Assembly: GCF_027622875.1 (NCBI RefSeq)
Contig: NZ_JAPZVP010000011.1
Location: 1 to 64,000 of the forward strand
Direction of reading: 5' to 3'
Source: Glycomyces luteolus
GTDB lineage: Bacteria > Actinomycetota > Actinomycetes > Mycobacteriales > Micromonosporaceae
Length of the DNA stretch: 64,000 nucleotides
Positions 1 to 64,000 of this stretch are shown in pieces. Below the pieces are notes generated by a model. That model searched no databases, was not told the DNA's origin, and was given only the letters and a program-made list of their open reading frames with translations. The position numbers were made by a program, and so were the translations under genes. The number at the start of each line of letters is the position of its first letter. Within the stretch, counting starts at the first letter, position 1.

Positions 1-71
1 GCGCACGAGGCGGGAGAACACCCTGGGCCGCAGCCCTGAGAACGGCTCGATCCAACACTCCTCAGCCGCTG

Positions 72-338
72 TCACCACACCCACCCGGGCATCCTAAACC
101 CCTGCAGCACAAGCAATAACGGGACAGCCTTTAGTGTGGTTCGTTGGTCGGGGGAGAGGCGGAGGTAAAGCGATCGGGGAGTTCGGCTTGAGACGCTCTC
201 GACGCTGTATTCTCCTGCCGCGTCTGAGCGCCAAGAAGGGCCTGAAGCTCTGGCGCTACTTGGGAATGGGCCTGACAGGCGCCGGATCAGGGCGTCTACC
301 TGCGGCGGAGTGTTCAAGTAGGCGAGTATTAGCCCGAC
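72..338 (-). pseudogene. Recombinase-like C-terminal remnant, copy A
   Basis: The minus-strand frame reads LILAYLNTPPQVDALIRRLSG, later followed by LRLSPDQRTTL. The same two blocks recur in the fragment at 4257-4573 (LILATLNTPPQVDSLPGRLSG and RRLSQTQRAAL). The second block of that copy continues into a helix-turn-helix of the Hin/resolvase C-terminal type; copy A decays before completing it. No catalytic serine-recombinase domain is present. I read it as a scrap of a mobile-element gene. The 42-bp segment 212-253 inside it has an unrelated-context relative at 35763-35804. Confidence 0.4.
212..253 (+). repeat. 42-bp dispersed repeat, copy 1
   Basis: This segment matches 35763-35804 at 37 of 42 positions by eye, with the shared core GAAGGGCCTGAAGC. 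Both copies lie in non-coding or decayed DNA. Function is unknown; it could be a shared mobile-element scar. Confidence 0.5.
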
Positions 339-340
339 TT

Positions 341-400
341 GTGACCGCGTGTGAACGCGTGTGACCGGTTGTGAATAGATGTGAACGGCCGTGGCCGGGT
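341..400 (+). repeat. Tandem 10-bp repeats, GTGAMCGNNT
   Basis: Six consecutive decamers begin with GTG: GTGACCGCGT, GTGAACGCGT, GTGACCGGTT, GTGAATAGAT, GTGAACGGCC and GTGGCCGGGT. The last two are diverged. The 10-bp period is about one helical turn, which would place repeated half-sites on one DNA face. The array lies 220 bases upstream of the ABC exporter pair. Confidence 0.6.
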
Positions 401-430
401 ATGATCTCGCGATTGTGCCCGGCCATGGCC
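387..430 (+). repeat. Stem-loop, 13-bp arms
   Basis: GGCCGTGGCCGGG (387-399) pairs with CCCGGCCATGGCC (418-430) with one mismatch and an 18-base loop. There is no T-run after it, so a factor-independent terminator is doubtful. A similar arm, CCCGGCCATGGCC, occurs in the hairpin at 41704-41751. The region 431-622 shows no convincing gene. Confidence 0.5.
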
Positions 431-622
431 GCTGCACTGTTCTGCAACTGTTGAGCTTGCGCGTGGCGTCAACGCCAGAGGATCATGACTGCAGCATCAT
501 GGCCATCCTCCGCCGGCCCTCCATGCGGGGCGGCTGTTTCTCGGTTGCACCAGGCGAAGCGAAGTGGTTCAATCGCATAGAAAACGCTATCTAAGCGACC
601 CCTCTCCCCGTTTGGACTGTAC

Positions 623-2434
623 TTGCGACGCCTTCACGCCCTGGTCAGCGATCGGTTGATGTTCCTGCGACTCCTCCGGCACGCCGGCACGGGCACACTC
701 TGGGCTGTGGTTGTCCAGGGCCTCATCATGGAGACCCTCCCGGCGGTCGGCGCGGTGGCGACCGGCTGGCTCCTTACACGGTTGGACGGCGACTTCACCG
801 CCCCGCTCATCGTCCTGGGCGCGGTATTCCTGCTTGGGCAGATCAACGGGATCTCCTCCCGCTGGATCGCCCTGCTGGCCATCAGCCGCATCGACAACCA
901 CCACAAGTCAGCCGTCGCAACCGTGGCGACCGGTACATCCACAGTGGAGATCATCGAGCGACAAGAGGTCCAGAACCTGCTGAAGAGCGCGGCGGCCGAC
1001 CCCGGCGCCTGGACCGAGAAGACGCCCGGACAAGGGGCTCTCGGTGCGCTCTACATTCTCCTGCGATACGTCGGCCTCATCGCCTCCGCGTCGGTCGTCG
1101 GCGCCTGGTCGCCCTGGCTCGTCCCCATCCTCCTGCTGCCGGCGTTCGCCTTGCGCGGCATCGTGATCCGCATGTGGAAGCGCCACTTCCGGATCTATGC
1201 GGGCGGGTTCGAGCACCACCGCCGCTACCGGTACTGGGGCGAAATGCCGCTGAAGCGCTCCGAAGCCAAGGAACTGCGAGTGTTCGGCCTGTCCGAGTGG
1301 CTGGTGAACCGACACCAGGACGAGCTGCACAACCACCTTGATCCGGTATGGGAGAACGACCGGGCCATGGCCCGCGCCCAGTGGAGGCTCGCCGCGCTCT
1401 CCCTGCTTCCACTGGCCGCGGCCTTCTGCGCGATCGCGTACACGACTGCCGCCCAAGGCAGTTCAGTGGGCGTCGCCAGCGCCGCTCTCACGGCCGCCTG
1501 GGGCATTTTCAGCCTGCTCGCCAGCTCCGGCGAGGTGATGAACATGGAGGGTTCGCGCCACGGCATCACGGACCTGGCCGAACTCCGGGAGCGACTGCGT
1601 CCCGCAGAACACGACCGACCGCGGACCGGCGGCGAACCGTCCGGTCCTCCACTGATCCGCTTCGAGGACATCGCCTTCGGCTACAGCCCCGACGCACCGG
1701 TCATGAAGGGCCTCAACCTGGACATCCGGCCCGGGGAGCGGCTGGCCGTGGTCGGCTTCAACGGCGCGGGCAAGTCCACCCTGACGAAACTGCTCGCCGG
1801 GGTGTACCGGCCCACGAGCGGACGCATCCTCGCGGACGGCACCGACATCGCCGACGACCCGCAGTGGCGCTCTCGCCTGGCGGTCGTCTTCCAGGACTTC
1901 ATCAAGTACCAGTTGACGGTCGCCGAGAACATCGCCTTGGGCAGCCCCGGGGCACCCGACCTGGACTCGATCCGCAAAGCCGTGGACGAGGCCGGATTCG
2001 GCGATGTCGTCGACGGACTCGAATCCGGCCTGGACACCCCGCTGGACCGTTCCCGAACGGGAGGTGTCGACCTCTCGGGCGGGCAATGGCAGCAGCTGGC
2101 GCTCGCCAGAGCGCTGTACGCGGTCGACCGGGGAGCGCGAATCCTGGTACTGGACGAACCCACCGCGCACCTGGACGTGCGAACGGAGAAGGACCTCTTC
2201 GACCGCCTCGGCGGCCACGACGAGCACCTCACCACCGTCTTGATCTCGCACCGGCTTTCGACCGTGCGTGACGCCGACCGGATCGTGCTGCTCGCTGACG
2301 GCGCGGTCGCCGAGTCGGGGACGCACGACGAGCTCATGGCGCTGGGCGGCACATACGCCCACATGTTCAACCTCCAGGCGGAGCGCTACAAGTCCGGATT
2401 CGACGACCGTTTGGAAGAGGGCGAACTCCGATGA
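623..2434 (+). CDS. ABC exporter half-transporter A (fused membrane and ATPase domains)
   Basis: This is a 603-residue protein with an N-terminal six-helix ABC exporter membrane domain (about residues 20-320) and a C-terminal nucleotide-binding domain. The latter shows Walker A GFNGAGKST, signature LSGGQWQQL and Walker B ILVLDEPTAHLD, followed by a switch His in LISHRL. It overlaps the next half-transporter by 4 bases, so the two probably form a heterodimer exporting a peptide or small metabolite. A TTG start at 623 fits the family N-terminus; an ATG at 659 is the alternative. No biosynthetic genes lie next to it, so the cargo is unknown. Confidence 0.85.
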   Translation: MRRLHALVSDRLMFLRLLRHAGTGTLWAVVVQGLIMETLPAVGAVATGWLLTRLDGDFTAPLIVLGAVFLLGQINGISSRWIALLAISRIDNHHKSAVATVATGTSTVEIIERQEVQNLLKSAAADPGAWTEKTPGQGALGALYILLRYVGLIASASVVGAWSPWLVPILLLPAFALRGIVIRMWKRHFRIYAGGFEHHRRYRYWGEMPLKRSEAKELRVFGLSEWLVNRHQDELHNHLDPVWENDRAMARAQWRLAALSLLPLAAAFCAIAYTTAAQGSSVGVASAALTAAWGIFSLLASSGEVMNMEGSRHGITDLAELRERLRPAEHDRPRTGGEPSGPPLIRFEDIAFGYSPDAPVMKGLNLDIRPGERLAVVGFNGAGKSTLTKLLAGVYRPTSGRILADGTDIADDPQWRSRLAVVFQDFIKYQLTVAENIALGSPGAPDLDSIRKAVDEAGFGDVVDGLESGLDTPLDRSRTGGVDLSGGQWQQLALARALYAVDRGARILVLDEPTAHLDVRTEKDLFDRLGGHDEHLTTVLISHRLSTVRDADRIVLLADGAVAESGTHDELMALGGTYAHMFNLQAERYKSGFDDRLEEGELR

Positions 2435-4221
2435 GGAAACTCCGCACGTACGCCCGGCTGCACGCCGAGCTCTTCGCCGTCTCCATGCGGATCGAGCCGG
2501 GGATCACCCTCATGATGATCGCGGGCATGGTGTTTGGCGCGTTCACCTTCGCGTTGACCGCGGTGGGGGTGAAGGTCACCGTCGACGCGATGGCGGACCG
2601 CGACACGACGATGGCGATCATCGGCGGAGCCGTGGCGGCGGCGGCCTACGCGCTGGACTGGGTCATCGGCGCACTCACCGGCGTCATGACGAAGATGCTG
2701 ATCGACAAGGCCGGCCACACCGGCATCGAACCGGTCGTCATGCGCAGTGCGGCGGGTGTTCCCGAAGTGGACCACCTCGAGCACACCGAATTCCTCGACC
2801 GCGTGACCGCCCTGCGCGGGCAATCGTGGGCGGTCATCTGGGGGTTCACGCTGGCAGTGCGAGCGATCGCCCAGCTGCTGCGGCTGATTCTGGCCGTGGT
2901 GCTCCTGGGAAGCGTCAGCCCGTGGCTGCTGCTCATGTTCCCGTGCGTGGCGCTCCAGCTCTGGTTGGACGGACGCGGCCAGGCCCGCGAGCGCCGAGCA
3001 GACCTCGCCTTGGCCGAGGACAAGCGGATCCAGGCCCACTTGTTCGACCTGTGCATCAGCGGGTCCGCCGGGAAGGAGATCCGCGCGACCGGGGCCGGCC
3101 CCGAGCTGATCGAGCGGCACGACGCCGCAGCCGAACGGGTGCGCTCGACGCGGCTTCGCGGCCAGCTCTCCGGTGGGATCTGGCGGGCCGCCGGGTGGGT
3201 GGTCTTCGCGATCGGCTACACGGTGAGCATCGGCTTCGTCGCCGCGCAGGTCGGTCGAGGCGAAGCGACCGCCGGAGACGTTATGATGGCCGCCACCATC
3301 GGTGCGCTGCTGCGCGACGTGGTCGGTCAGGCGGTCTCGACGGCCACCAACGCCAGCGGGACCGTGCGGGTCCTGGAACCGTTCCTTTGGCTGCGCGAGT
3401 ACGCATCCGAACACCAGGACACCGAAGCCCGAACGCCGGCGCCCACTCGGCTGGACCGCGGCATCAGCCTGCGGCACCTGACGTACACCTACCGGGGCAC
3501 CGACACTCCAGCGGTGGACGACGTCTCGGTCGACATCCCGGCGGGCTCCGTGGTGGCCGTGGTCGGCGAATACGGTTCGGGCAAGTCCACCTTGATGAAG
3601 CTCCTCGCGAAACTGCACCGGCCTGTTTCCGGATCGATCCAGGTCGACGGCACCGACCTGGCCGCCATCGACACCGCGCAGTGGCGACAGGCCATGAGCG
3701 CCGCGTTCCAGGACTTCGGCCGCTACGAGACCAGCTTCGCCGAGGCGATCACCATCGGCGATCTCGAACGCGGCGGCCACGACGCCCTGGACGCGGCCGT
3801 GGCCGCCGCCAACGCCGAAGGCCTTCGGGAGAAACTGCCCGACGGCGACCGGACGCAGCTCGGCACCAAGTTCGGGGGAGTGGAGCTCTCCGAAGGCCAA
3901 TGGCAGAAGGTGGCCTTGGCGCGCTCGTGCATGCGAGCCGAACCGCTGCTGTTCCTCCTCGACGAGCCGACCGCCTCGCTGGACGCTCCCAGCGAGCAGG
4001 CGGTGTTCGACTCGTACATGGCCAGGGCCAAGCAGATCGCCTCGGCCACCGGCTCGATCACGGTGATCGTCTCCCACAGGTTCTCCACAGTGGCCGGGGC
4101 GGATCTGATCCTGGTGATGAAGCACGGCCGTCTGATCGAGTCCGGCGGCCACGAGGAACTGCTGGCCGCCGACGGAGCCTATGCCGACCTGTACGAAATC
4201 CACGCCACCTCCTACTCGTAA
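2431..4221 (+). CDS. ABC exporter half-transporter B (fused membrane and ATPase domains)
   Basis: This 596-residue partner begins at an ATG inside the stop region of the preceding gene (ATGA overlap), which implies translational coupling. It has a membrane domain of about 320 residues, then Walker A GEYGSGKST, a variant signature LSEGQWQKV and Walker B LLFLLDEPTASLD. Both halves keep the catalytic Glu after the Walker B Asp, so both sites may be active. Paired exporters of this type often accompany lanthipeptide genes in actinomycetes, but none is visible here. Confidence 0.85.
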   Translation: MRKLRTYARLHAELFAVSMRIEPGITLMMIAGMVFGAFTFALTAVGVKVTVDAMADRDTTMAIIGGAVAAAAYALDWVIGALTGVMTKMLIDKAGHTGIEPVVMRSAAGVPEVDHLEHTEFLDRVTALRGQSWAVIWGFTLAVRAIAQLLRLILAVVLLGSVSPWLLLMFPCVALQLWLDGRGQARERRADLALAEDKRIQAHLFDLCISGSAGKEIRATGAGPELIERHDAAAERVRSTRLRGQLSGGIWRAAGWVVFAIGYTVSIGFVAAQVGRGEATAGDVMMAATIGALLRDVVGQAVSTATNASGTVRVLEPFLWLREYASEHQDTEARTPAPTRLDRGISLRHLTYTYRGTDTPAVDDVSVDIPAGSVVAVVGEYGSGKSTLMKLLAKLHRPVSGSIQVDGTDLAAIDTAQWRQAMSAAFQDFGRYETSFAEAITIGDLERGGHDALDAAVAAANAEGLREKLPDGDRTQLGTKFGGVELSEGQWQKVALARSCMRAEPLLFLLDEPTASLDAPSEQAVFDSYMARAKQIASATGSITVIVSHRFSTVAGADLILVMKHGRLIESGGHEELLAADGAYADLYEIHATSYS

Positions 4222-4256
4222 GCGGCTCACTGGCGAACGCAAGGCCCCCGAGATTA

Positions 4257-4573
4257 TTAGGAGGCGCTGTCTCGTGCCGCGCTTATCAGCCGCTTGACAC
4301 TGCGGATGCTGATGCCATACTGGGTCGCAACGTCACGCTGCCGGACACCGGATGCGAACGCGGCGACCAGCGCGGCGCGCTGGGTCTGGGACAAGCGTCG
4401 TCGTAGCGGGCGTGCGATACGCCCAGAAGTGTCCTCAATGGTGAAGCCGGTCGTCGCAGAATGCTGGGATGGGCCCGAAACGCTGTCAACGGCGAGATAC
4501 GGGCCGGACAGGCGTCCGGGGAGGCTGTCTACCTGCGGTGGAGTGTTCAAGGTAGCGAGTATTAGGTCGACCG
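4257..4573 (-). pseudogene. Recombinase-like C-terminal remnant, copy B, abutting the IS
   Basis: Outside the IS end the minus-strand frame reads LILATLNTPPQVDSLPGRLSG and ends with a helix-turn-helix: RRLSQTQRAALVAAF, then RQRDVATQYGISIRSVKRLI. The HTH resembles the C-terminal DNA-binding domain of Hin-type recombinases. The upstream (5') part of the gene is not found beyond the IS, so this is a truncated scrap. It shares two blocks with copy A at 72-338; together they bracket the ABC pair. Confidence 0.5.
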
Positions 4574-5891
4574 TGTGATGTCTCAGGACATCGGAAACAG
4601 GTCGAACCTGCAAAGGTTCGGCCTGTTTTGCTATGCAGGTCTGGCGGGGCCTTTGAGACGGCCGGTGGGTTGGTAGTCGCGGGTGGGGGTCGAGCTTCAA
4701 AGCTCGGATGAGTTCGCCGGTTGTGGCGTGGATGACGCGGATGTCGAGTCCTTCGACGATCAGGATGACGCGGGTTCTTTCGTAGGTTCGGCCGATGCCG
4801 ATGTGGTGGAGTTTTCCGTTGTGGCGCAGGGTGACGGATCCGGCTTTGTCGACGGTGTCGGTGCGGATCCGGCCGGGGTCGGGGGCCTGGAGGTCGGTGC
4901 CGGGGTGGCTCTGGGCCGGGTGGTGTAGACCGCGGCCGGGGTGGCTCGATGCGGGAGCGACCGGTGGGGCCGGTGGTGGTTGTAGGTCTCGGTGAAGGCG
5001 TCGATCAAGGCTTGCAGGTCGGCGAGGGTGGCCGGTTGCGGGTTGGCGGCGGCGAGGTGCTTCTTCATGGTCTGCTGGAAGCGTTCGACTTTCCCGCAGG
5101 TGGTGGGCCGGTTGGGGCGGGAGTTCTTCTGGGTGACGCCGAGGCGGGCGAGTTCGTGTTCGAGGGCGTTCTTGCCGCCGCGGCCGCCGGCGAGGCGGGT
5201 GGTGAAGACCAGGCCGTTGTCGGTCAGGGTCGAGGCCGGGACGCCATGCGCTTCATAGGCGGCTTGGAAGGTGCCCTGGGTGATCGGGCCGGTGACCCGC
5301 TCGTGCGCGGTGACCGAGAGCGCGTAGCGGGTGCAGTCGTCGAGCCAGGTGAGGATCTCGGTGTCGGCGCCGTCTGCGAGGCGGTAGTGGGTGAAGTCGG
5401 CCTGCCAGCACTCGTTGGGCATCGCGGCCTCGAAGCGGATGTAGGTGGAGCGCGGACGTTTCCTCGGCGCGGGTTCGACCAGGCCGGCTTTGGTGAGGTA
5501 GCGGCTGATCGTGGCGGCCGAGACGGTCGTCTTGTGGTGGTGGGCCAGGTGCCAGGCGATGGTGTCGGGACCGGCGTCCAGGCCCGCCGTGCTGAGCTTC
5601 TCGCGCAGTTCTGCGATCAGGCCGACCACGTCGGTGCCGATCGCTGTCGGTGAGGTCTTCGGGCGTCTGGAGCGCGGTTCGAACGCTGCCGCGCCTTCGG
5701 CGCGGTAGCGGGCGACGAGCTTGGACACCCAGCCTTTCGAGACGCCGTACTCGTGGGCGACCTCAGTCTGCGAGCGGCCTTCGAGGATGACGGCGGTGAT
5801 GACCAGACGGGCTTTCGACATGCCCGAGACTAGACACCGAAACGTTTCCTATGACTTGAGAGATGAGTTTCCTATGTCCTGAACGAGGACA
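4574..5891 (-). mobile_element. IS481-family insertion sequence
   Basis: The ends are 25-bp imperfect inverted repeats starting TGT: 4574-4598 and 5867-5891. The inner 16 bases are TCAGGACATCGGAAAC on the left against GTTTCCTATGTCCTGA on the right, one mismatch after inversion. A second inner copy of the right-end motif, GTTTCCTATGACTTGA (5844-5859), looks like a repeated transposase binding site. I cannot assign a clear target duplication. The element encodes one transposase, whose C-terminus is frameshifted. A solitary right-end relative lies at 43918-43955. Confidence 0.8.
4760..5821 (-). CDS. IS481-family DDE transposase, C-terminus frameshifted
   Basis: The 353-residue frame has an N-terminal helix-turn-helix (VAHEYGVSKGWVSKLVARY) and an integrase core: WQADFTHYRL with the first Asp, STLTDNGLVF with the second Asp, and CGKVERFQQT with the Glu. 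After about residue 300 the frame turns into low-complexity Pro/Thr/Ser. The expected family tail (VTLRHNGKLHHIGIGRTYE) is present in another frame at about 4780-4885, and the last stretch (DYQPTGRLKGPARPA) in a third frame near 4630-4690. Two single-base shifts have therefore damaged the C-terminus. The catalytic domain is intact; activity is uncertain. Confidence 0.85.
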   Translation of the reverse strand: MSKARLVITAVILEGRSQTEVAHEYGVSKGWVSKLVARYRAEGAAAFEPRSRRPKTSPTAIGTDVVGLIAELREKLSTAGLDAGPDTIAWHLAHHHKTTVSAATISRYLTKAGLVEPAPRKRPRSTYIRFEAAMPNECWQADFTHYRLADGADTEILTWLDDCTRYALSVTAHERVTGPITQGTFQAAYEAHGVPASTLTDNGLVFTTRLAGGRGGKNALEHELARLGVTQKNSRPNRPTTCGKVERFQQTMKKHLAAANPQPATLADLQALIDAFTETYNHHRPHRSLPHRATPAAVYTTRPRATPAPTSRPPTPAGSAPTPSTKPDPSPCATTENSTTSASAEPTKEPASS

Positions 5892-5911
5892 CTGTCAGCC
5901 CGACAGTGAAG

Positions 5912-5944
5912 CCCCAGGCCAGGGACAATGTCCCAGGCCTGGGG
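5912..5944 (+). repeat. Long near-perfect hairpin
   Basis: CCCCAGGCC (5912-5920) pairs with GGCCTGGGG (5936-5944). Inside, after an A/A mismatch, GGGAC pairs with GTCCC around an AAT loop. It lies just outside the IS right end, preceded by ACTGTC..GACAGT (5891-5908). It could be a transcription block or a protein site. The rest of 5945-6209 shows no gene. Confidence 0.55.
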
Positions 5945-6209
5945 GCATTGTCGTCTGTAGCTCTCGCTTGTCATTCGCTTGTCTCGATGAACCAGGATGC
6001 CTCGGTCCGCTTGGGCACGGAACCCTCCAGGTCTATGATCTGGGGCACGCAAGCCTCTGGTTAATCGTTGCTCCAGGTCAAGAGCTGCCATGTCGCAGAT
6101 GTGAGAGCCACATGGCGAGAGAATATATCGATGGCAATGTATTAGGTCTTGATGGTGGCTCCCGTCCTGGTCGGCTGCGGAATGCAGGCCAGGTGGTCAT
6201 GCTAAGGAT

Positions 6210-6563
6210 ATGAGTGAACGGAGACGGCTCGGCCGGCGTGCAAAGGCGCTGCGGGGGCTCCACATTGCGATCGCTGGGGTCGAACTCGGTAGCCTGGCGC
6301 ATGTGTGGGTCTGCGCGTTGAGCGGGCGCCCTGACCGAATGCTCCCCTTCTCGATCGCGGCCCTCTCTCTGGAAGGCGTCGGCCTGCTGATCGGTCGGGG
6401 CGACTGCCCGCTTACGCCGCTGCAACGACGTGTAGCAGATCCTGTTCCGCTGTTCGAGCTGGTGCTGCCGCCGCGGGCTGCGAAAGTAGCCGTGCCGGTG
6501 CTCGCTGCGGTCTCGGTCGGCGGCATCGTCACGGTCGCGCTGCGGTCTCGACCGCGACGCTGA
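6210..6563 (+). CDS. Small membrane protein, unknown function
   Basis: A 117-residue protein with three to four hydrophobic segments (about residues 15-35, 42-60 and 90-110), a central IGRGDCPLTPLQRRV motif and an Arg-rich C-terminus. An AAGGAT ribosome site precedes the ATG. The GDCPLTP motif faintly recalls DUF2784-type membrane proteins, but I would not assign it. It stands alone, with a second membrane protein 200 bases downstream. Confidence 0.65.
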   Translation: MSERRRLGRRAKALRGLHIAIAGVELGSLAHVWVCALSGRPDRMLPFSIAALSLEGVGLLIGRGDCPLTPLQRRVADPVPLFELVLPPRAAKVAVPVLAAVSVGGIVTVALRSRPRR

Positions 6564-6766
6564 GACCCTGAATCGCGGGCTCGGTCAAGAGGCCAGGCAT
6601 GGCAGGAGCACCTTGATGCAGCTTTGGGTGCGGGCATCCTCGACGGTAAGGTCGCCGCTGAGGTAGCCGCTCGGCATTGAAGGCAGGTAGCCAATTGCCA
6701 TTTCAGGACCGTTGCGGGCGTCAGAATTAAAGATGGTCACTTCGGCCAACTGGGCGCTGGGAGCTG

Positions 6767-7696
6767 ATGATCTTGAGAGCCGACAAGAGTCCGCGTGGGG
6801 GAGGTCCACGGAGGTCGTCGGAGCCCAGCTCAGTGGGACCAGCGGACACGCTCGAGCGGCGCGGACTCGTCATCGCCCGGCGCTTGACCTACATGATCGT
6901 GATGCTGATGGCGGTCTCGTCTGCGGCCGGCTTGTGGATCCCCGGGCTGTATCGCGACGCCCCTGCGACCGAGGCCATGTTCCGAGGTTACGACCTGGTG
7001 TCGTTGATCATCGTGTCTCCTGGGCTGCTGGCCGCCACTCTGCTAACGCGGCGGGGCTCGGCGCGGGCGCGGCTCATCTGGGCGGGCTTGCTGGCCTACG
7101 GCGTGTACGGATACGCGTTCTATGTCTTCGGGACGGCCTTCAATGACGTGTTCCTGGCCCACGTGGCGGTCTTCACGCTGTCGGTTGCCGCCCTCGTGCT
7201 CGCACTGGCGAACCTCGACGTGGTCGGCATCGCCAACAGCTTCGGCGAGCGCACGCCGGTGCGGACCGTCAGCGTGCTTCTCCTCCTTCTGGCGGTTCCC
7301 ATCGGTGCATTCTGGGTCTTCTTCTCGCTGCGTATGGCTGTCACGGACCAGCCACCTGCCGACACGTTGCTCGTGCAGTCTCAGTCCGGGCTTCACCTCG
7401 CGTACGTCCTCGACCTCGCTCTGCTAGTCGTGCCTTATGTACTGGCGGCGGTGCTGCTCTGGCGCCGGGCACCATGGGGCTATGTGGCGGCGGCGGTGCT
7501 GTCAGTGTCCGGCCTGGTGCACCAGCTGAGCTACATCGCGGCGCTGGCGTTCCAGGCGCAAGCGGAGGTGCCCGGGTCAACGGCTTTCGACCCCCAAGAG
7601 CCCGTGATCGTCGCCGTATTCCTGATCGCTCTCACTCTGCTGCTGGTCAACCTGCCGAGCAGAAAGCGTGCAGCCCGGGCCCGGGCCGTTCCATGA
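6767..7696 (+). CDS. Polytopic membrane protein, unknown function
   Basis: A 309-residue protein with about eight predicted transmembrane helices from residue 45 onward. It has no catalytic motif I recognise and a basic C-terminus (RKRAARARA). The N-terminal 40 residues are polar and Arg-rich, so translation may begin later, for example near the first helix at about residue 43. GGGAG lies close to the annotated ATG. Similar proteins in actinomycetes are simply called hypothetical. Confidence 0.65.
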   Translation: MILRADKSPRGGGPRRSSEPSSVGPADTLERRGLVIARRLTYMIVMLMAVSSAAGLWIPGLYRDAPATEAMFRGYDLVSLIIVSPGLLAATLLTRRGSARARLIWAGLLAYGVYGYAFYVFGTAFNDVFLAHVAVFTLSVAALVLALANLDVVGIANSFGERTPVRTVSVLLLLLAVPIGAFWVFFSLRMAVTDQPPADTLLVQSQSGLHLAYVLDLALLVVPYVLAAVLLWRRAPWGYVAAAVLSVSGLVHQLSYIAALAFQAQAEVPGSTAFDPQEPVIVAVFLIALTLLLVNLPSRKRAARARAVP

Positions 7697-7836
7697 GAAC
7701 CCGGATAAGCGTCCGAACGAGTCGAACCGAGTGCTGCGGACGTATCCGGTCAGGGCTCAGCGAAGAGCTCGACCGAGGTACCGAATCCCGTAATCAGGAC
7801 CCTGGGCAGCGCTCGTGAGCCGCCGAAGACCGAAGG

Positions 7837-8154
7837 GTGTCGGTATATCTTCCCGGGCTGACGACACACCACAGGCTGCCGCAGGGCATGGGCTGGTCGT
7901 TCCAGGTCCGCCAGCTGAGGCCGCTGGCCCGGCACTATGACGTGTGGTGGGTGCAGCGCCGACAGGGAATGGCGTCCGGTACCACAATGGCCGACATCGC
8001 CGGCGACTACGCCGTCGCGCTGCACCACCAGTTTCGCGACCCGGTGGACATCGTCGGCTCCTCGACCGGCGGATCCGCCGCTCTGCAGCTTGCCGCCGAC
8101 CATCCCGGGGCCCTGCGCGGGATGGTGCTCCTGTCCTCAGCGGCCCGGCCCTAG
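7837..8154 (+). pseudogene. Alpha/beta-hydrolase fragment
   Basis: The frame shows the N-terminal half of an alpha/beta-hydrolase: VYLPGLTTHHRLPQGM, then the nucleophile elbow VGSSTGGSAA with its Ser at about residue 76. It stops at LSSAARP after 105 residues, whereas the family needs about 250. The cap domain and the catalytic Asp and His are absent from every frame downstream. I read it as a truncated, inactive remnant. Confidence 0.6.
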
Positions 8155-8263
8155 AGTTGTCCACCCCGCCCCTCAATGCCAACCAGCTGCACCTCGTGCC
8201 CGTGGATGCAACGGACTAAAGGGCTTCGCGGGTGCAACGGAACCGTGAACGGCACGGTGCGTG

Positions 8264-8428
8264 TCACTTCCGTCGCTTTGCGGTGTTGCTGGCGTGCGCT
8301 GCGGACAGGTCGAGGGCGATGGCCAGGATCAATGTGCCGGTCCAGGCGTTGACCGGGTCGAAGAGTAGTGGCTCGTTGGTACCCACGAGGTTCGCGATGA
8401 ACCAGACGATGAACCAGATGAAAGTCAT
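8264..8428 (-). CDS. Very small membrane protein
   Basis: A 54-residue protein starting at an ATG with AAGGGAG seven bases upstream. It has two hydrophobic segments (FIWFIVWFIANLV and TGTLILAIALDL) joined by a short polar turn and a basic tail (NTAKRRK). Its function is unknown. It sits between the hydrolase scrap and the P-type ATPase on the ATPase strand but is separated by about 180 bases. Confidence 0.6.
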   Translation of the reverse strand: MTFIWFIVWFIANLVGTNEPLLFDPVNAWTGTLILAIALDLSAAHASNTAKRRK

Positions 8429-8606
8429 GACCGGTGCTCCCTTCAGGCTGGTCGTGCGTGCCGGGTGTCTCCTGGTCCAGGTTGAGACCCTTACGGTGCA
8501 TCCGGTCCTGCTCAGTTTGTCAAGCCAGCGTGACCGGTATTGCCTCTTGTCGAAACTGCGGGACGGTGGACGCGTGATTCCATGCGGAGTTTCCTCGCTG
8601 AGGAGC

Positions 8607-10910
8607 TCAGAGCAGACTGAAGGCATTCTCTTCTTCTTGGGCGTTGTGGAGCCGCATGATCGCGTACAAGCCGTAGAGGCCGGCGCGCAAGTCAGTGAGT
8701 TCGTCGGGTTCGGGTTCCTCGCCGATGTCGTCGAAGCCGCGTCGGAGGCGGCGTACCTGGTGCTCGATCTCGGCGTGGGTGCGGCTGAAGGCGCCTGTCG
8801 GGTCGGGGCCGCCGAGGGCGCGGGCGATGATGGGAAGGAGCTGCTCCTCCTCTGCCCGTTCGTGCGGCAGCAGGTCGAGTTCGAGCCGGTCGAGCAGTTC
8901 GCGCAGCCTCTCCAGGTCGGGTCTGGAGCCTGAAAGGTCGTCGGCGACCGCGCGGACTTGCTCGATCAGCGGACCAAGGGCGGTGTGCTGCTCGTACAGT
9001 CGCCGGGCGGCGGCCAGGTCCGCCTCCGATAGAACCACGGTGTGAGTCCGCCCGGGCAGTAGGACTGTCAGCGCCATGGCGATGGCGGCGACGTCGATGC
9101 CCTCTTGAAGGATCGCGCCGAGCGTCGGCGTCAGGAGGCCGACCGCGGCGAGTGCCATCGCGGCGGCGGAGAGCGCCATGCCGGTCCCGGCGGCGCGGCG
9201 GGCGATGCGGCGGCTGCGGTGGGCGATGAGGATCGCGTCGGCCAGGCCGTCGACGCGGTCGGAGGTGAGTACGACGTCGGCGGCTTCGGCTGAGGCGGTC
9301 GCGCCACGCGCGGCGAGCGCTACCCCGACACCGGCGGCGGCCAGTGCGGGGGCGTCGTTGATGCCGTCGCCGACCATGATCGTCGGCGCGGTGGCCTGCT
9401 CTTCCTGGACGATCGCGAGCTTCTCGGCGGGGTCCCGGTCGGCGTAGACTGCGTCGGTCCCCACGATCCTCCCGACGGATGCCGCGATGTCGGCGCGGTC
9501 CCCGGTAACCAGTACAGTCCGGGTGATGCCCGCGTTCCTCAGCGCACGCATCATGCGAGGCGCGTCGGCGCGGAGTGGGTCGGTGAGGAGGAGGACGCCC
9601 GCCGGTCGCCCGTCGACTGCGGCGAACACCGTCAGCGATCCGTCGAGGGCGGCCCGGCGCCGGGCGCGGCGGACCCAGGCGGGGGGCGGGCCTTCAAGGA
9701 TCCAGGCCGCCTTGCCGAGCCGGACTACGTGTCTGTCCACAGTGCCCCGCAGGCCATAGCCGGGCTGTTCTTCCGCTCCGGACGCACTCGAGAGGGTGAG
9801 GCCGCGATCGCGGGCGGCGGTGACGATGGCGGCCGCCAGGACATGCGCCGACGTCTGATCGAGGGAGGCGGACAGGCGGAGGAGCTCGTCGGCGTCCGTG
9901 TCGTCTGCGGTGATGATCTCGCTGATGGAGGGGCGCCCGCGGGTGAGGGTGCCGGTCTTGTCGAACAGGAGCACTCGACCGGCGGCGAGCTGTTCGAGGG
10001 CGGCGCCGCCTTTGATGATGACGCCGTACCGGGAGGCGCGCGACAGGCCGGACATGATCGCGATGGGGGCGGCCAGCAGCAGCGGGCAGGGGGTCGCGAC
10101 GACCAGTACCGCGACGGCGCGTACGGGGTCGCCGGAAAGTACCCACGCGAGGCCGGAGACCGCGAGCGTCAGTGGTACGAACGCCAGGGCGAAGCGGTCG
10201 GCGAGGCGCACGAACGGCGCAGTTGAGGCTTGGGCCTGCTCGACCAGCCGCACGACGCCCGCGTAAGCGGATCGATCGGCGGTCTCGGTCGCAACCATCC
10301 GCACCGGACGCGCGGCGTTGACGACGCCGCTGCGGACATCATCGCCGGCGGGACGCTCGACGGGCATCGGCTCGCCGGACAGTGCGGACTCGTCGAACGA
10401 GGCGGATTCAAGGAGCCGGCCGTCGACGGGGACGATCTCACCAGCGCCCACCAGGAGGCGGTCGCCGACCCCGACTTCGGTGACCGGGATTTCGTGAACG
10501 CCGTCGTGGTCCTCGCGGCGCGCGATCCGTGGTGCCCGCGCAGCGAGGGCGCCCAGCTCTCGTTTGGCTCGCGCCGAGGCGCGAGCTTCGAGGAGACCGC
10601 CCGTGAACAGCATGATTGCGATGATTGCCCCAGCGAGGGGCTCCCTGACCAGCAGTGCGCCGACGAGGGCCAGCCAGGCGATCACGTCCACCGAGGGCCG
10701 ATGATGCCGCAGCGCCACCGCGATGGTGACCGTGGAGTAGGCCAGGCCGAGCGCGGTCGCCGCGATCCACGGTCCGGCCGCGAGCTCCTCGTCGCGTGCG
10801 AGCGCGAACGCAGCGCCTACCAGCAGCATCGCGGTCGCCGCGATGAACAGCAGCACCTCACGGTCGGCTCGCAGCAAACCGAGAGCCCGCCGCAGTCTCG
10901 AGGAATTCAC
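8607..10910 (-). CDS. P1B-5-type metal ATPase with C-terminal hemerythrin domain (Ni/Fe exporter-like)
   Basis: A 767-residue heavy-metal P-type ATPase. The GTG start at 10910 has AAGGGAAGG upstream. TM4 carries TPCP (about residue 273), the phosphorylation loop is DKTGTLT (about 317), the hinge is [10 protein letters not shown], and the last helix region has QEGID. TPCP plus QExxD and no N-terminal metal domain are traits of subclass P1B-5, known from Sinorhizobium Nia for Ni/Fe efflux. About 130 C-terminal residues form a hemerythrin-like helical bundle with LLPHERAEEEQLLP and FSRTHAEIEHQVRRL, a candidate diiron sensor. The substrate is inferred from class. Confidence 0.85.
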   Translation of the reverse strand: MNSSRLRRALGLLRADREVLLFIAATAMLLVGAAFALARDEELAAGPWIAATALGLAYSTVTIAVALRHHRPSVDVIAWLALVGALLVREPLAGAIIAIMLFTGGLLEARASARAKRELGALAARAPRIARREDHDGVHEIPVTEVGVGDRLLVGAGEIVPVDGRLLESASFDESALSGEPMPVERPAGDDVRSGVVNAARPVRMVATETADRSAYAGVVRLVEQAQASTAPFVRLADRFALAFVPLTLAVSGLAWVLSGDPVRAVAVLVVATPCPLLLAAPIAIMSGLSRASRYGVIIKGGAALEQLAAGRVLLFDKTGTLTRGRPSISEIITADDTDADELLRLSASLDQTSAHVLAAAIVTAARDRGLTLSSASGAEEQPGYGLRGTVDRHVVRLGKAAWILEGPPPAWVRRARRRAALDGSLTVFAAVDGRPAGVLLLTDPLRADAPRMMRALRNAGITRTVLVTGDRADIAASVGRIVGTDAVYADRDPAEKLAIVQEEQATAPTIMVGDGINDAPALAAAGVGVALAARGATASAEAADVVLTSDRVDGLADAILIAHRSRRIARRAAGTGMALSAAAMALAAVGLLTPTLGAILQEGIDVAAIAMALTVLLPGRTHTVVLSEADLAAARRLYEQHTALGPLIEQVRAVADDLSGSRPDLERLRELLDRLELDLLPHERAEEEQLLPIIARALGGPDPTGAFSRTHAEIEHQVRRLRRGFDDIGEEPEPDELTDLRAGLYGLYAIMRLHNAQEEENAFSLL

Positions 10911-11099
10911 GGCATCTGTCGCCTTCCCTTCGGTTCCATGGTCCCACTGGAGGACACCGGTCCCTGGGCTGAACGTCCCGACTCGTTGAAATGCGACGCG
11001 ATGACCGCCGACCCGCGCTCGTGCGAAACGCTGTTTCAACCCCTGCCGGAGGCATTGCAGGAAGACTGAGACCGAGATCTGGTCGAAGGGAGTGCGGCG

Positions 11100-11558
11100 G
11101 TGTCACGAGGAGTGCGCCACGGACGCATCGTGGTGGGTGTCGATGGCTCGCCTTCGTCGGTCCAGGCCCTGAGATGGGCGTTGGACCAGGCCGAGTTGAC
11201 CGGTGCGGCAGTCCATGCGGTCAGCGCCTGGGAAGCGCACGGCGGTCAGGGCGGGAATGCGCGGGTCTATCCCGACGATGTTCCGGCCGAGCGGGCGGCG
11301 GTTCGGCTGTCCGAGGCGATCGGCGAGGCGGCGACCGGGCGAGCATCGGTCGAGGTGTCGCACAAGATCGTTGAAGGCCACCCCGCAGACGTTCTCATCG
11401 AAGCAGCCCGGACGGCGGACATCTTGGTCATGGGCAACCGAGGCCATGGACGGTTCACCGGCGCATTGGTGGGGTCGGTTACGCATCGCTGCATCCAGCA
11501 TGCGAGCTGTCCGGTCGTGGTGATCAGAGCCGAGGAGTCAGATGACGAGCGACGGTGA
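11100..11558 (+). CDS. Universal stress protein (single UspA domain)
   Basis: A 152-residue UspA-fold protein with the ATP-binding signature GNRGHGRFTGALVGS and the N-terminal strand IVVGVDGSPSS. It is one of three USP genes in 7 kb. It is transcribed away from the P1B-5 ATPase and overlaps the 3' end of galT tail-to-tail by 35 bases. Such clusters often belong to hypoxia or dormancy regulons; that link is inferred. Confidence 0.85.
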   Translation: MSRGVRHGRIVVGVDGSPSSVQALRWALDQAELTGAAVHAVSAWEAHGGQGGNARVYPDDVPAERAAVRLSEAIGEAATGRASVEVSHKIVEGHPADVLIEAARTADILVMGNRGHGRFTGALVGSVTHRCIQHASCPVVVIRAEESDDERR

Positions 11559-12630
11559 GGCCGCCGTGTAAGCGTCCCGAATCCGGCAGTCCGGGTATGA
11601 CGCGCCTGAGTTGAGCGGCCGTGTGTTCGGGTGGTACGGGGTTGACCGCCGTTCCGGTGCCTATTTCGAATCCGGCAGCGACGACGAGGCGGGGCAGCAC
11701 GTCGAGGTGCCAGGAGAAGGAGGCCGCGTGCTTCTCCTCGCTTGGGGCGCTGATGATCACGTAGTTGTAGGGGATGTCGCCGAGCAGTCCCCGAAGCGCC
11801 ACAAGCAGGCGGCGAAGCATTCGGCCCGTCTCGGTGAGTGTCTCGTCGGAGACGTCTGCGAACGAGGCCTGGTGGTCGCGCGGCACCACTCGCATCTCGT
11901 AGGGGGCGGTGGAGGCGAAGGGCGCGAGCGCGACGACGTGATCGGACATGGCGATGACGCGTGTGCCCTCGTCGAGCTCGGCGGCGGTCACGTCGGTATT
12001 GAGAGAGCTGCCGTGGTCGTCGTAGTAGGCGCGGGCGATGTCGAATCGCTGCCGGAATCGCAGCGGCACGATCGGGACGGCGACGACTTGGGAGTGCGGG
12101 TGCTGCAGGGAGGTGCCCGAGGGGGCACCGTGGTTGCGAAACGGCAGCACCAGGCCCGGCCGAGTGGCGCGGAGCGCGCGGGATCGGGCACGGTAGGCCT
12201 CGAACACGGCGGTCACTGCTGCATCGTCGAGGTCGGGCAGGTCGAGGTCATGGCGCGGCGTCTCGATGACGATCTCGTGCGCACCGAGGCCGTCGGCCGT
12301 GACGAACGGGCCGTTCACGCGGCTTCGGACCGGACCGGATCCGGTGGCCAGGATCGGGTAGCGGTTGGGTACCACCCGAATCGCCCAGCTCTCGTCGGCG
12401 CCGTGCAGCCGCCACAACTCCGGTGGGGTGCGGTCCTCATTGCCGGGGCAGAAGGGGCAGTCCGGGTCGATAGCCGGAAGCCGTGCCGATTCGACGGTCG
12501 GCTCCGGCACCTGGTGCGGGCGACTGGCGCGTCCTGGAGCGATGACGACCCAGTCGCGGGTGAAGGGGTCCTGGCGCAGTTCCGGCGCCGTATCCTCCGT
12601 CCCGGCCTCGCCCTGCAGGGGATGACTCAC
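11524..12630 (-). CDS. galT: Galactose-1-phosphate uridylyltransferase
   Basis: A 368-residue GalT converting galactose-1-phosphate and UDP-glucose to glucose-1-phosphate and UDP-galactose. The zinc motif is CPFCPGNE (about residue 55) and the nucleotidyl-His motif is [14 protein letters not shown]-terminal [14 protein letters not shown] is typical. The GTG start at 12630 overlaps the stop of the upstream glycosyltransferase by 4 bases, so the two are coupled. No galK or galE is nearby; in this context the enzyme may feed sugar nucleotides to the adjacent GT4 enzyme. Confidence 0.88.
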
Positions 12631-14099
12631 AGGCCCGCTCGCTTCGCGGTGCGCAGGAACAGCTCCGGGTTCGCGGCGAACTCCCGGGCGCAGGAAGCCG
12701 AGCAGAAACGGTACCGCCTCCCGCCTCGGCTGAGCTGGTGCTTGGTGTCGTCGTGAAGCCGCATACCGCACACCGGGTCGCGGTCCTCGCCGGTGATCCC
12801 GGCCGCCGCCGGCGTTCGCGGCGGCGCCGGGTGCTGTTCGAGCAGATCGGCATAGAGCCGGAGTTCATCGCCGATGAGACGGGGCAGCAGGAAACGGCGC
12901 CGGACCAGTTCGCGGCCGGCGAGCGCGAGGCGGCGACCGGACTCGGGGTCCCTCAACAGGTCCAGGATCCGCTCAGCGCACTCCTCGACGCTGTCGACGA
13001 GGTAGCCGCCGACGCCGTCGGTGAGTTGCAGCGGAATGCCGCCTGCCCGGCCGGCGACGACCGGTGTGCCCTTCCAGGTCGCCTCGGAGATGACCAGCCC
13101 GAACCCTTCGCGCAGCGACTTCTGGATGACGACTTCGGCTAGGCGCTGGAAGGCGTTGACCTCGATATTGCCCACCCCGGTGAGGTTGGTGAACAGGTAG
13201 ATGTCAGGGTCGTCGGCCGCCTCCGTGCTGATCTCGTGGTACACCTGCCAACCCTCGGGGTCGTCGAGCGCCATCGAACCGACCAGCGCCAGCTGCACAC
13301 CCGGCATTCGGCGTTTGACGATCCGATAGGCGGCGATCACGCCGAGCGGGTCCTTCCAGTGGTCGAACCGGGAGACTTGGACCAGCAGCGGCCGGGTGAC
13401 GTCCACCCCTATCCAATCCAGGATCTCGGTTGTCAGGCCTTTGTCGAGGTCGATGTTCTTCGGGCTGAGCGGATCGATTGCGGGAGGGATGATCTCCACT
13501 CGGCCGGGCGGCGCGTCCGGTGGGGCGAATGAACCGAGGGTGTACACCGCGGCGTCGTATTCGCCCAGCAGCGGTGCCAGTTTGGCGAGCACCGCCGGGT
13601 CGGGCGCCGAACTGTCGATGTGGCATCGCCAGATCCAGACCGCGTCGCGGCGGCCGACCAGATGCCGCAGCATAAGCGGCTGCGGATCGTGCACGACGAC
13701 GATGTCGTAGGACTCCTCGACATTCTCGGCTGCCCGCGCGGACGTCTGCTCGTAGATCTCCCATTCGGCCGGCGTCACCCCGCGCGTTCCGCCTTGGAGC
13801 GCATTGTGGATCGCCTTTGTCACGGCGAAGAACTCGCTGGAACCGGGAATGGTCTTCCATCTCGCGACGATGCCCAGGTCGCGCAGCAGTGGCACCTGCG
13901 ACCGCAGGATTTCGGCGACACCGCCACCGTAGGCGGTGGCGTTCAAATGCAGCACCCGCAGCCCTTGCAGCGGCGCCGCCAGCCTGCGCAGCTCCTCCAC
14001 CGCCGCATCGCCCGCGCTGGCACGGTACGTGTCCAGACTGCTGCGGCCCACCTCAACGTTCTGAAGCATCATCATCGCCTCCGTCAGCTGTACCGGCAC
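12627..14099 (-). CDS. GT4 glycosyltransferase (trehalose-synthase type) fused to a C-terminal YHS domain
   Basis: A 490-residue protein. Residues 1-420 form a GT-B glycosyltransferase like Tre[17 protein letters not shown] at the N-terminus, DRWK-equivalent [11 protein letters not shown], and the donor-site region [10 protein letters not shown]. TreT-type enzymes join NDP-glucose and glucose to trehalose. Residues about 440-490 are a YHS metal-binding module ([13 protein letters not shown] then [12 protein letters not shown]), usually found on copper or toluene-monooxygenase proteins. The fusion is unusual and suggests a metal- or redox-sensing input. It is coupled to galT. Confidence 0.8.
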
Positions 14100-14111
14100 A
14101 AGATCTTCGCT

Positions 14112-15941
14112 TCAGCGCAAGCGGCGGGCGATCGGGTCGGGTTCGTCACCGATGCGGGCCAGCCGCAGATTCACGTTCGAGAGAGGGTTGAGGTCGAGTT
14201 CGGCGATCTCGGGGACGAGGGAGCCGAACCGGGGATCGTGAACGATGCCTGCCGTCAGTTCGAGTTCGGTTTCGAGCATCGGCTGCAGCACTACAGCGGC
14301 CCGCTTGTCGCCCTTGGCGATCGCCGCGACCTGCTTGAAGGCGGCTCTGACTTCTCGCGGGCTGCGCAAGTCGAGGCGGACGGCTCCGGCCTCGGACTTG
14401 TGAACCAGCCCTGGGGCATCGGCCTTGACCGCCACGGGGTATCCCAGATCGCGGGCAGCGGCGACCGCCCGCGACTTCGAGCTCACGGTTGCGGTCAGTG
14501 CGAGCGGGATGCCGTAGCACTTGAGGATGGCGGCTGCCTCGGCGACCGTCTGCCACTCATTGCCGTCCTCGAGCAGCCGCTCGACGATGCCATGGGCCCT
14601 GTGCCGGTCGATGCCCTGCAGCTGCGGTCGTTTACCGAGCGGGCTAGTGCTCCATCGGGCGTATGCGGCGGCGCGGCCCAGAGCGGCGACAGCGGTCTCG
14701 GGGAAGTCGAACACCGGGATTCGCCTGGCGCCCAAGTCGGTCGACGCGTCCAAGACGACGACGGCGGGAAGGCCTGGCAGAGCGTCGAGCGCGCGGGCGA
14801 TCGCAGTCAGGTTTGCCTCTACGTCGCTGGCACCGGTCGCGGCGACGACCGCGAGTTTCGCGTCGACTTCTCGAGAGGCGCCGAGGAAGGCGAGTGCTTC
14901 GCCGAACGCCTCGCGTCCCGCGGCCGCACCCAGGTCGACCGGGTTGTCGGTCGCGGCCTCCCTTGAGACGCCCTGTGCGATGTGCCGGCGAGCGTGCTCG
15001 CTCAGTGCTTGAACCTCCAGGCCAGCGGCCTGGGCGGCGTCTGCGGCGACGACGCCGACGCCACCGGCGTTCTCGGCGAACCCCGATGAAATGACGACGG
15101 CCCCCCGCACCCAGGCTGCGCCCGCCTCGCGCAGGACTTCAGCGACGGCCGGTGCCGGGACGGCCACCACGACGAGGTCGACCGGCTTGGGCGCCTCGGC
15201 CAGCGAGGACCAGGTCCGCCGCCCGGACGCTTCGGGGTGGATCGGGTAGACCGGTCCGGTGAAACCGCCGTCGACGATGGACCGGAGGATGCGGGCGCCG
15301 ATGCCTTTGCCGGAACGGCTGGCGCCGACCACTGCGACCGAGGCGGGGTCGAGCAGCGGCCGCAGCGATATGCGCTCGGAAGCCCGCTCACGCTCGGCCA
15401 CTTCCTCGGCAAGGGTCTCGTCGAAGTCGGTTTCGACGACCAGGTCCGCCACGCCGCCTTGATACGGCGTGGCAATGCCGGGCACGAGACGCTTCGCCAA
15501 ACGCAGCATCTGCAAGTTCACGGCCAGCACCTGGCCTGACAACTCCCTGATCCAGGCGGCGGCCGCGGCCGATGCGAGGTGTTCGAGCATCAGCGTCCCC
15601 AGACCGCGGTGCTGATGGTCGGGGACGACGAGGACCCCGAACTCGGCCCGGTCGGGGTGATCCGGAACGGGGGCGAAGGAGGCCGCTCCGAGCAGGCGAC
15701 CCTCGTCCTCGACGGGGAGGGCCGCGCCCTCACCGGTCTCATTGAGACTGATGAGGCGGCCCGCTTCGATCGCGAGAGCGCCCCGACCGCTGCCGAAGAA
15801 CCGATAGCGCAAGTCCGAAGCGGCGCAACGCTCGTGCCTGGTGATGAGCGCTTCGAGATCGTCCGGAGCGATCGGCCGGAGGCGGACGATCCCGCCGTCG
15901 GCGTCGAGCGCGTCAACCGCTGGTGGGGGACGAACGTTCAC
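14112..15941 (-). CDS. GNAT acetyltransferase fused to an internally deleted NDP-forming CoA-ligase
   Basis: A 609-residue protein. It starts with a GNAT domain (about 1-165; VLVVPDHQHRGLGTLML is the CoA loop), then a CoA-binding Rossmann domain (LLDPASVAVVGASRSG near 196), then CoA-ligase and ATP-grasp pieces. Full-length relatives (Pat-type protein acetyltransferases of actinomycetes) are near 890 residues. Two in-frame gaps are apparent: SSGFAE runs directly into NAGGVGVVAADA (about 285), losing most of the first succinyl-CoA-ligase domain, and GSLV runs into PEIAELDLNP (about 576), losing the ATP-grasp core. It may still acetylate but probably lacks ligase function. Confidence 0.75.
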   Translation of the reverse strand: MNVRPPPAVDALDADGGIVRLRPIAPDDLEALITRHERCAASDLRYRFFGSGRGALAIEAGRLISLNETGEGAALPVEDEGRLLGAASFAPVPDHPDRAEFGVLVVPDHQHRGLGTLMLEHLASAAAAAWIRELSGQVLAVNLQMLRLAKRLVPGIATPYQGGVADLVVETDFDETLAEEVAERERASERISLRPLLDPASVAVVGASRSGKGIGARILRSIVDGGFTGPVYPIHPEASGRRTWSSLAEAPKPVDLVVVAVPAPAVAEVLREAGAAWVRGAVVISSGFAENAGGVGVVAADAAQAAGLEVQALSEHARRHIAQGVSREAATDNPVDLGAAAGREAFGEALAFLGASREVDAKLAVVAATGASDVEANLTAIARALDALPGLPAVVVLDASTDLGARRIPVFDFPETAVAALGRAAAYARWSTSPLGKRPQLQGIDRHRAHGIVERLLEDGNEWQTVAEAAAILKCYGIPLALTATVSSKSRAVAAARDLGYPVAVKADAPGLVHKSEAGAVRLDLRSPREVRAAFKQVAAIAKGDKRAAVVLQPMLETELELTAGIVHDPRFGSLVPEIAELDLNPLSNVNLRLARIGDEPDPIARRLR

Positions 15942-15998
15942 AGTGCCTCCTTCGAGCGAGGATGTGGCAGCCGAATGTCCGCTGCCCGGGCGAAACGT

Positions 15999-16442
15999 TC
16001 ACACTTTGTCGTGGATGACAACGACCGGACAAGTCGCGTGGTGGGCGCAATGGCTGCTCACCGAGCCGAGCAGCGCGCCCGCGAACCCGCCGTGGCCTCG
16101 GCTGCCCACGACGAGAAGGTCGGCGCCCTCGGCCTGCTTCAGCAGGACTTCGGCGGGATGCCCTTCGAGGACCCGCCGCTCGACCGGCACCTGGGGCCAC
16201 TCGGCTGAAGCAGGCGTGATGATCGATTCCAGCGAGTTCCTCGCTTCATCGGCCCATTGCACACCGGACGCCACCAGCTCAGCGGTCCCGTACCCGGTCG
16301 GCGCACGCCAGGCCAGCACCGCCTTGATCTTCATCCCGGTGGCTTCGGCCTGCCGCAACGCCCAGTCCAACGCTCGGCGCGACGACGGTGACCCGTCGAC
16401 ACCGACCACGACCACGCCCTGTTCCTGCTTCCGATCGGACAT
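15999..16442 (-). CDS. Universal stress protein (single UspA domain)
   Basis: A 147-residue protein with VVVVGVDGSPSSRRAL and the ATP-binding motif GSRGHGGFAGALLGS. GAGGGGGAG precedes the ATG at 16442. A longer start at 16457 is possible but has no better ribosome site. It is about 57 bases upstream of the GNAT/CoA-ligase gene on the same strand, so they may be co-transcribed. Confidence 0.85.
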   Translation of the reverse strand: MSDRKQEQGVVVVGVDGSPSSRRALDWALRQAEATGMKIKAVLAWRAPTGYGTAELVASGVQWADEARNSLESIITPASAEWPQVPVERRVLEGHPAEVLLKQAEGADLLVVGSRGHGGFAGALLGSVSSHCAHHATCPVVVIHDKV

Positions 16443-16630
16443 GTCGCTCCCCCTCAAGCTGACTCTAGATCGATCGGTGGGCCGCCGCCCGGCCGAGCGG
16501 AAAGTCCTCGCCTGAAAAGTCCGTGCGGTGCCTGGAGCCGCGGCGACTCGCGAGTTTCAGGGTTTCACCGATGAGGCGCATCGGCAAGGGCCACCCTGAA
16601 CTGTCAGCACACGACGAACAGGGGGGACCG

Positions 16631-17614
16631 ATGGGCAGGCTTGAAGGAAAGGTCGCGCTGGTGACCGGTGCTGCGAGTGGCATCGGGCGGGCCACGGCCC
16701 TGCGTCTGGCCGCCGAAGGTGCGGCGGTGGTCGTGACGGACGTCCAGGACGAACCCGGCGAAGCGGTCGCCGAGCAGGTCCGCAGCCTCGGGGCCCGTGC
16801 GGTCTACCTGCGGCACGATGTCAGTGACGAGACTTCATGGCAGGTCGCAGTCGACCGGGCGTCCGCTGAGTTCGGCCGCCTCGACGTCCTGGTGAACAAC
16901 GCCGGCATCGGCGACCTCGCCACGATCGAGGACACGTCAAGGGACGACTGGGAGCGGACGATCGCGGTCGACCAGACCGGCGTGTTCCTCGGCATGAAGA
17001 CCGCTGCGACGGCGTTGAAGGCCTCCGGCCGCGGCTCGATCGTGAACATCAGCTCTATTTTCGGAGCCTCGGGAGGGTTCGGCACCTCACCTGCGTACCA
17101 CGCGGCAAAGGGCGCCGTCCGGATCCTCACCAAGAACGCCGCCCTGCACTGGGCGACGGAGGGCGTGCGCGTCAACTCGGTGCACCCCGGCTTCATCGAC
17201 ACGCCGATGCTCGAGGCCGCCAAGGGAACCGAGTTCGAATCCGGGATGATCGCACTCACCCCGATGGGCCGCTTGGGGAGACCCGAGGAAGTCGCGGCAT
17301 GCGTCGCATTCCTCGCCAGCGACGACGCCTCCTTCATCACCGGTTCCGAACTGTACGTAGACGGCGGCTACCTGGCTCGATTATCGGGAACCCGGATCGA
17401 GCGCGCCGGCCGGTCGAACAGCTGCCGACCTCACGGCTCGATGTCGCCGTCCGGCTCGTCAAGCCTGGCTGGGATCACGCTCCGCTTCGGACGACGACGA
17501 CAGGGCAAGTCGCATGGTGAATGCAGTGCAGGCTCACCGAACCGAGCAACGACCTGGCGAAACCGCCGTAGCCTCGATTCCCGACCACCAGCAAGTCGGC
17601 GTCCTTCGCCCTAG
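16631..17614 (+). CDS. SDR oxidoreductase with abnormal C-terminal extension
   Basis: Residues 1-250 are a classical short-chain dehydrogenase: TGAASGIG cofactor motif, NNAG, a Ser in NISSIFGASG and YHAAK. The domain ends as usual at YVDGGYLAR. Instead of stopping, the frame runs about 75 more residues of Arg/Ser-rich sequence that is antisense to the USP gene at 17475-17924. Loss of the natural stop is the simplest reading. The ATG at 16631 has a G-rich ribosome site. Substrate unknown. Confidence 0.8.
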   Translation: MGRLEGKVALVTGAASGIGRATALRLAAEGAAVVVTDVQDEPGEAVAEQVRSLGARAVYLRHDVSDETSWQVAVDRASAEFGRLDVLVNNAGIGDLATIEDTSRDDWERTIAVDQTGVFLGMKTAATALKASGRGSIVNISSIFGASGGFGTSPAYHAAKGAVRILTKNAALHWATEGVRVNSVHPGFIDTPMLEAAKGTEFESGMIALTPMGRLGRPEEVAACVAFLASDDASFITGSELYVDGGYLARLSGTRIERAGRSNSCRPHGSMSPSGSSSLAGITLRFGRRRQGKSHGECSAGSPNRATTWRNRRSLDSRPPASRRPSP

Positions 17615-17924
17615 CGAGCAGCACGCTTGCGGGATTGCCCAGCACGACGCGGCGTCGCACCGTTACGCCCGAATCGCCAGCGGTGACTTTCCCGATGGCC
17701 GCGGCCAATGCCGTTCCCGCTTCAGCTTCAAGGTCCTCGCCTGGTAGGAGCGCGACCGGAGCCCCGAAGCTGATCGGATACTCCCAGGCGTGGACAGCCT
17801 CCACCTCGGCTCCAGTCGCTTCCGCCTGTTTCACCGCCCACCGCAGTGCCACCATCGAGGACGGCGAGCCGTCCACACCCACCACGATGCGATCCCGATG
17901 CTGTTCCTTCTCGGATGTATTCAT
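17475..17924 (-). CDS. Universal stress protein (single UspA domain)
   Basis: A 149-residue protein with IVVGVDGSPSSMVALRW and GNRGYGGFARSLLGS. It is the third USP of the island and most like the one at 15999-16442 in its tail (HHATCPVVVV). It converges with the SDR gene and overlaps its readthrough tail by 140 bases. A GAGGGGTC ribosome site precedes the ATG. Confidence 0.85.
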   Translation of the reverse strand: MNTSEKEQHRDRIVVGVDGSPSSMVALRWAVKQAEATGAEVEAVHAWEYPISFGAPVALLPGEDLEAEAGTALAAAIGKVTAGDSGVTVRRRVVLGNPASVLLARAKDADLLVVGNRGYGGFARSLLGSVSLHCIHHATCPVVVVRSGA

Positions 17925-18041
17925 TGACCCCTCCCGGCTCCGCCTCTAGCGTGCCTGAGATCAGCAGGCGAGGCGCTCTAACGCGCGGATCTCCGCCGCC
18001 ACCAAGAGGCGTGTCCGGGTGATTCTTCGAGCTTGATCCGA

Positions 18042-18056
18042 CTGACGGTCGGGCCG
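18042..18056 (+). promoter_or_regulatory. Candidate DevR/OsdR-like box
   Basis: CTGACGGTCGGGCCG lies about 85 bases upstream of the split-barrel protein gene. The same motif with one change, CTGACCGTCGGGCCG, lies at 24142-24156 before the membrane-protein pair. The GAC-N4-GGNCC layout resembles DevR/OsdR boxes of dormancy regulons. This is a visual match only. Confidence 0.3.
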
Positions 18057-18141
18057 CCCGCCCCCTGATATCGTCGAAAATGAAGTCGGGTCGCGTCTTC
18101 ATGCTCCACGCACCGAGACCTGCTGAACTGAGAGGGGCGAA

Positions 18142-18558
18142 ATGGAGAACCAACGAGTCCCGATTGAACTCGACCCGAAGCTCGCTCTCGGCCTGCTCGG
18201 CCACGTCGAATTCGGGCGAGTCGCCTTTGTCGCCAACGGGCTCCCCACGATTCGACCGCTCAATCATGTGATGGTCAGCGGCCAGATCATCGTCCATACA
18301 CGACACACGACTGCGTTCGCGCAGACTGTGCGCGGGCACGCGGGCCTGCGAGTGGCCTACCAGGCCGACGAGATCGAAAAGGACAGCAGGCTCGGTTGGA
18401 GCGTGCTCGTCTCCGGCATCGCCGGTGACATCACCGACAAGCGCCGCGACGAAAAACTCGGCCCGCAGGTCCGGTCCTGGATGGCTCGCCCGCTGGACAC
18501 CATCATCGCCATCAAGCCTCTGGAAGTCACCGGCCTGCGCCTCACCATCGCGAGGTGA
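18142..18558 (+). CDS. Pyridoxamine-phosphate-oxidase-family flavin split-barrel protein
   Basis: A 138-residue single-domain split beta-barrel protein of the kind that binds FMN or F420. GRVAFVANGLPTIRPLNHV is the diagnostic N-terminal strand pair. AGAGGGG lies just before the ATG. Family members include nitroreductase-like and heme- or F420-linked reductases; the substrate cannot be told. Its place among USP genes matches dormancy-regulon clusters. Confidence 0.8.
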   Translation: MENQRVPIELDPKLALGLLGHVEFGRVAFVANGLPTIRPLNHVMVSGQIIVHTRHTTAFAQTVRGHAGLRVAYQADEIEKDSRLGWSVLVSGIAGDITDKRRDEKLGPQVRSWMARPLDTIIAIKPLEVTGLRLTIAR

Positions 18559-18681
18559 CTCCGGCCGTCCCTGATTATTGTCGTCCAGTGGCCGTGCGCG
18601 TACGGCCACGACGAGGTCCTAGCGCCGAACCCGGCACCGAGAACCACCAATGCTGACGCGCCGGTGTCGTCGCGGTCGCGC

Positions 18682-21423
18682 TCAGCGCGCGTCTGCCGGT
18701 CTGGTGTAGCGGGCCGGTTCGCTGTCGAACGAGGCAGCACACCCGTCGGAGCAGAAGTAATAGGTGACACCGTCCACCACGCGCGTGTGCGCGGCGGTGT
18801 CGGGCGTGATGGTCATGCCGCACACCGGGTCGACGACGGTTCGGCTCGTGTCCTTGGCGTCGTGGTCCATGGTGGACTCCTCACGTGCCGGTCGGTCTGG
18901 TTGTGGTGGTCCGGAGGTACCGGTCTGCACTCGCGGCTCGATGGGACGCGGAGCGTCGGGTGCCAGCGGGGCGGGATGCCAGCGGCGCAGCCGGTTGGCG
19001 TTGCCGACCACCGACAGCGATGATGCCGCCATCGCCGCGGCGGCGACCATCGGCGAGAGGCGGACGCCCAGGAACGGGTACAGCAGGCCTGCGGCGATCG
19101 GGATGCCGACCGCGTTGTAGATCAGTGCGAAGAACAGGTTCTCGCGGATGTTGCGCATGGTCGCCCGTGACAGGCGGATCGCGGTGACCACGCCCCAGAG
19201 CGACCCGGAGATCAAGGTGACGTCCGCGGACTCGATCGCGACGTCAGTGCCGGTGCCGATCGCCAGGCCGACGTCGGCCTGGGCCAGCGCCGGCGCGTCG
19301 TTTATGCCGTCGCCGACCATGCCTACTCGGCGGCTCTCGGTCTGCAGCCGGGCGATCTCGGCCGCCTTGTGCTCGGGCAGGATCTCCGCCAGCACCCGGG
19401 GCACCCCGACCTGGGCGGCGATGGCCGCAGCGGTCCGTGCATTGTCGCCGGTGATCATCACCGTGTCGATGCCGAGACCTTGCAGCGCCGCCAGGGCGTC
19501 GACCGAGTCGGGTTTCAGGGTGTCGGCCACCGCCAGCACGCCCGCCGCCCGACCGTCGACCGCGGCGTGGACGGCCGTCTTGCCTTGCGCCGACAGTTCG
19601 GCTGTGATCGGTTCGAGAGCGCTGGTGTCGATGCCTGCGTCCGTGAGCAGCCGGGCGGTGCCGACCAGCAGGACGCGCCCGTCGACGCGGGCCTGGATGC
19701 CTTTGCCTGTGGTTGAGTCGAACGCGATCGCGCCGGGTAGGTCGAGCCCACGCTGCCGAGCGCCCGCGACGATCGCCGCGGCGAGCGGGTGCTCGCTGTC
19801 GACCTCCGCGGCGGCCACCAGCCGCAGCAGCGCCCTCTCGTCGACGTCGCCGACCGGGACGACATCGGTCAGGGCGGGTTTGCCGGCGGTGATGGTGCCG
19901 GTCTTGTCCAACACCATCGTGCCGATCTTGTGCGCGGTCTCCAGCGCCTCGGCCGAGCGGATCAGGATGCCCGCCCTCGCGCCCTTCCCGGTGCCGACCA
20001 TGATCGAGAGCGGGGTGGCGAGGCCGAGCGCGCACGGACAGGCGATGATCAGCACCGAGACGCCTGACACCAGGGCCAGGGTCAGCGCCGGAGGCGGCCC
20101 GGCGACGAACCAGATCGCGAAGGCGGCGACGGCGATCGCGATGACCGCGGGGACGAAATACGCCGAGATCCGGTCGGCGAGCCGCTGGATCGGCGCCTTC
20201 GACGCTTGCGCTTGCCGGACGAGCCGGATGATCTGGGCGAGCATCGTGTCAGCGCCGACCTTCACCGCGCGCACCCGCAGCGAGCCCGTGGTGTTGATGG
20301 TGGCGCCGATGACGGTGTCGCGTTCGCGTTTCGTGTCCGGGATCGGTTCGCCGGTGACCATCGACTCGTCCACGGCGGACTGTCCGGAGAGGACGACGGC
20401 GTCGACGGGGATCTTCTCCCCGGGTCGGATGACCACCTCGTCGCCGACGGCGACCTCCTCGACGGGGATTTCGGTCTCGGTACCGCCTCGCACGACGCGG
20501 GCGGTGTGGGCCTGCAGGCCGAGCAGGGCTCGGATGGCCTCGCCAGTACCGGCCTTGGCGCGGGCCTCCAGCAGCCTGCCGAGCATGATCAGGGTGATGA
20601 TGACACCGACGGCCTCGAAATACACCTCGCGGACCTCCGCGGGCAGCACCGCGGGGGCGATCGTGGCCAGCAGGCTGTACCCGAACGCGGCCACCGTGCC
20701 CAAGGTGATGAGGCTGTTCATTTCCGCACTGCGATTGGCCAGGGCGAGCCAACCGGTGCGGTGGACGGGCCAACCGGTGTAGAACATGACCGGGGTGATC
20801 AGCGCGAGCTGCACCCAGTTGTCGAGCAGGAACGGCGGTACCCACGTCGCGCCGAACAGGCTCTCGGCCATAACCGCGACCAGTACCGGAGCGGTCAGGG
20901 CCGCCCCCAGGACGACCCTCCGGGTCAACCCGGCGATCTCCGCGCTGCGTCCGGCTGACTCGAAAGCCTCCTCGTCCGCCGCCGAAGCGGACGAATCCGC
21001 AGGTGTCGTGCCCGCGGGCGTCTCACCGGCTCTCGCGTCGGCGGTCTCCCCGGGTTCGACCTGCAGCGTGCCGTGCACCATGTTCATCCCGCAGGCGAAC
21101 CCGAACGAACCCGCATACGACGGTGTCAGCCGCACCGTGGTCCGCTCGAACGCCGGGAGGACGGCCGATACGGCGAAGTCGCCGAACACCACCCGCGAGG
21201 TGCACTCCCCGGACTCCTGCCGGTCGAAGACCAGCTCCACCGGCACGCCCTGGCGGACCCGGATGACATCAGGGTGGTAGCCGCCGCGCACGGTCACCTC
21301 GATGCGCTGGACCCCGTCCTCGAACGTCGCGGCGTGGGCTTTGCGGGGTGCGAAGAAGTACCAGGCCAGCGCAATGATCGCAGCTGTCGAAGCGGCGAGG
21401 ACGGCGATATCGGCAGCGCTCAC
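18682..21423 (-). CDS. Copper-type P1B ATPase with N-terminal cupredoxin-like and C-terminal YHS domains
   Basis: A 913-residue metal pump. Start GTG at 21423 with GGAGGTG upstream. After a membrane anchor, residues about 35-125 form a cupredoxin-like domain with candidate ligands in [14 protein letters not shown] and [10 protein letters not shown]. The P-type core has [13 protein letters not shown] in TM6 (CPC, monovalent copper class), DKTGTIT and [10 protein letters not shown]. The C-terminus (about 860-910) is a YHS domain: [12 protein letters not shown] then [12 protein letters not shown]. It probably exports Cu(I). It has no classical N-terminal HMA domain; the cupredoxin domain may replace it. 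Confidence 0.88.
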
Positions 21424-21580
21424 GGCGCACCTCCAAAGGGTCGGCGAGTCCTGCATCCGACCCTGCCTCGAACGTACCCCGACATGGAGGGGGCGTTGGG
21501 CCGATGTCTGAGGGACTCCGGACCATCCCTGACCTGCCGGTTCGCGCGTCGAAGGTGAGTCCTACCGAAAGGGGAATCCG

Positions 21581-21815
21581 ATGCAACACCGACCTTGGGG
21601 CCTGTACGCGATTGCGCTGGCCACCGTGATCATGGGCCTCGTATCTAGGCGCATCCGCCTCGACGCTGGCCATCGGTGCGTTGGTGCTGGCCTGCCCGGT
21701 GGCGACGATCTTCATGATGCGTGCCATGCACGACGAAGACCGCTCCGACCATGACGCCCATGGCGACCCGCATGAGCATGGAGGGCACAGCGACCGCCGC
21801 ACGCCACACCTGTGA
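21581..21815 (+). pseudogene. Frameshifted small His-rich membrane protein (DUF2933-like)
   Basis: The frame begins MQHRPWGLYAIALATVIMG, and after a shift near 21645 continues as LACPVATIFMMRAMHDED followed by a His-rich tail (HDAHGDPHEHGGHSD) to a TGA at 21815. A CP-hydrophobic-MM segment plus His tail is the layout of DUF2933-type proteins that neighbour copper ATPases. One base must be lost or gained to join the halves, so it is probably broken. Confidence 0.6.
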
Positions 21816-21845
21816 CCGGGACCGAGACGATGGTGTGCACCGGTC

Positions 21846-23388
21846 TCAAGACGAAGGACTTACCCGTGAGCCGGTCCGACTCGCCGCGGAGAAATCGGCG
21901 ATCGCGCCGGGGACTGGGGCGATGGCGCGGCGGTACGCGACCGCGACCAGTACCGCCAGCGCCGCGAGCCAGGCCAGGCCGTAGAACAAGGGCCGGGTCT
22001 CATTAAAACTGCTGGTGAGAGCGCCGTCGAGCAGGACTCGCGAACACCCGTAACCGGGCAGCAGCTGAGCGGCCGCTGCGGGCTCAGGGCGAAGCATCGG
22101 ACTCTGGGAGATCCCGATGTCCAGGAACGGCAGCAGGAAGGCCAGGAACACACCGCCAACACGGCCGAAGACCGGTGCGAGCAGCGCGCCGACGAGCGCG
22201 TAGGTCAACGCGAGCAGGATGTTCGCCCCGATGTAGACGGGCCAGCGTACGGCGTCGAAGACGACGGCGGTGGCCGCCAAGGAGATCGCGGTCGCGGCGA
22301 GCGCAGCGGCCGCGAGCACGCCGAGGCGGGCCGTGAGCAGTGCTCCGGTGCGCATGCCGGCGAGGGCCGCCCGGCGGTCGCCGTCGCGGGCGTCAGCCAT
22401 CGCGAACAACCCGACCAGGGCAGCCAGCGAGGCGATCGCGATCGGAGCCATAGTCGCACCATGCACCTCTGGCATGGAGTAGACGGCCGGCAGGTGCTCG
22501 CCGGCCTCACTGATCGTCAGGGCGATCGGCTGGTTCGGCGTGACCGCGTCGGCGGTCCAGATGAACACCACCGGCACCACCGCGAACAGCACCCACAAGG
22601 CAGGATTGCGCCCGGCGTCGCGCCACGCCGCCGCACTGGCCGCGAGGACCTGCGCGTGCACGCCGCCGGGACGTGCCGCGCGCCTGGTCCGGGAGCGCCG
22701 GGTGCGGGCGATCGCGACCAGCCAGGCCAGCGCGACCGCGCCGATGGTCCAGGCCAGCGCCCAGCCCAGGTCGCCGAGCCGTCCGCCGTGTCCGGAAGGT
22801 AGGTCGACCATCCACAGGGTGACGAAGTGGGTGGGAAACGGGCGGGTCGCCCACCGGTCGGCAGCGGACATCGCCGGTCCGAAGAACACGTCCAGGATCC
22901 ATACGAACAGCACGATGATCGTGCCGTTGACCGGGTTGCGCACCAGCGTGCCGATCACGGCGCCGATCGCGAGGTAGATGAGTGCGAACATCACCGTTCC
23001 GGCGACGATCCGGGCCGGGTCGTCGAAGCCAGTGCGCGCCGCGAGCGCGACCAGGGCGACGGCGGCGGCGAACAACGCTAGGGCGGCTCCGGTGAGCAGC
23101 CTTGCCGCGACCATCTGCGCGGGCGGCAGCCCGGCGAGGACCACCCGCCGGTCGACCTCGCGGGTGGCCGCGGTCTGAAAGTACATCGCGACACCTGCGA
23201 GGAACGCCGCCGCCCACCCGGCGCTGGCGGTCTCCACCGCCGGACCCGCCGAGTAGCTTCGCGGCGTCGGCGAGGCTGGTGGCGACCACGACCACGAATA
23301 CCGTCGGGACGAGGGCGAGCAGGAGCAGGTTGACCGGGTTCCGGGCGTAGTCGGCCAGGAACCGGCGCACGAATACGAGGACGGTCAC
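21846..23388 (-). pseudogene. ABC-2 type permease, frameshifted near 23250
   Basis: The N-terminal 50 residues (start GTG at 23388, MTVLVFVRRFLADYARNPVN) are in one frame. From about 23245 the rest (AGPAVETASAGWAAAF onward, ending 21846) is in another, so one base is missing around a GGCGGG run. Together they make a permease of about 510 residues with two sets of six helices. The N-terminal frame overlaps the ATPase gene by 4 bases. The downstream part can also start on its own at 23237 (GTG), which might yield a shortened protein. Confidence 0.7.
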
Positions 23389-24056
23389 CGCGGCACCGTC
23401 TTCCCTTCGGTCAGGTCGAGGATGCGGTCGAACCGCTCCTCGTCGACGACGAAGTGGGAGATGATCAGCGCGCTGCGCCCCGCCCTGCGGCGGTCGGCGA
23501 CAAGGTGCCAGAACTTCTGGTAGGTGTCGAAGTCGAATCCGGCGTACGGCTCGTCCAGCAGCAGCACCTGCGGGTCCGCCAACAGCGCCAGGCCGAGGTT
23601 GAGCTTGGCAAGGGTTCCGCCGGAGAGCTGGTCGGCGCGGGTGCGCGCGTAGCGGGCGAAGCCGAGCGATTTATAGAGCGATTCGCGCGAGGCCTGCACG
23701 GCGGGTGCGGTCATGGCGTAGGCGCTGGCGAACAGGTCGAAGTGCTCGTCGCAGGTTAGACGGGGGTATACGAGTGGCTCCTGGGGGCAGTAGCCGAGCC
23801 CGCCGACGCGGGTGACCGTGCCGGCGTCGGCCGCCAGGGCGCCGACGAGAATCTTCATGAGCGTGGATTTGCCCGACCCGTTCTCACCGACCAGGCCCAC
23901 GATCTCTCCTGCGTCCAGGGCCAGGTCGGCGCCGCGCAGCACCGGCACGCTGCGACGGGCCGGCCACAGTCCACGCCGATACGACTTGACGATCCCGGAA
24001 GCGGCGAGCACCGGTCCGATGCCGCCCTGTGCCGCCGTCTGAACCGGATCCTCCAT
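23385..24056 (-). CDS. ABC transporter ATPase subunit (ABC-2 exporter)
   Basis: A 223-residue ATPase: Walker A GENGSGKSTL, signature LSGGTLAKLNL, Walker B VLLLDEPYAGFD. AGGAGGACAC precedes the ATG at 24056. It is coupled to the downstream permease gene, which is frameshifted; export of drugs, lipids or polysaccharide precursors is typical for this class but cannot be fixed here. Confidence 0.85.
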   Translation of the reverse strand: MEDPVQTAAQGGIGPVLAASGIVKSYRRGLWPARRSVPVLRGADLALDAGEIVGLVGENGSGKSTLMKILVGALAADAGTVTRVGGLGYCPQEPLVYPRLTCDEHFDLFASAYAMTAPAVQASRESLYKSLGFARYARTRADQLSGGTLAKLNLGLALLADPQVLLLDEPYAGFDFDTYQKFWHLVADRRRAGRSALIISHFVVDEERFDRILDLTEGKTVPR

Positions 24057-24141
24057 CGTGTCCTCCTCACTCGGGTAGGCTGACGCGCTTGAGGCTAAGC
24101 GTGCACTAGAACGGCAGGTGGCATGGCGCATCGCGTGTAAT

Positions 24142-24156
24142 CTGACCGTCGGGCCG
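24142..24156 (+). promoter_or_regulatory. Candidate DevR/OsdR-like box
   Basis: CTGACCGTCGGGCCG, nearly identical to 18042-18056, followed at 24175 by TTCGGGACTT, which fits half of the mycobacterial DosR palindrome. Both lie within 110 bases of the next gene start. Visual evidence only. Confidence 0.3.
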
Positions 24157-24253
24157 GGTGGGAAGGTCGCGTTTTCGGGACTTGTCCAAGTCTTCCGTCT
24201 AGGGTCCTCCGTAACGCGGTGCAGGCGCTCGGATGCATCCACTTGGGAGGGCG

Positions 24254-24775
24254 GTGGTTTCGGTGAGCCTTACGCACCATGAATTCTGGACCCTGGTCCA
24301 CGGGATGGTGTTCGGTGCGGTCTTCCTGCTCGGATTCGCAGGGGGGCTCGAAGGACTGTGGAGCCTGCGGCCACATCTGATGACGGCCGAAGGCATCCGC
24401 GGCCGGGCCCTGCGTCTGAAGATCGGCACGACCGCCATGGCCGTCGCCGCCTGGGGCACCGTCTTGACCGGTACCTGGATCGTCTATCCGTGGTACCGCG
24501 AAGACGTCCCGGACAGTCCGCGGTCGGTCCTGCTGGCCGACCCGGCCAGGGAGCAGTGGCATCACTTCGGGATGGAGTGGAAGGAGCACATTGCGTGGAT
24601 CAGCCCGATCCTGGCCACGCTCGTCGCTTTCATCGTCCTGTACTACGGGGCCGGCCTCATTCTCCACGAGCGGCTGCGCAGAACCACGCTCGCGCTGTTC
24701 GTGCTCGCCTTCTCCATCGCAGCGGTCGCGGGGATCCTCGGAGCGCTGATCACCAAGACCGCCCCCTTGATCTAG
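24254..24775 (+). CDS. Four-helix membrane protein, unknown function
   Basis: About 173 residues with four predicted membrane helices, and conserved-looking His and Trp residues in WTLVHGMVFG and WHHFGMEWKEHIAW. GGGAGG (24245-24250) lies before candidate GTG starts at 24254 and 24263. Paired His residues near membrane faces could bind heme, but no known family is recognised. It is 12 bases upstream of a second small membrane protein and probably forms an operon with it. Confidence 0.6.
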   Translation: MVSVSLTHHEFWTLVHGMVFGAVFLLGFAGGLEGLWSLRPHLMTAEGIRGRALRLKIGTTAMAVAAWGTVLTGTWIVYPWYREDVPDSPRSVLLADPAREQWHHFGMEWKEHIAWISPILATLVAFIVLYYGAGLILHERLRRTTLALFVLAFSIAAVAGILGALITKTAPLI

Positions 24776-24787
24776 GAGTGCTGCGAC

Positions 24788-25162
24788 ATGACCTCGAACG
24801 CGGACGCCGGCACGACCGGGCCCGAACTCGGCGACTACACCGACAAACCGGAGGGCCCTGTCACGGCGGCCATCCTCGCCGCCGGGATCGGCTCCTTCGC
24901 CTTGGGCCTCTTGACCACGCTGGCGGAGGCCAACGAGCGCATCAAGGAGTTCCTCAACTTCTACGACCCGGTGGGGCCGCTGTCGGGAAAGACCGTCGGA
25001 GCCGTCGCCGTCTGGCTGGTCGCCTGGATCGTCTTGCACGTGCTCTACCGGGGTAAGGCGGTTGAGTCCCGGAAGGAACTCGCCATCTCGCTCGTCCTGA
25101 TCGGCCTCGGTCTCCTCGGGACGTTCCCCATCTTCTTCCAGGCGTTCGCACCGCCCGAATAA
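24788..25162 (+). CDS. Small membrane protein, unknown function
   Basis: A 124-residue protein with three helices (about 28-48, 75-95 and 102-120), after a polar N-terminus (ELGDYTDKPEGP). AGGAGTGC precedes the ATG. Its tight spacing with the preceding four-helix protein suggests one complex. The 280 bases after it show no gene. Confidence 0.65.
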   Translation: MTSNADAGTTGPELGDYTDKPEGPVTAAILAAGIGSFALGLLTTLAEANERIKEFLNFYDPVGPLSGKTVGAVAVWLVAWIVLHVLYRGKAVESRKELAISLVLIGLGLLGTFPIFFQAFAPPE

Positions 25163-25442
25163 GCTCCGGTGGCCGAAATGGGGTATCCCCCCAAGGCCCT
25201 GGTCGGACACTAGAAAAACGCTGATCGTCGTCGTCCGCAGCGCGAATTAAGGCCTTCGAGGCCGAAGGCGTCCTGTCCTCCCACCTGGAGGCACCGTGCG
25301 CCGGGGGCACTGACCACCCGCGTCGCCGAGCTCCCGCGGCGTGCCTGTAGGGCCGTTGGACTGCCTCATTCGTGACCATGTTCGCTTCAACGCGGGGAGG
25401 ATGAGAGAACAGGATGGACTCGGCGACTGCGAGGTGGGTCGG

Positions 25443-25973
25443 ATGAAGTATCAGATGTGGCAGAACGATTGGGACGGCCGATCGGACCACATGTCGGGCG
25501 GTGACTGGTGGTGGATGGCGTTCATGATGCTGTTCTGGGTGGCGGTCCTGGTGCTGCTGGTCTGGGCGGTGATCAGGCTGAGCCGCGCGATCGAATCGCA
25601 TCACGTCTCGGCCCAGGGCGTCCAGCCGTCGGGGCACCATGAGGCACCTCGTGAGGTGCTCGACCGCCGCTACGCCGCCGGTGAAATCGACTCCGCGACC
25701 TACAGCGAAATGCGTGCCCGTTTGGAAGGCAGCGACCCCGCTGCGGGTTTGGGTTCGAATAAGCGAGAGTTAGGCCGACCGCTAGTCACCGCTTCGATCT
25801 GGTCGCCGCGGTGCTGCCGCTGGCCGACCGCCCCGCTCTCGCGGAGGTGCGCCTCGGTGAGCTCGAATCCGAGGTCGGCACGGACCGCTTCCGTCGTCTC
25901 GCCGCCGCGATCCAGCGCGTCAGCCGCATCCTGCCCTCGGACGCCGCGCCGGTGTCGGAGTTCGGTCTCCTGA
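25443..25973 (+). CDS. SHOCT-domain small membrane protein, probably with a readthrough tail
   Basis: From the ATG at 25443: a short N-terminus, a single helix (WWWMAFMMLFWVAVLVLLVWAVI), then a SHOCT-type oligomerisation motif (LDRRYAAGEIDSATYSEMR, about residues 75-95). The family normally ends a few residues later. Here the frame continues about 75 residues of Arg/Ser-rich sequence that overlaps a different-frame GlyS-like scrap, so the natural stop has probably been lost by rearrangement near 25750. Confidence 0.65.
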   Translation: MKYQMWQNDWDGRSDHMSGGDWWWMAFMMLFWVAVLVLLVWAVIRLSRAIESHHVSAQGVQPSGHHEAPREVLDRRYAAGEIDSATYSEMRARLEGSDPAAGLGSNKRELGRPLVTASIWSPRCCRWPTAPLSRRCASVSSNPRSARTASVVSPPRSSASAASCPRTPRRCRSSVS

Positions 25974-26074
25974 CGGCCGCAAGCGAACAGCGGCTCATCG
26001 CCGAACTCGGCCGCACGGAAGGCGCCGATGGCGGACTGAGCGACCGGATCGCACTCGCCGCCGGCCAACTCTGA
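25763..26074 (+). pseudogene. DALR-domain fragment, glycyl-tRNA synthetase beta-like
   Basis: This 104-codon frame reads HRFDLVAAVLPLADRP, RLAAAIQRVSRIL and FGLLTAASEQRLIAEL. These match the spacing of the GlyS beta-subunit anticodon-binding (DALR) domain, for example ANKRxxNIL then LFxxxxEQxLxxAL. There is no upstream catalytic part and no good start, so I read it as a scrap fused to the SHOCT gene's 3' end by deletion. Confidence 0.4.
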
Positions 26075-26296
26075 TCGTGGGCACCCTCGACTGGCAGTGA
26101 GCCACCACAGCCGGTCTCTTTCATGCCTTCTGCGAACCACTGGCCGTAGCACATTCGCGGCATCGGCGGGTGACGCGCTTTCGACCGTGTCCCCATTGGG
26201 ACATCACTGTTGCATGCGGTGCGCGACTTCGGAAACATTGCGCTCGTCAGCAACCTCACCTACACCAAGTAGGTCTATTTAGGATTGGGGAACGAC

Positions 26297-26482
26297 ATGC
26301 GCAAGTTCGAAGTCGCTCTTGAGGGGCACGGGAACATCTGTGCCCGCTCCTCCTACTCCCCCCTGATGTCTCCGGACGAGGGGTCCGAGGAGACCTTCGA
26401 GGCGGCGCTCATGGCCGCCCTGGAGCAGTCCGAGGCCGTCGAGGCCCCGGCCGCCGAATTGGCGGAAGCGGCCAGTCGTTAA
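26297..26482 (+). CDS. Putative RiPP precursor peptide
   Basis: A 61-residue peptide immediately upstream of two radical SAM genes. It begins MRKFEVALEGHGNICARS, continues SYSPLMSPDEG, and ends in an Ala/Glu-rich helix-forming tail (EETFEAALMAALEQ, then AVEAPAAELAEAASR). It has one Cys (15), one Tyr (20) and no obvious repeated core or protease site. GGGG lies seven bases before the ATG. It could carry its core at either end, or act as a scaffold to which residues are added. The class is not recognised. Confidence 0.7.
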   Translation: MRKFEVALEGHGNICARSSYSPLMSPDEGSEETFEAALMAALEQSEAVEAPAAELAEAASR

Positions 26483-26492
26483 CGGCTGACTG

Positions 26493-26530
26493 GGTTCAAC
26501 GTGCGAGGACGCATTCCTCCACGTTGAACC
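26493..26530 (+). terminator. Attenuator-like hairpin between precursor and first enzyme
   Basis: GGTTCAACGTG (26493-26503) pairs perfectly with CACGTTGAACC (26520-26530). A bulged C is followed by an inner GAGGA..TCCTC stem with a CGCAT loop. There is no T-run. It probably lets the precursor mRNA accumulate over the enzyme mRNA by partial termination or 3'-end protection, as in many RiPP operons. Confidence 0.6.
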
Positions 26531-26633
26531 GTCAACCCGCCGAGGAGTACAGCTCCCGCGGGATTCGAAGTCACCTCGAAATCGATCCGTGATCGCCAGT
26601 ACGTCGCAGGTCCCGGTGAATTGGAGTAGAAGC

Positions 26634-27971
26634 GTGCAACTCTTCCTCGATCGCTATATCCACCTGATCGAACGCCAGGGACAGCATTTGGCCTTCAACA
26701 GCGTCAGCCTCGACTCCTGGGAGCTGACCAGCGCCGAAGCCCGGGTGCTCAAGGAGCACGCCGACGGTGCGACGGCAGTGGACACCGTCGGCGTCGACGT
26801 CGAGGCCCTGGTCGAGGAGGGACTGCTGGTGTCGGTCCGCACCGAACCGGGCAAGGCGATGGAACGCCTCATGGAGAGCCGCAAGTCCAAGTCCGCCAAG
26901 GGCCGAGGCCACTTCAACAGCCTGCGGATGTCGCTCACCGAGCGCTGCAACATGGCGTGCACCTATTGCTTCCAGCAGGCGCTCTACCCCGAGGACCAGC
27001 CTCGCATGAGCGAGGAGACGATGGCCCAGACGCTCGAATGGTTCATCGACCAGGCCGAGGGCGACTCCATCAGCCTCCAGTACTTCGGCGGTGAACCCCT
27101 CCTCGAATGGCCGCTCATCCAGCTCGCCAACGCGACCGTCGCCAAGGCCCTGGCGGAGGGCCGGATTTCCGGTTACCGCCAGACGATGACCACCAACGGC
27201 ACCGTCCTGACCGACACCCGGGCGAAGTGGCTCCTCGAGCAGCAATTCGAGCTCATCTTCAGCTTCGACGGCCCTCCCGAGATCAACGACCAGATGCGCA
27301 TCTTCAAGAGCGGCCGCGGCAGCTACGAGAAGGCCGCCGAGGGCATCAAGCGCTGGTCGGCCCTCGGGGGCGAACCGGCCATCCTGATGACGGCCACCCA
27401 GCTCAACCTCCGGTCCCTGCCCCGCTACGTGCGCTGGTTCGCCGAAGAATCGGGCATCAATCCGGCCGTCATCGCGCTGAACTCCCCGCAGCCGACCGAG
27501 ACCGGTTGGGAGACCGGCGGGGTCGAACTCGCCCAGGCCGTCTTCGAGATGTGGCTGTACTGCGACGAGCGCGGCATCGCCTTCCAGGCCCCGGGCACGT
27601 TCATCCCGCTCCACCTGCGTACGAAGATGCCCCAGTCCGACCACTGCATCGACGGGAACCTCTTCGGGACCGAAGCGGGCACCTGGCCCGTGTACGTCAG
27701 CGCGGACGGTCGCCGTTCGCTGTGCCTGGTCCACCACAACGACCACCGCGTCGAAGTGCCGAAGGGCGGCGATCCGATCGAACTCGGACGACGCTGGCAC
27801 TTCGAAGGCCCGACCGTCGAGGAGTGCGACGGCTGCATCGCCAGCCAGATCTGCGGTGGCCCCTGCACCCTCGAGAAGCTGCTCTGGGGTGGCGACAAGC
27901 TCAGCGCCGACCGCTGCGACTTCATGCGCACCATGACCACCGAAGTCCTCACCTCGGGCCGTGGGGAATGA
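26634..27971 (+). CDS. Radical SAM/SPASM peptide-modifying enzyme
   Basis: A 445-residue enzyme. The radical SAM cluster motif is RCNMACTYCFQQ (about residue 105), with YFGGEPLLEW as the SAM-binding GGE motif. The C-terminal SPASM region has CDGCIASQICGGPC and later DRCDFM for auxiliary Fe-S clusters. The N-terminal 85 residues could hold a peptide-recognition fold. GTG at 26634 with GGAG eight bases upstream is the best start. Its position after a short peptide gene indicates post-translational peptide modification; the bond made cannot be told. Its stop overlaps the next start (ATGA). Confidence 0.88.
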   Translation: MQLFLDRYIHLIERQGQHLAFNSVSLDSWELTSAEARVLKEHADGATAVDTVGVDVEALVEEGLLVSVRTEPGKAMERLMESRKSKSAKGRGHFNSLRMSLTERCNMACTYCFQQALYPEDQPRMSEETMAQTLEWFIDQAEGDSISLQYFGGEPLLEWPLIQLANATVAKALAEGRISGYRQTMTTNGTVLTDTRAKWLLEQQFELIFSFDGPPEINDQMRIFKSGRGSYEKAAEGIKRWSALGGEPAILMTATQLNLRSLPRYVRWFAEESGINPAVIALNSPQPTETGWETGGVELAQAVFEMWLYCDERGIAFQAPGTFIPLHLRTKMPQSDHCIDGNLFGTEAGTWPVYVSADGRRSLCLVHHNDHRVEVPKGGDPIELGRRWHFEGPTVEECDGCIASQICGGPCTLEKLLWGGDKLSADRCDFMRTMTTEVLTSGRGE

Positions 27972-28945
27972 ACGGGTCCAATCCGGACGACGCCGCGGAG
28001 CAGATGGCGGAGGCGATCGACGGACTCCGTCCCACGCCCGGCCGGCTGCTGATCGTCGCGCGCGGAGTCCATCCAGTGTGGACTAATCTGGCGGATCGCT
28101 GCCGTCTGCGGGGCTGGACCGTGGTCCAGCGGACCCTGGCGGTCGACGACCGCCGGTGGGCCCCTCCCGTTCCGGACGGCCTTGCGGCCCACGTCGAATT
28201 CCAGGGCGAGCGCATCGGCTGCGATCTGGTGGTCTACCACGATCCATTCGGGGGCAACGAAAGCCAGGTAGGCGGACCAGTGTCGCTGCGGCGCCTGTGC
28301 GGCGGCGGCATCGCGTTCGTCAGTGTCGACTTCCCGCACGGACTCGCCGACCCGGTCCTCGCGGCGTCGCTGGAGGCGGTCTACCTGCGCGCCCTCGCAA
28401 CGCCCGTGGCAGCGCTGCGCGACCGCGCCGACCGGCTCGCGTCGACGCTGGCAGACGCGGACTCGATCGAAGTCCACTTCGGAGACCGCCGCGTGCTCCA
28501 CGTGCGGGGTCCCTGGAACCTCCGTACCGACTTCGGCTCCGCCCAAGCGGACCTGCCGATCCTGCAACTGCCCCTCGGCGAGGTCTGGATCGCGTGCCGG
28601 CCCGAATCGGTCAGGGGCGACCTCGAAGTGCAGGATGGTCCCGGAGTCAATGGCCCGCGCCGGTTCACCGTCGAAGAGGGACGGCTCCGCGAACCGCGGA
28701 GCGGACGATTCGCCGACCTCCGTCCGGTCGTCGAGATCGGCTTCGGCGTCAACCCGGACGCGCGATGGCTGCCCATGACCTCCTTGGGAGAGAAGGCCGC
28801 CGGTTCGATGCACGTGGGATTCGGCGACAACGTGCTCATCGGCGGCGACGTCGCCGACGACCGCCACTACGACCTCCCGCTGCCGCGATCGGCGCAGGTG
28901 AAGCTCATGACGGCTGCACGAGGAGCGGAAGCGGTGGCACTGTGA
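27968..28945 (+). CDS. M29-aminopeptidase-like protein
   Basis: A 325-residue protein. The C-terminal part holds the metal-ligand pattern of M29 (AmpS/AmpT) aminopeptidases: VVEIGFGVNPDA, then SLGEKAAGSMHVGFGDN and DDRHYDLPL, giving Glu, Glu, His, His and Asp at the expected order. The N-terminus (LLIVARGVHPVWTNLADRC) is family-divergent. M29-fold proteins include aminopeptidases and a ring-opening dioxygenase. In this cluster it may trim the modified peptide or act on the released product. Coupled at both ends by 4-base overlaps. Confidence 0.7.
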   Translation: MNGSNPDDAAEQMAEAIDGLRPTPGRLLIVARGVHPVWTNLADRCRLRGWTVVQRTLAVDDRRWAPPVPDGLAAHVEFQGERIGCDLVVYHDPFGGNESQVGGPVSLRRLCGGGIAFVSVDFPHGLADPVLAASLEAVYLRALATPVAALRDRADRLASTLADADSIEVHFGDRRVLHVRGPWNLRTDFGSAQADLPILQLPLGEVWIACRPESVRGDLEVQDGPGVNGPRRFTVEEGRLREPRSGRFADLRPVVEIGFGVNPDARWLPMTSLGEKAAGSMHVGFGDNVLIGGDVADDRHYDLPLPRSAQVKLMTAARGAEAVAL

Positions 28946-29766
28946 AGCGCATGCCGCTCGCGTTGGACCCCGCCGGCGTCACCGAACCGATCGTCGCGGG
29001 CGTCGGCGACCCGGCCCTCGCCGGGTACGAGTTCGACGCCCTCCTCGACAAGAACATCACCGATGCCTTGCGCCGGGAACGGCTCGCATTCCACAATCTC
29101 GACGTCTTGGAGCGCCTGGCGGACCCCCGGGTCGGCGAACTCATCGCGGTGCCCGGCGGTGACCACGGATTCGTGTACCGCGCCCGGTTTCGCGCGGACG
29201 GCGGATACGACGGCGGCCCGGTCTGGGGCCGACTGGCCTCCGCCTGGCGCTGCTGCCTCGCCGAGTTCGGCCCGATCGACTGGGACGTCGAGGTCTACTC
29301 CAGCGGACACGAGTGGCCCCGCGCGCTCTCCCTCCCCGGAACCGTCCTGATCTCGCATCGCCTCCCGGCGTCCTCCGTTGGCGCGCAATGGCTATACGTG
29401 CTGCACGAACTGCTGCACCAGTGGTTCGGCGCGCGAATCCGGCTCGCACCCGCCTCCCACGCCAGGTGGGAAGCCTGGGTCGACGCGATCGCCTGGACGA
29501 TCGCCGCGCGAGTGCTCGGCGCCGAAGCCGACCAGATCTACGCGACCGTGTACAAGCGGCAGATGGTGACGAGCGAGCCGGGCCTCGCCGAACGCGGATC
29601 GCTCGTCTTGGCCGCCCGCCGCATCCTTCGCGACGACGACGCCGGACTCGCAAGGTTCGCAGCCGCCACGACCGAGGCCGAGCGGCGCGCACGGGCCCGA
29701 CTGCCGCGCACGGTCGCGGACGCACCACCGCTCGACGCGATGAAGGGACCCTCCGATGCTGTCTGA
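28942..29766 (+). CDS. Gluzincin-like metallopeptidase (HELLHQWFG)
   Basis: A 274-residue protein with VLHELLHQWFGARIRL (about residue 153), the M1-type zinc motif HExxHxWxG. A candidate third ligand, Glu, lies in ARWEAWVDA 18 positions after the second His. It is far shorter than M1 aminopeptidases and lacks an evident GAMEN exopeptidase motif. The N-terminal 110 residues are not recognised. It starts at a GTG overlapping the previous stop. It is a plausible leader or product-release protease. Confidence 0.7.
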   Translation: MKRMPLALDPAGVTEPIVAGVGDPALAGYEFDALLDKNITDALRRERLAFHNLDVLERLADPRVGELIAVPGGDHGFVYRARFRADGGYDGGPVWGRLASAWRCCLAEFGPIDWDVEVYSSGHEWPRALSLPGTVLISHRLPASSVGAQWLYVLHELLHQWFGARIRLAPASHARWEAWVDAIAWTIAARVLGAEADQIYATVYKRQMVTSEPGLAERGSLVLAARRILRDDDAGLARFAAATTEAERRARARLPRTVADAPPLDAMKGPSDAV

Positions 29767-30643
29767 GCAGACGTTCATGATCGCCAACTCCTGCAACCTC
29801 AGCTGCACCTACTGCTGGTACGAGGTCGGCACCTCCGAATACGCGCCGACCCCGGTCGGACCCGACACCTACCGCCGCTGGTTGGAACGGTGCAAGAGCA
29901 CCGGCGTCTCGATCGACCGCGTGAACTTCACCGGCGGCGAACCGCTGCTGCGCGAGGACTTCCCGGGACTGCTCGACGTCGCGACCCGCCACGCCGGGAG
30001 CGTCGCCGTCTTCACCAACGCCGTCCTCGTCCGCGACGAGACCGCCGAGCTGCTGGCCTCCAGCGGCACCGAAGTCCACGTCTCGATCGACCACGTCTCC
30101 GAACACATCGGCGACCGGGTGCGCGGCGGCACAAAGGCCACCCTCAAAGGGATCGCCCGGCTCGTCGAGCACGGCGTCCGCAAACTCCAGGTCTGCGTCG
30201 TGATCACCGCCAAGAACCACACGGACCTCCCCGAAATCGTGCGCTTCACGCAGTCGCACGGACTCGACCTCGAACTCATGCCGGTCGGCGTCCCCGAGAC
30301 CCACCCGTTGAGCTTGCGCTCGATCGACCCCGAGGCCACGGCGTCGCTGTCGGCGCTGATCGAAGAGCACCGGGGCCTGCTCGGCCGGGAGGGGTACTAC
30401 CGGCGCTTCCGCAGATTCCTGGGAACCGGGCAGGTGTCGCCCACTCCCGGCTGCGGGGCCGCCGAGCGCGGGGTCTTTGTCAACTCCGACGGCGAGATCT
30501 GGATGTGCCCCCAGCGGAGCGCCGAGACGTTCGGCAACATCGCCACCGCCGACCCGGAGGAGGTGCTGAAACGCAAGCGCGCCGCCGCGGCCGCCAAGCG
30601 CCCCGGTTCCTGCGTGAAGCTCGACTGCCTGGTGCTCACCTGA
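29756..30643 (+). CDS. Second radical SAM enzyme (MoaA/PqqE-like, with Cys-rich tail)
   Basis: A 295-residue protein: NSCNLSCTYCWYEVG at the N-terminus is the CxxxCxxC cluster motif, and FTGGEPLLRED is the SAM motif. The tail has Cys in TPGCGAAERG, WMCPQRS and SCVKLDCL, enough for a twitch or SPASM auxiliary cluster. Its start lies 11 bases inside the upstream peptidase gene. Together with the first radical SAM enzyme it gives the cluster two radical chemistries. Confidence 0.88.
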   Translation: MLSEQTFMIANSCNLSCTYCWYEVGTSEYAPTPVGPDTYRRWLERCKSTGVSIDRVNFTGGEPLLREDFPGLLDVATRHAGSVAVFTNAVLVRDETAELLASSGTEVHVSIDHVSEHIGDRVRGGTKATLKGIARLVEHGVRKLQVCVVITAKNHTDLPEIVRFTQSHGLDLELMPVGVPETHPLSLRSIDPEATASLSALIEEHRGLLGREGYYRRFRRFLGTGQVSPTPGCGAAERGVFVNSDGEIWMCPQRSAETFGNIATADPEEVLKRKRAAAAAKRPGSCVKLDCLVLT

Positions 30644-30686
30644 CGCCTCCCGGACCCGAAGCCCGCCTGCGAATGGAGCCCCTGAC

Positions 30687-31904
30687 ATGCAACGCGTACT
30701 GATACGGCGCCTTGGCATACTCGTCGCCCTGGTCTCGTTCGCGGACTTCATCTTCGGCGCCACCGTCGTCGTCCACATGTTGAACGGCGGCCTGACCGGA
30801 GCCACGATCGGCATCGCGCTGGCGGTCTCCGGGGTGCTGTCGCTCGCGGTCGAGACCCCCAGCGGCGCTTGGGGTGACAAGCACGGCCAGCGCCGGATCC
30901 TCGTGATCGGCCTGGTGCTGTGGGGCCTTGGACTGCTGGCGTTCGGGTTCGCGCAGTCGATGCTGATCTTCACCGTCGCTCTGGTCCTGTGGGGCATCGG
31001 CCAGTCCTGCTACTCCGGCGCGCCGACCTCGCTGGTGCTCAACCGCTTGCACGAGGAGATCGGGGACGAGGGCATCGCCGGGGTGATGCGCAAAGTCCAC
31101 GTGATCCGGTGGACCGCCTCCGGCGCGGCCGCCGCGAGCGTGTTCCTCACCGCGGAGCACTTGGCCGTCGACACGACGATCATCGTGGCCGGAGCGCTCC
31201 TGCTGCCGGTGGCGCTGTGGGTGCGTCTGCGGTGGCCCGAACAGCGTTCGGAAACAAAGGATTCCACGGCGCGGCTGCTCGGGCGCGGCCTGCGGCTGGC
31301 GGTCACCGGCGAGCTGCGCACGCAGATGATCCACGCGGCGCTCATCGGGTTCCTCCTCACCGTCCTGATCTTGACCTGGCAGCCGCTGTCGATGGAGACG
31401 ATCGGGCTGCGACCGGAGTCGCTCGGCCTGGTGCTACTCGTGTTCACGGCGGCCTCGGCCGTCGGCGCTTGGGGCACCAGATTCACCGAGCGATTCGGGG
31501 CCCGTCGGGTGCTCCCCATCGGGCTGGTCCTCACCTGCGCCGTGATGCTCACGGTTGGGGCGGGTGCCGTCGCGACCGGCGCGGCCTTGGTGGCGGCCGA
31601 AGCGCTCACGGGTCTACTGATGTGCCTCAACGCGATCAGGGCGCAGCAGCTGTTCCCCGACGCGCTCCGCACGACCATGACCTCGATCATGAGCGCCGTT
31701 CTCGGGCTTTCGATGGCCTTGGGGGACTTCGTGACCGGACTGCTGTGGGAGTTCATGGGAGTCGAGGCGGCCGTCCGCTGGTGCGCGCTCTCCGTGGCGG
31801 TCGGCTGCCTGGCCGTCTATATCGCGGATCGCTTCAAGTCCGCGGCGAACCCCGAGGTTGCGGGTGAACCGGAGACGTTCGAACCGGTGGGACAGCGCGG
31901 CTGA
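30687..31904 (+). CDS. MFS exporter
   Basis: A 405-residue major facilitator with about 12 helices and the loop 2-3 motif GAWGDKHGQRRIL. A C-terminal polar tail follows the last helix. In the operon it is the only transporter, so it probably exports the finished product; MFS rather than ABC export suggests a small, peptide-released molecule. It lies 43 bases after the second radical SAM gene. Confidence 0.85.
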   Translation: MQRVLIRRLGILVALVSFADFIFGATVVVHMLNGGLTGATIGIALAVSGVLSLAVETPSGAWGDKHGQRRILVIGLVLWGLGLLAFGFAQSMLIFTVALVLWGIGQSCYSGAPTSLVLNRLHEEIGDEGIAGVMRKVHVIRWTASGAAAASVFLTAEHLAVDTTIIVAGALLLPVALWVRLRWPEQRSETKDSTARLLGRGLRLAVTGELRTQMIHAALIGFLLTVLILTWQPLSMETIGLRPESLGLVLLVFTAASAVGAWGTRFTERFGARRVLPIGLVLTCAVMLTVGAGAVATGAALVAAEALTGLLMCLNAIRAQQLFPDALRTTMTSIMSAVLGLSMALGDFVTGLLWEFMGVEAAVRWCALSVAVGCLAVYIADRFKSAANPEVAGEPETFEPVGQRG

Positions 31905-31960
31905 CGAAGACGAAGTCGGCGGCGGCGAGCCGCCGGAAGCTCAACGAGAGGAACGGTCGG

Positions 31961-33385
31961 ATGGAGAATCGAATGGAGCGGCTGGCAGGCTGGCTGATCC
32001 GGGACAAGGGCACGGACTACCTCGCGACCATGCGCGGCTGGATCGAGCTCGAAGGCGTCCCCAGAGGACTTCCGCGGGAGGCCCCCGCGGTGGTGTTCGG
32101 CGAGCGCGCCGAACCGGCCCGGCTCACCGTCGCGAAGATTGAAGTGGACTCGACCGGCGACTCCGGCACCCGCCGGCGGCCCCGGCTCGCGGTGCGCCCG
32201 GCGGGCCACCTCTCGACCGCGTCCGGACTCCGCCAGACCGCGCGGGAATGGCTGGTCGAGAGCGGCTTCGACGAGATCGTGCTGCCCATGATCTGGTCGC
32301 GCTCCGAAGAGTACGGAGCCGAGGAGTTCCAGCTCGCGCACAGTCGGATGGACGACATCGACCTGCGGATCCTGCAATCTCCTGAGTTCCCGCTCTACAC
32401 TGCCCTTGCCGAGGGCCTGGACCGCAGCTTCGCCTTCGGGCGCTGCTTCCGCTACGAGGCAGGCGACGGCGCCGCCTCCTCCGAGCACTACCTGATGGAG
32501 TTCGAGCAGCTCGTGTTCGCGACGACGTTCGAGGGTCTCGGCGACTGCATGGCGCAGGTCGAGGAACTCATCCGCACGCTCGCGAAAGCGGTCAGCGTCG
32601 ATCTCGACGACGTCGACTTCCTGGTGAGCGCACCCGAGGGAATGTCCGATGTAGCCGCCAAGGGGCGGGCCGTCGAGCTGGAGCGGGTTGTGCTGTTCAC
32701 CGTCCCCGCGTCCTGGCCCGCGGCCGCCCGGCGCGTCCTCGTCGACCGCTTGGAGCAGGCGGGGGCGAGCGTCATCGCCCTCGAGGGCGATGACGACGTG
32801 CTTCGCGGGGGCACCGAGGTGCGACTGGCGGTCGAGACCGGCGACGCCACCGTGGCCACCGTGCACCGCATCCTGGACACCGCCGCCTCCTACGTCATGC
32901 CGGGCAACGGCATCTCCGCCGCCATAGCGCTCCAGTGGAACCCGGCATGGGAGGCCTACCTTCCTCTGGAGTGGAGGGAGGACGAGCAGTCCGAATCGGC
33001 CTACCCCGTCCGATCGATCACCTCCAGGCGCGAGACCGACGCGGACGGGAACGAGCGGATCGCCGATGCGGAGCTGTACCTCAAGGGCATCGAGGTGGCA
33101 CACGTGCGGGCGTACGCCGACCGGACCCAGTTCGAGGAGAACCTCGCCAAGGCCGGGATCAACGACCCCAACGGGCGCTTCGGATACCTGCTCGACGCGC
33201 TCGAATCGGCGCCCCCGGGCATGGTCGGGATGTTCATCGGCTGGGAGCGTCTGCTCACCGTGCTCGAAGGGCTCCTCGCGACCCAGGAGGCGCAGCTCTA
33301 CCCCCGGGACGGTACCGGCCGCCTCGTGGGGGAGACCGGCCCGCACGCCCACCGCCGCACCGACCGCGACGCCGACAAGGAATGA
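31961..33385 (+). CDS. Class IIb aminoacyl-tRNA synthetase paralog without recognisable anticodon domain
   Basis: A 474-residue protein with an Asp/Asn/Lys-type class II catalytic core. Motif 1 region: SGLRQTAREWLVESGF. Motif 2: GRCFRYEAGDGAASSEHY then LMEFEQL. Motif 3: GMVGMFIGWERLLTVLEGL. The stretch ADAELYLKGIEVAHV matches the D-x-x-x-x-G-x-E-I region of AspRS. The first 90 residues do not look like the OB-fold anticodon domain. It may activate an amino acid for attachment to the peptide or to a tRNA used by another enzyme. GAGAGGAAC precedes the ATG. Confidence 0.75.
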   Translation: MENRMERLAGWLIRDKGTDYLATMRGWIELEGVPRGLPREAPAVVFGERAEPARLTVAKIEVDSTGDSGTRRRPRLAVRPAGHLSTASGLRQTAREWLVESGFDEIVLPMIWSRSEEYGAEEFQLAHSRMDDIDLRILQSPEFPLYTALAEGLDRSFAFGRCFRYEAGDGAASSEHYLMEFEQLVFATTFEGLGDCMAQVEELIRTLAKAVSVDLDDVDFLVSAPEGMSDVAAKGRAVELERVVLFTVPASWPAAARRVLVDRLEQAGASVIALEGDDDVLRGGTEVRLAVETGDATVATVHRILDTAASYVMPGNGISAAIALQWNPAWEAYLPLEWREDEQSESAYPVRSITSRRETDADGNERIADAELYLKGIEVAHVRAYADRTQFEENLAKAGINDPNGRFGYLLDALESAPPGMVGMFIGWERLLTVLEGLLATQEAQLYPRDGTGRLVGETGPHAHRRTDRDADKE

Positions 33386-34554
33386 CCATGGGAGACCTAC
33401 CCGTTCCCGGCGCCGAGGGGTTGACGAGGCGCTGCCCGTTCTCGGTGATCGAGGAGTACGAAAAGGTGCGCGACACCTCAGGGGTGGCGCCGCTCGACAC
33501 GCCCAGCGGCAGGCCCGCGTGGCTGCTCGCCTCGTTCGAGGAGACCAAGGCGACACTCGCCGACCCCCGGTTCGCCTCGGCGGTGAACGAGCCGCCGCCG
33601 CTGGACGACGGCAACCCCATCCCCGGCTGGTTCTTCGGGCTGGACGGCGCCGAACACTCCCGGTACCGGAAGCTGCTCACCGGCCAGTTCACGATGCGCG
33701 CCGCGCGGAAGGCGGCGCCCCGCATCAGGGCGATCGTCGTCGAGCACCTGGAGCAGATGCGGCGGCAGGGCTCGTCCGCGGACCTGTTCGAGGCGTTCGC
33801 CTGGCCGGCTCCGGCCCGCGTCATATGCGACCTGCTCGGCGTGCCGCGGGACATGGAGGCGCTCTTGACCTCCCAGATCGAGATCATCGACGGGGACGAC
33901 CCCCGCGCGGACCGTCTCGGTGCGATGCAGACGATGTGGGATGCGCTGGTGGGCCTGACCGCCGCGAAGCGGCTGCGGCCCGGCGACGACATGCTCAGCG
34001 ACCTGCTCGCCGGGAACGACGTCAGCGACCAGGTCGGCGCCTCGTTCGCGCTCGCACTGCGCATCGCGGGCCACGCCCCGGTCTCCCACGTCGTCGGCAT
34101 GGGGGTCCTGTACCACCTGACCGAGAATGGGCTCGACGGCCGGTTCGGCGACACCGGCCGCCGCGATGCGACCGTGGAGGAACTGCTGCGGTTCCTGCCG
34201 ACCAACAACCTCGGCGTGCTCCGCCTCCCGACCGAGGACGTCCAGATAAGAGGGCAGGCGCTCCGCGCGGGCCAACCGGTCGTCGCCTCGCTTGCGGTGG
34301 CGAACCGGGATCCGGCCCGGTTCGAGGACGCCGAGTCGTTCCGCCCCGAACTCAGACACCCGTCGCACCTGGCCTTCGGCTACGGTCCGCACCAATGCCT
34401 GGGCCACAACTTCGCGCGGGTCGAACTCGGCGTGATCTTCGAGGAGCTCTTCGGCCGATTCCCCGGCCTTCGACTGGCCGTGGCCCTCGACGAGGTCCCC
34501 ATGCAGGACTCCGCGCAGTCGTACGGCGTCACCGCGCTGCCGGTAGCCTGGTAG
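33382..34554 (+). CDS. Cytochrome P450 with altered I-helix
   Basis: A 390-residue bacterial P450. The heme motif is FGYGPHQCLGHNFARVEL, the K-helix ExxR is EELLRF, and the C-helix is HSRYRKLLTGQF. The I-helix, normally AGxET, reads IAGHAPVSHVVG, so both the acidic residue and the Thr of the proton-relay pair are missing. Such P450s may use peroxide, substrate-assisted chemistry or bind a carrier. Start ATGA overlaps the aaRS-like stop; ATG at 33388 is also possible. Confidence 0.85.
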   Translation: MTMGDLPVPGAEGLTRRCPFSVIEEYEKVRDTSGVAPLDTPSGRPAWLLASFEETKATLADPRFASAVNEPPPLDDGNPIPGWFFGLDGAEHSRYRKLLTGQFTMRAARKAAPRIRAIVVEHLEQMRRQGSSADLFEAFAWPAPARVICDLLGVPRDMEALLTSQIEIIDGDDPRADRLGAMQTMWDALVGLTAAKRLRPGDDMLSDLLAGNDVSDQVGASFALALRIAGHAPVSHVVGMGVLYHLTENGLDGRFGDTGRRDATVEELLRFLPTNNLGVLRLPTEDVQIRGQALRAGQPVVASLAVANRDPARFEDAESFRPELRHPSHLAFGYGPHQCLGHNFARVELGVIFEELFGRFPGLRLAVALDEVPMQDSAQSYGVTALPVAW

Positions 34555-34563
34555 GAGTCCAGT

Positions 34564-34994
34564 ATGGAATTGGCTACCGAGGCGCGGGGGCCGGTGGCGC
34601 TCCCCAGGACGATTCGATCGTCCGGCGCCCTGCGCGAGCGCACGGCAGCGCTCTCGGAGCCCGGATCGTTGACGCGGTTCATCACGCGCTAGAACGATGT
34701 CGATGTGCTGCTGACCGACTCGCGGCTGGCGGCGCAGCCCGCGACGGAACCGGCATCCGCCGCGGGTCCACCGACCGCGCGGGACCGATTGGACGCGCTG
34801 GCGGGCCGATGGCCGGCGTTCACGGACCCGCCGCACTGGACTGTCCTGAGAAGACTGATGCATCCACTTTTCCAACCCCGACACATCGATGCCGCGGCCG
34901 TCTCGGTGGTGAGGCGCTCCGGAACGGTCCCTCCTCTGAAACACCGCGGCAGCTGCGCGAAGTCATTGGCGCCGCCCTGAACGGATTCGCATAG
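34564..34994 (+). pseudogene. P450 N-terminal remnant with in-frame TAG
   Basis: The frame begins MELATEARGPVALPRTI, reaches SLTRFITR, hits an amber codon at 34690, then continues in frame as NDVDVLLTDSRLAAQP and FTDPPHWTVLRRLMHPLFQP. The latter is a P450 C-helix region. After about 34895 the frame shifts and ends near 34994. No heme motif follows. It looks like a decaying second P450; 34995-35411 shows no further gene. Confidence 0.6.
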
Positions 34995-35411
34995 ACCGGA
35001 AGGCTCGTTCACCCTGCCGTTCGGGAAGGGGGCCATGCCTGTATCGGGGCGCCCTTCGCTCGAAGGACGGTAGTCGCGGTGCTGGAGGCAAACGGAATCG
35101 GCACTCGGCTTCCGGTGGATGGATGGGACATCGCCCCGGACATGAGACGGTGGCTCACCTGAGCACCGACGGGCCTGTGGCATGGCTCCTGCGCTCCGGG
35201 CCCGCCTTCGACGAATCCTGCCGGTTACCCGCCGGTCATCTGCCTTGAATTGAGCCCGGAACGATATTTGAATAGTCCCTATCAGATTCACGCCGTGAAC
35301 CGCCATAGCCGGACAGCGATCGCGCCCCGTCATGAAAACGGCCTCAACCGCCGCCGGATCCTAGATGGAAGCCCCGCCGTTCCCGATGAATATGGGTGGA
35401 AAGGACTGCAA

Positions 35412-35729
35412 GTGAGCCCTTCTGGACCAGGCATCGCAAAGATTGCGCCGCTCACTGAATCAGAATTGAAAATCCTCTCACACGTCATCGCCGCCCCGAA
35501 TCAGTACACGGCGGCGGAGTGGCTGGACATCTCCCGCCGTCATCTACGGCGGCAGATAGAAGCGATCAACGAGAAACTCGGTGCCGAGACCATTCTCCAG
35601 ACGGTGGTGCTCGCGACGATCCGAGGACTGGTGGACCCGAAGTCGCTTCCAGAAGGCAGTATCGAGGAACGTGCGTTTCAGCTGGGACGCTCGGGCAAAT
35701 GCCGAGCAGTATGCCCCCTTGGCAGGTAG
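35412..35729 (+). CDS. LuxR-type HTH protein
   Basis: About 105 residues from the GTG at 35412 (AAAGGACTGC upstream). LTESELKILSHVIAAPNQYTAAEWLDISRRHL is the NarL/LuxR-type four-helix DNA-binding region; no receiver or sensor domain is present. At the 3' end of the RiPP-type cluster it is a plausible cluster regulator. A longer start at 35250 is possible but has no better ribosome site. Confidence 0.6.
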   Translation: MSPSGPGIAKIAPLTESELKILSHVIAAPNQYTAAEWLDISRRHLRRQIEAINEKLGAETILQTVVLATIRGLVDPKSLPEGSIEERAFQLGRSGKCRAVCPLGR

Positions 35730-35762
35730 GCAGCCGGCGCCTTCAGAGATTGAAGCCATGCT

Positions 35763-35804
35763 CTCCCGCCACGTCTGTGCGCCACGAAGGGCCTGAAGCC
35801 CTGG
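35763..35804 (+). repeat. 42-bp dispersed repeat, copy 2
   Basis: Partner of 212-253, 37/42 identical by eye. It lies in a 250-base gap after the LuxR-type gene. Its reverse translation (RASGPSWRTDVAGE) parallels copy 1 (RASGPSWRSDAAGE), so both may descend from the same coding scrap. Confidence 0.5.
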
Positions 35805-35980
35805 AACCGCGGGGGAAATGTGCCCTGGGCCTTCTCAAAATCGAAAGGCTTGCCTGACCAGGCAGGTTGTTCTCGGCGGCCCACGACCCATCGGTGGGAG
35901 TGGTCCGCCGTCCGGCCCGTTCGTAATCCTCGTCCGCGATTTCGCATCGCAGCCACTCGGCGCGCCATACGATCAGCACC

Positions 35981-36289
35981 ATGCTCAGCGACTACGAACA
36001 CCTTGACGCCGGCACGCTTCACGTTGACGGCGAACACCCTATCGACGGGCGAGTACTTTTCCGCCTCGGCATCCCGAACCATCAGGGCGCCGAATTCCAC
36101 ACTGAACCCCTCACACAAGAACAAGCGACCATCATCAACGGCGGCGGGATGACCCTGTCGCTGGTGCACGGGGACGCGGAGATCGAGATCGGCCCGGAAG
36201 CGCTTGTCATCGGTGCCGCAGTGAAGGCAGGCGATGAGGTTGTACAGCTTCACGCCAGTGACCCGCAAGGATGGCCACTAGACCTCTAA
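35981..36289 (+). CDS. Hypothetical 102-residue soluble protein
   Basis: A soluble acidic protein, beta-rich by eye (GTLHVDGEHPIDGRVLF, then MTLSLVHGDAEIEIGP). No family is recognised and no strong ribosome site is visible. Codon third positions look GC-rich as in neighbouring genes, which supports it being real. Confidence 0.45.
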   Translation: MLSDYEHLDAGTLHVDGEHPIDGRVLFRLGIPNHQGAEFHTEPLTQEQATIINGGGMTLSLVHGDAEIEIGPEALVIGAAVKAGDEVVQLHASDPQGWPLDL

Positions 36290-36390
36290 CGCAGCCTAAC
36301 CCTACGCTGACCGGCTTATCCTGCTCCAATGCACGGACCTGAGGAGCGTCCAGGGTATGCGTCGAGGCCCGTGCGGGAGATACGACAGCG

Positions 36391-36436
36391 GCAGAACGGG
36401 GTCAAGGGGTCCCAGGTTCAAGTCCTGTCAGCGACA
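36391..36436 (+). other. tRNA 3'-end-like scar
   Basis: GGGGTCAAGGGGTCC is followed by a T-arm-like CAGGTTCAAGTCCTG (36413-36427) and a short tail, TCAGCGACA. There is no matching 5' acceptor strand, D-arm or anticodon arm upstream, so no complete tRNA. It could be an attachment-site scar of an integrative element. A strong terminator follows at once. Confidence 0.35.
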
Positions 36437-36441
36437 AACGG

Positions 36442-36475
36442 ACACCGGGAACATCGATGATGTTCCCGGTGTTTT
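36442..36475 (+). terminator. Intrinsic terminator
   Basis: ACACCGGGAACATC (36442-36455) pairs perfectly with GATGTTCCCGGTGT (36459-36472) around a 3-base loop, followed by TTT. It is placed as expected for a tRNA or operon terminator. Between here and 36678 I see no gene. Confidence 0.75.
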
Positions 36476-36678
36476 CGTATTTCGTCCATTGATATAGCGG
36501 AGTTACTGGTCGGTAATTTCGGGCCGCCGGGCGCGATCGGGAGGTTCCCGGCGGCCGCCAGCAGTCGGTTTCGCGAATTTTGCGTGTGTTGTTGTACTTC
36601 TGTCCTGGCTTCGAATAAGACCCTCATGTGTGGATGCTCGGTCAGATCCCCGCGCCGCAATAGGTTCGATATGGAAGT

Positions 36679-36730
36679 CTCCTGTTGAGTTCTGTTGTGT
36701 CACAACGGAACTCAACAGGAGTCTTTCTCA
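36679..36730 (-). terminator. Long hairpin after the cellulase gene
   Basis: CTCCTGTTGAGTTC (36679-36692) pairs with GAACTCAACAGGAG (36708-36721), and an inner GTTGTG pairs with CACAAC. It lies 42 bases beyond the cellulase stop and is probably its terminator; TCTTTCTC on the plus side suggests it may work both ways. Confidence 0.75.
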
Positions 36731-36762
36731 GTCCGTAAACACGGCCTAAGCGTCTCGTCGGG

Positions 36763-38265
36763 TCACAGGTAGGGGCTCTGAGTGAGCAGGTGGCTCCGGT
36801 AGCCTTCGCCCACACCGGGCTCCGGGGTGCCGGACCAGTCCTTGATGAGGACCGCGCCGCTGGTGCAGCCCCACGGGTTCCAGGTCCACGCCAGGTAGCC
36901 CAAACCATTCGCGTCGGCCCAGTCCACCAGCCCCTGCATGTAGTCGAACCCGCAGTTGTCCTGGCCGAACTCGCCGAGGACGACCGGCACCTCCTGCATC
37001 AGCGGGGCAATCTCACTGTCCCAACAGGACTCGGTGACGCACCGGTTGAAGCTGTACGAGTGCCAGGACGCGGCGATGTTGTTCAGCGGGTCATTCGGCA
37101 TGTAGGCCAGCCATTCCCGCATGTCGTTGGTCCACTCAAGCCCGCTGACCATGAGTATGTTCGTGGCACCGGTGTCGCGGACCGCGTCGACGAGGTCCTG
37201 CATGCCGGCCACCTCGTACCCGATGCCGGCGCAGGTGCCGCCGTCGCGCAGGCACTGCCAGCCCAACGTCTTGTCCCAGTTGCTGGCCATATCCGGGTAC
37301 GGTTCGTTGAACAGGTCGAAGACGACGGCGTCGTTGCCCTTGAAGGTCTCAGCGACGCCGGCCCAGAACTGCGGGGCGTACTGCGCGTCGGGCATCGGCT
37401 TCTGGCAGGTGGCGTGCACGTCGGTGCAATGCCAGTCCGGTCCTGTGGTGTAGGCGCCCCAGGTCCAGTGCAGGTCGAGGATGACATTGAGGCCGTTGGC
37501 GACCAGGAGATCGACGTAGTCCTTGATGCCTTCCTGGTAGGCGGCGCCGCTGGGTGAGCCGTTGAGGCCGAGCCAGCACTCCTCGTTGAGCGGGAGGCGC
37601 ACGGCGTGGATGTTCCAGGCCTTCATGGCGTCGACGGACGCCTGGTCGACCGGGCCGGAGTCGAACAGGCCCTTGCCCTGCACGCACGCGAACTCGGCGG
37701 AGGACCGGTCCACACCCAGCAGCCGGTACGGATCGCCGTCCTCGGTGACGATCTGGTTGCCCGAGACGCTGAGCTGCGGCGCCGGCCCGTCAGGCGGGGA
37801 GGTGGTCGGGTCCTCGCTGGGGGTGGTGGTCGGACCCCCGGTCGGTGTCGTCGAGCCGGTGCAGGGCGTGCCGTTGAGCGCGAAGGACGCCGGTTCGGGG
37901 TTGGCGTCGCGCCATGCACCGACGAACCCGATCGAGGTGGAGTCGTCGGTGTCCAGTGACCCGTTCCAGCTCATGCTGGAGGCGGAGACGCCGGCGCCGG
38001 ATTGGGTCCAGACGGCACCCCAGCCTTGGGTGACCTTCTGGCCGGAGTTCGGGAAGTCGAAGGTCAATGTCCAGTCGGACATCGCGTCGCCGAGGTTGGT
38101 GACGTTCAAGTCGGCGCGGAATCCGCCCGGCCACTCGCTCTGCACGGTATAGGTGACCGTGCAGCCCGAGGTGGCCGCCGATGCGGGAAGGGTCGCCGTT
38201 GCCAAGCCGCCCAGTACTAGTGCGCCGACGGCGCCGGCGACCAACAGTGTCTGACGATGTCGCAT
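36763..38265 (-). CDS. Secreted endoglucanase, CBM2 plus GH5
   Basis: A 500-residue exported enzyme. Signal peptide about residues 1-30 (GALVLGGLATATLPASAA). Residues 33-135 are a family 2 cellulose-binding domain with terminal Cys (GCTVTYTVQSEWPGGF and NGTPC). A Thr/Pro/Ser linker follows (about 137-165). The GH5 catalytic domain has the acid/base Glu in FDLFNEPYPD and the nucleophile Glu in VVLGEFGQDN. It cuts beta-1,4-glucan outside the cell. A CebR-like operator lies 31 bases upstream of the start. Confidence 0.9.
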   Translation of the reverse strand: MRHRQTLLVAGAVGALVLGGLATATLPASAATSGCTVTYTVQSEWPGGFRADLNVTNLGDAMSDWTLTFDFPNSGQKVTQGWGAVWTQSGAGVSASSMSWNGSLDTDDSTSIGFVGAWRDANPEPASFALNGTPCTGSTTPTGGPTTTPSEDPTTSPPDGPAPQLSVSGNQIVTEDGDPYRLLGVDRSSAEFACVQGKGLFDSGPVDQASVDAMKAWNIHAVRLPLNEECWLGLNGSPSGAAYQEGIKDYVDLLVANGLNVILDLHWTWGAYTTGPDWHCTDVHATCQKPMPDAQYAPQFWAGVAETFKGNDAVVFDLFNEPYPDMASNWDKTLGWQCLRDGGTCAGIGYEVAGMQDLVDAVRDTGATNILMVSGLEWTNDMREWLAYMPNDPLNNIAASWHSYSFNRCVTESCWDSEIAPLMQEVPVVLGEFGQDNCGFDYMQGLVDWADANGLGYLAWTWNPWGCTSGAVLIKDWSGTPEPGVGEGYRSHLLTQSPYL

Positions 38266-38295
38266 CTAAGCTCCTTGATGCTCGTGAGGGAAGGA

Positions 38296-38309
38296 TGGGA
38301 GCGCTTCCG
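38296..38309 (-). promoter_or_regulatory. CebR/CelR-like operator
   Basis: TGGGAGCGCTTCCG matches the actinomycete cellulose-utilisation operator TGGGAGCGCTCCCA at 12 of 14 positions. It lies between the cellulase start and its presumed promoter, so the gene is probably induced by cellobiose through a CebR-type LacI repressor encoded elsewhere. Confidence 0.75.
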
Positions 38310-38451
38310 TTTTCACCTTAGTTAGACACCCGAATAAAGTCAAGCATTCACATGGATCTATGCTTAGTGATCATCGTGCAGCCGATCGGGCGAAAGGGCG
38401 AGCAGGCGGGTAAGTAAGGCGGCCTGACAAAGCACAGCGAAGGAGGCACAC

Positions 38452-39738
38452 GTGGCGCTCAGCCCGACGTGGACGAGCAAGTCGAGGACCAGGGGTCTGA
38501 TCCTGGACGCCATCCGTGCGGCCCGCACGATCAGCCGGGTCGAGCTCGCGGCAGCGACGGGTCTTACCGGCGCCACGATCTCCGAGCTCGTGCGGGAGCT
38601 CATCGACGACGGCTTGGTCGTCGAGGCCGGCCGAGGTGCGCCGACCGGCGGCAAGCCGCGCACGCTGGTGCAGCTCGACCCCGGGGCCCGCTACAGCGTC
38701 GGAGTCCAGATGGAGCGCAACGCCTGCGTCATCGTCATCGTCGACTTGGCCGGCCGGCCGGTGGCCCGAACTTCGTTCCATGGTGTGGCGTCGATGCCGC
38801 CGGACCAGGCACTGCCGATGATCGCATCGCAGGTGGACGCCCTGCTGGCCACGGCTGCAGTCGACCGCGACCGGGTGCTGGGGGTCGGGCTGGTCAGCTA
38901 CGGCCCGCAGGACCGCCGCGCGGGGATGCTGTTGAGCCCGCAGCCCTCCGAACCATGGCTCGAATACCCGGTCGCGGAGCGACTCGCGCAGAGCCTTGGC
39001 CTGCCCGTGCTGCTCGACAACGACGCCGCGGCCGCCGCGATCGGCGAATACTGGATGGGCGCGGTCGACCGACGAAGCACCTACGGCTGCATCTACATGG
39101 CCAGCGGGATCGGCGGCGGGATCGTGGTCGCCGGCGAGGTATACCGAGGCAGCTCCTCCAACAGCGTAGAACTCGGCCATATGTCGATCGACGTCAACGG
39201 CGACGAGTGCCCGTGCGGCAACGTCGGCTGCCTGGAGAACTACGCCGGCCCGTCAGCCCTGGTCCGGCAGGCCGCGGCCACGCCCGCGCTGGCCGAGCGA
39301 CTGGTGCCCGACCCCGACACCGCCGACTTCCTCACTGAGTTCGCGCGGATCGCGGCTGCCGCCAACGCCGGCGATCCGGCCGCCCGTGACCTCATCGAGC
39401 GGTCGGCCCGCTACCTCGGTGCCGCCGCCGTCACCATGACCATCCTCTTCGATGTGGACGCGATCGTCCTGGCCGGTCCAAGCTTCGCGGTAGCGGGCTC
39501 TATCTACCAGACCGTGATCCAGGAGGAAGTGGACCGCCGCACCGTCACCTGGCGGACGCACCCGGTGCGGGTGATGCCGTCGGTCAACGGCCCCGACGCA
39601 GCAGCGATCGGCGCAGCGGCCCTCGTGCTGCAAAGCGAGCTGACCCATGGCCGGACTCGGACTGAGGAGGGCAGGGGCGCCGGCAGCCATGCCCGACCGG
39701 TGGTCGCTGTCGCGGGTGCCACCAGTGCATCGATCTGA
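38452..39738 (+). CDS. ROK-family transcriptional regulator
   Basis: A 428-residue protein, divergent from the cellulase gene. Residues 15-75 form a MarR-like winged helix (ISRVELAAATGLTGATISEL). The ROK domain follows with the zinc motif CPCGNVGCLENYAG and the sugar-binding region ELGHMSIDVNGDE. The GTG start has AAGGAGG upstream. The kinase motif is weak, so it is more likely a sugar-responsive repressor than a kinase; it may act on the shared intergenic region. Confidence 0.85.
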   Translation: MALSPTWTSKSRTRGLILDAIRAARTISRVELAAATGLTGATISELVRELIDDGLVVEAGRGAPTGGKPRTLVQLDPGARYSVGVQMERNACVIVIVDLAGRPVARTSFHGVASMPPDQALPMIASQVDALLATAAVDRDRVLGVGLVSYGPQDRRAGMLLSPQPSEPWLEYPVAERLAQSLGLPVLLDNDAAAAAIGEYWMGAVDRRSTYGCIYMASGIGGGIVVAGEVYRGSSSNSVELGHMSIDVNGDECPCGNVGCLENYAGPSALVRQAAATPALAERLVPDPDTADFLTEFARIAAAANAGDPAARDLIERSARYLGAAAVTMTILFDVDAIVLAGPSFAVAGSIYQTVIQEEVDRRTVTWRTHPVRVMPSVNGPDAAAIGAAALVLQSELTHGRTRTEEGRGAGSHARPVVAVAGATSASI

Positions 39739-39832
39739 GTTGGAGTCAGGCGCTGGTGCGGCGAGCGCAGTCGACGCAGCTCTTCTGCCGAGTCCACCGC
39801 TCGCCGGCTGTTGAAAATGACTCTCCACCGAT

Positions 39833-39850
39833 CTTGGTCAATTGACCAAG
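39833..39850 (+). promoter_or_regulatory. Perfect 18-bp palindrome, TetR operator candidate
   Basis: CTTGGTCAATTGACCAAG is a perfect palindrome 43 bases before the TetR gene, followed by a degenerate half-repeat, CTGACCGAGTCA. Its position suits autoregulation. Confidence 0.65.
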
Positions 39851-39893
39851 TCATCTGACCGAGTCATTTGTGCAAGACTGCTAACATGGCGCG

Positions 39894-40505
39894 ATGAGCA
39901 TCGAATCCGGCGCTTCACGCCGCAGCCTTACCGAGCGACGGCAGCAGCTGATGGACGCGGCGGTCGAGGTCATGGCCGAGCGAGGCGTCGTCGCCTCATC
40001 CACAAGGGCCATCACCGAGGCCGCCGGAGTGCCGCAAGGGATGTTCCACTACTGCTTCGACTCGAAGAGCGCGCTCCTCCGTGCACTGCTCGAGCGTGAG
40101 AGCGAGCGCACCCTGGCGACCGCGTGGCAACTCGACCCTGGCAGCGATTCCTTTACGGCAAGCCTCTCAAAGGTGCTGCATGCCCAACTCGCTCGAGTGA
40201 GGGAGAATCCAGCGCAGTATTTGGTGCTCGCCGACCTGACGGTCGCCGCCCGCACTGATCCGGAACTGCTCGAACTCAGCCGTTGGGAGCGCCGACAGTT
40301 CTCCGACCTCGTCGTGCATCAGTTGGAACGATGGCAACCCGATCGCCCCAGCGTTGAGCTCCGCACGCTCGCAGCGGTGATTCTCGCCGGAATCGACGGA
40401 CTCACCGAGCACTGGCTCACCATGCGCGACGACGAGGCCAGCATCGCCGCCGTCGAACTTCTCGCCAACTGCGTCAGCAACCCCGTTGCGTCCCAGGATC
40501 GGTGA
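39894..40505 (+). CDS. TetR-family regulator
   Basis: A 203-residue regulator with an N-terminal HTH (STRAITEAAGVPQGMFHYCF) and a helical ligand domain of the TetR_C type. It precedes a membrane protein by 4 bases and probably controls it through the palindrome upstream. Ligand unknown. Confidence 0.85.
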   Translation: MSIESGASRRSLTERRQQLMDAAVEVMAERGVVASSTRAITEAAGVPQGMFHYCFDSKSALLRALLERESERTLATAWQLDPGSDSFTASLSKVLHAQLARVRENPAQYLVLADLTVAARTDPELLELSRWERRQFSDLVVHQLERWQPDRPSVELRTLAAVILAGIDGLTEHWLTMRDDEASIAAVELLANCVSNPVASQDR

Positions 40506-40509
40506 TTCG

Positions 40510-41697
40510 ATGCCGTTGGGAGCGACTTCGCCAGCCCTGGTGCGTCAGACCGAGCGGTGGTTCGTGCGGCAGGGCATGCCGACCATGATCGAGGGATACG
40601 CCTTCGTCTCGCATGTGCTGCCCAGGATGCTGCCTTCGTTGGCGATCGTGACGTTCGCGAGCCTGGCCTGGCTGGTGCCACTGAAGTCATTGGGCTCAGA
40701 GCGCTGGGTCTGGCTCGGCGCGGTCCTGGCGTTGACGGCCGCCGCATGGCTGGGTGTATCGGTGTTCGTTCGGCGCCAACCGCATTTCTCGCGAACCGCG
40801 ATCGGCGTCATCCTCATCGCCTACGCGGCCATGCCGTTCGCCGTGCCGCTGCTGCAATTGGCGGTCGACGACGTGATCACACCACCTGGGGATAACGCGG
40901 TCGGACTACTGGGTTTCGTGATCTTCTTCGGGCTCGTGTTCACGGCTACCGCGCTGGCGACGACGTACGGCCTCGGCACGCTGCTGCGCCGTGCGACTCG
41001 GCACCTCGTGTACGACCTGCGCAACAGCCTGCATCTGCTCGGGCGGGCACTGCCGGCGATTCTGTTCGTCACGCTCTTTCTGTTCTTCACCGGGGAGATC
41101 TGGCAGGCCATGAACCGGTTGCCATGGTGGCGGGTCGTCCTCGTGGTCGCCCTGTTCGGGGTGATCACGGTGCTGGCGGCGGCCACTCGTTTGCGCGATG
41201 AAATCGGCCGGGTCGAGCAGGATCTGCGCCCTTCGGTGCTGGCCTCAGCCTGCAGCAAGACGCCGATGGCGGCCGTCCCGGTCGAGGAACTGACAGACGG
41301 CGGGCCACTTCCGCCGACCCGTTTGAACGGCCGTCAAGTACGCAATCTCCTGGTCATGCTCGCAAGTCGCCAACTACTGCAAGCAGCATTCATCGGTGTC
41401 GCACTGTTCGCGTTCTTCGTGCTGCTCGGCGTCGCGGTAGTCACCCCCGCGACTGCCGAGCAGTGGATCGGCGGCCCGCCGGTGTATTCCGTTATCTGGA
41501 GCGAATTGCCCGTCGCGCTGCTGAAGAACGCGACGTTGTTCGCCGCGTTCGGCAGCATGTACTTCTCGGTAATCTCGATGACCGACGCCGAGCACCGACG
41601 GGAGTTCTTCGCCCCCATCATCGACGATGTCGAACGCACACTGGCGGTGCGTGCGGTCTACCTTGCCGTGAGGGCAGCGGGCGCTGATCAGCCGTGA
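40510..41697 (+). CDS. Multi-helix membrane protein, unknown function
   Basis: A 395-residue protein with about seven transmembrane helices in two groups and a central soluble loop (about residues 220-275). No transport or catalytic motif is recognised. The ATG at 40510 lies just after the TetR stop, implying an operon; as a TetR target it may be involved in envelope stress or export. Confidence 0.7.
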   Translation: MPLGATSPALVRQTERWFVRQGMPTMIEGYAFVSHVLPRMLPSLAIVTFASLAWLVPLKSLGSERWVWLGAVLALTAAAWLGVSVFVRRQPHFSRTAIGVILIAYAAMPFAVPLLQLAVDDVITPPGDNAVGLLGFVIFFGLVFTATALATTYGLGTLLRRATRHLVYDLRNSLHLLGRALPAILFVTLFLFFTGEIWQAMNRLPWWRVVLVVALFGVITVLAAATRLRDEIGRVEQDLRPSVLASACSKTPMAAVPVEELTDGGPLPPTRLNGRQVRNLLVMLASRQLLQAAFIGVALFAFFVLLGVAVVTPATAEQWIGGPPVYSVIWSELPVALLKNATLFAAFGSMYFSVISMTDAEHRREFFAPIIDDVERTLAVRAVYLAVRAAGADQP

Positions 41698-41703
41698 AAA
41701 AAG

Positions 41704-41751
41704 ACGGCCCTGGCCGGACAAAACCCTCCAATTCCGCCCGGCCATGGCCGT
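41704..41751 (+). terminator. Terminator-like hairpin
   Basis: ACGGCCCTGGCCGG (41704-41717) pairs with CCGGCCATGGCCGT (41738-41751), one mismatch, 20-base loop. It begins 7 bases after the membrane-protein stop. It lacks a T-run. Confidence 0.5.
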
Positions 41752-41872
41752 TCTCTATCAGGGCGGCATGCCTTTCCACCGCCTGAAACGCTCCTTTGAG
41801 GATCTCGATGCACCGGAAGCGAAAGCAGTGAACCGTTCCAGGTCGGCGTCGGCGCGGCCTCTCACCAAACTT

Positions 41873-41889
41873 GTAACAAGAAATGTTAC
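41873..41889 (+). promoter_or_regulatory. Rrf2 operator candidate
   Basis: GTAAC (41873-41877) and GTTAC (41885-41889) form an inverted repeat with a 7-base A-rich spacer, 39 bases before the Rrf2-type gene. The AT-rich composition stands out locally and suits autoregulation. Confidence 0.55.
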
Positions 41890-41928
41890 GATCGGTGGGA
41901 TTCGGAACGCACGCAACAGGAGGCGCAC

Positions 41929-42363
41929 ATGGCGGCCAACAGCCGGTTGACGACCGCCGTCCATGCGCTCGCTTGGATGGCGCTGGCCGGTCGCCGCGGC
42001 CGCGAGGTCATGACCTCCGAGGAGATCGCCGCGAGCCTTGCCACCAACCCGGTCATCGTGCGCCGCAGCCTCGGCGAGCTCCGCGCCGCGGGACTCGTCG
42101 CGTCGCGGCGGGGCGCCGGCTGGAGCCTGACCCGCGAACCCGAAGCCATCTCCGTGCTCGACGTCCACGAAGCCCTCGGCGCCGAACCGCTGTTCGCGCT
42201 CCACCCCAGCACGCCCAACCTCGAATGCCCTGTCGGCCAAGGCATCAGGCCGGTGCTCACCGAGGTCTACGCCGCCGCCGACGCGGCCGTCCGGCGGGAA
42301 CTGGCCGACCGCACCATTGCCGACGTCCTCGCCCGGACCCTCGCATCCCAGGAGACGACATGA
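41929..42363 (+). CDS. Rrf2-family regulator
   Basis: A 144-residue winged-helix regulator: SRLTTAVHALAWMAL, then SEEIAASLATNPVIVRRSL as the recognition region. It has one Cys (LECPVGQG), not the three of Fe-S Rrf2 sensors, so it is more like the YwnA or single-Cys redox type. The stop overlaps the NIPSNAP gene start (ATGA). Confidence 0.85.
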   Translation: MAANSRLTTAVHALAWMALAGRRGREVMTSEEIAASLATNPVIVRRSLGELRAAGLVASRRGAGWSLTREPEAISVLDVHEALGAEPLFALHPSTPNLECPVGQGIRPVLTEVYAAADAAVRRELADRTIADVLARTLASQETT

Positions 42364-43004
42364 CCGCCCCCGGCGCCACCGTGTTCGAACTGCGCCAGTA
42401 CACCCTCTGCACCGGTCGGCGCGATGACCTGATCGAGTTGTTCGACCGCGAGTTCATCGAATCCCAGGAGGCGACCGGCATGTGGATCGTCGGCCAGTTC
42501 CGCGACCTCGACCGCCCCGACCGCTTCGTGTGGGTCCGCGGCTTCCGCGACATGGCCTCCCGCGCCGACGCGCTCACCGACTTCTACACCGGTCCGGTGT
42601 GGAAGGAGCACAGTGGCGCGGCCAACGCCACCATGATCGACTCCGGCAACGTGCTCCTGCTCCGCCCGGCCGCTCCCTGGGCGGGGTTCCCGCGACCCCG
42701 GCACGCCCGCCCGGGGCTGCGGGACCGCCCGGCGCCGACGCGCCTCACCGCGGCCGTGCACCGCGTCGACGCCGACTCGGCGGAGGCGACGGCCGAGCGG
42801 GTCCGCGCGGCCCTCGGTGATCGCCTGGCCGCCTGCTTGGTGACCGAACCCGCCGAGAACACCTTCCCCGCTCTGCCGGTCCGCACCGGCGAGCACGTTC
42901 TCGTCTGGTTCGCCGCCGGCGAGATCGACGCGCCCGAGCGCATCGCACCCGAGTTGATGCAGACGCTGCGTCTCGCATCCACCGCGCGCTCACAACTGCG
43001 CTGA
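42360..43004 (+). CDS. NIPSNAP-family dimeric ferredoxin-like protein
   Basis: A 214-residue protein with two NIPSNAP-type alpha/beta repeats: VFELRQYTLCTGRRDDLIEL, then RFVWVRGFRDMASRADAL, and a diverged second half. Biochemical role is unknown in the family. Coupled to the Rrf2-type regulator, which probably controls it in response to redox or thiol stress. Confidence 0.8.
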   Translation: MTAPGATVFELRQYTLCTGRRDDLIELFDREFIESQEATGMWIVGQFRDLDRPDRFVWVRGFRDMASRADALTDFYTGPVWKEHSGAANATMIDSGNVLLLRPAAPWAGFPRPRHARPGLRDRPAPTRLTAAVHRVDADSAEATAERVRAALGDRLAACLVTEPAENTFPALPVRTGEHVLVWFAAGEIDAPERIAPELMQTLRLASTARSQLR

Positions 43005-43301
43005 CCGGCAGCCGGGACGCCGACACAGTCGGGCCGTCCCGCAGTCGCTTCCGCGGGCGTACACCTGCCAACGAGCAACCGCCGATCATCAGCGTTCCAC
43101 CGTTGCCCGCGGCGGCAATAAACGGCGCGGCCGCCCTTCAAGACCTTGAACTGTCCTGGCGCCACATCGAACACCCCTCGGGTCGATATCGAGGAAGTTC
43201 ACAGTCAGGGCGTCGCTGTCCGGGACGCCGCGATGCGGGCGACTGTTGGATCTGGCATGCTGGCAAGAATTTTTGGCTCCTACAACATGTGGAGACCTGG
43301 A

Positions 43302-43874
43302 ATGGCAATAGACGGCGGAACGTACGTCTTCGGGTCCGATCACGGACGGCTGAGCCTGCATACCGGTCGTACCGGTCTGGGGCGGCGAGCTGGGCATGAT
43401 CTGACGATCGAAGCCTCGAGTTGGCAGGGGAGGGCTTCGGTCGATACCACCGAGCCCGCTTCGAGCAGCGTGGCTATGGCAGTGGAGGTCAACTCCCTGA
43501 AGGTCGTCGAGGGCACCGGGGGACTCAAGCCGCTCACTGCCGGCGATCGCGCCGAAATCGTCCGGGCCCTGCGCGGCGACCAGCTCCTGCACACCGCTAA
43601 ATACCCGGATATCAGGTTCGTGTCCACTCACATCAGCGGGTCGCCCGACGCGTTCGCTCTCCATGGCGATCTCTCGATCGTCGGTCGGACTCGCCCGATC
43701 ACGGTCGACTGCACCATGATCGGTGCTCGTCGTGTCCAAGGCTCTGCGATTGTTGCGCTGTCGCGGTGGGGCATCGGTCCGTATTCGGTCTTCATTGGTG
43801 CCCTCAAGCTGGCGGACGAGGTGGGCGTCGAGTTCGAGACCGAACTCGTTCCGACCGAGGCCGGGATGCCGTAG
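43302..43874 (+). CDS. YceI-like lipocalin-fold protein
   Basis: A 190-residue protein with GRLSLHTGRTGLGRRAGHDL and a C-terminal half (GDLSIVGRTRPITVDC) typical of YceI barrels that bind isoprenoids or fatty amides. No signal peptide from the ATG at 43302, which has GGAGAC six bases upstream. Function inferred only as lipid-like ligand binding. The region 43005-43301 has no supported gene. Confidence 0.75.
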   Translation: MAIDGGTYVFGSDHGRLSLHTGRTGLGRRAGHDLTIEASSWQGRASVDTTEPASSSVAMAVEVNSLKVVEGTGGLKPLTAGDRAEIVRALRGDQLLHTAKYPDIRFVSTHISGSPDAFALHGDLSIVGRTRPITVDCTMIGARRVQGSAIVALSRWGIGPYSVFIGALKLADEVGVEFETELVPTEAGMP

Positions 43875-43917
43875 GACTCGCAGGCGGAGCTGAAGGTGTC
43901 GAGGGGGATGAGCTTGG

Positions 43918-43955
43918 GTTTCCTATGGCCTGAATGAGCACACTGCCAGCCCGAC
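43918..43955 (+). mobile_element. Solitary IS481 right-end scar
   Basis: GTTTCCTATGGCCTGA plus the next 22 bases match the IS right end and adjacent bases at 5867-5904 at 34 of 38 positions. No transposase or opposite end is near. The match continues 13 bases past the end I assigned to the IS, so the true terminus may lie further out. Confidence 0.6.
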
Positions 43956-43987
43956 CCGAGATGGTCTATTCGAACCTCGGTCGCCTT

Positions 43988-45328
43988 TCACTGGTGACCG
44001 GGGTTCTTCCGTTTCTCCGGATTTGTCGTTGGAGGTTCGGAGTTCATTCGCTGCTCCGCGGGATTGCGGCGGGCGCCGATGTCGCGGAGGCGGATGTTCG
44101 GCTCCGCGGCCGGCGTCTTCTCGGGAAGGTCGCTCGCTCTGCCGATCATCGCCCCGTATCGGGCGGCCAGCGGCGACGCGGAGAGTCCGTGCAGCACCAC
44201 GGAGAGGAGGATCGTCCATGTCGCGGTCTCCACGAGCAGCCTGCCGTTGCCTTCCTCGAACTCCTCAAGGGCGAGCAGGGTGAAGACGACCGAGGCGAGG
44301 CCGCGCGGGCCGAACCAGCCCATGAAGACCAGGGTTGCCGGTCGGAGGCGGGTGCCGATCATCGCGATCAACACGGGCACCATGCGGATCACGGTGAGGC
44401 TGAGGATCGCGTAGAAGATCGGGCGTGCCGACAGAACGTGGACGAGCAGTTCACCGACGAACAGGGCGCCGAACAGCGACCAGACGACGAATCCGGCGGA
44501 CAGTCCGAGCGTCTCGGTGAACTCGGTGCGCTCGGCGAGGCGGCGCTGGGTCGCGGCGCCGAAAAGCAGGCCGCCGACGAACGCCGCGACGAATCCGTTG
44601 CCGCCGATCGCGACGGACCCTTGGTAGGCGAGGAGCGCGAGGGCGAGGATGCAGATCTGCTCCGATACCACCGAAGTCCATCCTCGAGCCTTGGCGTGGG
44701 ACAGCAGGGCCCCGCCGAGGTAGCCGACGACGGCCGCGGCGGCGATCGCCAGTCCGATCTCCTTGACCGCTTCCAGCCCCCAGGATTTGTCGCCAAGGGA
44801 CTCTTCGGCGACCACCATGGCGATGAACAGGGTGACGATCGGTGTGGCGATGCCGTCGTTGAGGCCACTTTCGATGTTGAGCGCGCGCCGGATCCGCACC
44901 GGCACGGCCTTGTCGGTGACGACCGCCAGGCCGAGCGCGGCGTCCGTGGGTGCCAGGATGGTTGCGATCAATGCCGCCGCCGCCCATGTCACGCCGGGAA
45001 AGACCAGGTGGGCCGCGACTGCGCCGGCAATGATCGTGAGCGGCAGGCCGATGAACAGCAGCCGGTTGGGCAAGCCCAGGTCGTCCCGGACGTCGCGCAG
45101 CGGGACCGTCGATGCGGCGGTGAACAGCAGCAGCGCGAGGGTCAGCTCGGTGATGGTCAGCACCGCTCTGTTGCTCAATGACAGCGGCAGCAGGTCCAGG
45201 CCGCCCGGCCCGAGGAGCGCCCCTGCGGCTACGAACACCATCGGACCGGTGATCCACCACCGGTCGAGCTTCGACGCCACCAGCGTGTAGATCACGATGA
45301 CGACCGTGAGCACGGTCAGTCCGGCCAT
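43988..45328 (-). CDS. Cation/proton antiporter (CPA1, NhaP-like)
   Basis: A 446-residue protein with about 12 helices. ILAPTDAALGLAVV and IESGLNDGIATPIV carry the ND-type ion-binding residues of CPA1 antiporters. FMGWFGPRGLASVVFTLLAL is another family motif. It exchanges Na+ or K+ for H+ at the plasma membrane. A 10/11-bp inverted repeat (43972-43982 and 43996-44006) spans its stop and may terminate it. Confidence 0.88.
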   Translation of the reverse strand: MAGLTVLTVVIVIYTLVASKLDRWWITGPMVFVAAGALLGPGGLDLLPLSLSNRAVLTITELTLALLLFTAASTVPLRDVRDDLGLPNRLLFIGLPLTIIAGAVAAHLVFPGVTWAAAALIATILAPTDAALGLAVVTDKAVPVRIRRALNIESGLNDGIATPIVTLFIAMVVAEESLGDKSWGLEAVKEIGLAIAAAAVVGYLGGALLSHAKARGWTSVVSEQICILALALLAYQGSVAIGGNGFVAAFVGGLLFGAATQRRLAERTEFTETLGLSAGFVVWSLFGALFVGELLVHVLSARPIFYAILSLTVIRMVPVLIAMIGTRLRPATLVFMGWFGPRGLASVVFTLLALEEFEEGNGRLLVETATWTILLSVVLHGLSASPLAARYGAMIGRASDLPEKTPAAEPNIRLRDIGARRNPAEQRMNSEPPTTNPEKRKNPGHQ

Positions 45329-45551
45329 CAGATCTCCTCGCCATCCGGCGTCCAGGGTTTCGGCCGGTCGCCCGCTCCTGCTGACTACGGGGCTTCCGGC
45401 GGCACGACAAACGCCATCGTAGTGGCGAAACGTGTCGTCATGGCCCGTTTGGCCGGTTGGGCCCTGCTGACAGGCCGCTGCAGCCGTTGGGAACTCGTTG
45501 CCGTCGTGCAGGGCTCTGCAGGATCCCTAACGCGCCTGGTTGCTCGGTCTC

Positions 45552-45576
45552 GGTCATGCTGGCCAGCATGCTGACC
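45552..45576 (+). promoter_or_regulatory. Palindrome upstream of the antiporter
   Basis: CATGCTGGCCAGCATG (45555-45570) is a perfect 16-bp palindrome, flanked by GGTC and TGACC. It lies in the 296-base gap between the antiporter start and the LacI stop. It could be an operator or a LacI-gene terminator stem. Confidence 0.45.
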
Positions 45577-45624
45577 TCGACGGAGCGGACCGCCGCGCCT
45601 GATTCGACGTTCGTCGCGATCGTC

Positions 45625-46683
45625 CTATGTGTTTGATGGGGCGGGAATTTCGCCGCTGCCGCGTTCGATCAAGGTGGTGTCGACGGTGATGCGCTGTGCT
45701 GGGGAGTCGTCGCCGTCGAGTCGTGCGAATACGCGCTCGGCCGCGATGCGTCCGATGTCGTCCGGGTGCTGGGCCATCACGGTCACTCCGGGGTCCATCA
45801 GGTCGGCCAGGGCCACGTCGTCGAAGCCGATGAGGGCGGTGTCGCGGTGGCGTCCGCGCTCGCGCAGGGCGCGGAGCGCGCCGATCGTGATCAGGTTCTG
45901 CGCGCTGAAGACCGCGGTGGGCGGCTCCGGTCCGTCGAGGAGGCGCAGCAGGGCCTTGCGGGCCACCGTCTCGTCGTGGAGGTCTTCGACGATCACGGCA
46001 TCGCCGACGGGAACGCCGGCCTGGCCGAGTGCTTCGAGGAATCCGCGGCGGCGCTCCCCGGCGGTCTGGATGGCAGGGCGGTCGCCGAGGTAGGCGAGTC
46101 GTCGGTGGCCGTGGGCCAGCAGATGCCGCGTGGCCGCCGCCGCGCCCTCGGCGTTGTCACTGACGACGGCGTCGCAGGCGATCCCGGTCGGTCGGCGGTC
46201 GACGAACACCACTGGGGTGCCCCGGCGCACCTCCGGCTCCAGATAGCTCTGTTCCTGAGCGGAGGTGGTGAGGATGAGTCCGTCGACGCGGCGCCTGGTG
46301 AACGCGGCGACGGCCTCCTCCTCGCGCTCCGGGTCGTCGTCGAGGCTGGAGGCGAAGACGGCGAAGCCGCGGCCGATCGCCGCGTCCTCCACCGCGCGGT
46401 GGATGGCCCCGGCGAAGGGGTTGTCGACGCTGCTGATCAGCAGGCCGAGGGTTCGTGTGCGGCGGTCGGAACGGCGGAGGTTGCCCGCGTGCGGGTCGGG
46501 CTGGAAGTCGAGGGCGGCGGCCGCGCTCAGGACACGCCGGAGCGTCGCCGGCGCCACCGACGGTTCCCCGTTCACGACGCGCGAGACGGTCTTGACGCTC
46601 ACCCCCGCACGCTCCGCCACCTGCCGCATGGTGGAGCGGGGGCGTCCTCCGGGTGCCGGCGCCGCATTTGACAACGATGTCAC
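45625..46683 (-). CDS. LacI-family sugar repressor
   Basis: A 352-residue repressor with HTH MRQVAERAGVSVKTVSRVV and a periplasmic-binding-like ligand domain. The GTG at 46683 has GGAG eight bases upstream; an ATG at 46731 would add 16 residues. It is divergent from the sugar ABC operon and shares its operator sequence. A palindromic site covers its first codons. Confidence 0.87.
   Translation of the reverse strand: MTSLSNAAPAPGGRPRSTMRQVAERAGVSVKTVSRVVNGEPSVAPATLRRVLSAAAALDFQPDPHAGNLRRSDRRTRTLGLLISSVDNPFAGAIHRAVEDAAIGRGFAVFASSLDDDPEREEEAVAAFTRRRVDGLILTTSAQEQSYLEPEVRRGTPVVFVDRRPTGIACDAVVSDNAEGAAAATRHLLAHGHRRLAYLGDRPAIQTAGERRRGFLEALGQAGVPVGDAVIVEDLHDETVARKALLRLLDGPEPPTAVFSAQNLITIGALRALRERGRHRDTALIGFDDVALADLMDPGVTVMAQHPDDIGRIAAERVFARLDGDDSPAQRITVDTTLIERGSGEIPAPSNT
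46669..46682. promoter_or_regulatory. LacI operator O1 (overlaps repressor start codons)
   Basis: TGACAACGATGTCA is a palindrome with TGACA/TGTCA arms. It is the exact reverse complement of O2 at 46748-46761. It lies on the first codons of the repressor gene if the GTG start is right, fitting tight autoregulation. Confidence 0.7.
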
Positions 46684-46747
46684 GATTCGATCTCCAATTC
46701 TCGCCTTGCGGTTGACTATATCGGTGCTCATGCCATAGACCTGTAGG

Positions 46748-46761
46748 TGACATCGTTGTCA
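46748..46761. promoter_or_regulatory. LacI operator O2
   Basis: TGACATCGTTGTCA, identical to O1 in inverted orientation, 79 bases centre to centre. It lies 40 bases before the binding-protein start, where it could block the importer promoter; the pair could also loop DNA. Confidence 0.75.
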
Positions 46762-46800
46762 AGAGGGCTGCGGCCCTCGCACCCCGGAGGAGATTCCCCC

Positions 46801-47877
46801 ATGAATCGCACCATTCGCGGCGGATTCCGCCGCGCCCTTCCGATCGCGAGCACGCTCGCCCTGGGCGCCGCGCTGGCGCTGAGCGGATGCGGGTCCGAGT
46901 CCGACGGCGACACGATCGGCGTCTCCCTCATCGTGAAGACCACGTCGAACCCGTTCTTCGTCGCCATGCAGGAGGGCGCCGAGGCCGCCGCCGAGGATGC
47001 GGGAGTGGAGCTCTCGGTCGCGGCGGGGCAGAGCGACGGCGACGAGGAGACGCAGATCCAGGCGATCGAGAACGCCATCTCGCGCGGCGACGCCGGCATC
47101 CTCATCACCCCGAACGGCCCCGGCGTCGAGGACGCGCTCATCCGGGCGCGCGACGCGGGCCTCTACGTGATCGTGCTCGACACGCCGCCCTCGGACACCG
47201 AGGCCGCGGACATCACCTTCGCCACCGACAATTTCCTTGCGGGGCAGAAGATCGGCCAGTGGGCCGCCGCCCAGCTCGGCGGCGAGAAGGCCGTCATCGG
47301 CATGATCGACATCTTCGACGACAAGATCGTCTCCGTCGACGTCCAACGCGACCAGGGCTTCCTGGACGGCATGGGCATCGACATCGGCGACCCCGCGGTC
47401 ATCGGCGACGAGGCGTCCACCGGCCAGTACTCCGGCGGCGAGTTCGAAATCGTCGGCCACGAGGCCTCGCAGGGGGCAGAGGACGGCGGCCGCACCGCCG
47501 CCGAGAACCTGCTCAGCGCCAACCCCGACATCAACGTCGTCTACACGATCAACGAGCCCGCCGCCTACGGCGCGTACGAAGCCTTCGAGGCCGCGGGCGC
47601 CACTGAGGACCTGGTCGTCGTCTCTGTGGACGGCGGCTGCGCCGGAGTGGACGCGGTGACCGGCGGCATCATCGGCGCCACCAGCCAGCAGTATCCGGTG
47701 AAGATGGCCGAGCTCGGCGTCGAGGCCATCAAGCAGCTCGTCGACACCGGGGAGGCCCCCGAGACCACCGAAGGGCTCGACTTCTACAACACCGGCGTCG
47801 AGCTGGTCACCGACCAGCCCCACGACGGCATCGAAGCCATCACCACCGACGAGGCGAAGGAGCTCTGCTGGGGCTGA
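46801..47877 (+). CDS. Sugar ABC transporter substrate-binding lipoprotein
   Basis: A 358-residue protein. Lipobox LALSGCG near residue 35 follows a basic N-terminus. The fold is the ribose-binding (PBP1) type: TSNPFFVAMQEGAEAAA and VYTINEPAAYGAYEAF. GGAGGAG precedes the ATG. With the next two genes it forms an importer, most like the fructose (Frc) type because the ATPase has only one domain. Actual sugar unknown. Confidence 0.87.
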   Translation: MNRTIRGGFRRALPIASTLALGAALALSGCGSESDGDTIGVSLIVKTTSNPFFVAMQEGAEAAAEDAGVELSVAAGQSDGDEETQIQAIENAISRGDAGILITPNGPGVEDALIRARDAGLYVIVLDTPPSDTEAADITFATDNFLAGQKIGQWAAAQLGGEKAVIGMIDIFDDKIVSVDVQRDQGFLDGMGIDIGDPAVIGDEASTGQYSGGEFEIVGHEASQGAEDGGRTAAENLLSANPDINVVYTINEPAAYGAYEAFEAAGATEDLVVVSVDGGCAGVDAVTGGIIGATSQQYPVKMAELGVEAIKQLVDTGEAPETTEGLDFYNTGVELVTDQPHDGIEAITTDEAKELCWG

Positions 47878-47991
47878 CCCGGCCGCATCCTCAAGTCCCT
47901 CTTCGGAAATCGGTTGGGCCGGCGCGGCGGCGCGCCAGCCACCCCTCGCCCGCCGGCCCGGCCGCCCGCAGTCACGAACAACGGAGTACAC

Positions 47992-49035
47992 GTGAGTCAG
48001 CAATCCGCATCGGAGGTCCCCGCCTCCGCCCCCGACCTGGCCGAGGAGTTCCTCGACCGCACGACGCCGCTCGACCGGGTCAGGGGCGTCCTGCACCGCC
48101 ACCCGGCGATCAGCCCCGGCATCGTCCTCGTCCTCGCCGTGATCGTCTTCGGCGGCCTCAACGACCGGTTCCTCGAGCCGTCGAACCTCTCGCTCGTCAC
48201 CCAGCAGGTGGCGGTCGTCGGGACGCTCGCCCTCGCCCAGACCCTCATCATCCTCACCGCCGGCATCGACCTGTCGGTCGGCGCGGTCATGGTGCTCGCC
48301 TCCATGGTCATCGCCCAGACGACGGTCAACAACGGACTCCCGCCGCTCGCCGGACTGGGGCTCGGCCTCGCAGTCGGGCTCGCCGCCGGCGCGGCGAACG
48401 GATTCCTGGTGACGCGGCTGAAGCTGCCGCCGTTCATCGTCACGCTCGGCTCGCTCAACGTCTTCCTCGCGCTGACGCTCCTGTACTCGGGCGGCGCCAC
48501 CGTGCGCGGGCGCGACATGCCGTCGCAGCTGACACTGACCGGCGAGACGTTCGCCCTCGGCGGCGTCAACATCTCGCTCGGCGTGGTGATGATGAGCGTC
48601 CTCTATGTCGCGGTCGCGCTCATCCTCCACGGCACCGCGTGGGGCCGCCACGTGTACGCCGTCGGCGATGACCCCGAGGCCGCGCGCCTGGCCGGCATCC
48701 GGGTGAGCCGGGTGCTCACCAGCGTCTACCTTGCTTCCGGCGCGATCCTCGCGGTCGCCGCGTGGATCCAGATCGGACGGTCGAACGCCGCGTCGCCGAA
48801 CATCGGCGTCGATCTGAACCTCGATTCCATCACCGCCGTCGTCATCGGCGGCACCAGCCTCTTCGGCGGCCGCGGCGCCGTCTGGGGCACGCTGCTCGGC
48901 GCGCTCATCGTCGGCGTGTTCCGCAACGGACTCTCGCTTGCCGGACTGGATGTGCTCTGGCAGACGTTCGCAGTCGGCGTGCTCATCATCGCGGCCGTCT
49001 CGGTCGACCAGTGGATCAGGAAGGCGCGCAAGTGA
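47992..49035 (+). CDS. Sugar ABC transporter permease
   Basis: A 347-residue BPD_transp_2-type permease with about 9-10 helices. AGIDLSVGAVMVLASM and GDDPEAARLAGIRV are family signatures. GTG start at 47992 after a 110-base gap that holds no gene. Overlaps the ATPase start by 4 bases (GTGA). Confidence 0.87.
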   Translation: MSQQSASEVPASAPDLAEEFLDRTTPLDRVRGVLHRHPAISPGIVLVLAVIVFGGLNDRFLEPSNLSLVTQQVAVVGTLALAQTLIILTAGIDLSVGAVMVLASMVIAQTTVNNGLPPLAGLGLGLAVGLAAGAANGFLVTRLKLPPFIVTLGSLNVFLALTLLYSGGATVRGRDMPSQLTLTGETFALGGVNISLGVVMMSVLYVAVALILHGTAWGRHVYAVGDDPEAARLAGIRVSRVLTSVYLASGAILAVAAWIQIGRSNAASPNIGVDLNLDSITAVVIGGTSLFGGRGAVWGTLLGALIVGVFRNGLSLAGLDVLWQTFAVGVLIIAAVSVDQWIRKARK

Positions 49036-49805
49036 ACACCGACAAGACTCCGATCCTCGAAGCGCGCGGTCTGGTCAAGACCTTCGGTCGCGTCGTCGGC
49101 CTCGACGGCGTGGACCTCGAGCTCTACCCCGGAGAAGTCCTCGCGGTCATCGGGGACAACGGGGCCGGGAAGTCCACTCTGATCAAGTGCCTCACCGGCG
49201 CCGAGATCCCCGACGAGGGCGAGATCTGGCTCGACGACCGCCTGACGCGTTTCAAGGGCCCTCAGGACGCCCGCGCCCACGGCATCGAGACGGTCTACCA
49301 GAACCTGGCCCTCTCGCCGGCACTCGACATCGCCGCCAACCTGTTCCTCGGCCGCGAAGAGCGCAAACCGGGGCTGCTCGGATCGCTGCTGCGCGTCGTC
49401 GACACGAAGGGGATGCGGCGCCGAGCGAGGGCCGAATTGAGCGCCCTCGGCATCACCACGCTCCAGGATGTGACCGTCCCGGTCGAGAACCTCTCAGGTG
49501 GCCAGCGCCAAGCCGTGGCGGTCGCGCGGGCCGCGGCGTTCGGCTCCAAAGTGGTCGTTCTCGACGAGCCGACCGCGGCCCTGGGCGTGCGCGAGTCGAA
49601 CCAGGTGCTCGAACTCATCCGCAATCTCCGGGACCGGGGAGTCCCGGTCATCCTCATCTCCCACAACATGCCGCACGTGTTCGAGGTGGCCGACCGCATC
49701 CATATTCAACGGCTCGGCAAGCGCGCCGCGACGATCACCCCCGAGACCCACTCGATGACCGACGCGGTGGCCATCATGACCGGAGCCCGGGAAGCGGGGG
49801 AGTAA
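49032..49805 (+). CDS. Sugar ABC transporter ATPase, single domain
   Basis: A 257-residue ATPase: Walker A GDNGAGKSTL, signature LSGGQRQAVAVARA, Walker B VVLDEPTAAL. Ribose-type importers normally fuse two such domains; one domain is typical of FrcA. Ends the operon. The following 272 bases show no gene but contain an AT-rich promoter region. Confidence 0.87.
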   Translation: MNTDKTPILEARGLVKTFGRVVGLDGVDLELYPGEVLAVIGDNGAGKSTLIKCLTGAEIPDEGEIWLDDRLTRFKGPQDARAHGIETVYQNLALSPALDIAANLFLGREERKPGLLGSLLRVVDTKGMRRRARAELSALGITTLQDVTVPVENLSGGQRQAVAVARAAAFGSKVVVLDEPTAALGVRESNQVLELIRNLRDRGVPVILISHNMPHVFEVADRIHIQRLGKRAATITPETHSMTDAVAIMTGAREAGE

Positions 49806-50038
49806 TGAGGGTCCCCGCGTCGTGTCTCGGACGGACTCGGCGAGGCGGCTGAAGCCGCTGCGGTGGAACACCGGCGGCCCCGAGGTGCCCGCGAGCTGGA
49901 ATCTCTCGCGGGTGGCCGCGCCATCTCCTGGCGGCGAAGGAGCGGGCCCGGACCTCGGATCTGGTGGAGTGCGAGTGCATCGGGGCGCCGAAGGGCTGTC
50001 CGTTTGATTCGGTGCTCGGCACACTACTTAAGAATGCT

Positions 50039-50044
50039 TATAAT
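50039..50044 (+). promoter_or_regulatory. Candidate -10 box for the MMPL gene
   Basis: A perfect TATAAT lies 34 bases before the MMPL start in a strikingly AT-rich stretch (about 50025-50075) within GC-rich DNA. No clear -35 at 17 bases. A similar AT-rich stretch (52385-52463) precedes the megasynthase. Confidence 0.4.
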
Positions 50045-50077
50045 AGGACAAATAGGGTCTAAGTTATTATCTTCTGC

Positions 50078-52297
50078 ATGTTCGCCTTCGATACCGAAAC
50101 TGATAAAAGGGAAGTAATCGCCGTAAAGCCTCGGCGAAGGCGGTTTCGGTTCGGGGTGATCGCCGTGGCGGTCGCGGTTACGTTCCTGGCCGGCTTGGCC
50201 GGGCACGGGGTCTCCCGGTACCTGGTCAACGGTGGGATGGTCTCCTCGGAGTCGGAGTCCACACTGGCGGATGCGGCGCTGGCGGAGGGGTTCCCAGGTG
50301 CCGAGCCGAATCTCGTACTCGTGGTTCGTTCTGAGCTGCCGCTTGACGATCCGGCGGTGCGCGAGGCTGGACTCGCCCTCACCGACCGGTTGCGGAGTGA
50401 ACCGGGCGCCACTGCGGTGGCCTCGTATTGGGCTCCCGGAGGCGAGGCGCTGATCGCCGCCGACGGGAACTCCGTGTTGGTGACGGCGCGATTGCCGTTC
50501 TCGACCAGTGAGGATCGCACAGCCGCAAGGCGGCTGCTGGACGAGGTTGACGGGGCGTTCCCGCCATTGCAGGTGCAGGCGGGAGGTCCGCTGGCCGTCG
50601 CCCAGGACATCGAGGACCGGTCGGCCCACGATCTGCATCTGGCCGAGCTCTTGGCGCTGCCGCTCATGCTGCTGCTCATGCTGCTGGTGTTCCGGGGTCT
50701 GCTGGCGGCGATGCTGCCGGTACTGGTCGGCGTGATCTCGGTGGTGGGCACCTTTGCGGTCCTGCGGGGACTGACCGAGTTCATGGACGTCTCGGTCTTC
50801 GCGCTGAATATCACGACCGCACTGGGGTTCGCCATGGGCGTGGACTTCAGCCTCTTCGTGGTCAGCCGGTTCCGCGAGGAGCTCGCCGGCGGTTCGAACG
50901 TCTCCGATGCGGTGGCGGCCAGCGCACGCAGAGCGGGGCGGATCGTGGTGTTCTCCGCATCGATCTCGATCATGACCTTCGCCGGCCTGCTTGTGTTCCC
51001 GCTGGGGTTCTTGCGCTCGATCGCGATGGCGGCCATAGCGGTGATGGCCCTGGCGGCGGTCGTGGCGCTCACCGTGCTGCCCGCGCTGCTCGCGGTCTTC
51101 GGGCGGAACATCGACCGCTTCGACCCGTTCGCGAGGCTGCGACGTCCGCGGGGGATCCCAGGACGTGAGGGCTTCTGGCACCAGACGGCGTTGTTGGTGA
51201 TGCGTAGGCCGGTCGTGATCGCACTGCCGGTGGTGACCGTGCTGCTCGTGCTGGCCTCGCCATTCCGCGACGTCGCGTTCTCCCTGGGCGACGACCGACT
51301 GCTGCCCTCTTCGGCTCCTGCGTACCAGGCCACTGAGGCGTGGCGCACCGACTTCCCCTCCGCTCCGACCCGAGTGGACGTGGTTCTCGATGAACTTGAC
51401 GTCGCGGATACGGAGGCCCTTGACGGATACGCCCGGTCGTTGTCGGCGCTGCCCGAGGTGGCGTCGGTGGAAACGGCGTCCGGCCGGTACTCGGCCGGGG
51501 TGCGCCTGTCGCCCCTGTGCGACCCGGCGACCGCCCCCACCGTCCCGGACTGCGCCGGCCTCGACCGCTACGCGAGCGAGAGCGGCGTCTGGATCGCGGT
51601 GCGCAGCGAGGTCGAACCCGACTCCGCTGCCGCCGCGAACCTGGTGCGCGCGGTGCGCGCCGAACCGGCTCCCGAGCCGGTGCTCGTGGGCGGCAGCGCG
51701 GCCGAACTCGTCGACGTCAAGGCCGTGCTAGCCGAGCGCCTGCCGTGGTCCCTCACGTGGATCGCGCTGGCGATGCTGTTCCTGCTGTTCCTGCTGACCC
51801 GGAGCGTGTTCCTCCCGGCCAAGGCGATCGCGGTGAACCTGCTCAGCCTGACGGCCACCTTCGGTGCGATCGTGTTCATCTTCCAGGAGGGGCACCTCCG
51901 TTGGCTCGTCGGCGACTTCCAGGTCACCGGCACGACCAATCTGCTGATGCCGATCCTCGTGTTCTGCCTCGCGTTCGGGCTGTCCATGGACTACGAGGTG
52001 CTCCTGCTTTCGCGCATCCGCGAGGAGTACCTGCGCACGGGCGACACCGTACAGGCGACCGCGCTGGGACTGGAGCGCACCGGCTGGCTGTTCACCTCGT
52101 CGGCGGCGATCGTCGCGACGGTGACCGTCTGCCTGGCCACCTCGGGGATGACCCCGCTGAAGCTCCTCGGTGTCGGCCTCACCCTGGCCGTGCTCCTGGA
52201 CGCGACCCTCGTCAGGGCGCTACTCGTCCCGGCCGTGATGCGCTTGGCCGGGTCGGCCAACTGGTGGGCGCCGCGTCCGCTCCGCCTACGGCGGTGA
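50078..52297 (+). CDS. MMPL/RND-family lipid transporter
   Basis: A 739-residue protein with an N-terminal helix, a soluble domain, and two membrane blocks: GFAMGVDFSLFVVSRFREEL in the first and CLAFGLSMDYEVLLLSRIRE in the second, each with the Asp-Tyr/Phe type proton-relay motif. It is one of the shorter MMPL proteins. MMPL proteins flip or export complex lipids. Its place just before the PUFA-like synthase and sulfotransferase suggests it exports their product. Confidence 0.85.
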   Translation: MFAFDTETDKREVIAVKPRRRRFRFGVIAVAVAVTFLAGLAGHGVSRYLVNGGMVSSESESTLADAALAEGFPGAEPNLVLVVRSELPLDDPAVREAGLALTDRLRSEPGATAVASYWAPGGEALIAADGNSVLVTARLPFSTSEDRTAARRLLDEVDGAFPPLQVQAGGPLAVAQDIEDRSAHDLHLAELLALPLMLLLMLLVFRGLLAAMLPVLVGVISVVGTFAVLRGLTEFMDVSVFALNITTALGFAMGVDFSLFVVSRFREELAGGSNVSDAVAASARRAGRIVVFSASISIMTFAGLLVFPLGFLRSIAMAAIAVMALAAVVALTVLPALLAVFGRNIDRFDPFARLRRPRGIPGREGFWHQTALLVMRRPVVIALPVVTVLLVLASPFRDVAFSLGDDRLLPSSAPAYQATEAWRTDFPSAPTRVDVVLDELDVADTEALDGYARSLSALPEVASVETASGRYSAGVRLSPLCDPATAPTVPDCAGLDRYASESGVWIAVRSEVEPDSAAAANLVRAVRAEPAPEPVLVGGSAAELVDVKAVLAERLPWSLTWIALAMLFLLFLLTRSVFLPAKAIAVNLLSLTATFGAIVFIFQEGHLRWLVGDFQVTGTTNLLMPILVFCLAFGLSMDYEVLLLSRIREEYLRTGDTVQATALGLERTGWLFTSSAAIVATVTVCLATSGMTPLKLLGVGLTLAVLLDATLVRALLVPAVMRLAGSANWWAPRPLRLRR

Positions 52298-52463
52298 GGG
52301 CACGCGTCGCGGCCGAGGTTGATGACGGTGGCGACCTCGGCGGCGCGCTCGCGCTCTCCGCGCGGGGATCGGCTGACACCACACCAGAAAACCGGAATAA
52401 TGCTCAATTTCTGATTATACCCTTAAACCGGTATTAAATCCCATTATGGCATAATTGGGAATT

Positions 52464-55400
52464 ATGGACGCGATGCCGCACAAGCTTGCCCGCACGCCCG
52501 TCGCCGTGGTCGGCGTCGCCGGTGTCTTCCCCGACGCACCGAATGTGGGCGAGTTCTGGAACAACATCCTCGCCGGCAAGGACAGCATCGCCGAGGTGCC
52601 CGAGAGCCACTGGCGCGCTGAGGACTACTACGACGCCGACCCGCTCGCCGCCGACCGGACCTACGCCCGGCGGGGCTCCTTCCTCTCCGCCGAGACCTTC
52701 GATCCGCTCGAATTCGGCATCACTCCGCGCTCAGTCGACTCGATCGGCCTCGTCCAGCTCCTGAGCCTCAACGTCGCGCGCGACGTGCTGCGCGACGCGG
52801 GCTGCGCCGGCGCCCCGTGGTTCGACCCGGCCCGGACCGGGGTGATCCTCGGCGTCTGCGGAGCGAACTCCACTGGGAGCCCGCTCCTCGCGCGCCTTCA
52901 AGGACCGGACATCGAGCGGGCCGCGGCGGACGCCGGACTCGCCCCGCAGGACGCCGCTGAACTCTCGCGCCGGTACCTCGCCTCGCTGCCGCAGTGGACG
53001 CCCGAATCGTTCCCGGGGCTGCTCGGCAACGTCGTGTCCGGACGGATCGCGAAGCACTTCAGCCTCGGCGCAGCAAATGCCACTGTCGACGCCGCCTGCG
53101 CGAGCTCTCTCGCCGCGCTCCGCACCGCGGTCGACGAGCTCGTCCTGGGACGCGCTGACCTCATGCTCACCGGCGGCTGCGATGTCGACAACTCCGTCTT
53201 CGCGTTCATGTGCTTCAGCAAGACACCCGCCCTCTCGCCCAGCGGACGGATCCGCCCCTTCGACGCCGCCGCCGACGGCACCCTGATCGGCGAGGGCATC
53301 GGCATGCTCGCGCTCAAACGGCTCGCCGACGCCGAACGGGACGGCGACCGCGTCTACGCTGTGATCCGCGGGATCGGCAACTCCTCCGACGGGCCGGCCA
53401 CGAGCATCTACGCGCCGTGCGGCGAGGGCCAGGCCCTCGCCCTGAAGCGCGCGTACGACGACGCTGAAGTACCGGCCGCCTCCGTTTCGCTGATCGAAGC
53501 GCACGGGACCGGCACGCCGACGGGCGACAAGGTCGAGCTCGCCGCACTCAACCGGTGCCTCGACGGCGCCAGGCCCCGCTCGGTCGCGGTCGGCTCCGTC
53601 AAATCCCAGATCGGGCACACCAAGGCCGCCGCGGGAGCCGCAGGACTCATCAAGATGGCGCTGGCACTGCACGACCGGATCCTCCCGCCGCACATCAACG
53701 TGGACGAACCCTGCGAAGAGGCCCGTCGGCCCGACGCCCCGATCTACATCAGCGGTGCCGCCAGGCCTTGGATCAAGGAGCCGCAGCGACCCGTACGCCG
53801 GGGCGGCGTCTCTTCGTTCGGATTCGGGGGAGTGAACTACCACGTGGTCCTCGAAGAGCACGAAGGAGTTAGCGGTCCCGGTCGCCGAGCCGCGCGCAGC
53901 GTGCCGAAGGCATGCCTCTGGCACGCGCCCGACCCCGCGGCGCTGCTCGACCTGCTCCTCTCAGGAGCGCCGGGCGACCCCGCGGCACCGATCCCCGCCG
54001 ACCACGCCCGCATCGGGTTCACCTCTGCCGACGAGCGTGAGTACGAGGCCCTGCTCGCGGCCGCAGTCGAAGGCCTGCGCGACCACGCAGGCATCGACGA
54101 GTGGGCCCGCGACGGCGTCTACTGCCGCCGCCGCGCGATGGCGCACGGGACCCGGATCGCGGCGCTGTTCACCGGTCAGGGCAGCCAGTACCCGGATATG
54201 GGCAGAGACGCTGTGAGCGCCTTCCCTCCGGTGCGGGACGCATTCGATCGCGCCGCCCTGATCTGCCCCGACTCGCCGTCGCTGCCCGAAGTCGTGTTCC
54301 CGCTGCCGGGAACCGACCGGGACACCGCGAACGAACGGCTCCGCCGCACCGAGTACGCCCAGCCCGCCATCGGCGCGCTCGCGATGGGCCAATATCACTA
54401 CCTCACCGAACTGGGCTTCGCGCCGGACACGAGCCTCGGCCACAGCTTCGGCGAGCTGACCGCCCTCTGGGCAGCGGGCGGCCTCGACGACGAGGACTTC
54501 CTGAGGCTCGCCGCCGCCCGCGGCAGGGCGATGGCGGCTCCCGCCTCGACCGACCCCGGAGCCATGGCCGCGGTGCGCTGCACCGAGGACCGGCTCTCGC
54601 CGATCCTGAGCGCGCATCCGGATGTGGCCGTGTGCAACCGCAACGCCCCCGACGAACTGGTCGTGGGAGGCCCGACGAACGCGGTGGAGCAGATGATCGC
54701 CGACTGCAGCACGCGGGGGGTGCACGCGAAAGCGCTCCCGGTCGCAGCGGCGTTCCACACCGGACTCGTCGCCCACGCGGTCGGCGCCTTCGCCGAGGCC
54801 ACCGCTACGGCGACGTTCCGGCCACCGGTGCACCGGGTCCTGGCGGGAGCGCCCGGCGCGGCCTACGGCGAAGACGCCGACGCGAACCGGTCGACCCTGA
54901 CTTCGCAGATCACACAGCCCGTCGACTTCCAGCGGCGCATCGAGGAACTCCACGAGACCGGCCACCGAGTCTTCGTCGAGTTCGGACCGCGCGGCGTCCT
55001 CTCCGGACTCGTCGAACGCATACTCCCCGGGACGGACATCACCGTCCTTCCCACCGACATCGGCCCTCAGCGGGACGGAGCCGCTGCACTGAAGGAGGCC
55101 GCGGTGCGCCTCGCGGTCCTCGGAGTCCCCCTCGGGGACCTGAACCGGTACGACCCGCTGCCCGCCGAGCAGCCCGCGCTGTCACCGGTCGCAAGGTCCC
55201 TATGCGGCCCCAACTTCGCGGTCAACGCCGTCCGCGACGCACTCGAACCGGCCGCGCAGCCCGCGACTCCTGTCCGCCAGGGCCCGGCGCCAGCGGTCCG
55301 CCCCGACAGGCCCGCCGTCCCGCGGCCCGCGGCCGAACCGGACGGCGCCGGCCTCGCGCAGATCGCAACAGAGCATCTGGAACTCCACAACCGCTACATG

Positions 55401-58343
55401 GACGGGCAGCTGCGGACGGCCCGGGAACTGACCGGCATCGCGCGCGTCGCCGCCGACCGGGGTTCGTCCGCGGCCCGGGAGATCGAGGCGATACGCGACC
55501 ACGGCATCGCGCTCGGCCGCGCCCACGCCCTGGCCAACGAGGTCTTCCGGGAACTCGTAGGACTCGATTCCGGTCCATTGCGGACGGATAGCACTTCAGC
55601 CGCCGAACCGTTCGCGCAGACGCCCGCCGCACCGATCGTCCAGCCGACGCCGCCCGCGCAACCGGAACCCGAACCGGCGGACGTGGACCGCGCCGCCGAC
55701 CTCGCCGACATCGAGCAGTTGATTCGGGAGACCATCGCAGACAAGACCGGCTTCCCGCTCAGCATGATCGGACTCGACCAGGACATCCAGGTCGACCTGG
55801 GTATCGACTCGCTCACCCAGGTCGAGATCGCCGCGGAACTGTGGCGGCACTATCCAGATACACCCCGCGAGTCCCTGTACCGCCTCTCCACCGGACGGAC
55901 CGTCGGCGATTTCGTCGACCTCTCCAGGGCGATGCTGACCGAGACGAGCACCAGGCCTCCGGTACGGACCAACCGCGTCCTGCCACTCGGCCGCGCCCAC
56001 GTCGCCCTGCGTGAACTTCCCGACTCGGACTACAGAGTCGACGCGTACCGGCCCGAACCGACCGCCCTCGTCGTCGATGACGGCGGAGCCGTGGCCGCCG
56101 CCGTCATCGAAGCGCTCGAACATTCCGGTTGGCGCACGACCGTGCTCGCACTGCCCGGAGTGTCCCCCGACCGGAGCACTCCATGGCGGGGCCTGGAGGG
56201 CTGGAGCGAGCCGGCCCTCGCCGGCGCGCTGTCCGAACTGATCGCCGACGACGGCATCCTCGACCTCGCTGTCATCGCCCTGACCGAAATCGGAACGGTC
56301 GCCGACGCGATCCGGCGCCTCTCGCACACCCTGCTCGTCGCGAAGGGGCTGCAACCGGCACTGGAGTCCGGAGCGGCCGGAGGGACACGGGCCGCTCTCG
56401 TCACGGTGACCGCACTCGACGGCGCGCTCGGTTACGCGGGGTCGCGCGGCCGGCCGGAGCGAGCCCTCACCGGCGGCGTCGGCGGGCTCATTCGGACCGT
56501 CGCGCTCGAGACGAACGGCCTCTTCTGCCGCTCGCTCGACTACGCTCCCGAGCTCGCCGCCGAGCACGTCGCCGAACGCCTGCTCCGGGAGATCGCCGAC
56601 GCCGCGACCGACCTGCGCGAAGTGGGCGACGACGGAACGGCGCGGTGCACTCCCATGCTCTCCGAGACGCCGCAGCCCCTGCTCCCTCCCACCCCCGTCG
56701 AGACAGCCGAGGTCACCGAGGACGACCTGTTCGTCGTGACCGGTGGCGCCCGGGGCGTCACCTCCTGGTGCGTCATCGAGACGGCGCGCCGCTACCGCTG
56801 CGGGTTCCTGCTGCTCGGACGGACCACGCTCTCCGGCGGAGCGGACTCCTCGCCCGAAGAACGCGAGATCGAGACCACGCTGCAAACCCTGCGCGCACTG
56901 GGGGTGCGCGCCGAGTACCTCGCCGCCGACGTCACCGACGCTTCAGCCGTCGCCGCCGCCCTAGCCCCCTACACGGCCGACATCACCGGCGTCATCCATG
57001 GCGCCGGCGTGCTCGCCGACCAGTGGCTGAAGGACAAGACCGCTGAGACCGTCGCGCGCGTCGTCGGGCCGAAACTCACCGGCCTCGACGCCGTGATCGG
57101 AGCCGTCGACGCCGAGCGGCTGCGCCACCTCGTGGTCTTCAGCTCCGTCGCCGGACTCAACGGCAACCTCCGCCAGTCCGACTACGCCATGTCCAACGAA
57201 GCCCTCAACCGTTTCGCCTGCGCCTGGAAGGCCGGTCGGCCGGCATGCCGGGTCTCCGCCATCGCCTTCGGTCCCTGGACCGGCGGGATGGCCAACGCCG
57301 CCATCCGCGCCATCTACGCGCAGCAGGGCATTCCCCTGCTCACCAGGGAGAACGGCGCGTCGCTGTTCGTCGAGCAGCTCGGCGCCGAGCACCAGGACCA
57401 CCTGGTGACGGTGCTGGGGCCGACCGTCCCGCTGTTCCAGAGCTTCGAACGGCTCACCCCGCCGGGGGCGACCGTGCGCCGCGACCTGTCCCGCCTCGGA
57501 TCCCACCCGGTCCTCCGCGACCACGCCTTCGACAAGCGGACCCCGGTGCTGCCGGCGAGCGCGGCGATCGGCTGGTGCGCCCACGCCCTGGAAGGACTCC
57601 ACGGCGGACAGCCCGTGGTCGAGGCCCGCGACGTCAGGATCGGCAGGGGCTTGGTCTTCGACGGCTCGGAACACGACCGGTTCGAACTCGAGGCCGCTCC
57701 CTCGGGCGACGGCGACTGGGTCGACATCGCGATCCGCAGCCACCCTGCGTCCGGCCCTTCCGTCCTCCGGTACCGGGGACGGTTCCGGACGGCGGCCGAG
57801 CCGACCGAACCGCCCCGAATGGACGGACTGGACTCCTACGAGCTCCCACCGTTCGAACCGCACCCGTACTACGCCGAAGGCTTCCTCTTCCACGGGCCCG
57901 TCCTCACCGGGCTCGGACCGGAACTCGCCGTCGGACCCGACCGAGTGGTCGTCATGGCGCGTTTGGCCGCGCCTTCCTTGCCCGGCTTCAACGGCCGGTG
58001 GTACAACGGCGCCTCTGCCGACCTGCTGCCGCAGGGAGCTCTGCTCCTTGAACGGCGGCTCACCGGCCGCAGGAGCCTGCCGCTGACGATCGACGCCGTC
58101 GAGATGTACGCGCCCCTGCCGGACGACCGGCCCTTCCTGATCGTCGCCGACCTCGACGAGCAGCGCGCCCTGGACACCCGCTATACCGTCAGCGCCTGCA
58201 CGGCGGACGGCCGAATCCTCCAGCGCTGGCGGGGGCTGGCGATGCTGACCGTCACTCCGGAGATGCTGGCCGACAGCAAATGGGTCCAGGTCAGCGGCCT
58301 CGTCGAGCAGGAGCAGGCCTTCGGAACGGGGCATCATGCGTGA
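52464..58343 (+). CDS. PUFA-synthase-like type I megasynthase (KS-AT-ACP-KR-DH)
   Basis: About 1959 residues. KS: active Cys in VDAACASSLA (about 211), His in EAHGTGTPTG and KSQIGHTKAAAG. AT: FTGQGSQYPDMGR and GHSFGE (about 659). One ACP: DLGIDSLTQVEI (Ser about 1114). KR: VVTGGARGVT (about 1425), then FSSVAGL and SDYAMSNEALN. C-terminal double-hotdog DH: HPVLRDHAF (about 1680). Layout and sequence style match PfaA or heterocyst-glycolipid-type synthases, but with a single ACP. It builds a fatty/polyketide chain from malonyl-CoA. No thioesterase or PPTase is present. A TTG at 52455 or ATG at 52473 are alternative starts. Confidence 0.88.
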   Translation: MDAMPHKLARTPVAVVGVAGVFPDAPNVGEFWNNILAGKDSIAEVPESHWRAEDYYDADPLAADRTYARRGSFLSAETFDPLEFGITPRSVDSIGLVQLLSLNVARDVLRDAGCAGAPWFDPARTGVILGVCGANSTGSPLLARLQGPDIERAAADAGLAPQDAAELSRRYLASLPQWTPESFPGLLGNVVSGRIAKHFSLGAANATVDAACASSLAALRTAVDELVLGRADLMLTGGCDVDNSVFAFMCFSKTPALSPSGRIRPFDAAADGTLIGEGIGMLALKRLADAERDGDRVYAVIRGIGNSSDGPATSIYAPCGEGQALALKRAYDDAEVPAASVSLIEAHGTGTPTGDKVELAALNRCLDGARPRSVAVGSVKSQIGHTKAAAGAAGLIKMALALHDRILPPHINVDEPCEEARRPDAPIYISGAARPWIKEPQRPVRRGGVSSFGFGGVNYHVVLEEHEGVSGPGRRAARSVPKACLWHAPDPAALLDLLLSGAPGDPAAPIPADHARIGFTSADEREYEALLAAAVEGLRDHAGIDEWARDGVYCRRRAMAHGTRIAALFTGQGSQYPDMGRDAVSAFPPVRDAFDRAALICPDSPSLPEVVFPLPGTDRDTANERLRRTEYAQPAIGALAMGQYHYLTELGFAPDTSLGHSFGELTALWAAGGLDDEDFLRLAAARGRAMAAPASTDPGAMAAVRCTEDRLSPILSAHPDVAVCNRNAPDELVVGGPTNAVEQMIADCSTRGVHAKALPVAAAFHTGLVAHAVGAFAEATATATFRPPVHRVLAGAPGAAYGEDADANRSTLTSQITQPVDFQRRIEELHETGHRVFVEFGPRGVLSGLVERILPGTDITVLPTDIGPQRDGAAALKEAAVRLAVLGVPLGDLNRYDPLPAEQPALSPVARSLCGPNFAVNAVRDALEPAAQPATPVRQGPAPAVRPDRPAVPRPAAEPDGAGLAQIATEHLELHNRYMDGQLRTARELTGIARVAADRGSSAAREIEAIRDHGIALGRAHALANEVFRELVGLDSGPLRTDSTSAAEPFAQTPAAPIVQPTPPAQPEPEPADVDRAADLADIEQLIRETIADKTGFPLSMIGLDQDIQVDLGIDSLTQVEIAAELWRHYPDTPRESLYRLSTGRTVGDFVDLSRAMLTETSTRPPVRTNRVLPLGRAHVALRELPDSDYRVDAYRPEPTALVVDDGGAVAAAVIEALEHSGWRTTVLALPGVSPDRSTPWRGLEGWSEPALAGALSELIADDGILDLAVIALTEIGTVADAIRRLSHTLLVAKGLQPALESGAAGGTRAALVTVTALDGALGYAGSRGRPERALTGGVGGLIRTVALETNGLFCRSLDYAPELAAEHVAERLLREIADAATDLREVGDDGTARCTPMLSETPQPLLPPTPVETAEVTEDDLFVVTGGARGVTSWCVIETARRYRCGFLLLGRTTLSGGADSSPEEREIETTLQTLRALGVRAEYLAADVTDASAVAAALAPYTADITGVIHGAGVLADQWLKDKTAETVARVVGPKLTGLDAVIGAVDAERLRHLVVFSSVAGLNGNLRQSDYAMSNEALNRFACAWKAGRPACRVSAIAFGPWTGGMANAAIRAIYAQQGIPLLTRENGASLFVEQLGAEHQDHLVTVLGPTVPLFQSFERLTPPGATVRRDLSRLGSHPVLRDHAFDKRTPVLPASAAIGWCAHALEGLHGGQPVVEARDVRIGRGLVFDGSEHDRFELEAAPSGDGDWVDIAIRSHPASGPSVLRYRGRFRTAAEPTEPPRMDGLDSYELPPFEPHPYYAEGFLFHGPVLTGLGPELAVGPDRVVVMARLAAPSLPGFNGRWYNGASADLLPQGALLLERRLTGRRSLPLTIDAVEMYAPLPDDRPFLIVADLDEQRALDTRYTVSACTADGRILQRWRGLAMLTVTPEMLADSKWVQVSGLVEQEQAFGTGHHA

Positions 58344-59694
58344 CGACGAGCTGGACTTCGACGGCGTCCCGATCGGGGCCTATCCGACCTGGGACGCCGA
58401 ACAAGCGCCGTCAGCCGCGGAACCGCCGCCCCCGGACGCCCCTGCCGACGACCGATTCCTGGCCGAGGCGATGCGGGTCCACCGGGCGGTCATGGACGTC
58501 CACCGGCTCGTCGCGGAGCACCTGCTCGCCGCGGCCCGGTCCGCTGCCCGGGACCCCCGCGACCGCGTACCGCGGCCGCGACCTGAGATCCCTTCGCCCC
58601 GAGCCTCGACCGCGTCAGCGCCACGACCGCCGACGCCCCCCGCAGCTCCGGCCGACACTCCGCCCGCAGGACCCGACACGGCCCGGCCGGTGATCCGTCC
58701 CCGGCTCCCCGCAGGGGGCATGCGCATGGTCGGCACCGAGCTGGCGTATGAGGGCGCACCGGGCGGGTACGAAGTGGGATCCGCACTCCTCAGCGACTTC
58801 CCGGTCCCCGCCGACGCCTGGTTCCGATCCGAGGACCGGTCCTCGCTCGTGAACCTCGCCTGGCAGGAGATCGTCCTCCAGGCCGCGGGAAGGCTCGCCT
58901 TCCGCAGCGGCATCGCGGCGGAAGCGCCAGGGGAGGACCTGGTCTGCCGCAACCTCGAGGGCCGCGCGCGGCTGCTGCGCCGCGTCGCGCCCTGCGGCCG
59001 CACCCTGCGGGTGCGGACCGAACTGCTCGGGCATACCCCGCTCCACCGGGCCGTCATGCTGCGCTTCGCCTTCGCGGTCGACCTCGACGGCGAGACCTGC
59101 TACGACGGCGAAGCGGTGCACGGGTTCTTCACCCCTGACGCGCTCGCCCGGCAGCAGGGCCTCGACGCCGGCCGACATGTGCCGACCTGGCTCGAACGCC
59201 AGAGCAGCCCGCCGCGCGCCGCCGAGACCGCGCCCCCCTCAACAGGGGACCGCCGGCTCGACTTGATCGACGACCTCCGCGTCGTCCTCGACGGCGGCGA
59301 CCACGGCGCGGGATACGCGCTGGCGCGCAAGCGGATCGATCCGGGCGCCTGGTATTTCGACGAGCACTTCCCCGGCGATCCCGTGATGCCGGGGTCCCTC
59401 GGCGTCGAGATGCTGCTCCAGGCAGTGCAGGCCTGCGGCACCGCGGCCGGTCTGACCGCATCGATGCCGAACCCCTGCTTCGCCCCCGCGCCCGGGCCCG
59501 AACTGTCCTGGAAGTACCGGGGGCAGGTGCTGCGCAGCCACGACCAGGTCCAGGCCGAAGTGCACCTCCGCGGCGTCGAACGGGAACCCGATCGCATACG
59601 CATCCACGCCGACGGCAGCCTCTACAGCGACGGCCTGCGCATCTACCAGGTGGACGGCATGTGCCTGGAACTCGGAGAAGGACGACGCCCATGA
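58336..59694 (+). CDS. FabA-like double-hotdog dehydratase (PfaC-type DH)
   Basis: A 452-residue protein. The first 125 residues are Pro/Ala-rich linker. Two hotdog domains follow; the second (about 335-450) has the FabA-type catalytic motif WYFDEHFPGDPVMPGSLGVE, matching PfaC dehydratase. The first (about 135-290) lacks an obvious catalytic His and may be structural. The KS-CLF half of PfaC is absent. It starts 8 bases inside the megasynthase gene. It dehydrates or isomerises ACP-bound hydroxyacyl chains. Confidence 0.8.
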   Translation: MRDDELDFDGVPIGAYPTWDAEQAPSAAEPPPPDAPADDRFLAEAMRVHRAVMDVHRLVAEHLLAAARSAARDPRDRVPRPRPEIPSPRASTASAPRPPTPPAAPADTPPAGPDTARPVIRPRLPAGGMRMVGTELAYEGAPGGYEVGSALLSDFPVPADAWFRSEDRSSLVNLAWQEIVLQAAGRLAFRSGIAAEAPGEDLVCRNLEGRARLLRRVAPCGRTLRVRTELLGHTPLHRAVMLRFAFAVDLDGETCYDGEAVHGFFTPDALARQQGLDAGRHVPTWLERQSSPPRAAETAPPSTGDRRLDLIDDLRVVLDGGDHGAGYALARKRIDPGAWYFDEHFPGDPVMPGSLGVEMLLQAVQACGTAAGLTASMPNPCFAPAPGPELSWKYRGQVLRSHDQVQAEVHLRGVEREPDRIRIHADGSLYSDGLRIYQVDGMCLELGEGRRP

Positions 59695-61238
59695 GCCGCG
59701 ACCTCGAAAGCACCTACCGGGCCCTCGCCGACCTCGACCGCCCCTGCTACATCAGCCGCTCCGGCGGACGGATCACCGCGGGCAACGAACCCCTGCCCGG
59801 AGCGGCCCTCCTCGCCGTCGCGCCGCCGTTGCCGCCCGAGAAGCTCGGATCGCCGCAGTTCACCCGCCGCCACGGGCTCCGCTACCCGTACATGGCGGGA
59901 TCCATGGCGGGCGGCATCGCCTCGACCCGGCTGGTCGCGGCCCTCGCGAAGGCGGGATGCCTCGCCTCGTTCGGCGCCGCCGGGCTCGACCCGCATCGGA
60001 TCGAAGCGGCAGTGTCCGAATTGAGCCAGAAGCTGGGCGAACTTCCATACGCCGCCAACCTCATCCACTCACCGCAGCTTCCCCGGAGGGAACGCGAAAC
60101 GATCGACGTCTACCTGCGCCACCGCGTCAGGTGCATCGAGGCCTCCGCGTTCCTCTCACTCAGTCCCGAACTCGTGCGTTACCGCCTCTCCGGCCTCCGC
60201 ACCGACCCGGCCGCCGGCGTCCATGCGGAGCACCGGCTCATAGCCAAGGTCTCACGCGCCGAGATCGCCGCGCTCTTCCTCAGCCCCGCACCCGAAGCCG
60301 TCGTCACGGAACTGCTGGCGGCCGGAGCCGTCACCGCGGAGCAGGCGCGGCTGGCCCGGAACGTGCCGATGGCCGACGACATCACCGTCGAAGCCGACTC
60401 CGGCGGACACACCGACCGCCGGCCGCTCGCGGTGCTCGTCCCGCAGATGCTGCGCCTTCGCGATCAGGCTGCGATCCCCGGCTGGCCGCACCCGGTGCGG
60501 ATCGGCGCCGCCGGATCCATCGGCACACCGCAGGCCGTCCACGCCGCTTTCGCCCTCGGCGCCGAGTACGTCGTGACCGGCTCGGTGAACCAGGCCTGCG
60601 TCGAGGCGGGTACCTCACCGGCCGTCAAAGGCCTGCTCGCCCAGGCCGGGCCGACCGATTGCACGATGGCGCCCGCCGCCGACATGTTCGAGGCCGGCGC
60701 CGAAGTACAGGTGCTCTCGAAAGGCACGCTCTTCGCCCAGCGCGCCGCCCTGCTCTCGCGGCTGTACCGCAGGTTCGACAGCATCGAAGCCATTCCGCAG
60801 TCTGAAATGGATCGCTTGAGGACGCAGGTCTTCCAACGCGACCTCGACCGGGCCTGGGACGACACCGCCGCCTACCTGCGCGACCACGATCCCACCGGCC
60901 TCGAGCGGGCCGAGGCCGACCCTCGGCACCGCATGGCCCTGCTGTTCCGCTCCTACCTGGGCCTGAGCTCCCGCTGGGCGACCAGCGGGTCGGAGGACCG
61001 GCTCGGCGACTACCAGATATGGTGCGGTCCGGCCATGGGCGCGTTCAACCTCTGGGCACGCTCGACCTTCTTGGAGCCGCTCGAGAACCGCCGAGTGGCC
61101 GACATCGCCGAGCACCTGCTGCTCGGGGCCGCGTTCCACTCCAGAGTCACTCAGCTGCGTTTCGCCGGAGTGCGGATACCGCCAGCTTGCGCCGAATACC
61201 GGCCGTCGCCGCTTCCTGAAGCCGTTGCGGCCGCCTGA
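59691..61238 (+). CDS. PfaD-type enoyl reductase
   Basis: A 515-residue TIM-barrel flavoprotein of the PfaD/nitronate-monooxygenase group. GSMAGGIASTRLVAALAKAG and YVVTGSVNQACVEAG are the FMN-binding regions; the C-terminal SRVTQLRF block is typical of PfaD. It reduces enoyl-ACP intermediates in trans for PUFA-type synthases. Start ATGA overlaps the dehydratase stop. Confidence 0.87.
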   Translation: MSRDLESTYRALADLDRPCYISRSGGRITAGNEPLPGAALLAVAPPLPPEKLGSPQFTRRHGLRYPYMAGSMAGGIASTRLVAALAKAGCLASFGAAGLDPHRIEAAVSELSQKLGELPYAANLIHSPQLPRRERETIDVYLRHRVRCIEASAFLSLSPELVRYRLSGLRTDPAAGVHAEHRLIAKVSRAEIAALFLSPAPEAVVTELLAAGAVTAEQARLARNVPMADDITVEADSGGHTDRRPLAVLVPQMLRLRDQAAIPGWPHPVRIGAAGSIGTPQAVHAAFALGAEYVVTGSVNQACVEAGTSPAVKGLLAQAGPTDCTMAPAADMFEAGAEVQVLSKGTLFAQRAALLSRLYRRFDSIEAIPQSEMDRLRTQVFQRDLDRAWDDTAAYLRDHDPTGLERAEADPRHRMALLFRSYLGLSSRWATSGSEDRLGDYQIWCGPAMGAFNLWARSTFLEPLENRRVADIAEHLLLGAAFHSRVTQLRFAGVRIPPACAEYRPSPLPEAVAAA

Positions 61239-61248
61239 GGAGTCCGAG

Positions 61249-62451
61249 ATGCGCACCGTCACCTTCATCGTCTCGGCCGGGCGGAGCGGATCCACCGCAC
61301 TGTCACGGATCCTCAACCGGCACCCGGACATCCTGAGCATCAGCGAGCTGACCCAATGCCTGCGGCTGTGCGCCCCGCTCGGCCCGGTGACCGGAGCCGA
61401 GTTCTGGCGTACGCTCGCCGAACCGAATATGCTGCACGACGCGATAATCCGCAGCGGGATCGACGTTCCCGAGTTCGCCTACCTCCGCCTCCCGGGGACC
61501 AGATACAGCGCCGATCTGGGCGGCATTCCGGCGCTGGCGCTGATGACCCTGCCGCATCTCGACGACGATCCCGACCGGACGCTGGACCTCCTCGCCGCCG
61601 AGGTCCCATCGTGGCCCCGCCGTCCGGCCCGGGACCACTACCGGCAGCTCATCGACCGTCTCGCCTCCCACTACGGCGGCTTCGCCGCAGTCGAACGCTC
61701 CGGCAACTCCCTGGACTCGATCCCGTGGATGCACGCCTGCTTTCCGGAGGCGCGCTTCGTCCACCTGCACCGCGACGGCCCGGATACTGCGATGTCGATG
61801 CGCGCGCATCCCCTCTTCCGCCAGATCTGGCTGCTCCGCGACTCCTTGCACCGCCATCCCCGAGTGGCGGAAGTGATCGACTGGCTGCTCGCCAGCCTCC
61901 CGCGCGAACGCGTCGACCACCTCCGCGGGTTCGCCGACGCCGCGGCGCCCGGGGCCGTCCGGGCCACCGGCATGCAGATGTCGAATCTCATCCGCGAGGC
62001 CGCCGCAGCCTTGGGATTCGACTCGCCCGAGAAACTCCCCGACCGGTTTCGGTCCCTGATCCCCGAGGACCTCGTGTCGCTGCTCAGCCAGGAGTTCGAT
62101 CCGGCCCTGCTCATGGAGCGCGACATGGACCTGGGGGAGTTCGGAGCACTGTGGTCGGAGTCGATCGTGCGCGGCCTCCGCAACCTCGCCGCGCTTCCTG
62201 GAGGCCGGATCGGAAGCCTGTCCTATGAAGACCTTCTCGACGAACCGCGCGAGCACCTGACCGCGCTGGCGGACTTCATCGGCGTCGAACCTCGCGAGGA
62301 CTGGCTCCGACTTGGCATCGGCATGCTGGATCCGAGCCGCCGAGGCGCAGCACGTCGACTCCCACCGGCCGAGTTCGCGGCTCTCGACCGGGCCTGCGAA
62401 CCAGGCCGGACAGCCTTGGCGGGGACCCGAACACACCTCACTGCGAGTTGA
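61249..62451 (+). CDS. PAPS-dependent sulfotransferase
   Basis: A 400-residue protein with the 5'-phosphosulfate loop FIVSAGRSGSTALSRIL at the N-terminus and a 3'-phosphate region FPEARFVHLHRDGPDTAMSM. GAGGAG precedes the ATG, 10 bases after the enoyl-reductase stop. It probably transfers sulfate to a hydroxyl of the lipid chain, either as a final decoration or to prepare a leaving group. Confidence 0.85.
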   Translation: MRTVTFIVSAGRSGSTALSRILNRHPDILSISELTQCLRLCAPLGPVTGAEFWRTLAEPNMLHDAIIRSGIDVPEFAYLRLPGTRYSADLGGIPALALMTLPHLDDDPDRTLDLLAAEVPSWPRRPARDHYRQLIDRLASHYGGFAAVERSGNSLDSIPWMHACFPEARFVHLHRDGPDTAMSMRAHPLFRQIWLLRDSLHRHPRVAEVIDWLLASLPRERVDHLRGFADAAAPGAVRATGMQMSNLIREAAAALGFDSPEKLPDRFRSLIPEDLVSLLSQEFDPALLMERDMDLGEFGALWSESIVRGLRNLAALPGGRIGSLSYEDLLDEPREHLTALADFIGVEPREDWLRLGIGMLDPSRRGAARRLPPAEFAALDRACEPGRTALAGTRTHLTAS

Positions 62452-62535
62452 CGGAGCATGACGTCGGCGACGGTTCGGTAGTGCGCGATGACGTCAGCTT
62501 TGGTCACGCTCTCGCCAGGGTAGAGCCGGCCTGTT
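62452..62535 (-). pseudogene. LigD polymerase-domain scrap
   Basis: The minus-strand frame reads GRLYPGESVTKADVIAHYR then TVADVMLRQLA, matching the start of the LigD primase/polymerase domain (YPxxGxTKxDVxxYYxxVAxVMLP). About 28 codons only; nothing else of the gene is near. Confidence 0.5.
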
Positions 62536-62692
62536 CTCCGTGCTCGCGTGTGATGCGGGGCAAGTCGGACAACGGTCGCGAACGTTCTGGGCGTCACGTT
62601 GGTGGTGATCCGTTGCGGGGGTTCCTGTTGGGCATCCGTAGATCACCTGCCTCATCAGTGGTACGGCCCTGCCGTGCGTGAAAGGAGTCTGC

Positions 62693-63115
62693 ATGTTCGG
62701 AATCAAGTCGAAGGCCAAGCGGCGCTTGACGCAGGTCGCCGCTCTCGGTTTCGCCGCGTCTGCCGCGGTCGTCACGCTCAGCGCCGCCCCGGCGCAGGCC
62801 GCCGGGGCGCCGAACTGCCCGAATGGCAATATCTGCATGTGGGAGGACACCAACTACCAGGGCGACCGGTGGGTCAACTGGAAGCCGGACGGCCCCAACG
62901 ACAAGCACAACATCGACGGCTGGGACGGCGACAACGAGATCAGCTCGGTGTGGAACGACTCGAACTACGCCGTAATCCTCTACGGCAACGACGACTACAC
63001 GGACTACCTGCTCTGCATCCCTGCGCAGAGTTCTGCCCGTGCGTCGTTGGGGTCCGGGTGGAACGACGAGGCGGAGAGCGCGAAGACCCGTACCGTCGAC
63101 CACTGCTACAACTAG
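62693..63115 (+). CDS. Secreted small protein, peptidase-inhibitor I36-like
   Basis: A 140-residue exported protein: signal peptide ([18 protein letters not shown]...APAQA), then a mature domain of about 100 residues with [19 protein letters not shown] and four Cys in total. This is the beta/gamma-crystallin-like layout of I36 inhibitors. AAGGAG seven bases before the ATG at 62693. Target protease unknown. Confidence 0.8.
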
Positions 63116-63118
63116 GCC

Positions 63119-63272
63119 TGTCCTGTGAATCGTTGAGCCAGATCATGGTCGCGGCGATGATCAGGCCGGCGTGCTGGATGGTCGCCCGTTCGCGTCGCGG
63201 GTGGCCAGGTCCCGCCACTGCTTGAGCCGGTTGCAACACCGCTCGACGACATTGCGTTGCTGGTAGGCCGTC
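63119..63272 (-). pseudogene. IS5-type transposase C-terminal scrap
   Basis: Minus-strand frames give TAYQQRNVVERCCNRLKQW then, after a frameshift, IQHAGLIIAATMIWLNDSQ. RNxVER..N..K.WR is a hallmark of IS5/IS1647-type transposases. The end GGCCTGTCCTGTGA (63114-63127) on the plus strand resembles an IS terminus. No rest of the element is present. Confidence 0.6.
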
Positions 63273-63488
63273 CGAGGAGCGCCGCCAGCGCCCGCGCCGC
63301 AACCGCGAACGCGCGGCGCGGCTGCGCACCCGCGCCGACACCGTCCGGCCGCATGTGGGCCAAGCGAGCTCGACCACCGCCGACTCCAGCTCGTCCGGAG
63401 GGCGGCGCAGCATCACCCGCGACCGCTTGAACCCCTCAACGTCAACCTGTCCGGCCGCGGCGGCAATGGAGTGGTTGCGGTGCACCTC

Positions 63489-64000
63489 TTACTGCGCGAA
63501 AGGGTCGAGTCCGGTGAGATCGACGCAGGCGGTCCACAGTCGAGCGGCCAGCGCGGTGTCGGCCAGCGCTCCCCGCACCGGTTCGAGCCGAGGTCGACCG
63601 CGAAGCCCGAGCATCCGGGGACCCCACATCTGCCCGCCGCGGACGGCTGGATCGAGGACCGCGCGGACCGCGGGCCATGCGGCGGCGTGCTTGCCCTGCA
63701 GGAGGATGCTTGCTGGCAGGCCGCGCAGCCATTGGCCCTTGGTCCGCGTATGGACCGGCGGGCGGGACGGGGTGAGGAGGTCCAGCGCGCCGCCGGGATG
63801 GTTCACGACGCTCGCGGTCGTGCTTCCCGCCGCCCGCAGACGTCGGTCGAGTTCGAAGGCGAACAGCATCTGTGCCAGCTTCGAACGGGCGTAGGCGTCC
63901 TTCGGCTCGTACCCGCTGGTGACCTGAAGGTCGGCGAGATCCAGTCGTGCCGATTTCGCCACGAAGCTGCCTGTGGTGACGACCCGGCCGGCTGGGGCCG
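63489..64000 (-). CDS. SDR-family protein, N-terminus beyond the window
   Basis: The last about 170 residues of a short-chain dehydrogenase: GRVVTTGSF, then YEPKDAYARSKLAQMLFAFE with the catalytic YxxxK, and VVNHPGGALDLLTP. This resembles light-dependent protochlorophyllide-reductase/retinol-dehydrogenase-like SDRs. The N-terminal NAD-binding part lies outside. 63273-63488 shows no supported gene. Confidence 0.75.
   Translation of the reverse strand, partial: APAGRVVTTGSFVAKSARLDLADLQVTSGYEPKDAYARSKLAQMLFAFELDRRLRAAGSTTASVVNHPGGALDLLTPSRPPVHTRTKGQWLRGLPASILLQGKHAAAWPAVRAVLDPAVRGGQMWGPRMLGLRGRPRLEPVRGALADTALAARLWTACVDLTGLDPFAQ

Follow-up and report, generated by a model that had tools for sequence, protein, structure and literature searches.

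Several described systems combine a short ribosomal precursor with a SPASM radical SAM enzyme. In the Nif11-peptide, PapB ranthipeptide and SCIFF systems, a SPASM radical SAM protein with a leader-binding-like N-terminus adjoins a short Cys-containing precursor; to our knowledge, these systems have no AspRS paralog, M29-like or M1-like genes, or P450. The PQQ and mycofactocin operons comprise a short precursor, a SPASM radical SAM protein and a peptidase. Among the aaRS relatives, EpmA/GenX and asparagine synthetase A are class II D/K/N-type (LysRS/AspRS-type) paralogs, which activate an amino acid by adenylation and pass it on independently of tRNA. According to PMC12945691, the Pearlin/PEARL pathways (TglA/TglB, ammosamide) join a ribosomal peptide to an aminoacyl-activation-linked enzyme with possible proteolytic release, and the aaRS relatives AcmF (AlaRS-like, ascamycin) and SbzA (IleRS-like, SB-203208) function in natural-product assembly, yielding aminoacyl sulfamates or sulfonamides. 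HEXXH proteins in RiPP pathways include alpha-ketoglutarate hydroxylases, among them ChlBH, BpmH and PflC, which lie beside RiPP genes (PMC12636437).

The window (the whole analyzed stretch, 64,000 nucleotides of a Glycomyces contig) contains a gene set that resembles each of these systems in part. A preliminary description had listed a peptide gene, two radical SAM genes, M29-like and HELLH genes, an MFS gene, an aaRS paralog, a P450 and a LuxR-type gene. All of them are present on the + strand in the order given there:

26297..26482, + strand: A, 61-aa precursor-like peptide; homologs at the same position in loci L008, L009 and L007
26493..26530, + strand: stem-loop in the A–B gap; two perfect arms of 11 bp, 16 nt apart
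26589..27971, + strand: B, radical SAM/SPASM maturase with a leader-binding-like N-terminal region, from domain and sequence matches
27968..28945, + strand: C, predicted M29-fold metallopeptidase-like protein, from a structure-model match and invariant residues
28951..29766, + strand: D, gluzincin-like protein, from HELLHQWFG and invariant E174
29756..30643, + strand: E, second radical SAM protein with a four-Cys C-terminal (twitch/SPASM-like) part, from its Pfam/NCBIfam domain
30687..31904, + strand: F, MFS transporter and probable exporter, from its Pfam/NCBIfam domain and synteny
31961..33385, + strand: G, diverged bacterial AspRS paralog whose N-terminal and insertion domains are reduced, from its tRNA-synt_2 (D,K,N) domain
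33382..34554, + strand: H, cytochrome P450, from its P450 domain and retained heme Cys339
34567..35159, + strand: decayed remnant of a second P450 lacking the middle part, from intact frames in L013 and L014
35412..35729, + strand: I, LuxR-type HTH protein, ~105 aa if it starts at 35412; similar genes at the same position in two other Glycomyces clusters

Genes A to H span ~8.3 kb with intergenic spacings of 106, -4, +5, -11, 43, 56 and -4 bases. Pfam/NCBIfam domains were found for B and E (radical SAM), F (MFS), G (tRNA-synt_2 D,K,N) and H (P450). Because A, C and D reached no Pfam or NCBIfam cut-off, and B, E and G reached no NCBIfam cut-off among the matches listed, we consider A–H a candidate new RiPP-type pathway. 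A match to a characterized pathway was seen neither at these family cut-offs, for the matches listed, nor in the literature searched: no earlier description of the gene set was found by title or abstract start, which is weak evidence as the searched literature mostly excludes subscription papers.

The A-to-H gene order recurs, at 29-51% protein identity, in two other Glycomyces genomes and on a linear plasmid of Streptomyces, where one extra gene is inserted between G and H. Homologs of A, whose occurrence in syntenic clusters had been predicted, were found in all three, so that in 4/4 clusters A adjoins the maturase gene B and is co-conserved with it. A search of 72,556 plasmid records with A (E limit 10) returned a single match, directly upstream of the Streptomyces B; its E value of 1 gives it little significance alone, and its weight comes from its position and alignment. 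The repeated gene order in three other genomes, together with the position of this sole plasmid match, indicates that the gene grouping is more than chance.

The cluster, carried by few soil actinomycetes, is sparsely distributed: 3/22 Glycomyces genomes were positive in the protein search with G, and no other genome in the sampled sets was. The window's own genome was the single match of the G protein search in the class (1/394) and of the alignment searches in the phylum with G (1/396) and with B (1/326); the samples overlap, so their counts are not additive, and those of the class and phylum evidently did not draw the other two cluster-bearing Glycomyces. At most five first-look candidates per genome were scored in the latter. 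The G alignment search in the genus of genome G167, presumably Streptomyces, gave 0/392. As a control, a Glycomyces-only G profile retrieved the Streptomyces copy (E 1.5e-118). A contig scan with two N-terminal patterns only matched 50 stretches, of which two loci were kept, both from Glycomyces. In total, four clusters are known, three of them from a single genus; since G was the query that found three of the four, clusters lacking G could be missed. A partial C-like match from a different genus within the family (G103, among 4/150) was dropped, as frame reading placed this M29-like protein beside catabolic-looking genes.

Peptide A matched no Pfam or NCBIfam family. Two boxes, LExxGxICxRS and FExxLxxALExxE, are conserved in the four clusters, with L8, E9, G12, I14, C15, R17, S18, E31, F34, E35, L38, A41, L42, E43 and E46, among others, invariant. 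The invariant Cys15 is the sole cysteine of the window's A; the Streptomyces A has three cysteines, and its crosslink pattern may therefore differ. The C-terminus is the least conserved part and varies in both length and sequence. The dN/dS values of A (NG86) were 0.47 and 0.52, based on few changes. A hairpin occupies the A–B junction in 4/4 clusters, that of Streptomyces being of unrelated sequence. A match of Rfam IRES_Bip (E = 0.0057) was under the gathering score and was disregarded as chance.

The B protein, for which alternative GTG starts at 26616 or 26634 are possible, has an invariant SPASM-type Cys set. Its N-terminus aligns from residues 24-25 to the Nif11/CcpM maturase profiles, and also to the chain of its best PDB sequence match, 5wgg (presumably CteB; 1.3e-24, aligned from residue 46 of the chain); the Pfam PqqD model gave no match to B at E<=1. 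As in the Nif11, PapB and SCIFF systems, B adjoins a short Cys-containing precursor. In contrast to those systems, A matches no family and B remained under the cut-off for the best 25 of 75 NCBIfam families, scoring 123.2/518.7 bits for Nif11 rSAM, 119.2/340 for PapB, 87.3/425 for SCIFF and 95.4/500 for CcpM. The locus shares a precursor, a SPASM radical SAM protein and peptidase-like genes with the PQQ and mycofactocin operons, whereas its other genes differ and E reached 78.6 of the 265 bits required for mycofact_rSAM. A viperin or defence role of B and E was rejected: PADLOC, run on 6/9 proteins, gave only pVip-type matches that covered the radical SAM core with 17-61 bits, and E scored 54.5/180 bits against the NCBIfam viperin model.

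For C, no Pfam or NCBIfam model matched at E<=1, PF02073 included, and the PF02073 search itself was positive in 1/31 genomes and in 0 of the three cluster-bearing Glycomyces. The top four PDB matches of its AlphaFold model (mean pLDDT 65) in Foldseek were the M29 aminopeptidases PepS/AmpS (E 2e-9 to 7e-7), with TM-scores of 0.46-0.47 by query length and rmsd of 8-10 A. Residues E205, E275, H282, H300 and D302, presumed ligand-type residues, are invariant in the four clusters; four of these five lie in the C-terminal third, most of which has pLDDT <50. An hhalign comparison with one true M29 protein gave E 0.0066 and a probability of 5.8%. On the strength of the model, C is assigned a predicted M29 fold. 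D carries the M1-type motif HELLHQWFG, and its HExxH and E174 are invariant in four. Against PF01433 (cut-off 27.7 bits), D scored 12.8 bits in the window and 17.3 in L007, over the motif only, and no NCBIfam family matched at E<=1. By analogy with ChlBH, BpmH and PflC, D could be an oxygenase instead of a peptidase, although its M1-type motif and the lack of an NCBIfam match at E<=1 set it apart from them.

G belongs to the class II D/K/N superfamily (80.6 bits against PF00152, gathering cut-off 25) but falls far under the AspRS cut-offs, at 40.3/373.85 bits for TIGR00459 and 50.9/443 for NF001750. The housekeeping AspRS of the same genome is a separate gene (contig G000:C46; 730 bits, over the cut-off), to which G is 22% identical. 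Residues R164/E166, E378, R383 and R430 of G are invariant in four, and R383 aligns to the Arg of AspRS SVRIH; R164/E166 would belong to motif 2 and R430 would be the motif-3 Arg, as parts of the adenylation site. The preliminary description was thus right to see a genuine class II aaRS paralog. The catalytic part starts ~53 residues earlier than in the AspRS of the same genome; the N-terminal domain and the insertion domain, presumably GAD-like, are shorter than their AspRS counterparts, with parts missing. An OB-like N-terminal vestige, LAGWLIRDKG, can be aligned to the beginning of the N-terminal domain of AspRS, presumably its anticodon domain. G does not keep the QSPQLFK Lys, the EFTQID Asp and the His pair of AspRS; as these presumably contact Asp in AspRS, G may use a substrate other than Asp. 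Since the AlphaFold model of G (pLDDT 32) is too poor to use here, its apparent loss of tRNA binding is read from the sequence only. By these comparisons, G is derived from bacterial AspRS, the nearest family among the matches listed. EpmA/GenX and asparagine synthetase A were weak profile matches (30.1 and 25.1 bits) and, unlike them, G lies in a peptide-modification operon. AcmF and SbzA differ in descending from other types of aaRS and in yielding aminoacyl sulfamates or sulfonamides (PMC12945691).

Gene content, family ancestry, four-fold synteny, the co-conserved A and the retained catalytic-type residues led us to read A–H as a RiPP-type biosynthetic operon with an AspRS-derived, tRNA-free ligase, a model to which as a whole we give a probability of about 0.5. 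For G, a tRNA-independent ligase acting on a peptide is our preferred candidate role. Each chemical step of the model and the succession of steps are inferred, as are the product and the identity of the amino acid. A would be made in excess over the enzymes by means of the hairpin behind it. B would bind A through its N-terminal domain and modify it, most likely around the invariant Cys15 and, by analogy, with thioether-type chemistry. C and D, as relatives of metallo-aminopeptidases, would trim the peptide, and G would activate an amino acid by adenylation and attach it, tRNA-free, to a peptide amine or thiol. E and the P450 H may introduce further radical or oxidative changes, F would export the product, and I would regulate. 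The broader proposal of an undescribed RiPP class, in which an AspRS descendant is a tRNA-independent ligase on a radical-SAM-modified peptide and two aminopeptidase-fold proteins release the molecule, is offered tentatively, at less than even odds. If true, a translation enzyme would have been turned into a peptide ligase in a ribosomal-peptide pathway, giving a way of adding amino acids that differs from PEARLs and NRPS, and functions would follow for C and D, for which no Pfam/NCBIfam model reached its cut-off. Being small, and complete with its eight genes in one Streptomyces and three sequenced Glycomyces, the operon lends itself to transfer into a host for direct testing.

The preliminary description had interpreted the locus as a scaffold-peptide pathway: A would serve only as a carrier on which a residue is built or added, C and D would free a small molecule, and F would export it. 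The two peptidase-like genes, the adenylating-enzyme paralog, the MFS gene and a precursor without obvious core fit such a scheme, and PEARL pathways offer a precedent (PMC12945691). The aaRS paralog and the precursor synteny thus stood. In contrast to PEARL pathways, none of the nine proteins matched a LanB-like family (Pfam; NCBIfam best 25 for B and E), a class II aaRS paralog being present instead, and the C-terminus of A, the end that is extended there, is its least conserved part, which argues against C-terminal extension; C and D also resemble aminopeptidases, not carboxypeptidases. We regard building on A followed by small-molecule release as possible but rather unlikely. We are similarly doubtful that the product is a plain thioether- or cyclophane-type RiPP with G minor or regulatory. 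The best profile and structure relatives of B among the matches listed (Nif11 rSAM, PapB and 5wgg, whose thioether chemistry is in part given by the model names) and the single invariant Cys of A speak for it. Yet B falls well short of the family thresholds, its top score among the matches listed being 123 of 518.7 bits, and G is kept in 4/4 clusters with invariant active-site-type residues, unlike a dispensable gene, even if G was the query for three of them.

The tRNA-free role preferred for G has to be weighed against two others. G might still charge a tRNA for tRNA-dependent transfer to the peptide, given the alignment of its vestige with the presumed anticodon domain; aaRS-like enzymes using aminoacyl-tRNA exist, such as SbzA (PMC12945691). 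This appears improbable, since the N-terminal part is shorter than in AspRS and no PEARL, GNAT or CDPS family was found among the nine proteins (Pfam; NCBIfam best 25 for B and E). Spare aaRS copies protect some producers, and G does descend from bacterial AspRS, so that a drug-resistant spare AspRS could shield the producer from an AspRS-inhibiting product. With 40.3 of 373.85 bits, 22% identity to its own AspRS and parts of the N-terminal and insertion domains missing, such a self-resistance role of G is very improbable and was rejected. We give equally little credence to A as a regulatory leader peptide rather than an enzyme substrate: A is short and followed by a hairpin, but two boxes of its sequence show amino-acid conservation between genera, its dN/dS is 0.47-0.52 and B carries a leader-binding-like region.

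H is a P450 (81 bits against PF00067, cut-off 22.8) in which E267..R270 and C339 are invariant in 4; its I-helix reads AGHAPVSH, presumably without the usual P450 acid-alcohol pair. The intact frames matching the P450 remnant between H and I encode 376 aa (L013) and 370 aa (L014). The tight coupling claimed for the whole cluster holds for A–H and fails for I, which lies beyond this remnant and starts either at TTG 35250, 695 bases past H, or at GTG 35412, 857 bases past H and preceded by AAGGA. Strong similarity to other Glycomyces begins near 35412, which favors that start; weaker similarity also extends upstream, so a start at 35250 is possible.

The genes A to H are best read as a RiPP-type pathway with the peptide A as its substrate, a reading that we hold at a probability of about 85%. 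All genes named in the preliminary description (A to I) are present in the window, and A to H are packed closely into one operon, the successive gaps being 106, -4, +5, -11, 43, 56, and -4 bases. The tight coupling described for I was not borne out, as 695-857 bases separate it from H. The same cluster was found in the close relatives Glycomyces sp. NRRL B-16210 and G. paridis, congeneric with the window's assembly. In tblastn searches, all nine genes kept their order at two Glycomyces loci, L008 and L009, with 62-95% identity across the principal alignments, and A to H occurred in order on a linear plasmid of Streptomyces sp. NBC_01727 (L007).

Features of the cluster, with per cent identity to L008, L009, and L007
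26297-26482, A, precursor-like peptide of 61 aa: 95, 69, 35
26589-27971, B, SPASM radical SAM protein: 93, 78, 51
27968-28945, C, M29-like protein: 71, 67, 44
28951-29766, D, HELLH protein: 75, 64, 29
29756-30643, E, second radical SAM protein: 88, 81, 49
30687-31904, F, MFS transporter: 86, 74, 38 (tblastn)
31961-33385, G, AspRS paralog: 92, 77, 45
33382-34554, H, P450: 80, 73, 40
34567-35159, decayed second P450; open frames in NRRL B-16210 (L013:12612-13742) and G. paridis (L014:12609-13721)
35250-35729, I, LuxR-type HTH protein as first called

Two boxes, LExxGxICxRS and FExxLxxALExxE, are common to A and its relatives, and the C-terminal tails vary in both length and sequence. The sole match to A in 72,556 plasmid records (E limit 10) was the ORF directly upstream of the Streptomyces B gene; since its E-value was 1 (1.6e-6 within the 31-kb locus), its homology is argued from position and alignment rather than from score alone. 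A stem-loop lies between A and B in all four clusters, with perfect 11-bp arms in the window. Mono-nucleotide-shuffle z-scores were -5.1 for the window, -3.8 for NRRL B-16210, -3.6 for Streptomyces, and -1.1 for G. paridis, where the longer stretch is not significant taken as a whole. The Streptomyces hairpin is unrelated in sequence to those of Glycomyces, and thus structure, rather than sequence, seems to be kept; the hairpin would raise A mRNA above the remaining operon mRNA. Between the window (26297-26479) and NRRL B-16210, A shows only 5 changes in 183 bases (dS 0.05, NG86; 0.24-0.50 for B to H), which recombination or RNA constraint could explain; the low value was not repeated against G. 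paridis (dS 0.45). The upstream stretch 26180-26296, partly conserved across the three Glycomyces, holds a GTCCCCATTGGGAC-like palindrome, a possible operator, which the relatives have in imperfect form.

Seven cysteines of B (C353, C379, C413, C416, C422, C426, and C443) are invariant in the four clusters, in what we take to be the SPASM pattern. Among the best 25 of 75 families, Nif11, PapB, and QHNDH maturases were on top, far under cut-offs; the nearest solved sequence was 5wgg. The shorter radical SAM protein E has four invariant C-terminal cysteines (C233, C251, C286, and C291). In C, E205, E275, H282, H300, and D302 are invariant in the four clusters and presumably correspond to the M29 metal ligands. 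PepS and AmpS ranked first in Foldseek, but the M29 assignment is likely rather than certain because of low TM-scores (about 0.47), an rmsd of 8-10 Å, a predicted model weak in its C-terminal third, and an hhalign probability of 5.8% (E 0.0066) against one true M29 protein. D carries HELLH followed by E174, 17 residues past the last His; its M1 matches are confined to the motif (best PDB E-value 0.024). H retains the heme and ExxR motifs.

G scored 80.6 bits against PF00152, and its best PDB match was a bacterial AspRS (4.7e-15). It matched the genome's own AspRS at 3.9e-7; the AspRS over the cut-off (730 bits) sits elsewhere, on contig C46. HMMER aligned G over the motif 1-2 half and over the half holding what we take to be the Mg-site Glu, together with the SVRIH Arg and motif 3. 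G has 474 aa versus 578 aa for the AspRS frame, with a reduced N-terminal part and a reduced insertion between the halves; judging from the alignment, it is therefore likely to be an adenylating enzyme that does not bind tRNA in the normal way. Its AlphaFold model is poor (pLDDT 32). That G acts as a tRNA-independent ligase in the pathway has roughly an even chance. The preliminary description proposed a scaffold peptide from which a small molecule is released, which we consider rather doubtful. RiPP pathways as a kind are already known; no earlier description of this enzyme set was found in the literature searched, and as far as that partial coverage shows, the set is new.

Both other Glycomyces carry the second P450 as an open frame (376 and 370 aa), but the window's copy has decayed, and this strain may therefore yield a less oxidised product. 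The Streptomyces cluster has an extra pyridine-nucleotide-disulphide-type flavoprotein gene between G and H, which may pass electrons to the P450, and a Methyltransf_19 gene lies upstream. For I, the true start may be the GTG at 35412, which is preceded by AAGGA, because from there on the other Glycomyces clusters are strongly similar, although weaker similarity continues upstream.

G was found in 3 of 22 Glycomyces genomes and in 0 of 392 genomes of the genus of genome G167, presumably Streptomyces. Beyond the window's own genome, G had no match in 394 class-level and 396 phylum-level genomes, nor B in 326 phylum-level genomes, with at most five first-look candidates scored per genome and the other two cluster-bearing Glycomyces evidently undrawn; the samples overlap and the counts are not additive. 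The cluster occurred in one of the 72,556 plasmid records, flanked on both sides by IS6-family transposase genes (L007:324-20265) on the 700-kb linear plasmid. Such a scattered distribution, in part on a plasmid, is consistent with a specialised-metabolite cluster that spreads horizontally.

In NRRL B-16210, the cluster directly follows intact glyS (GlyRS), with A starting 234 bases past its stop; G. paridis has a glyS-like stretch, in opposite orientation, about 3 kb upstream of A. Upstream of the window's cluster, 25785-26064 is a 280-base fragment of the glyS 3' part, which shares 96% identity with the complete glyS that the genome carries at a distance of 74 kb on this contig (C3:100154-103159) and 92% with the NRRL copy over 225 bases. 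Downstream, 36398-36432 is a 35-base 3' piece of tRNA-Pro(GGG) with 97% identity to an intact copy on contig C48. A strong inverted repeat resembling a terminator comes after this piece, which is a possible attachment-site remnant. It seems that the cluster either changed place inside the genome or arrived together with glyS/tRNA-type fragments.

Elsewhere in the window, 18685-21456 encodes, in a single 924-aa frame, a P-type ATPase whose core is preceded by a Cupredoxin_1 domain and followed by a YHS domain. A tRNA-like structure at 13875-13964, with a four-base anticodon (acgg) and of undetermined type in ARAGORN, is probably a chance fold.
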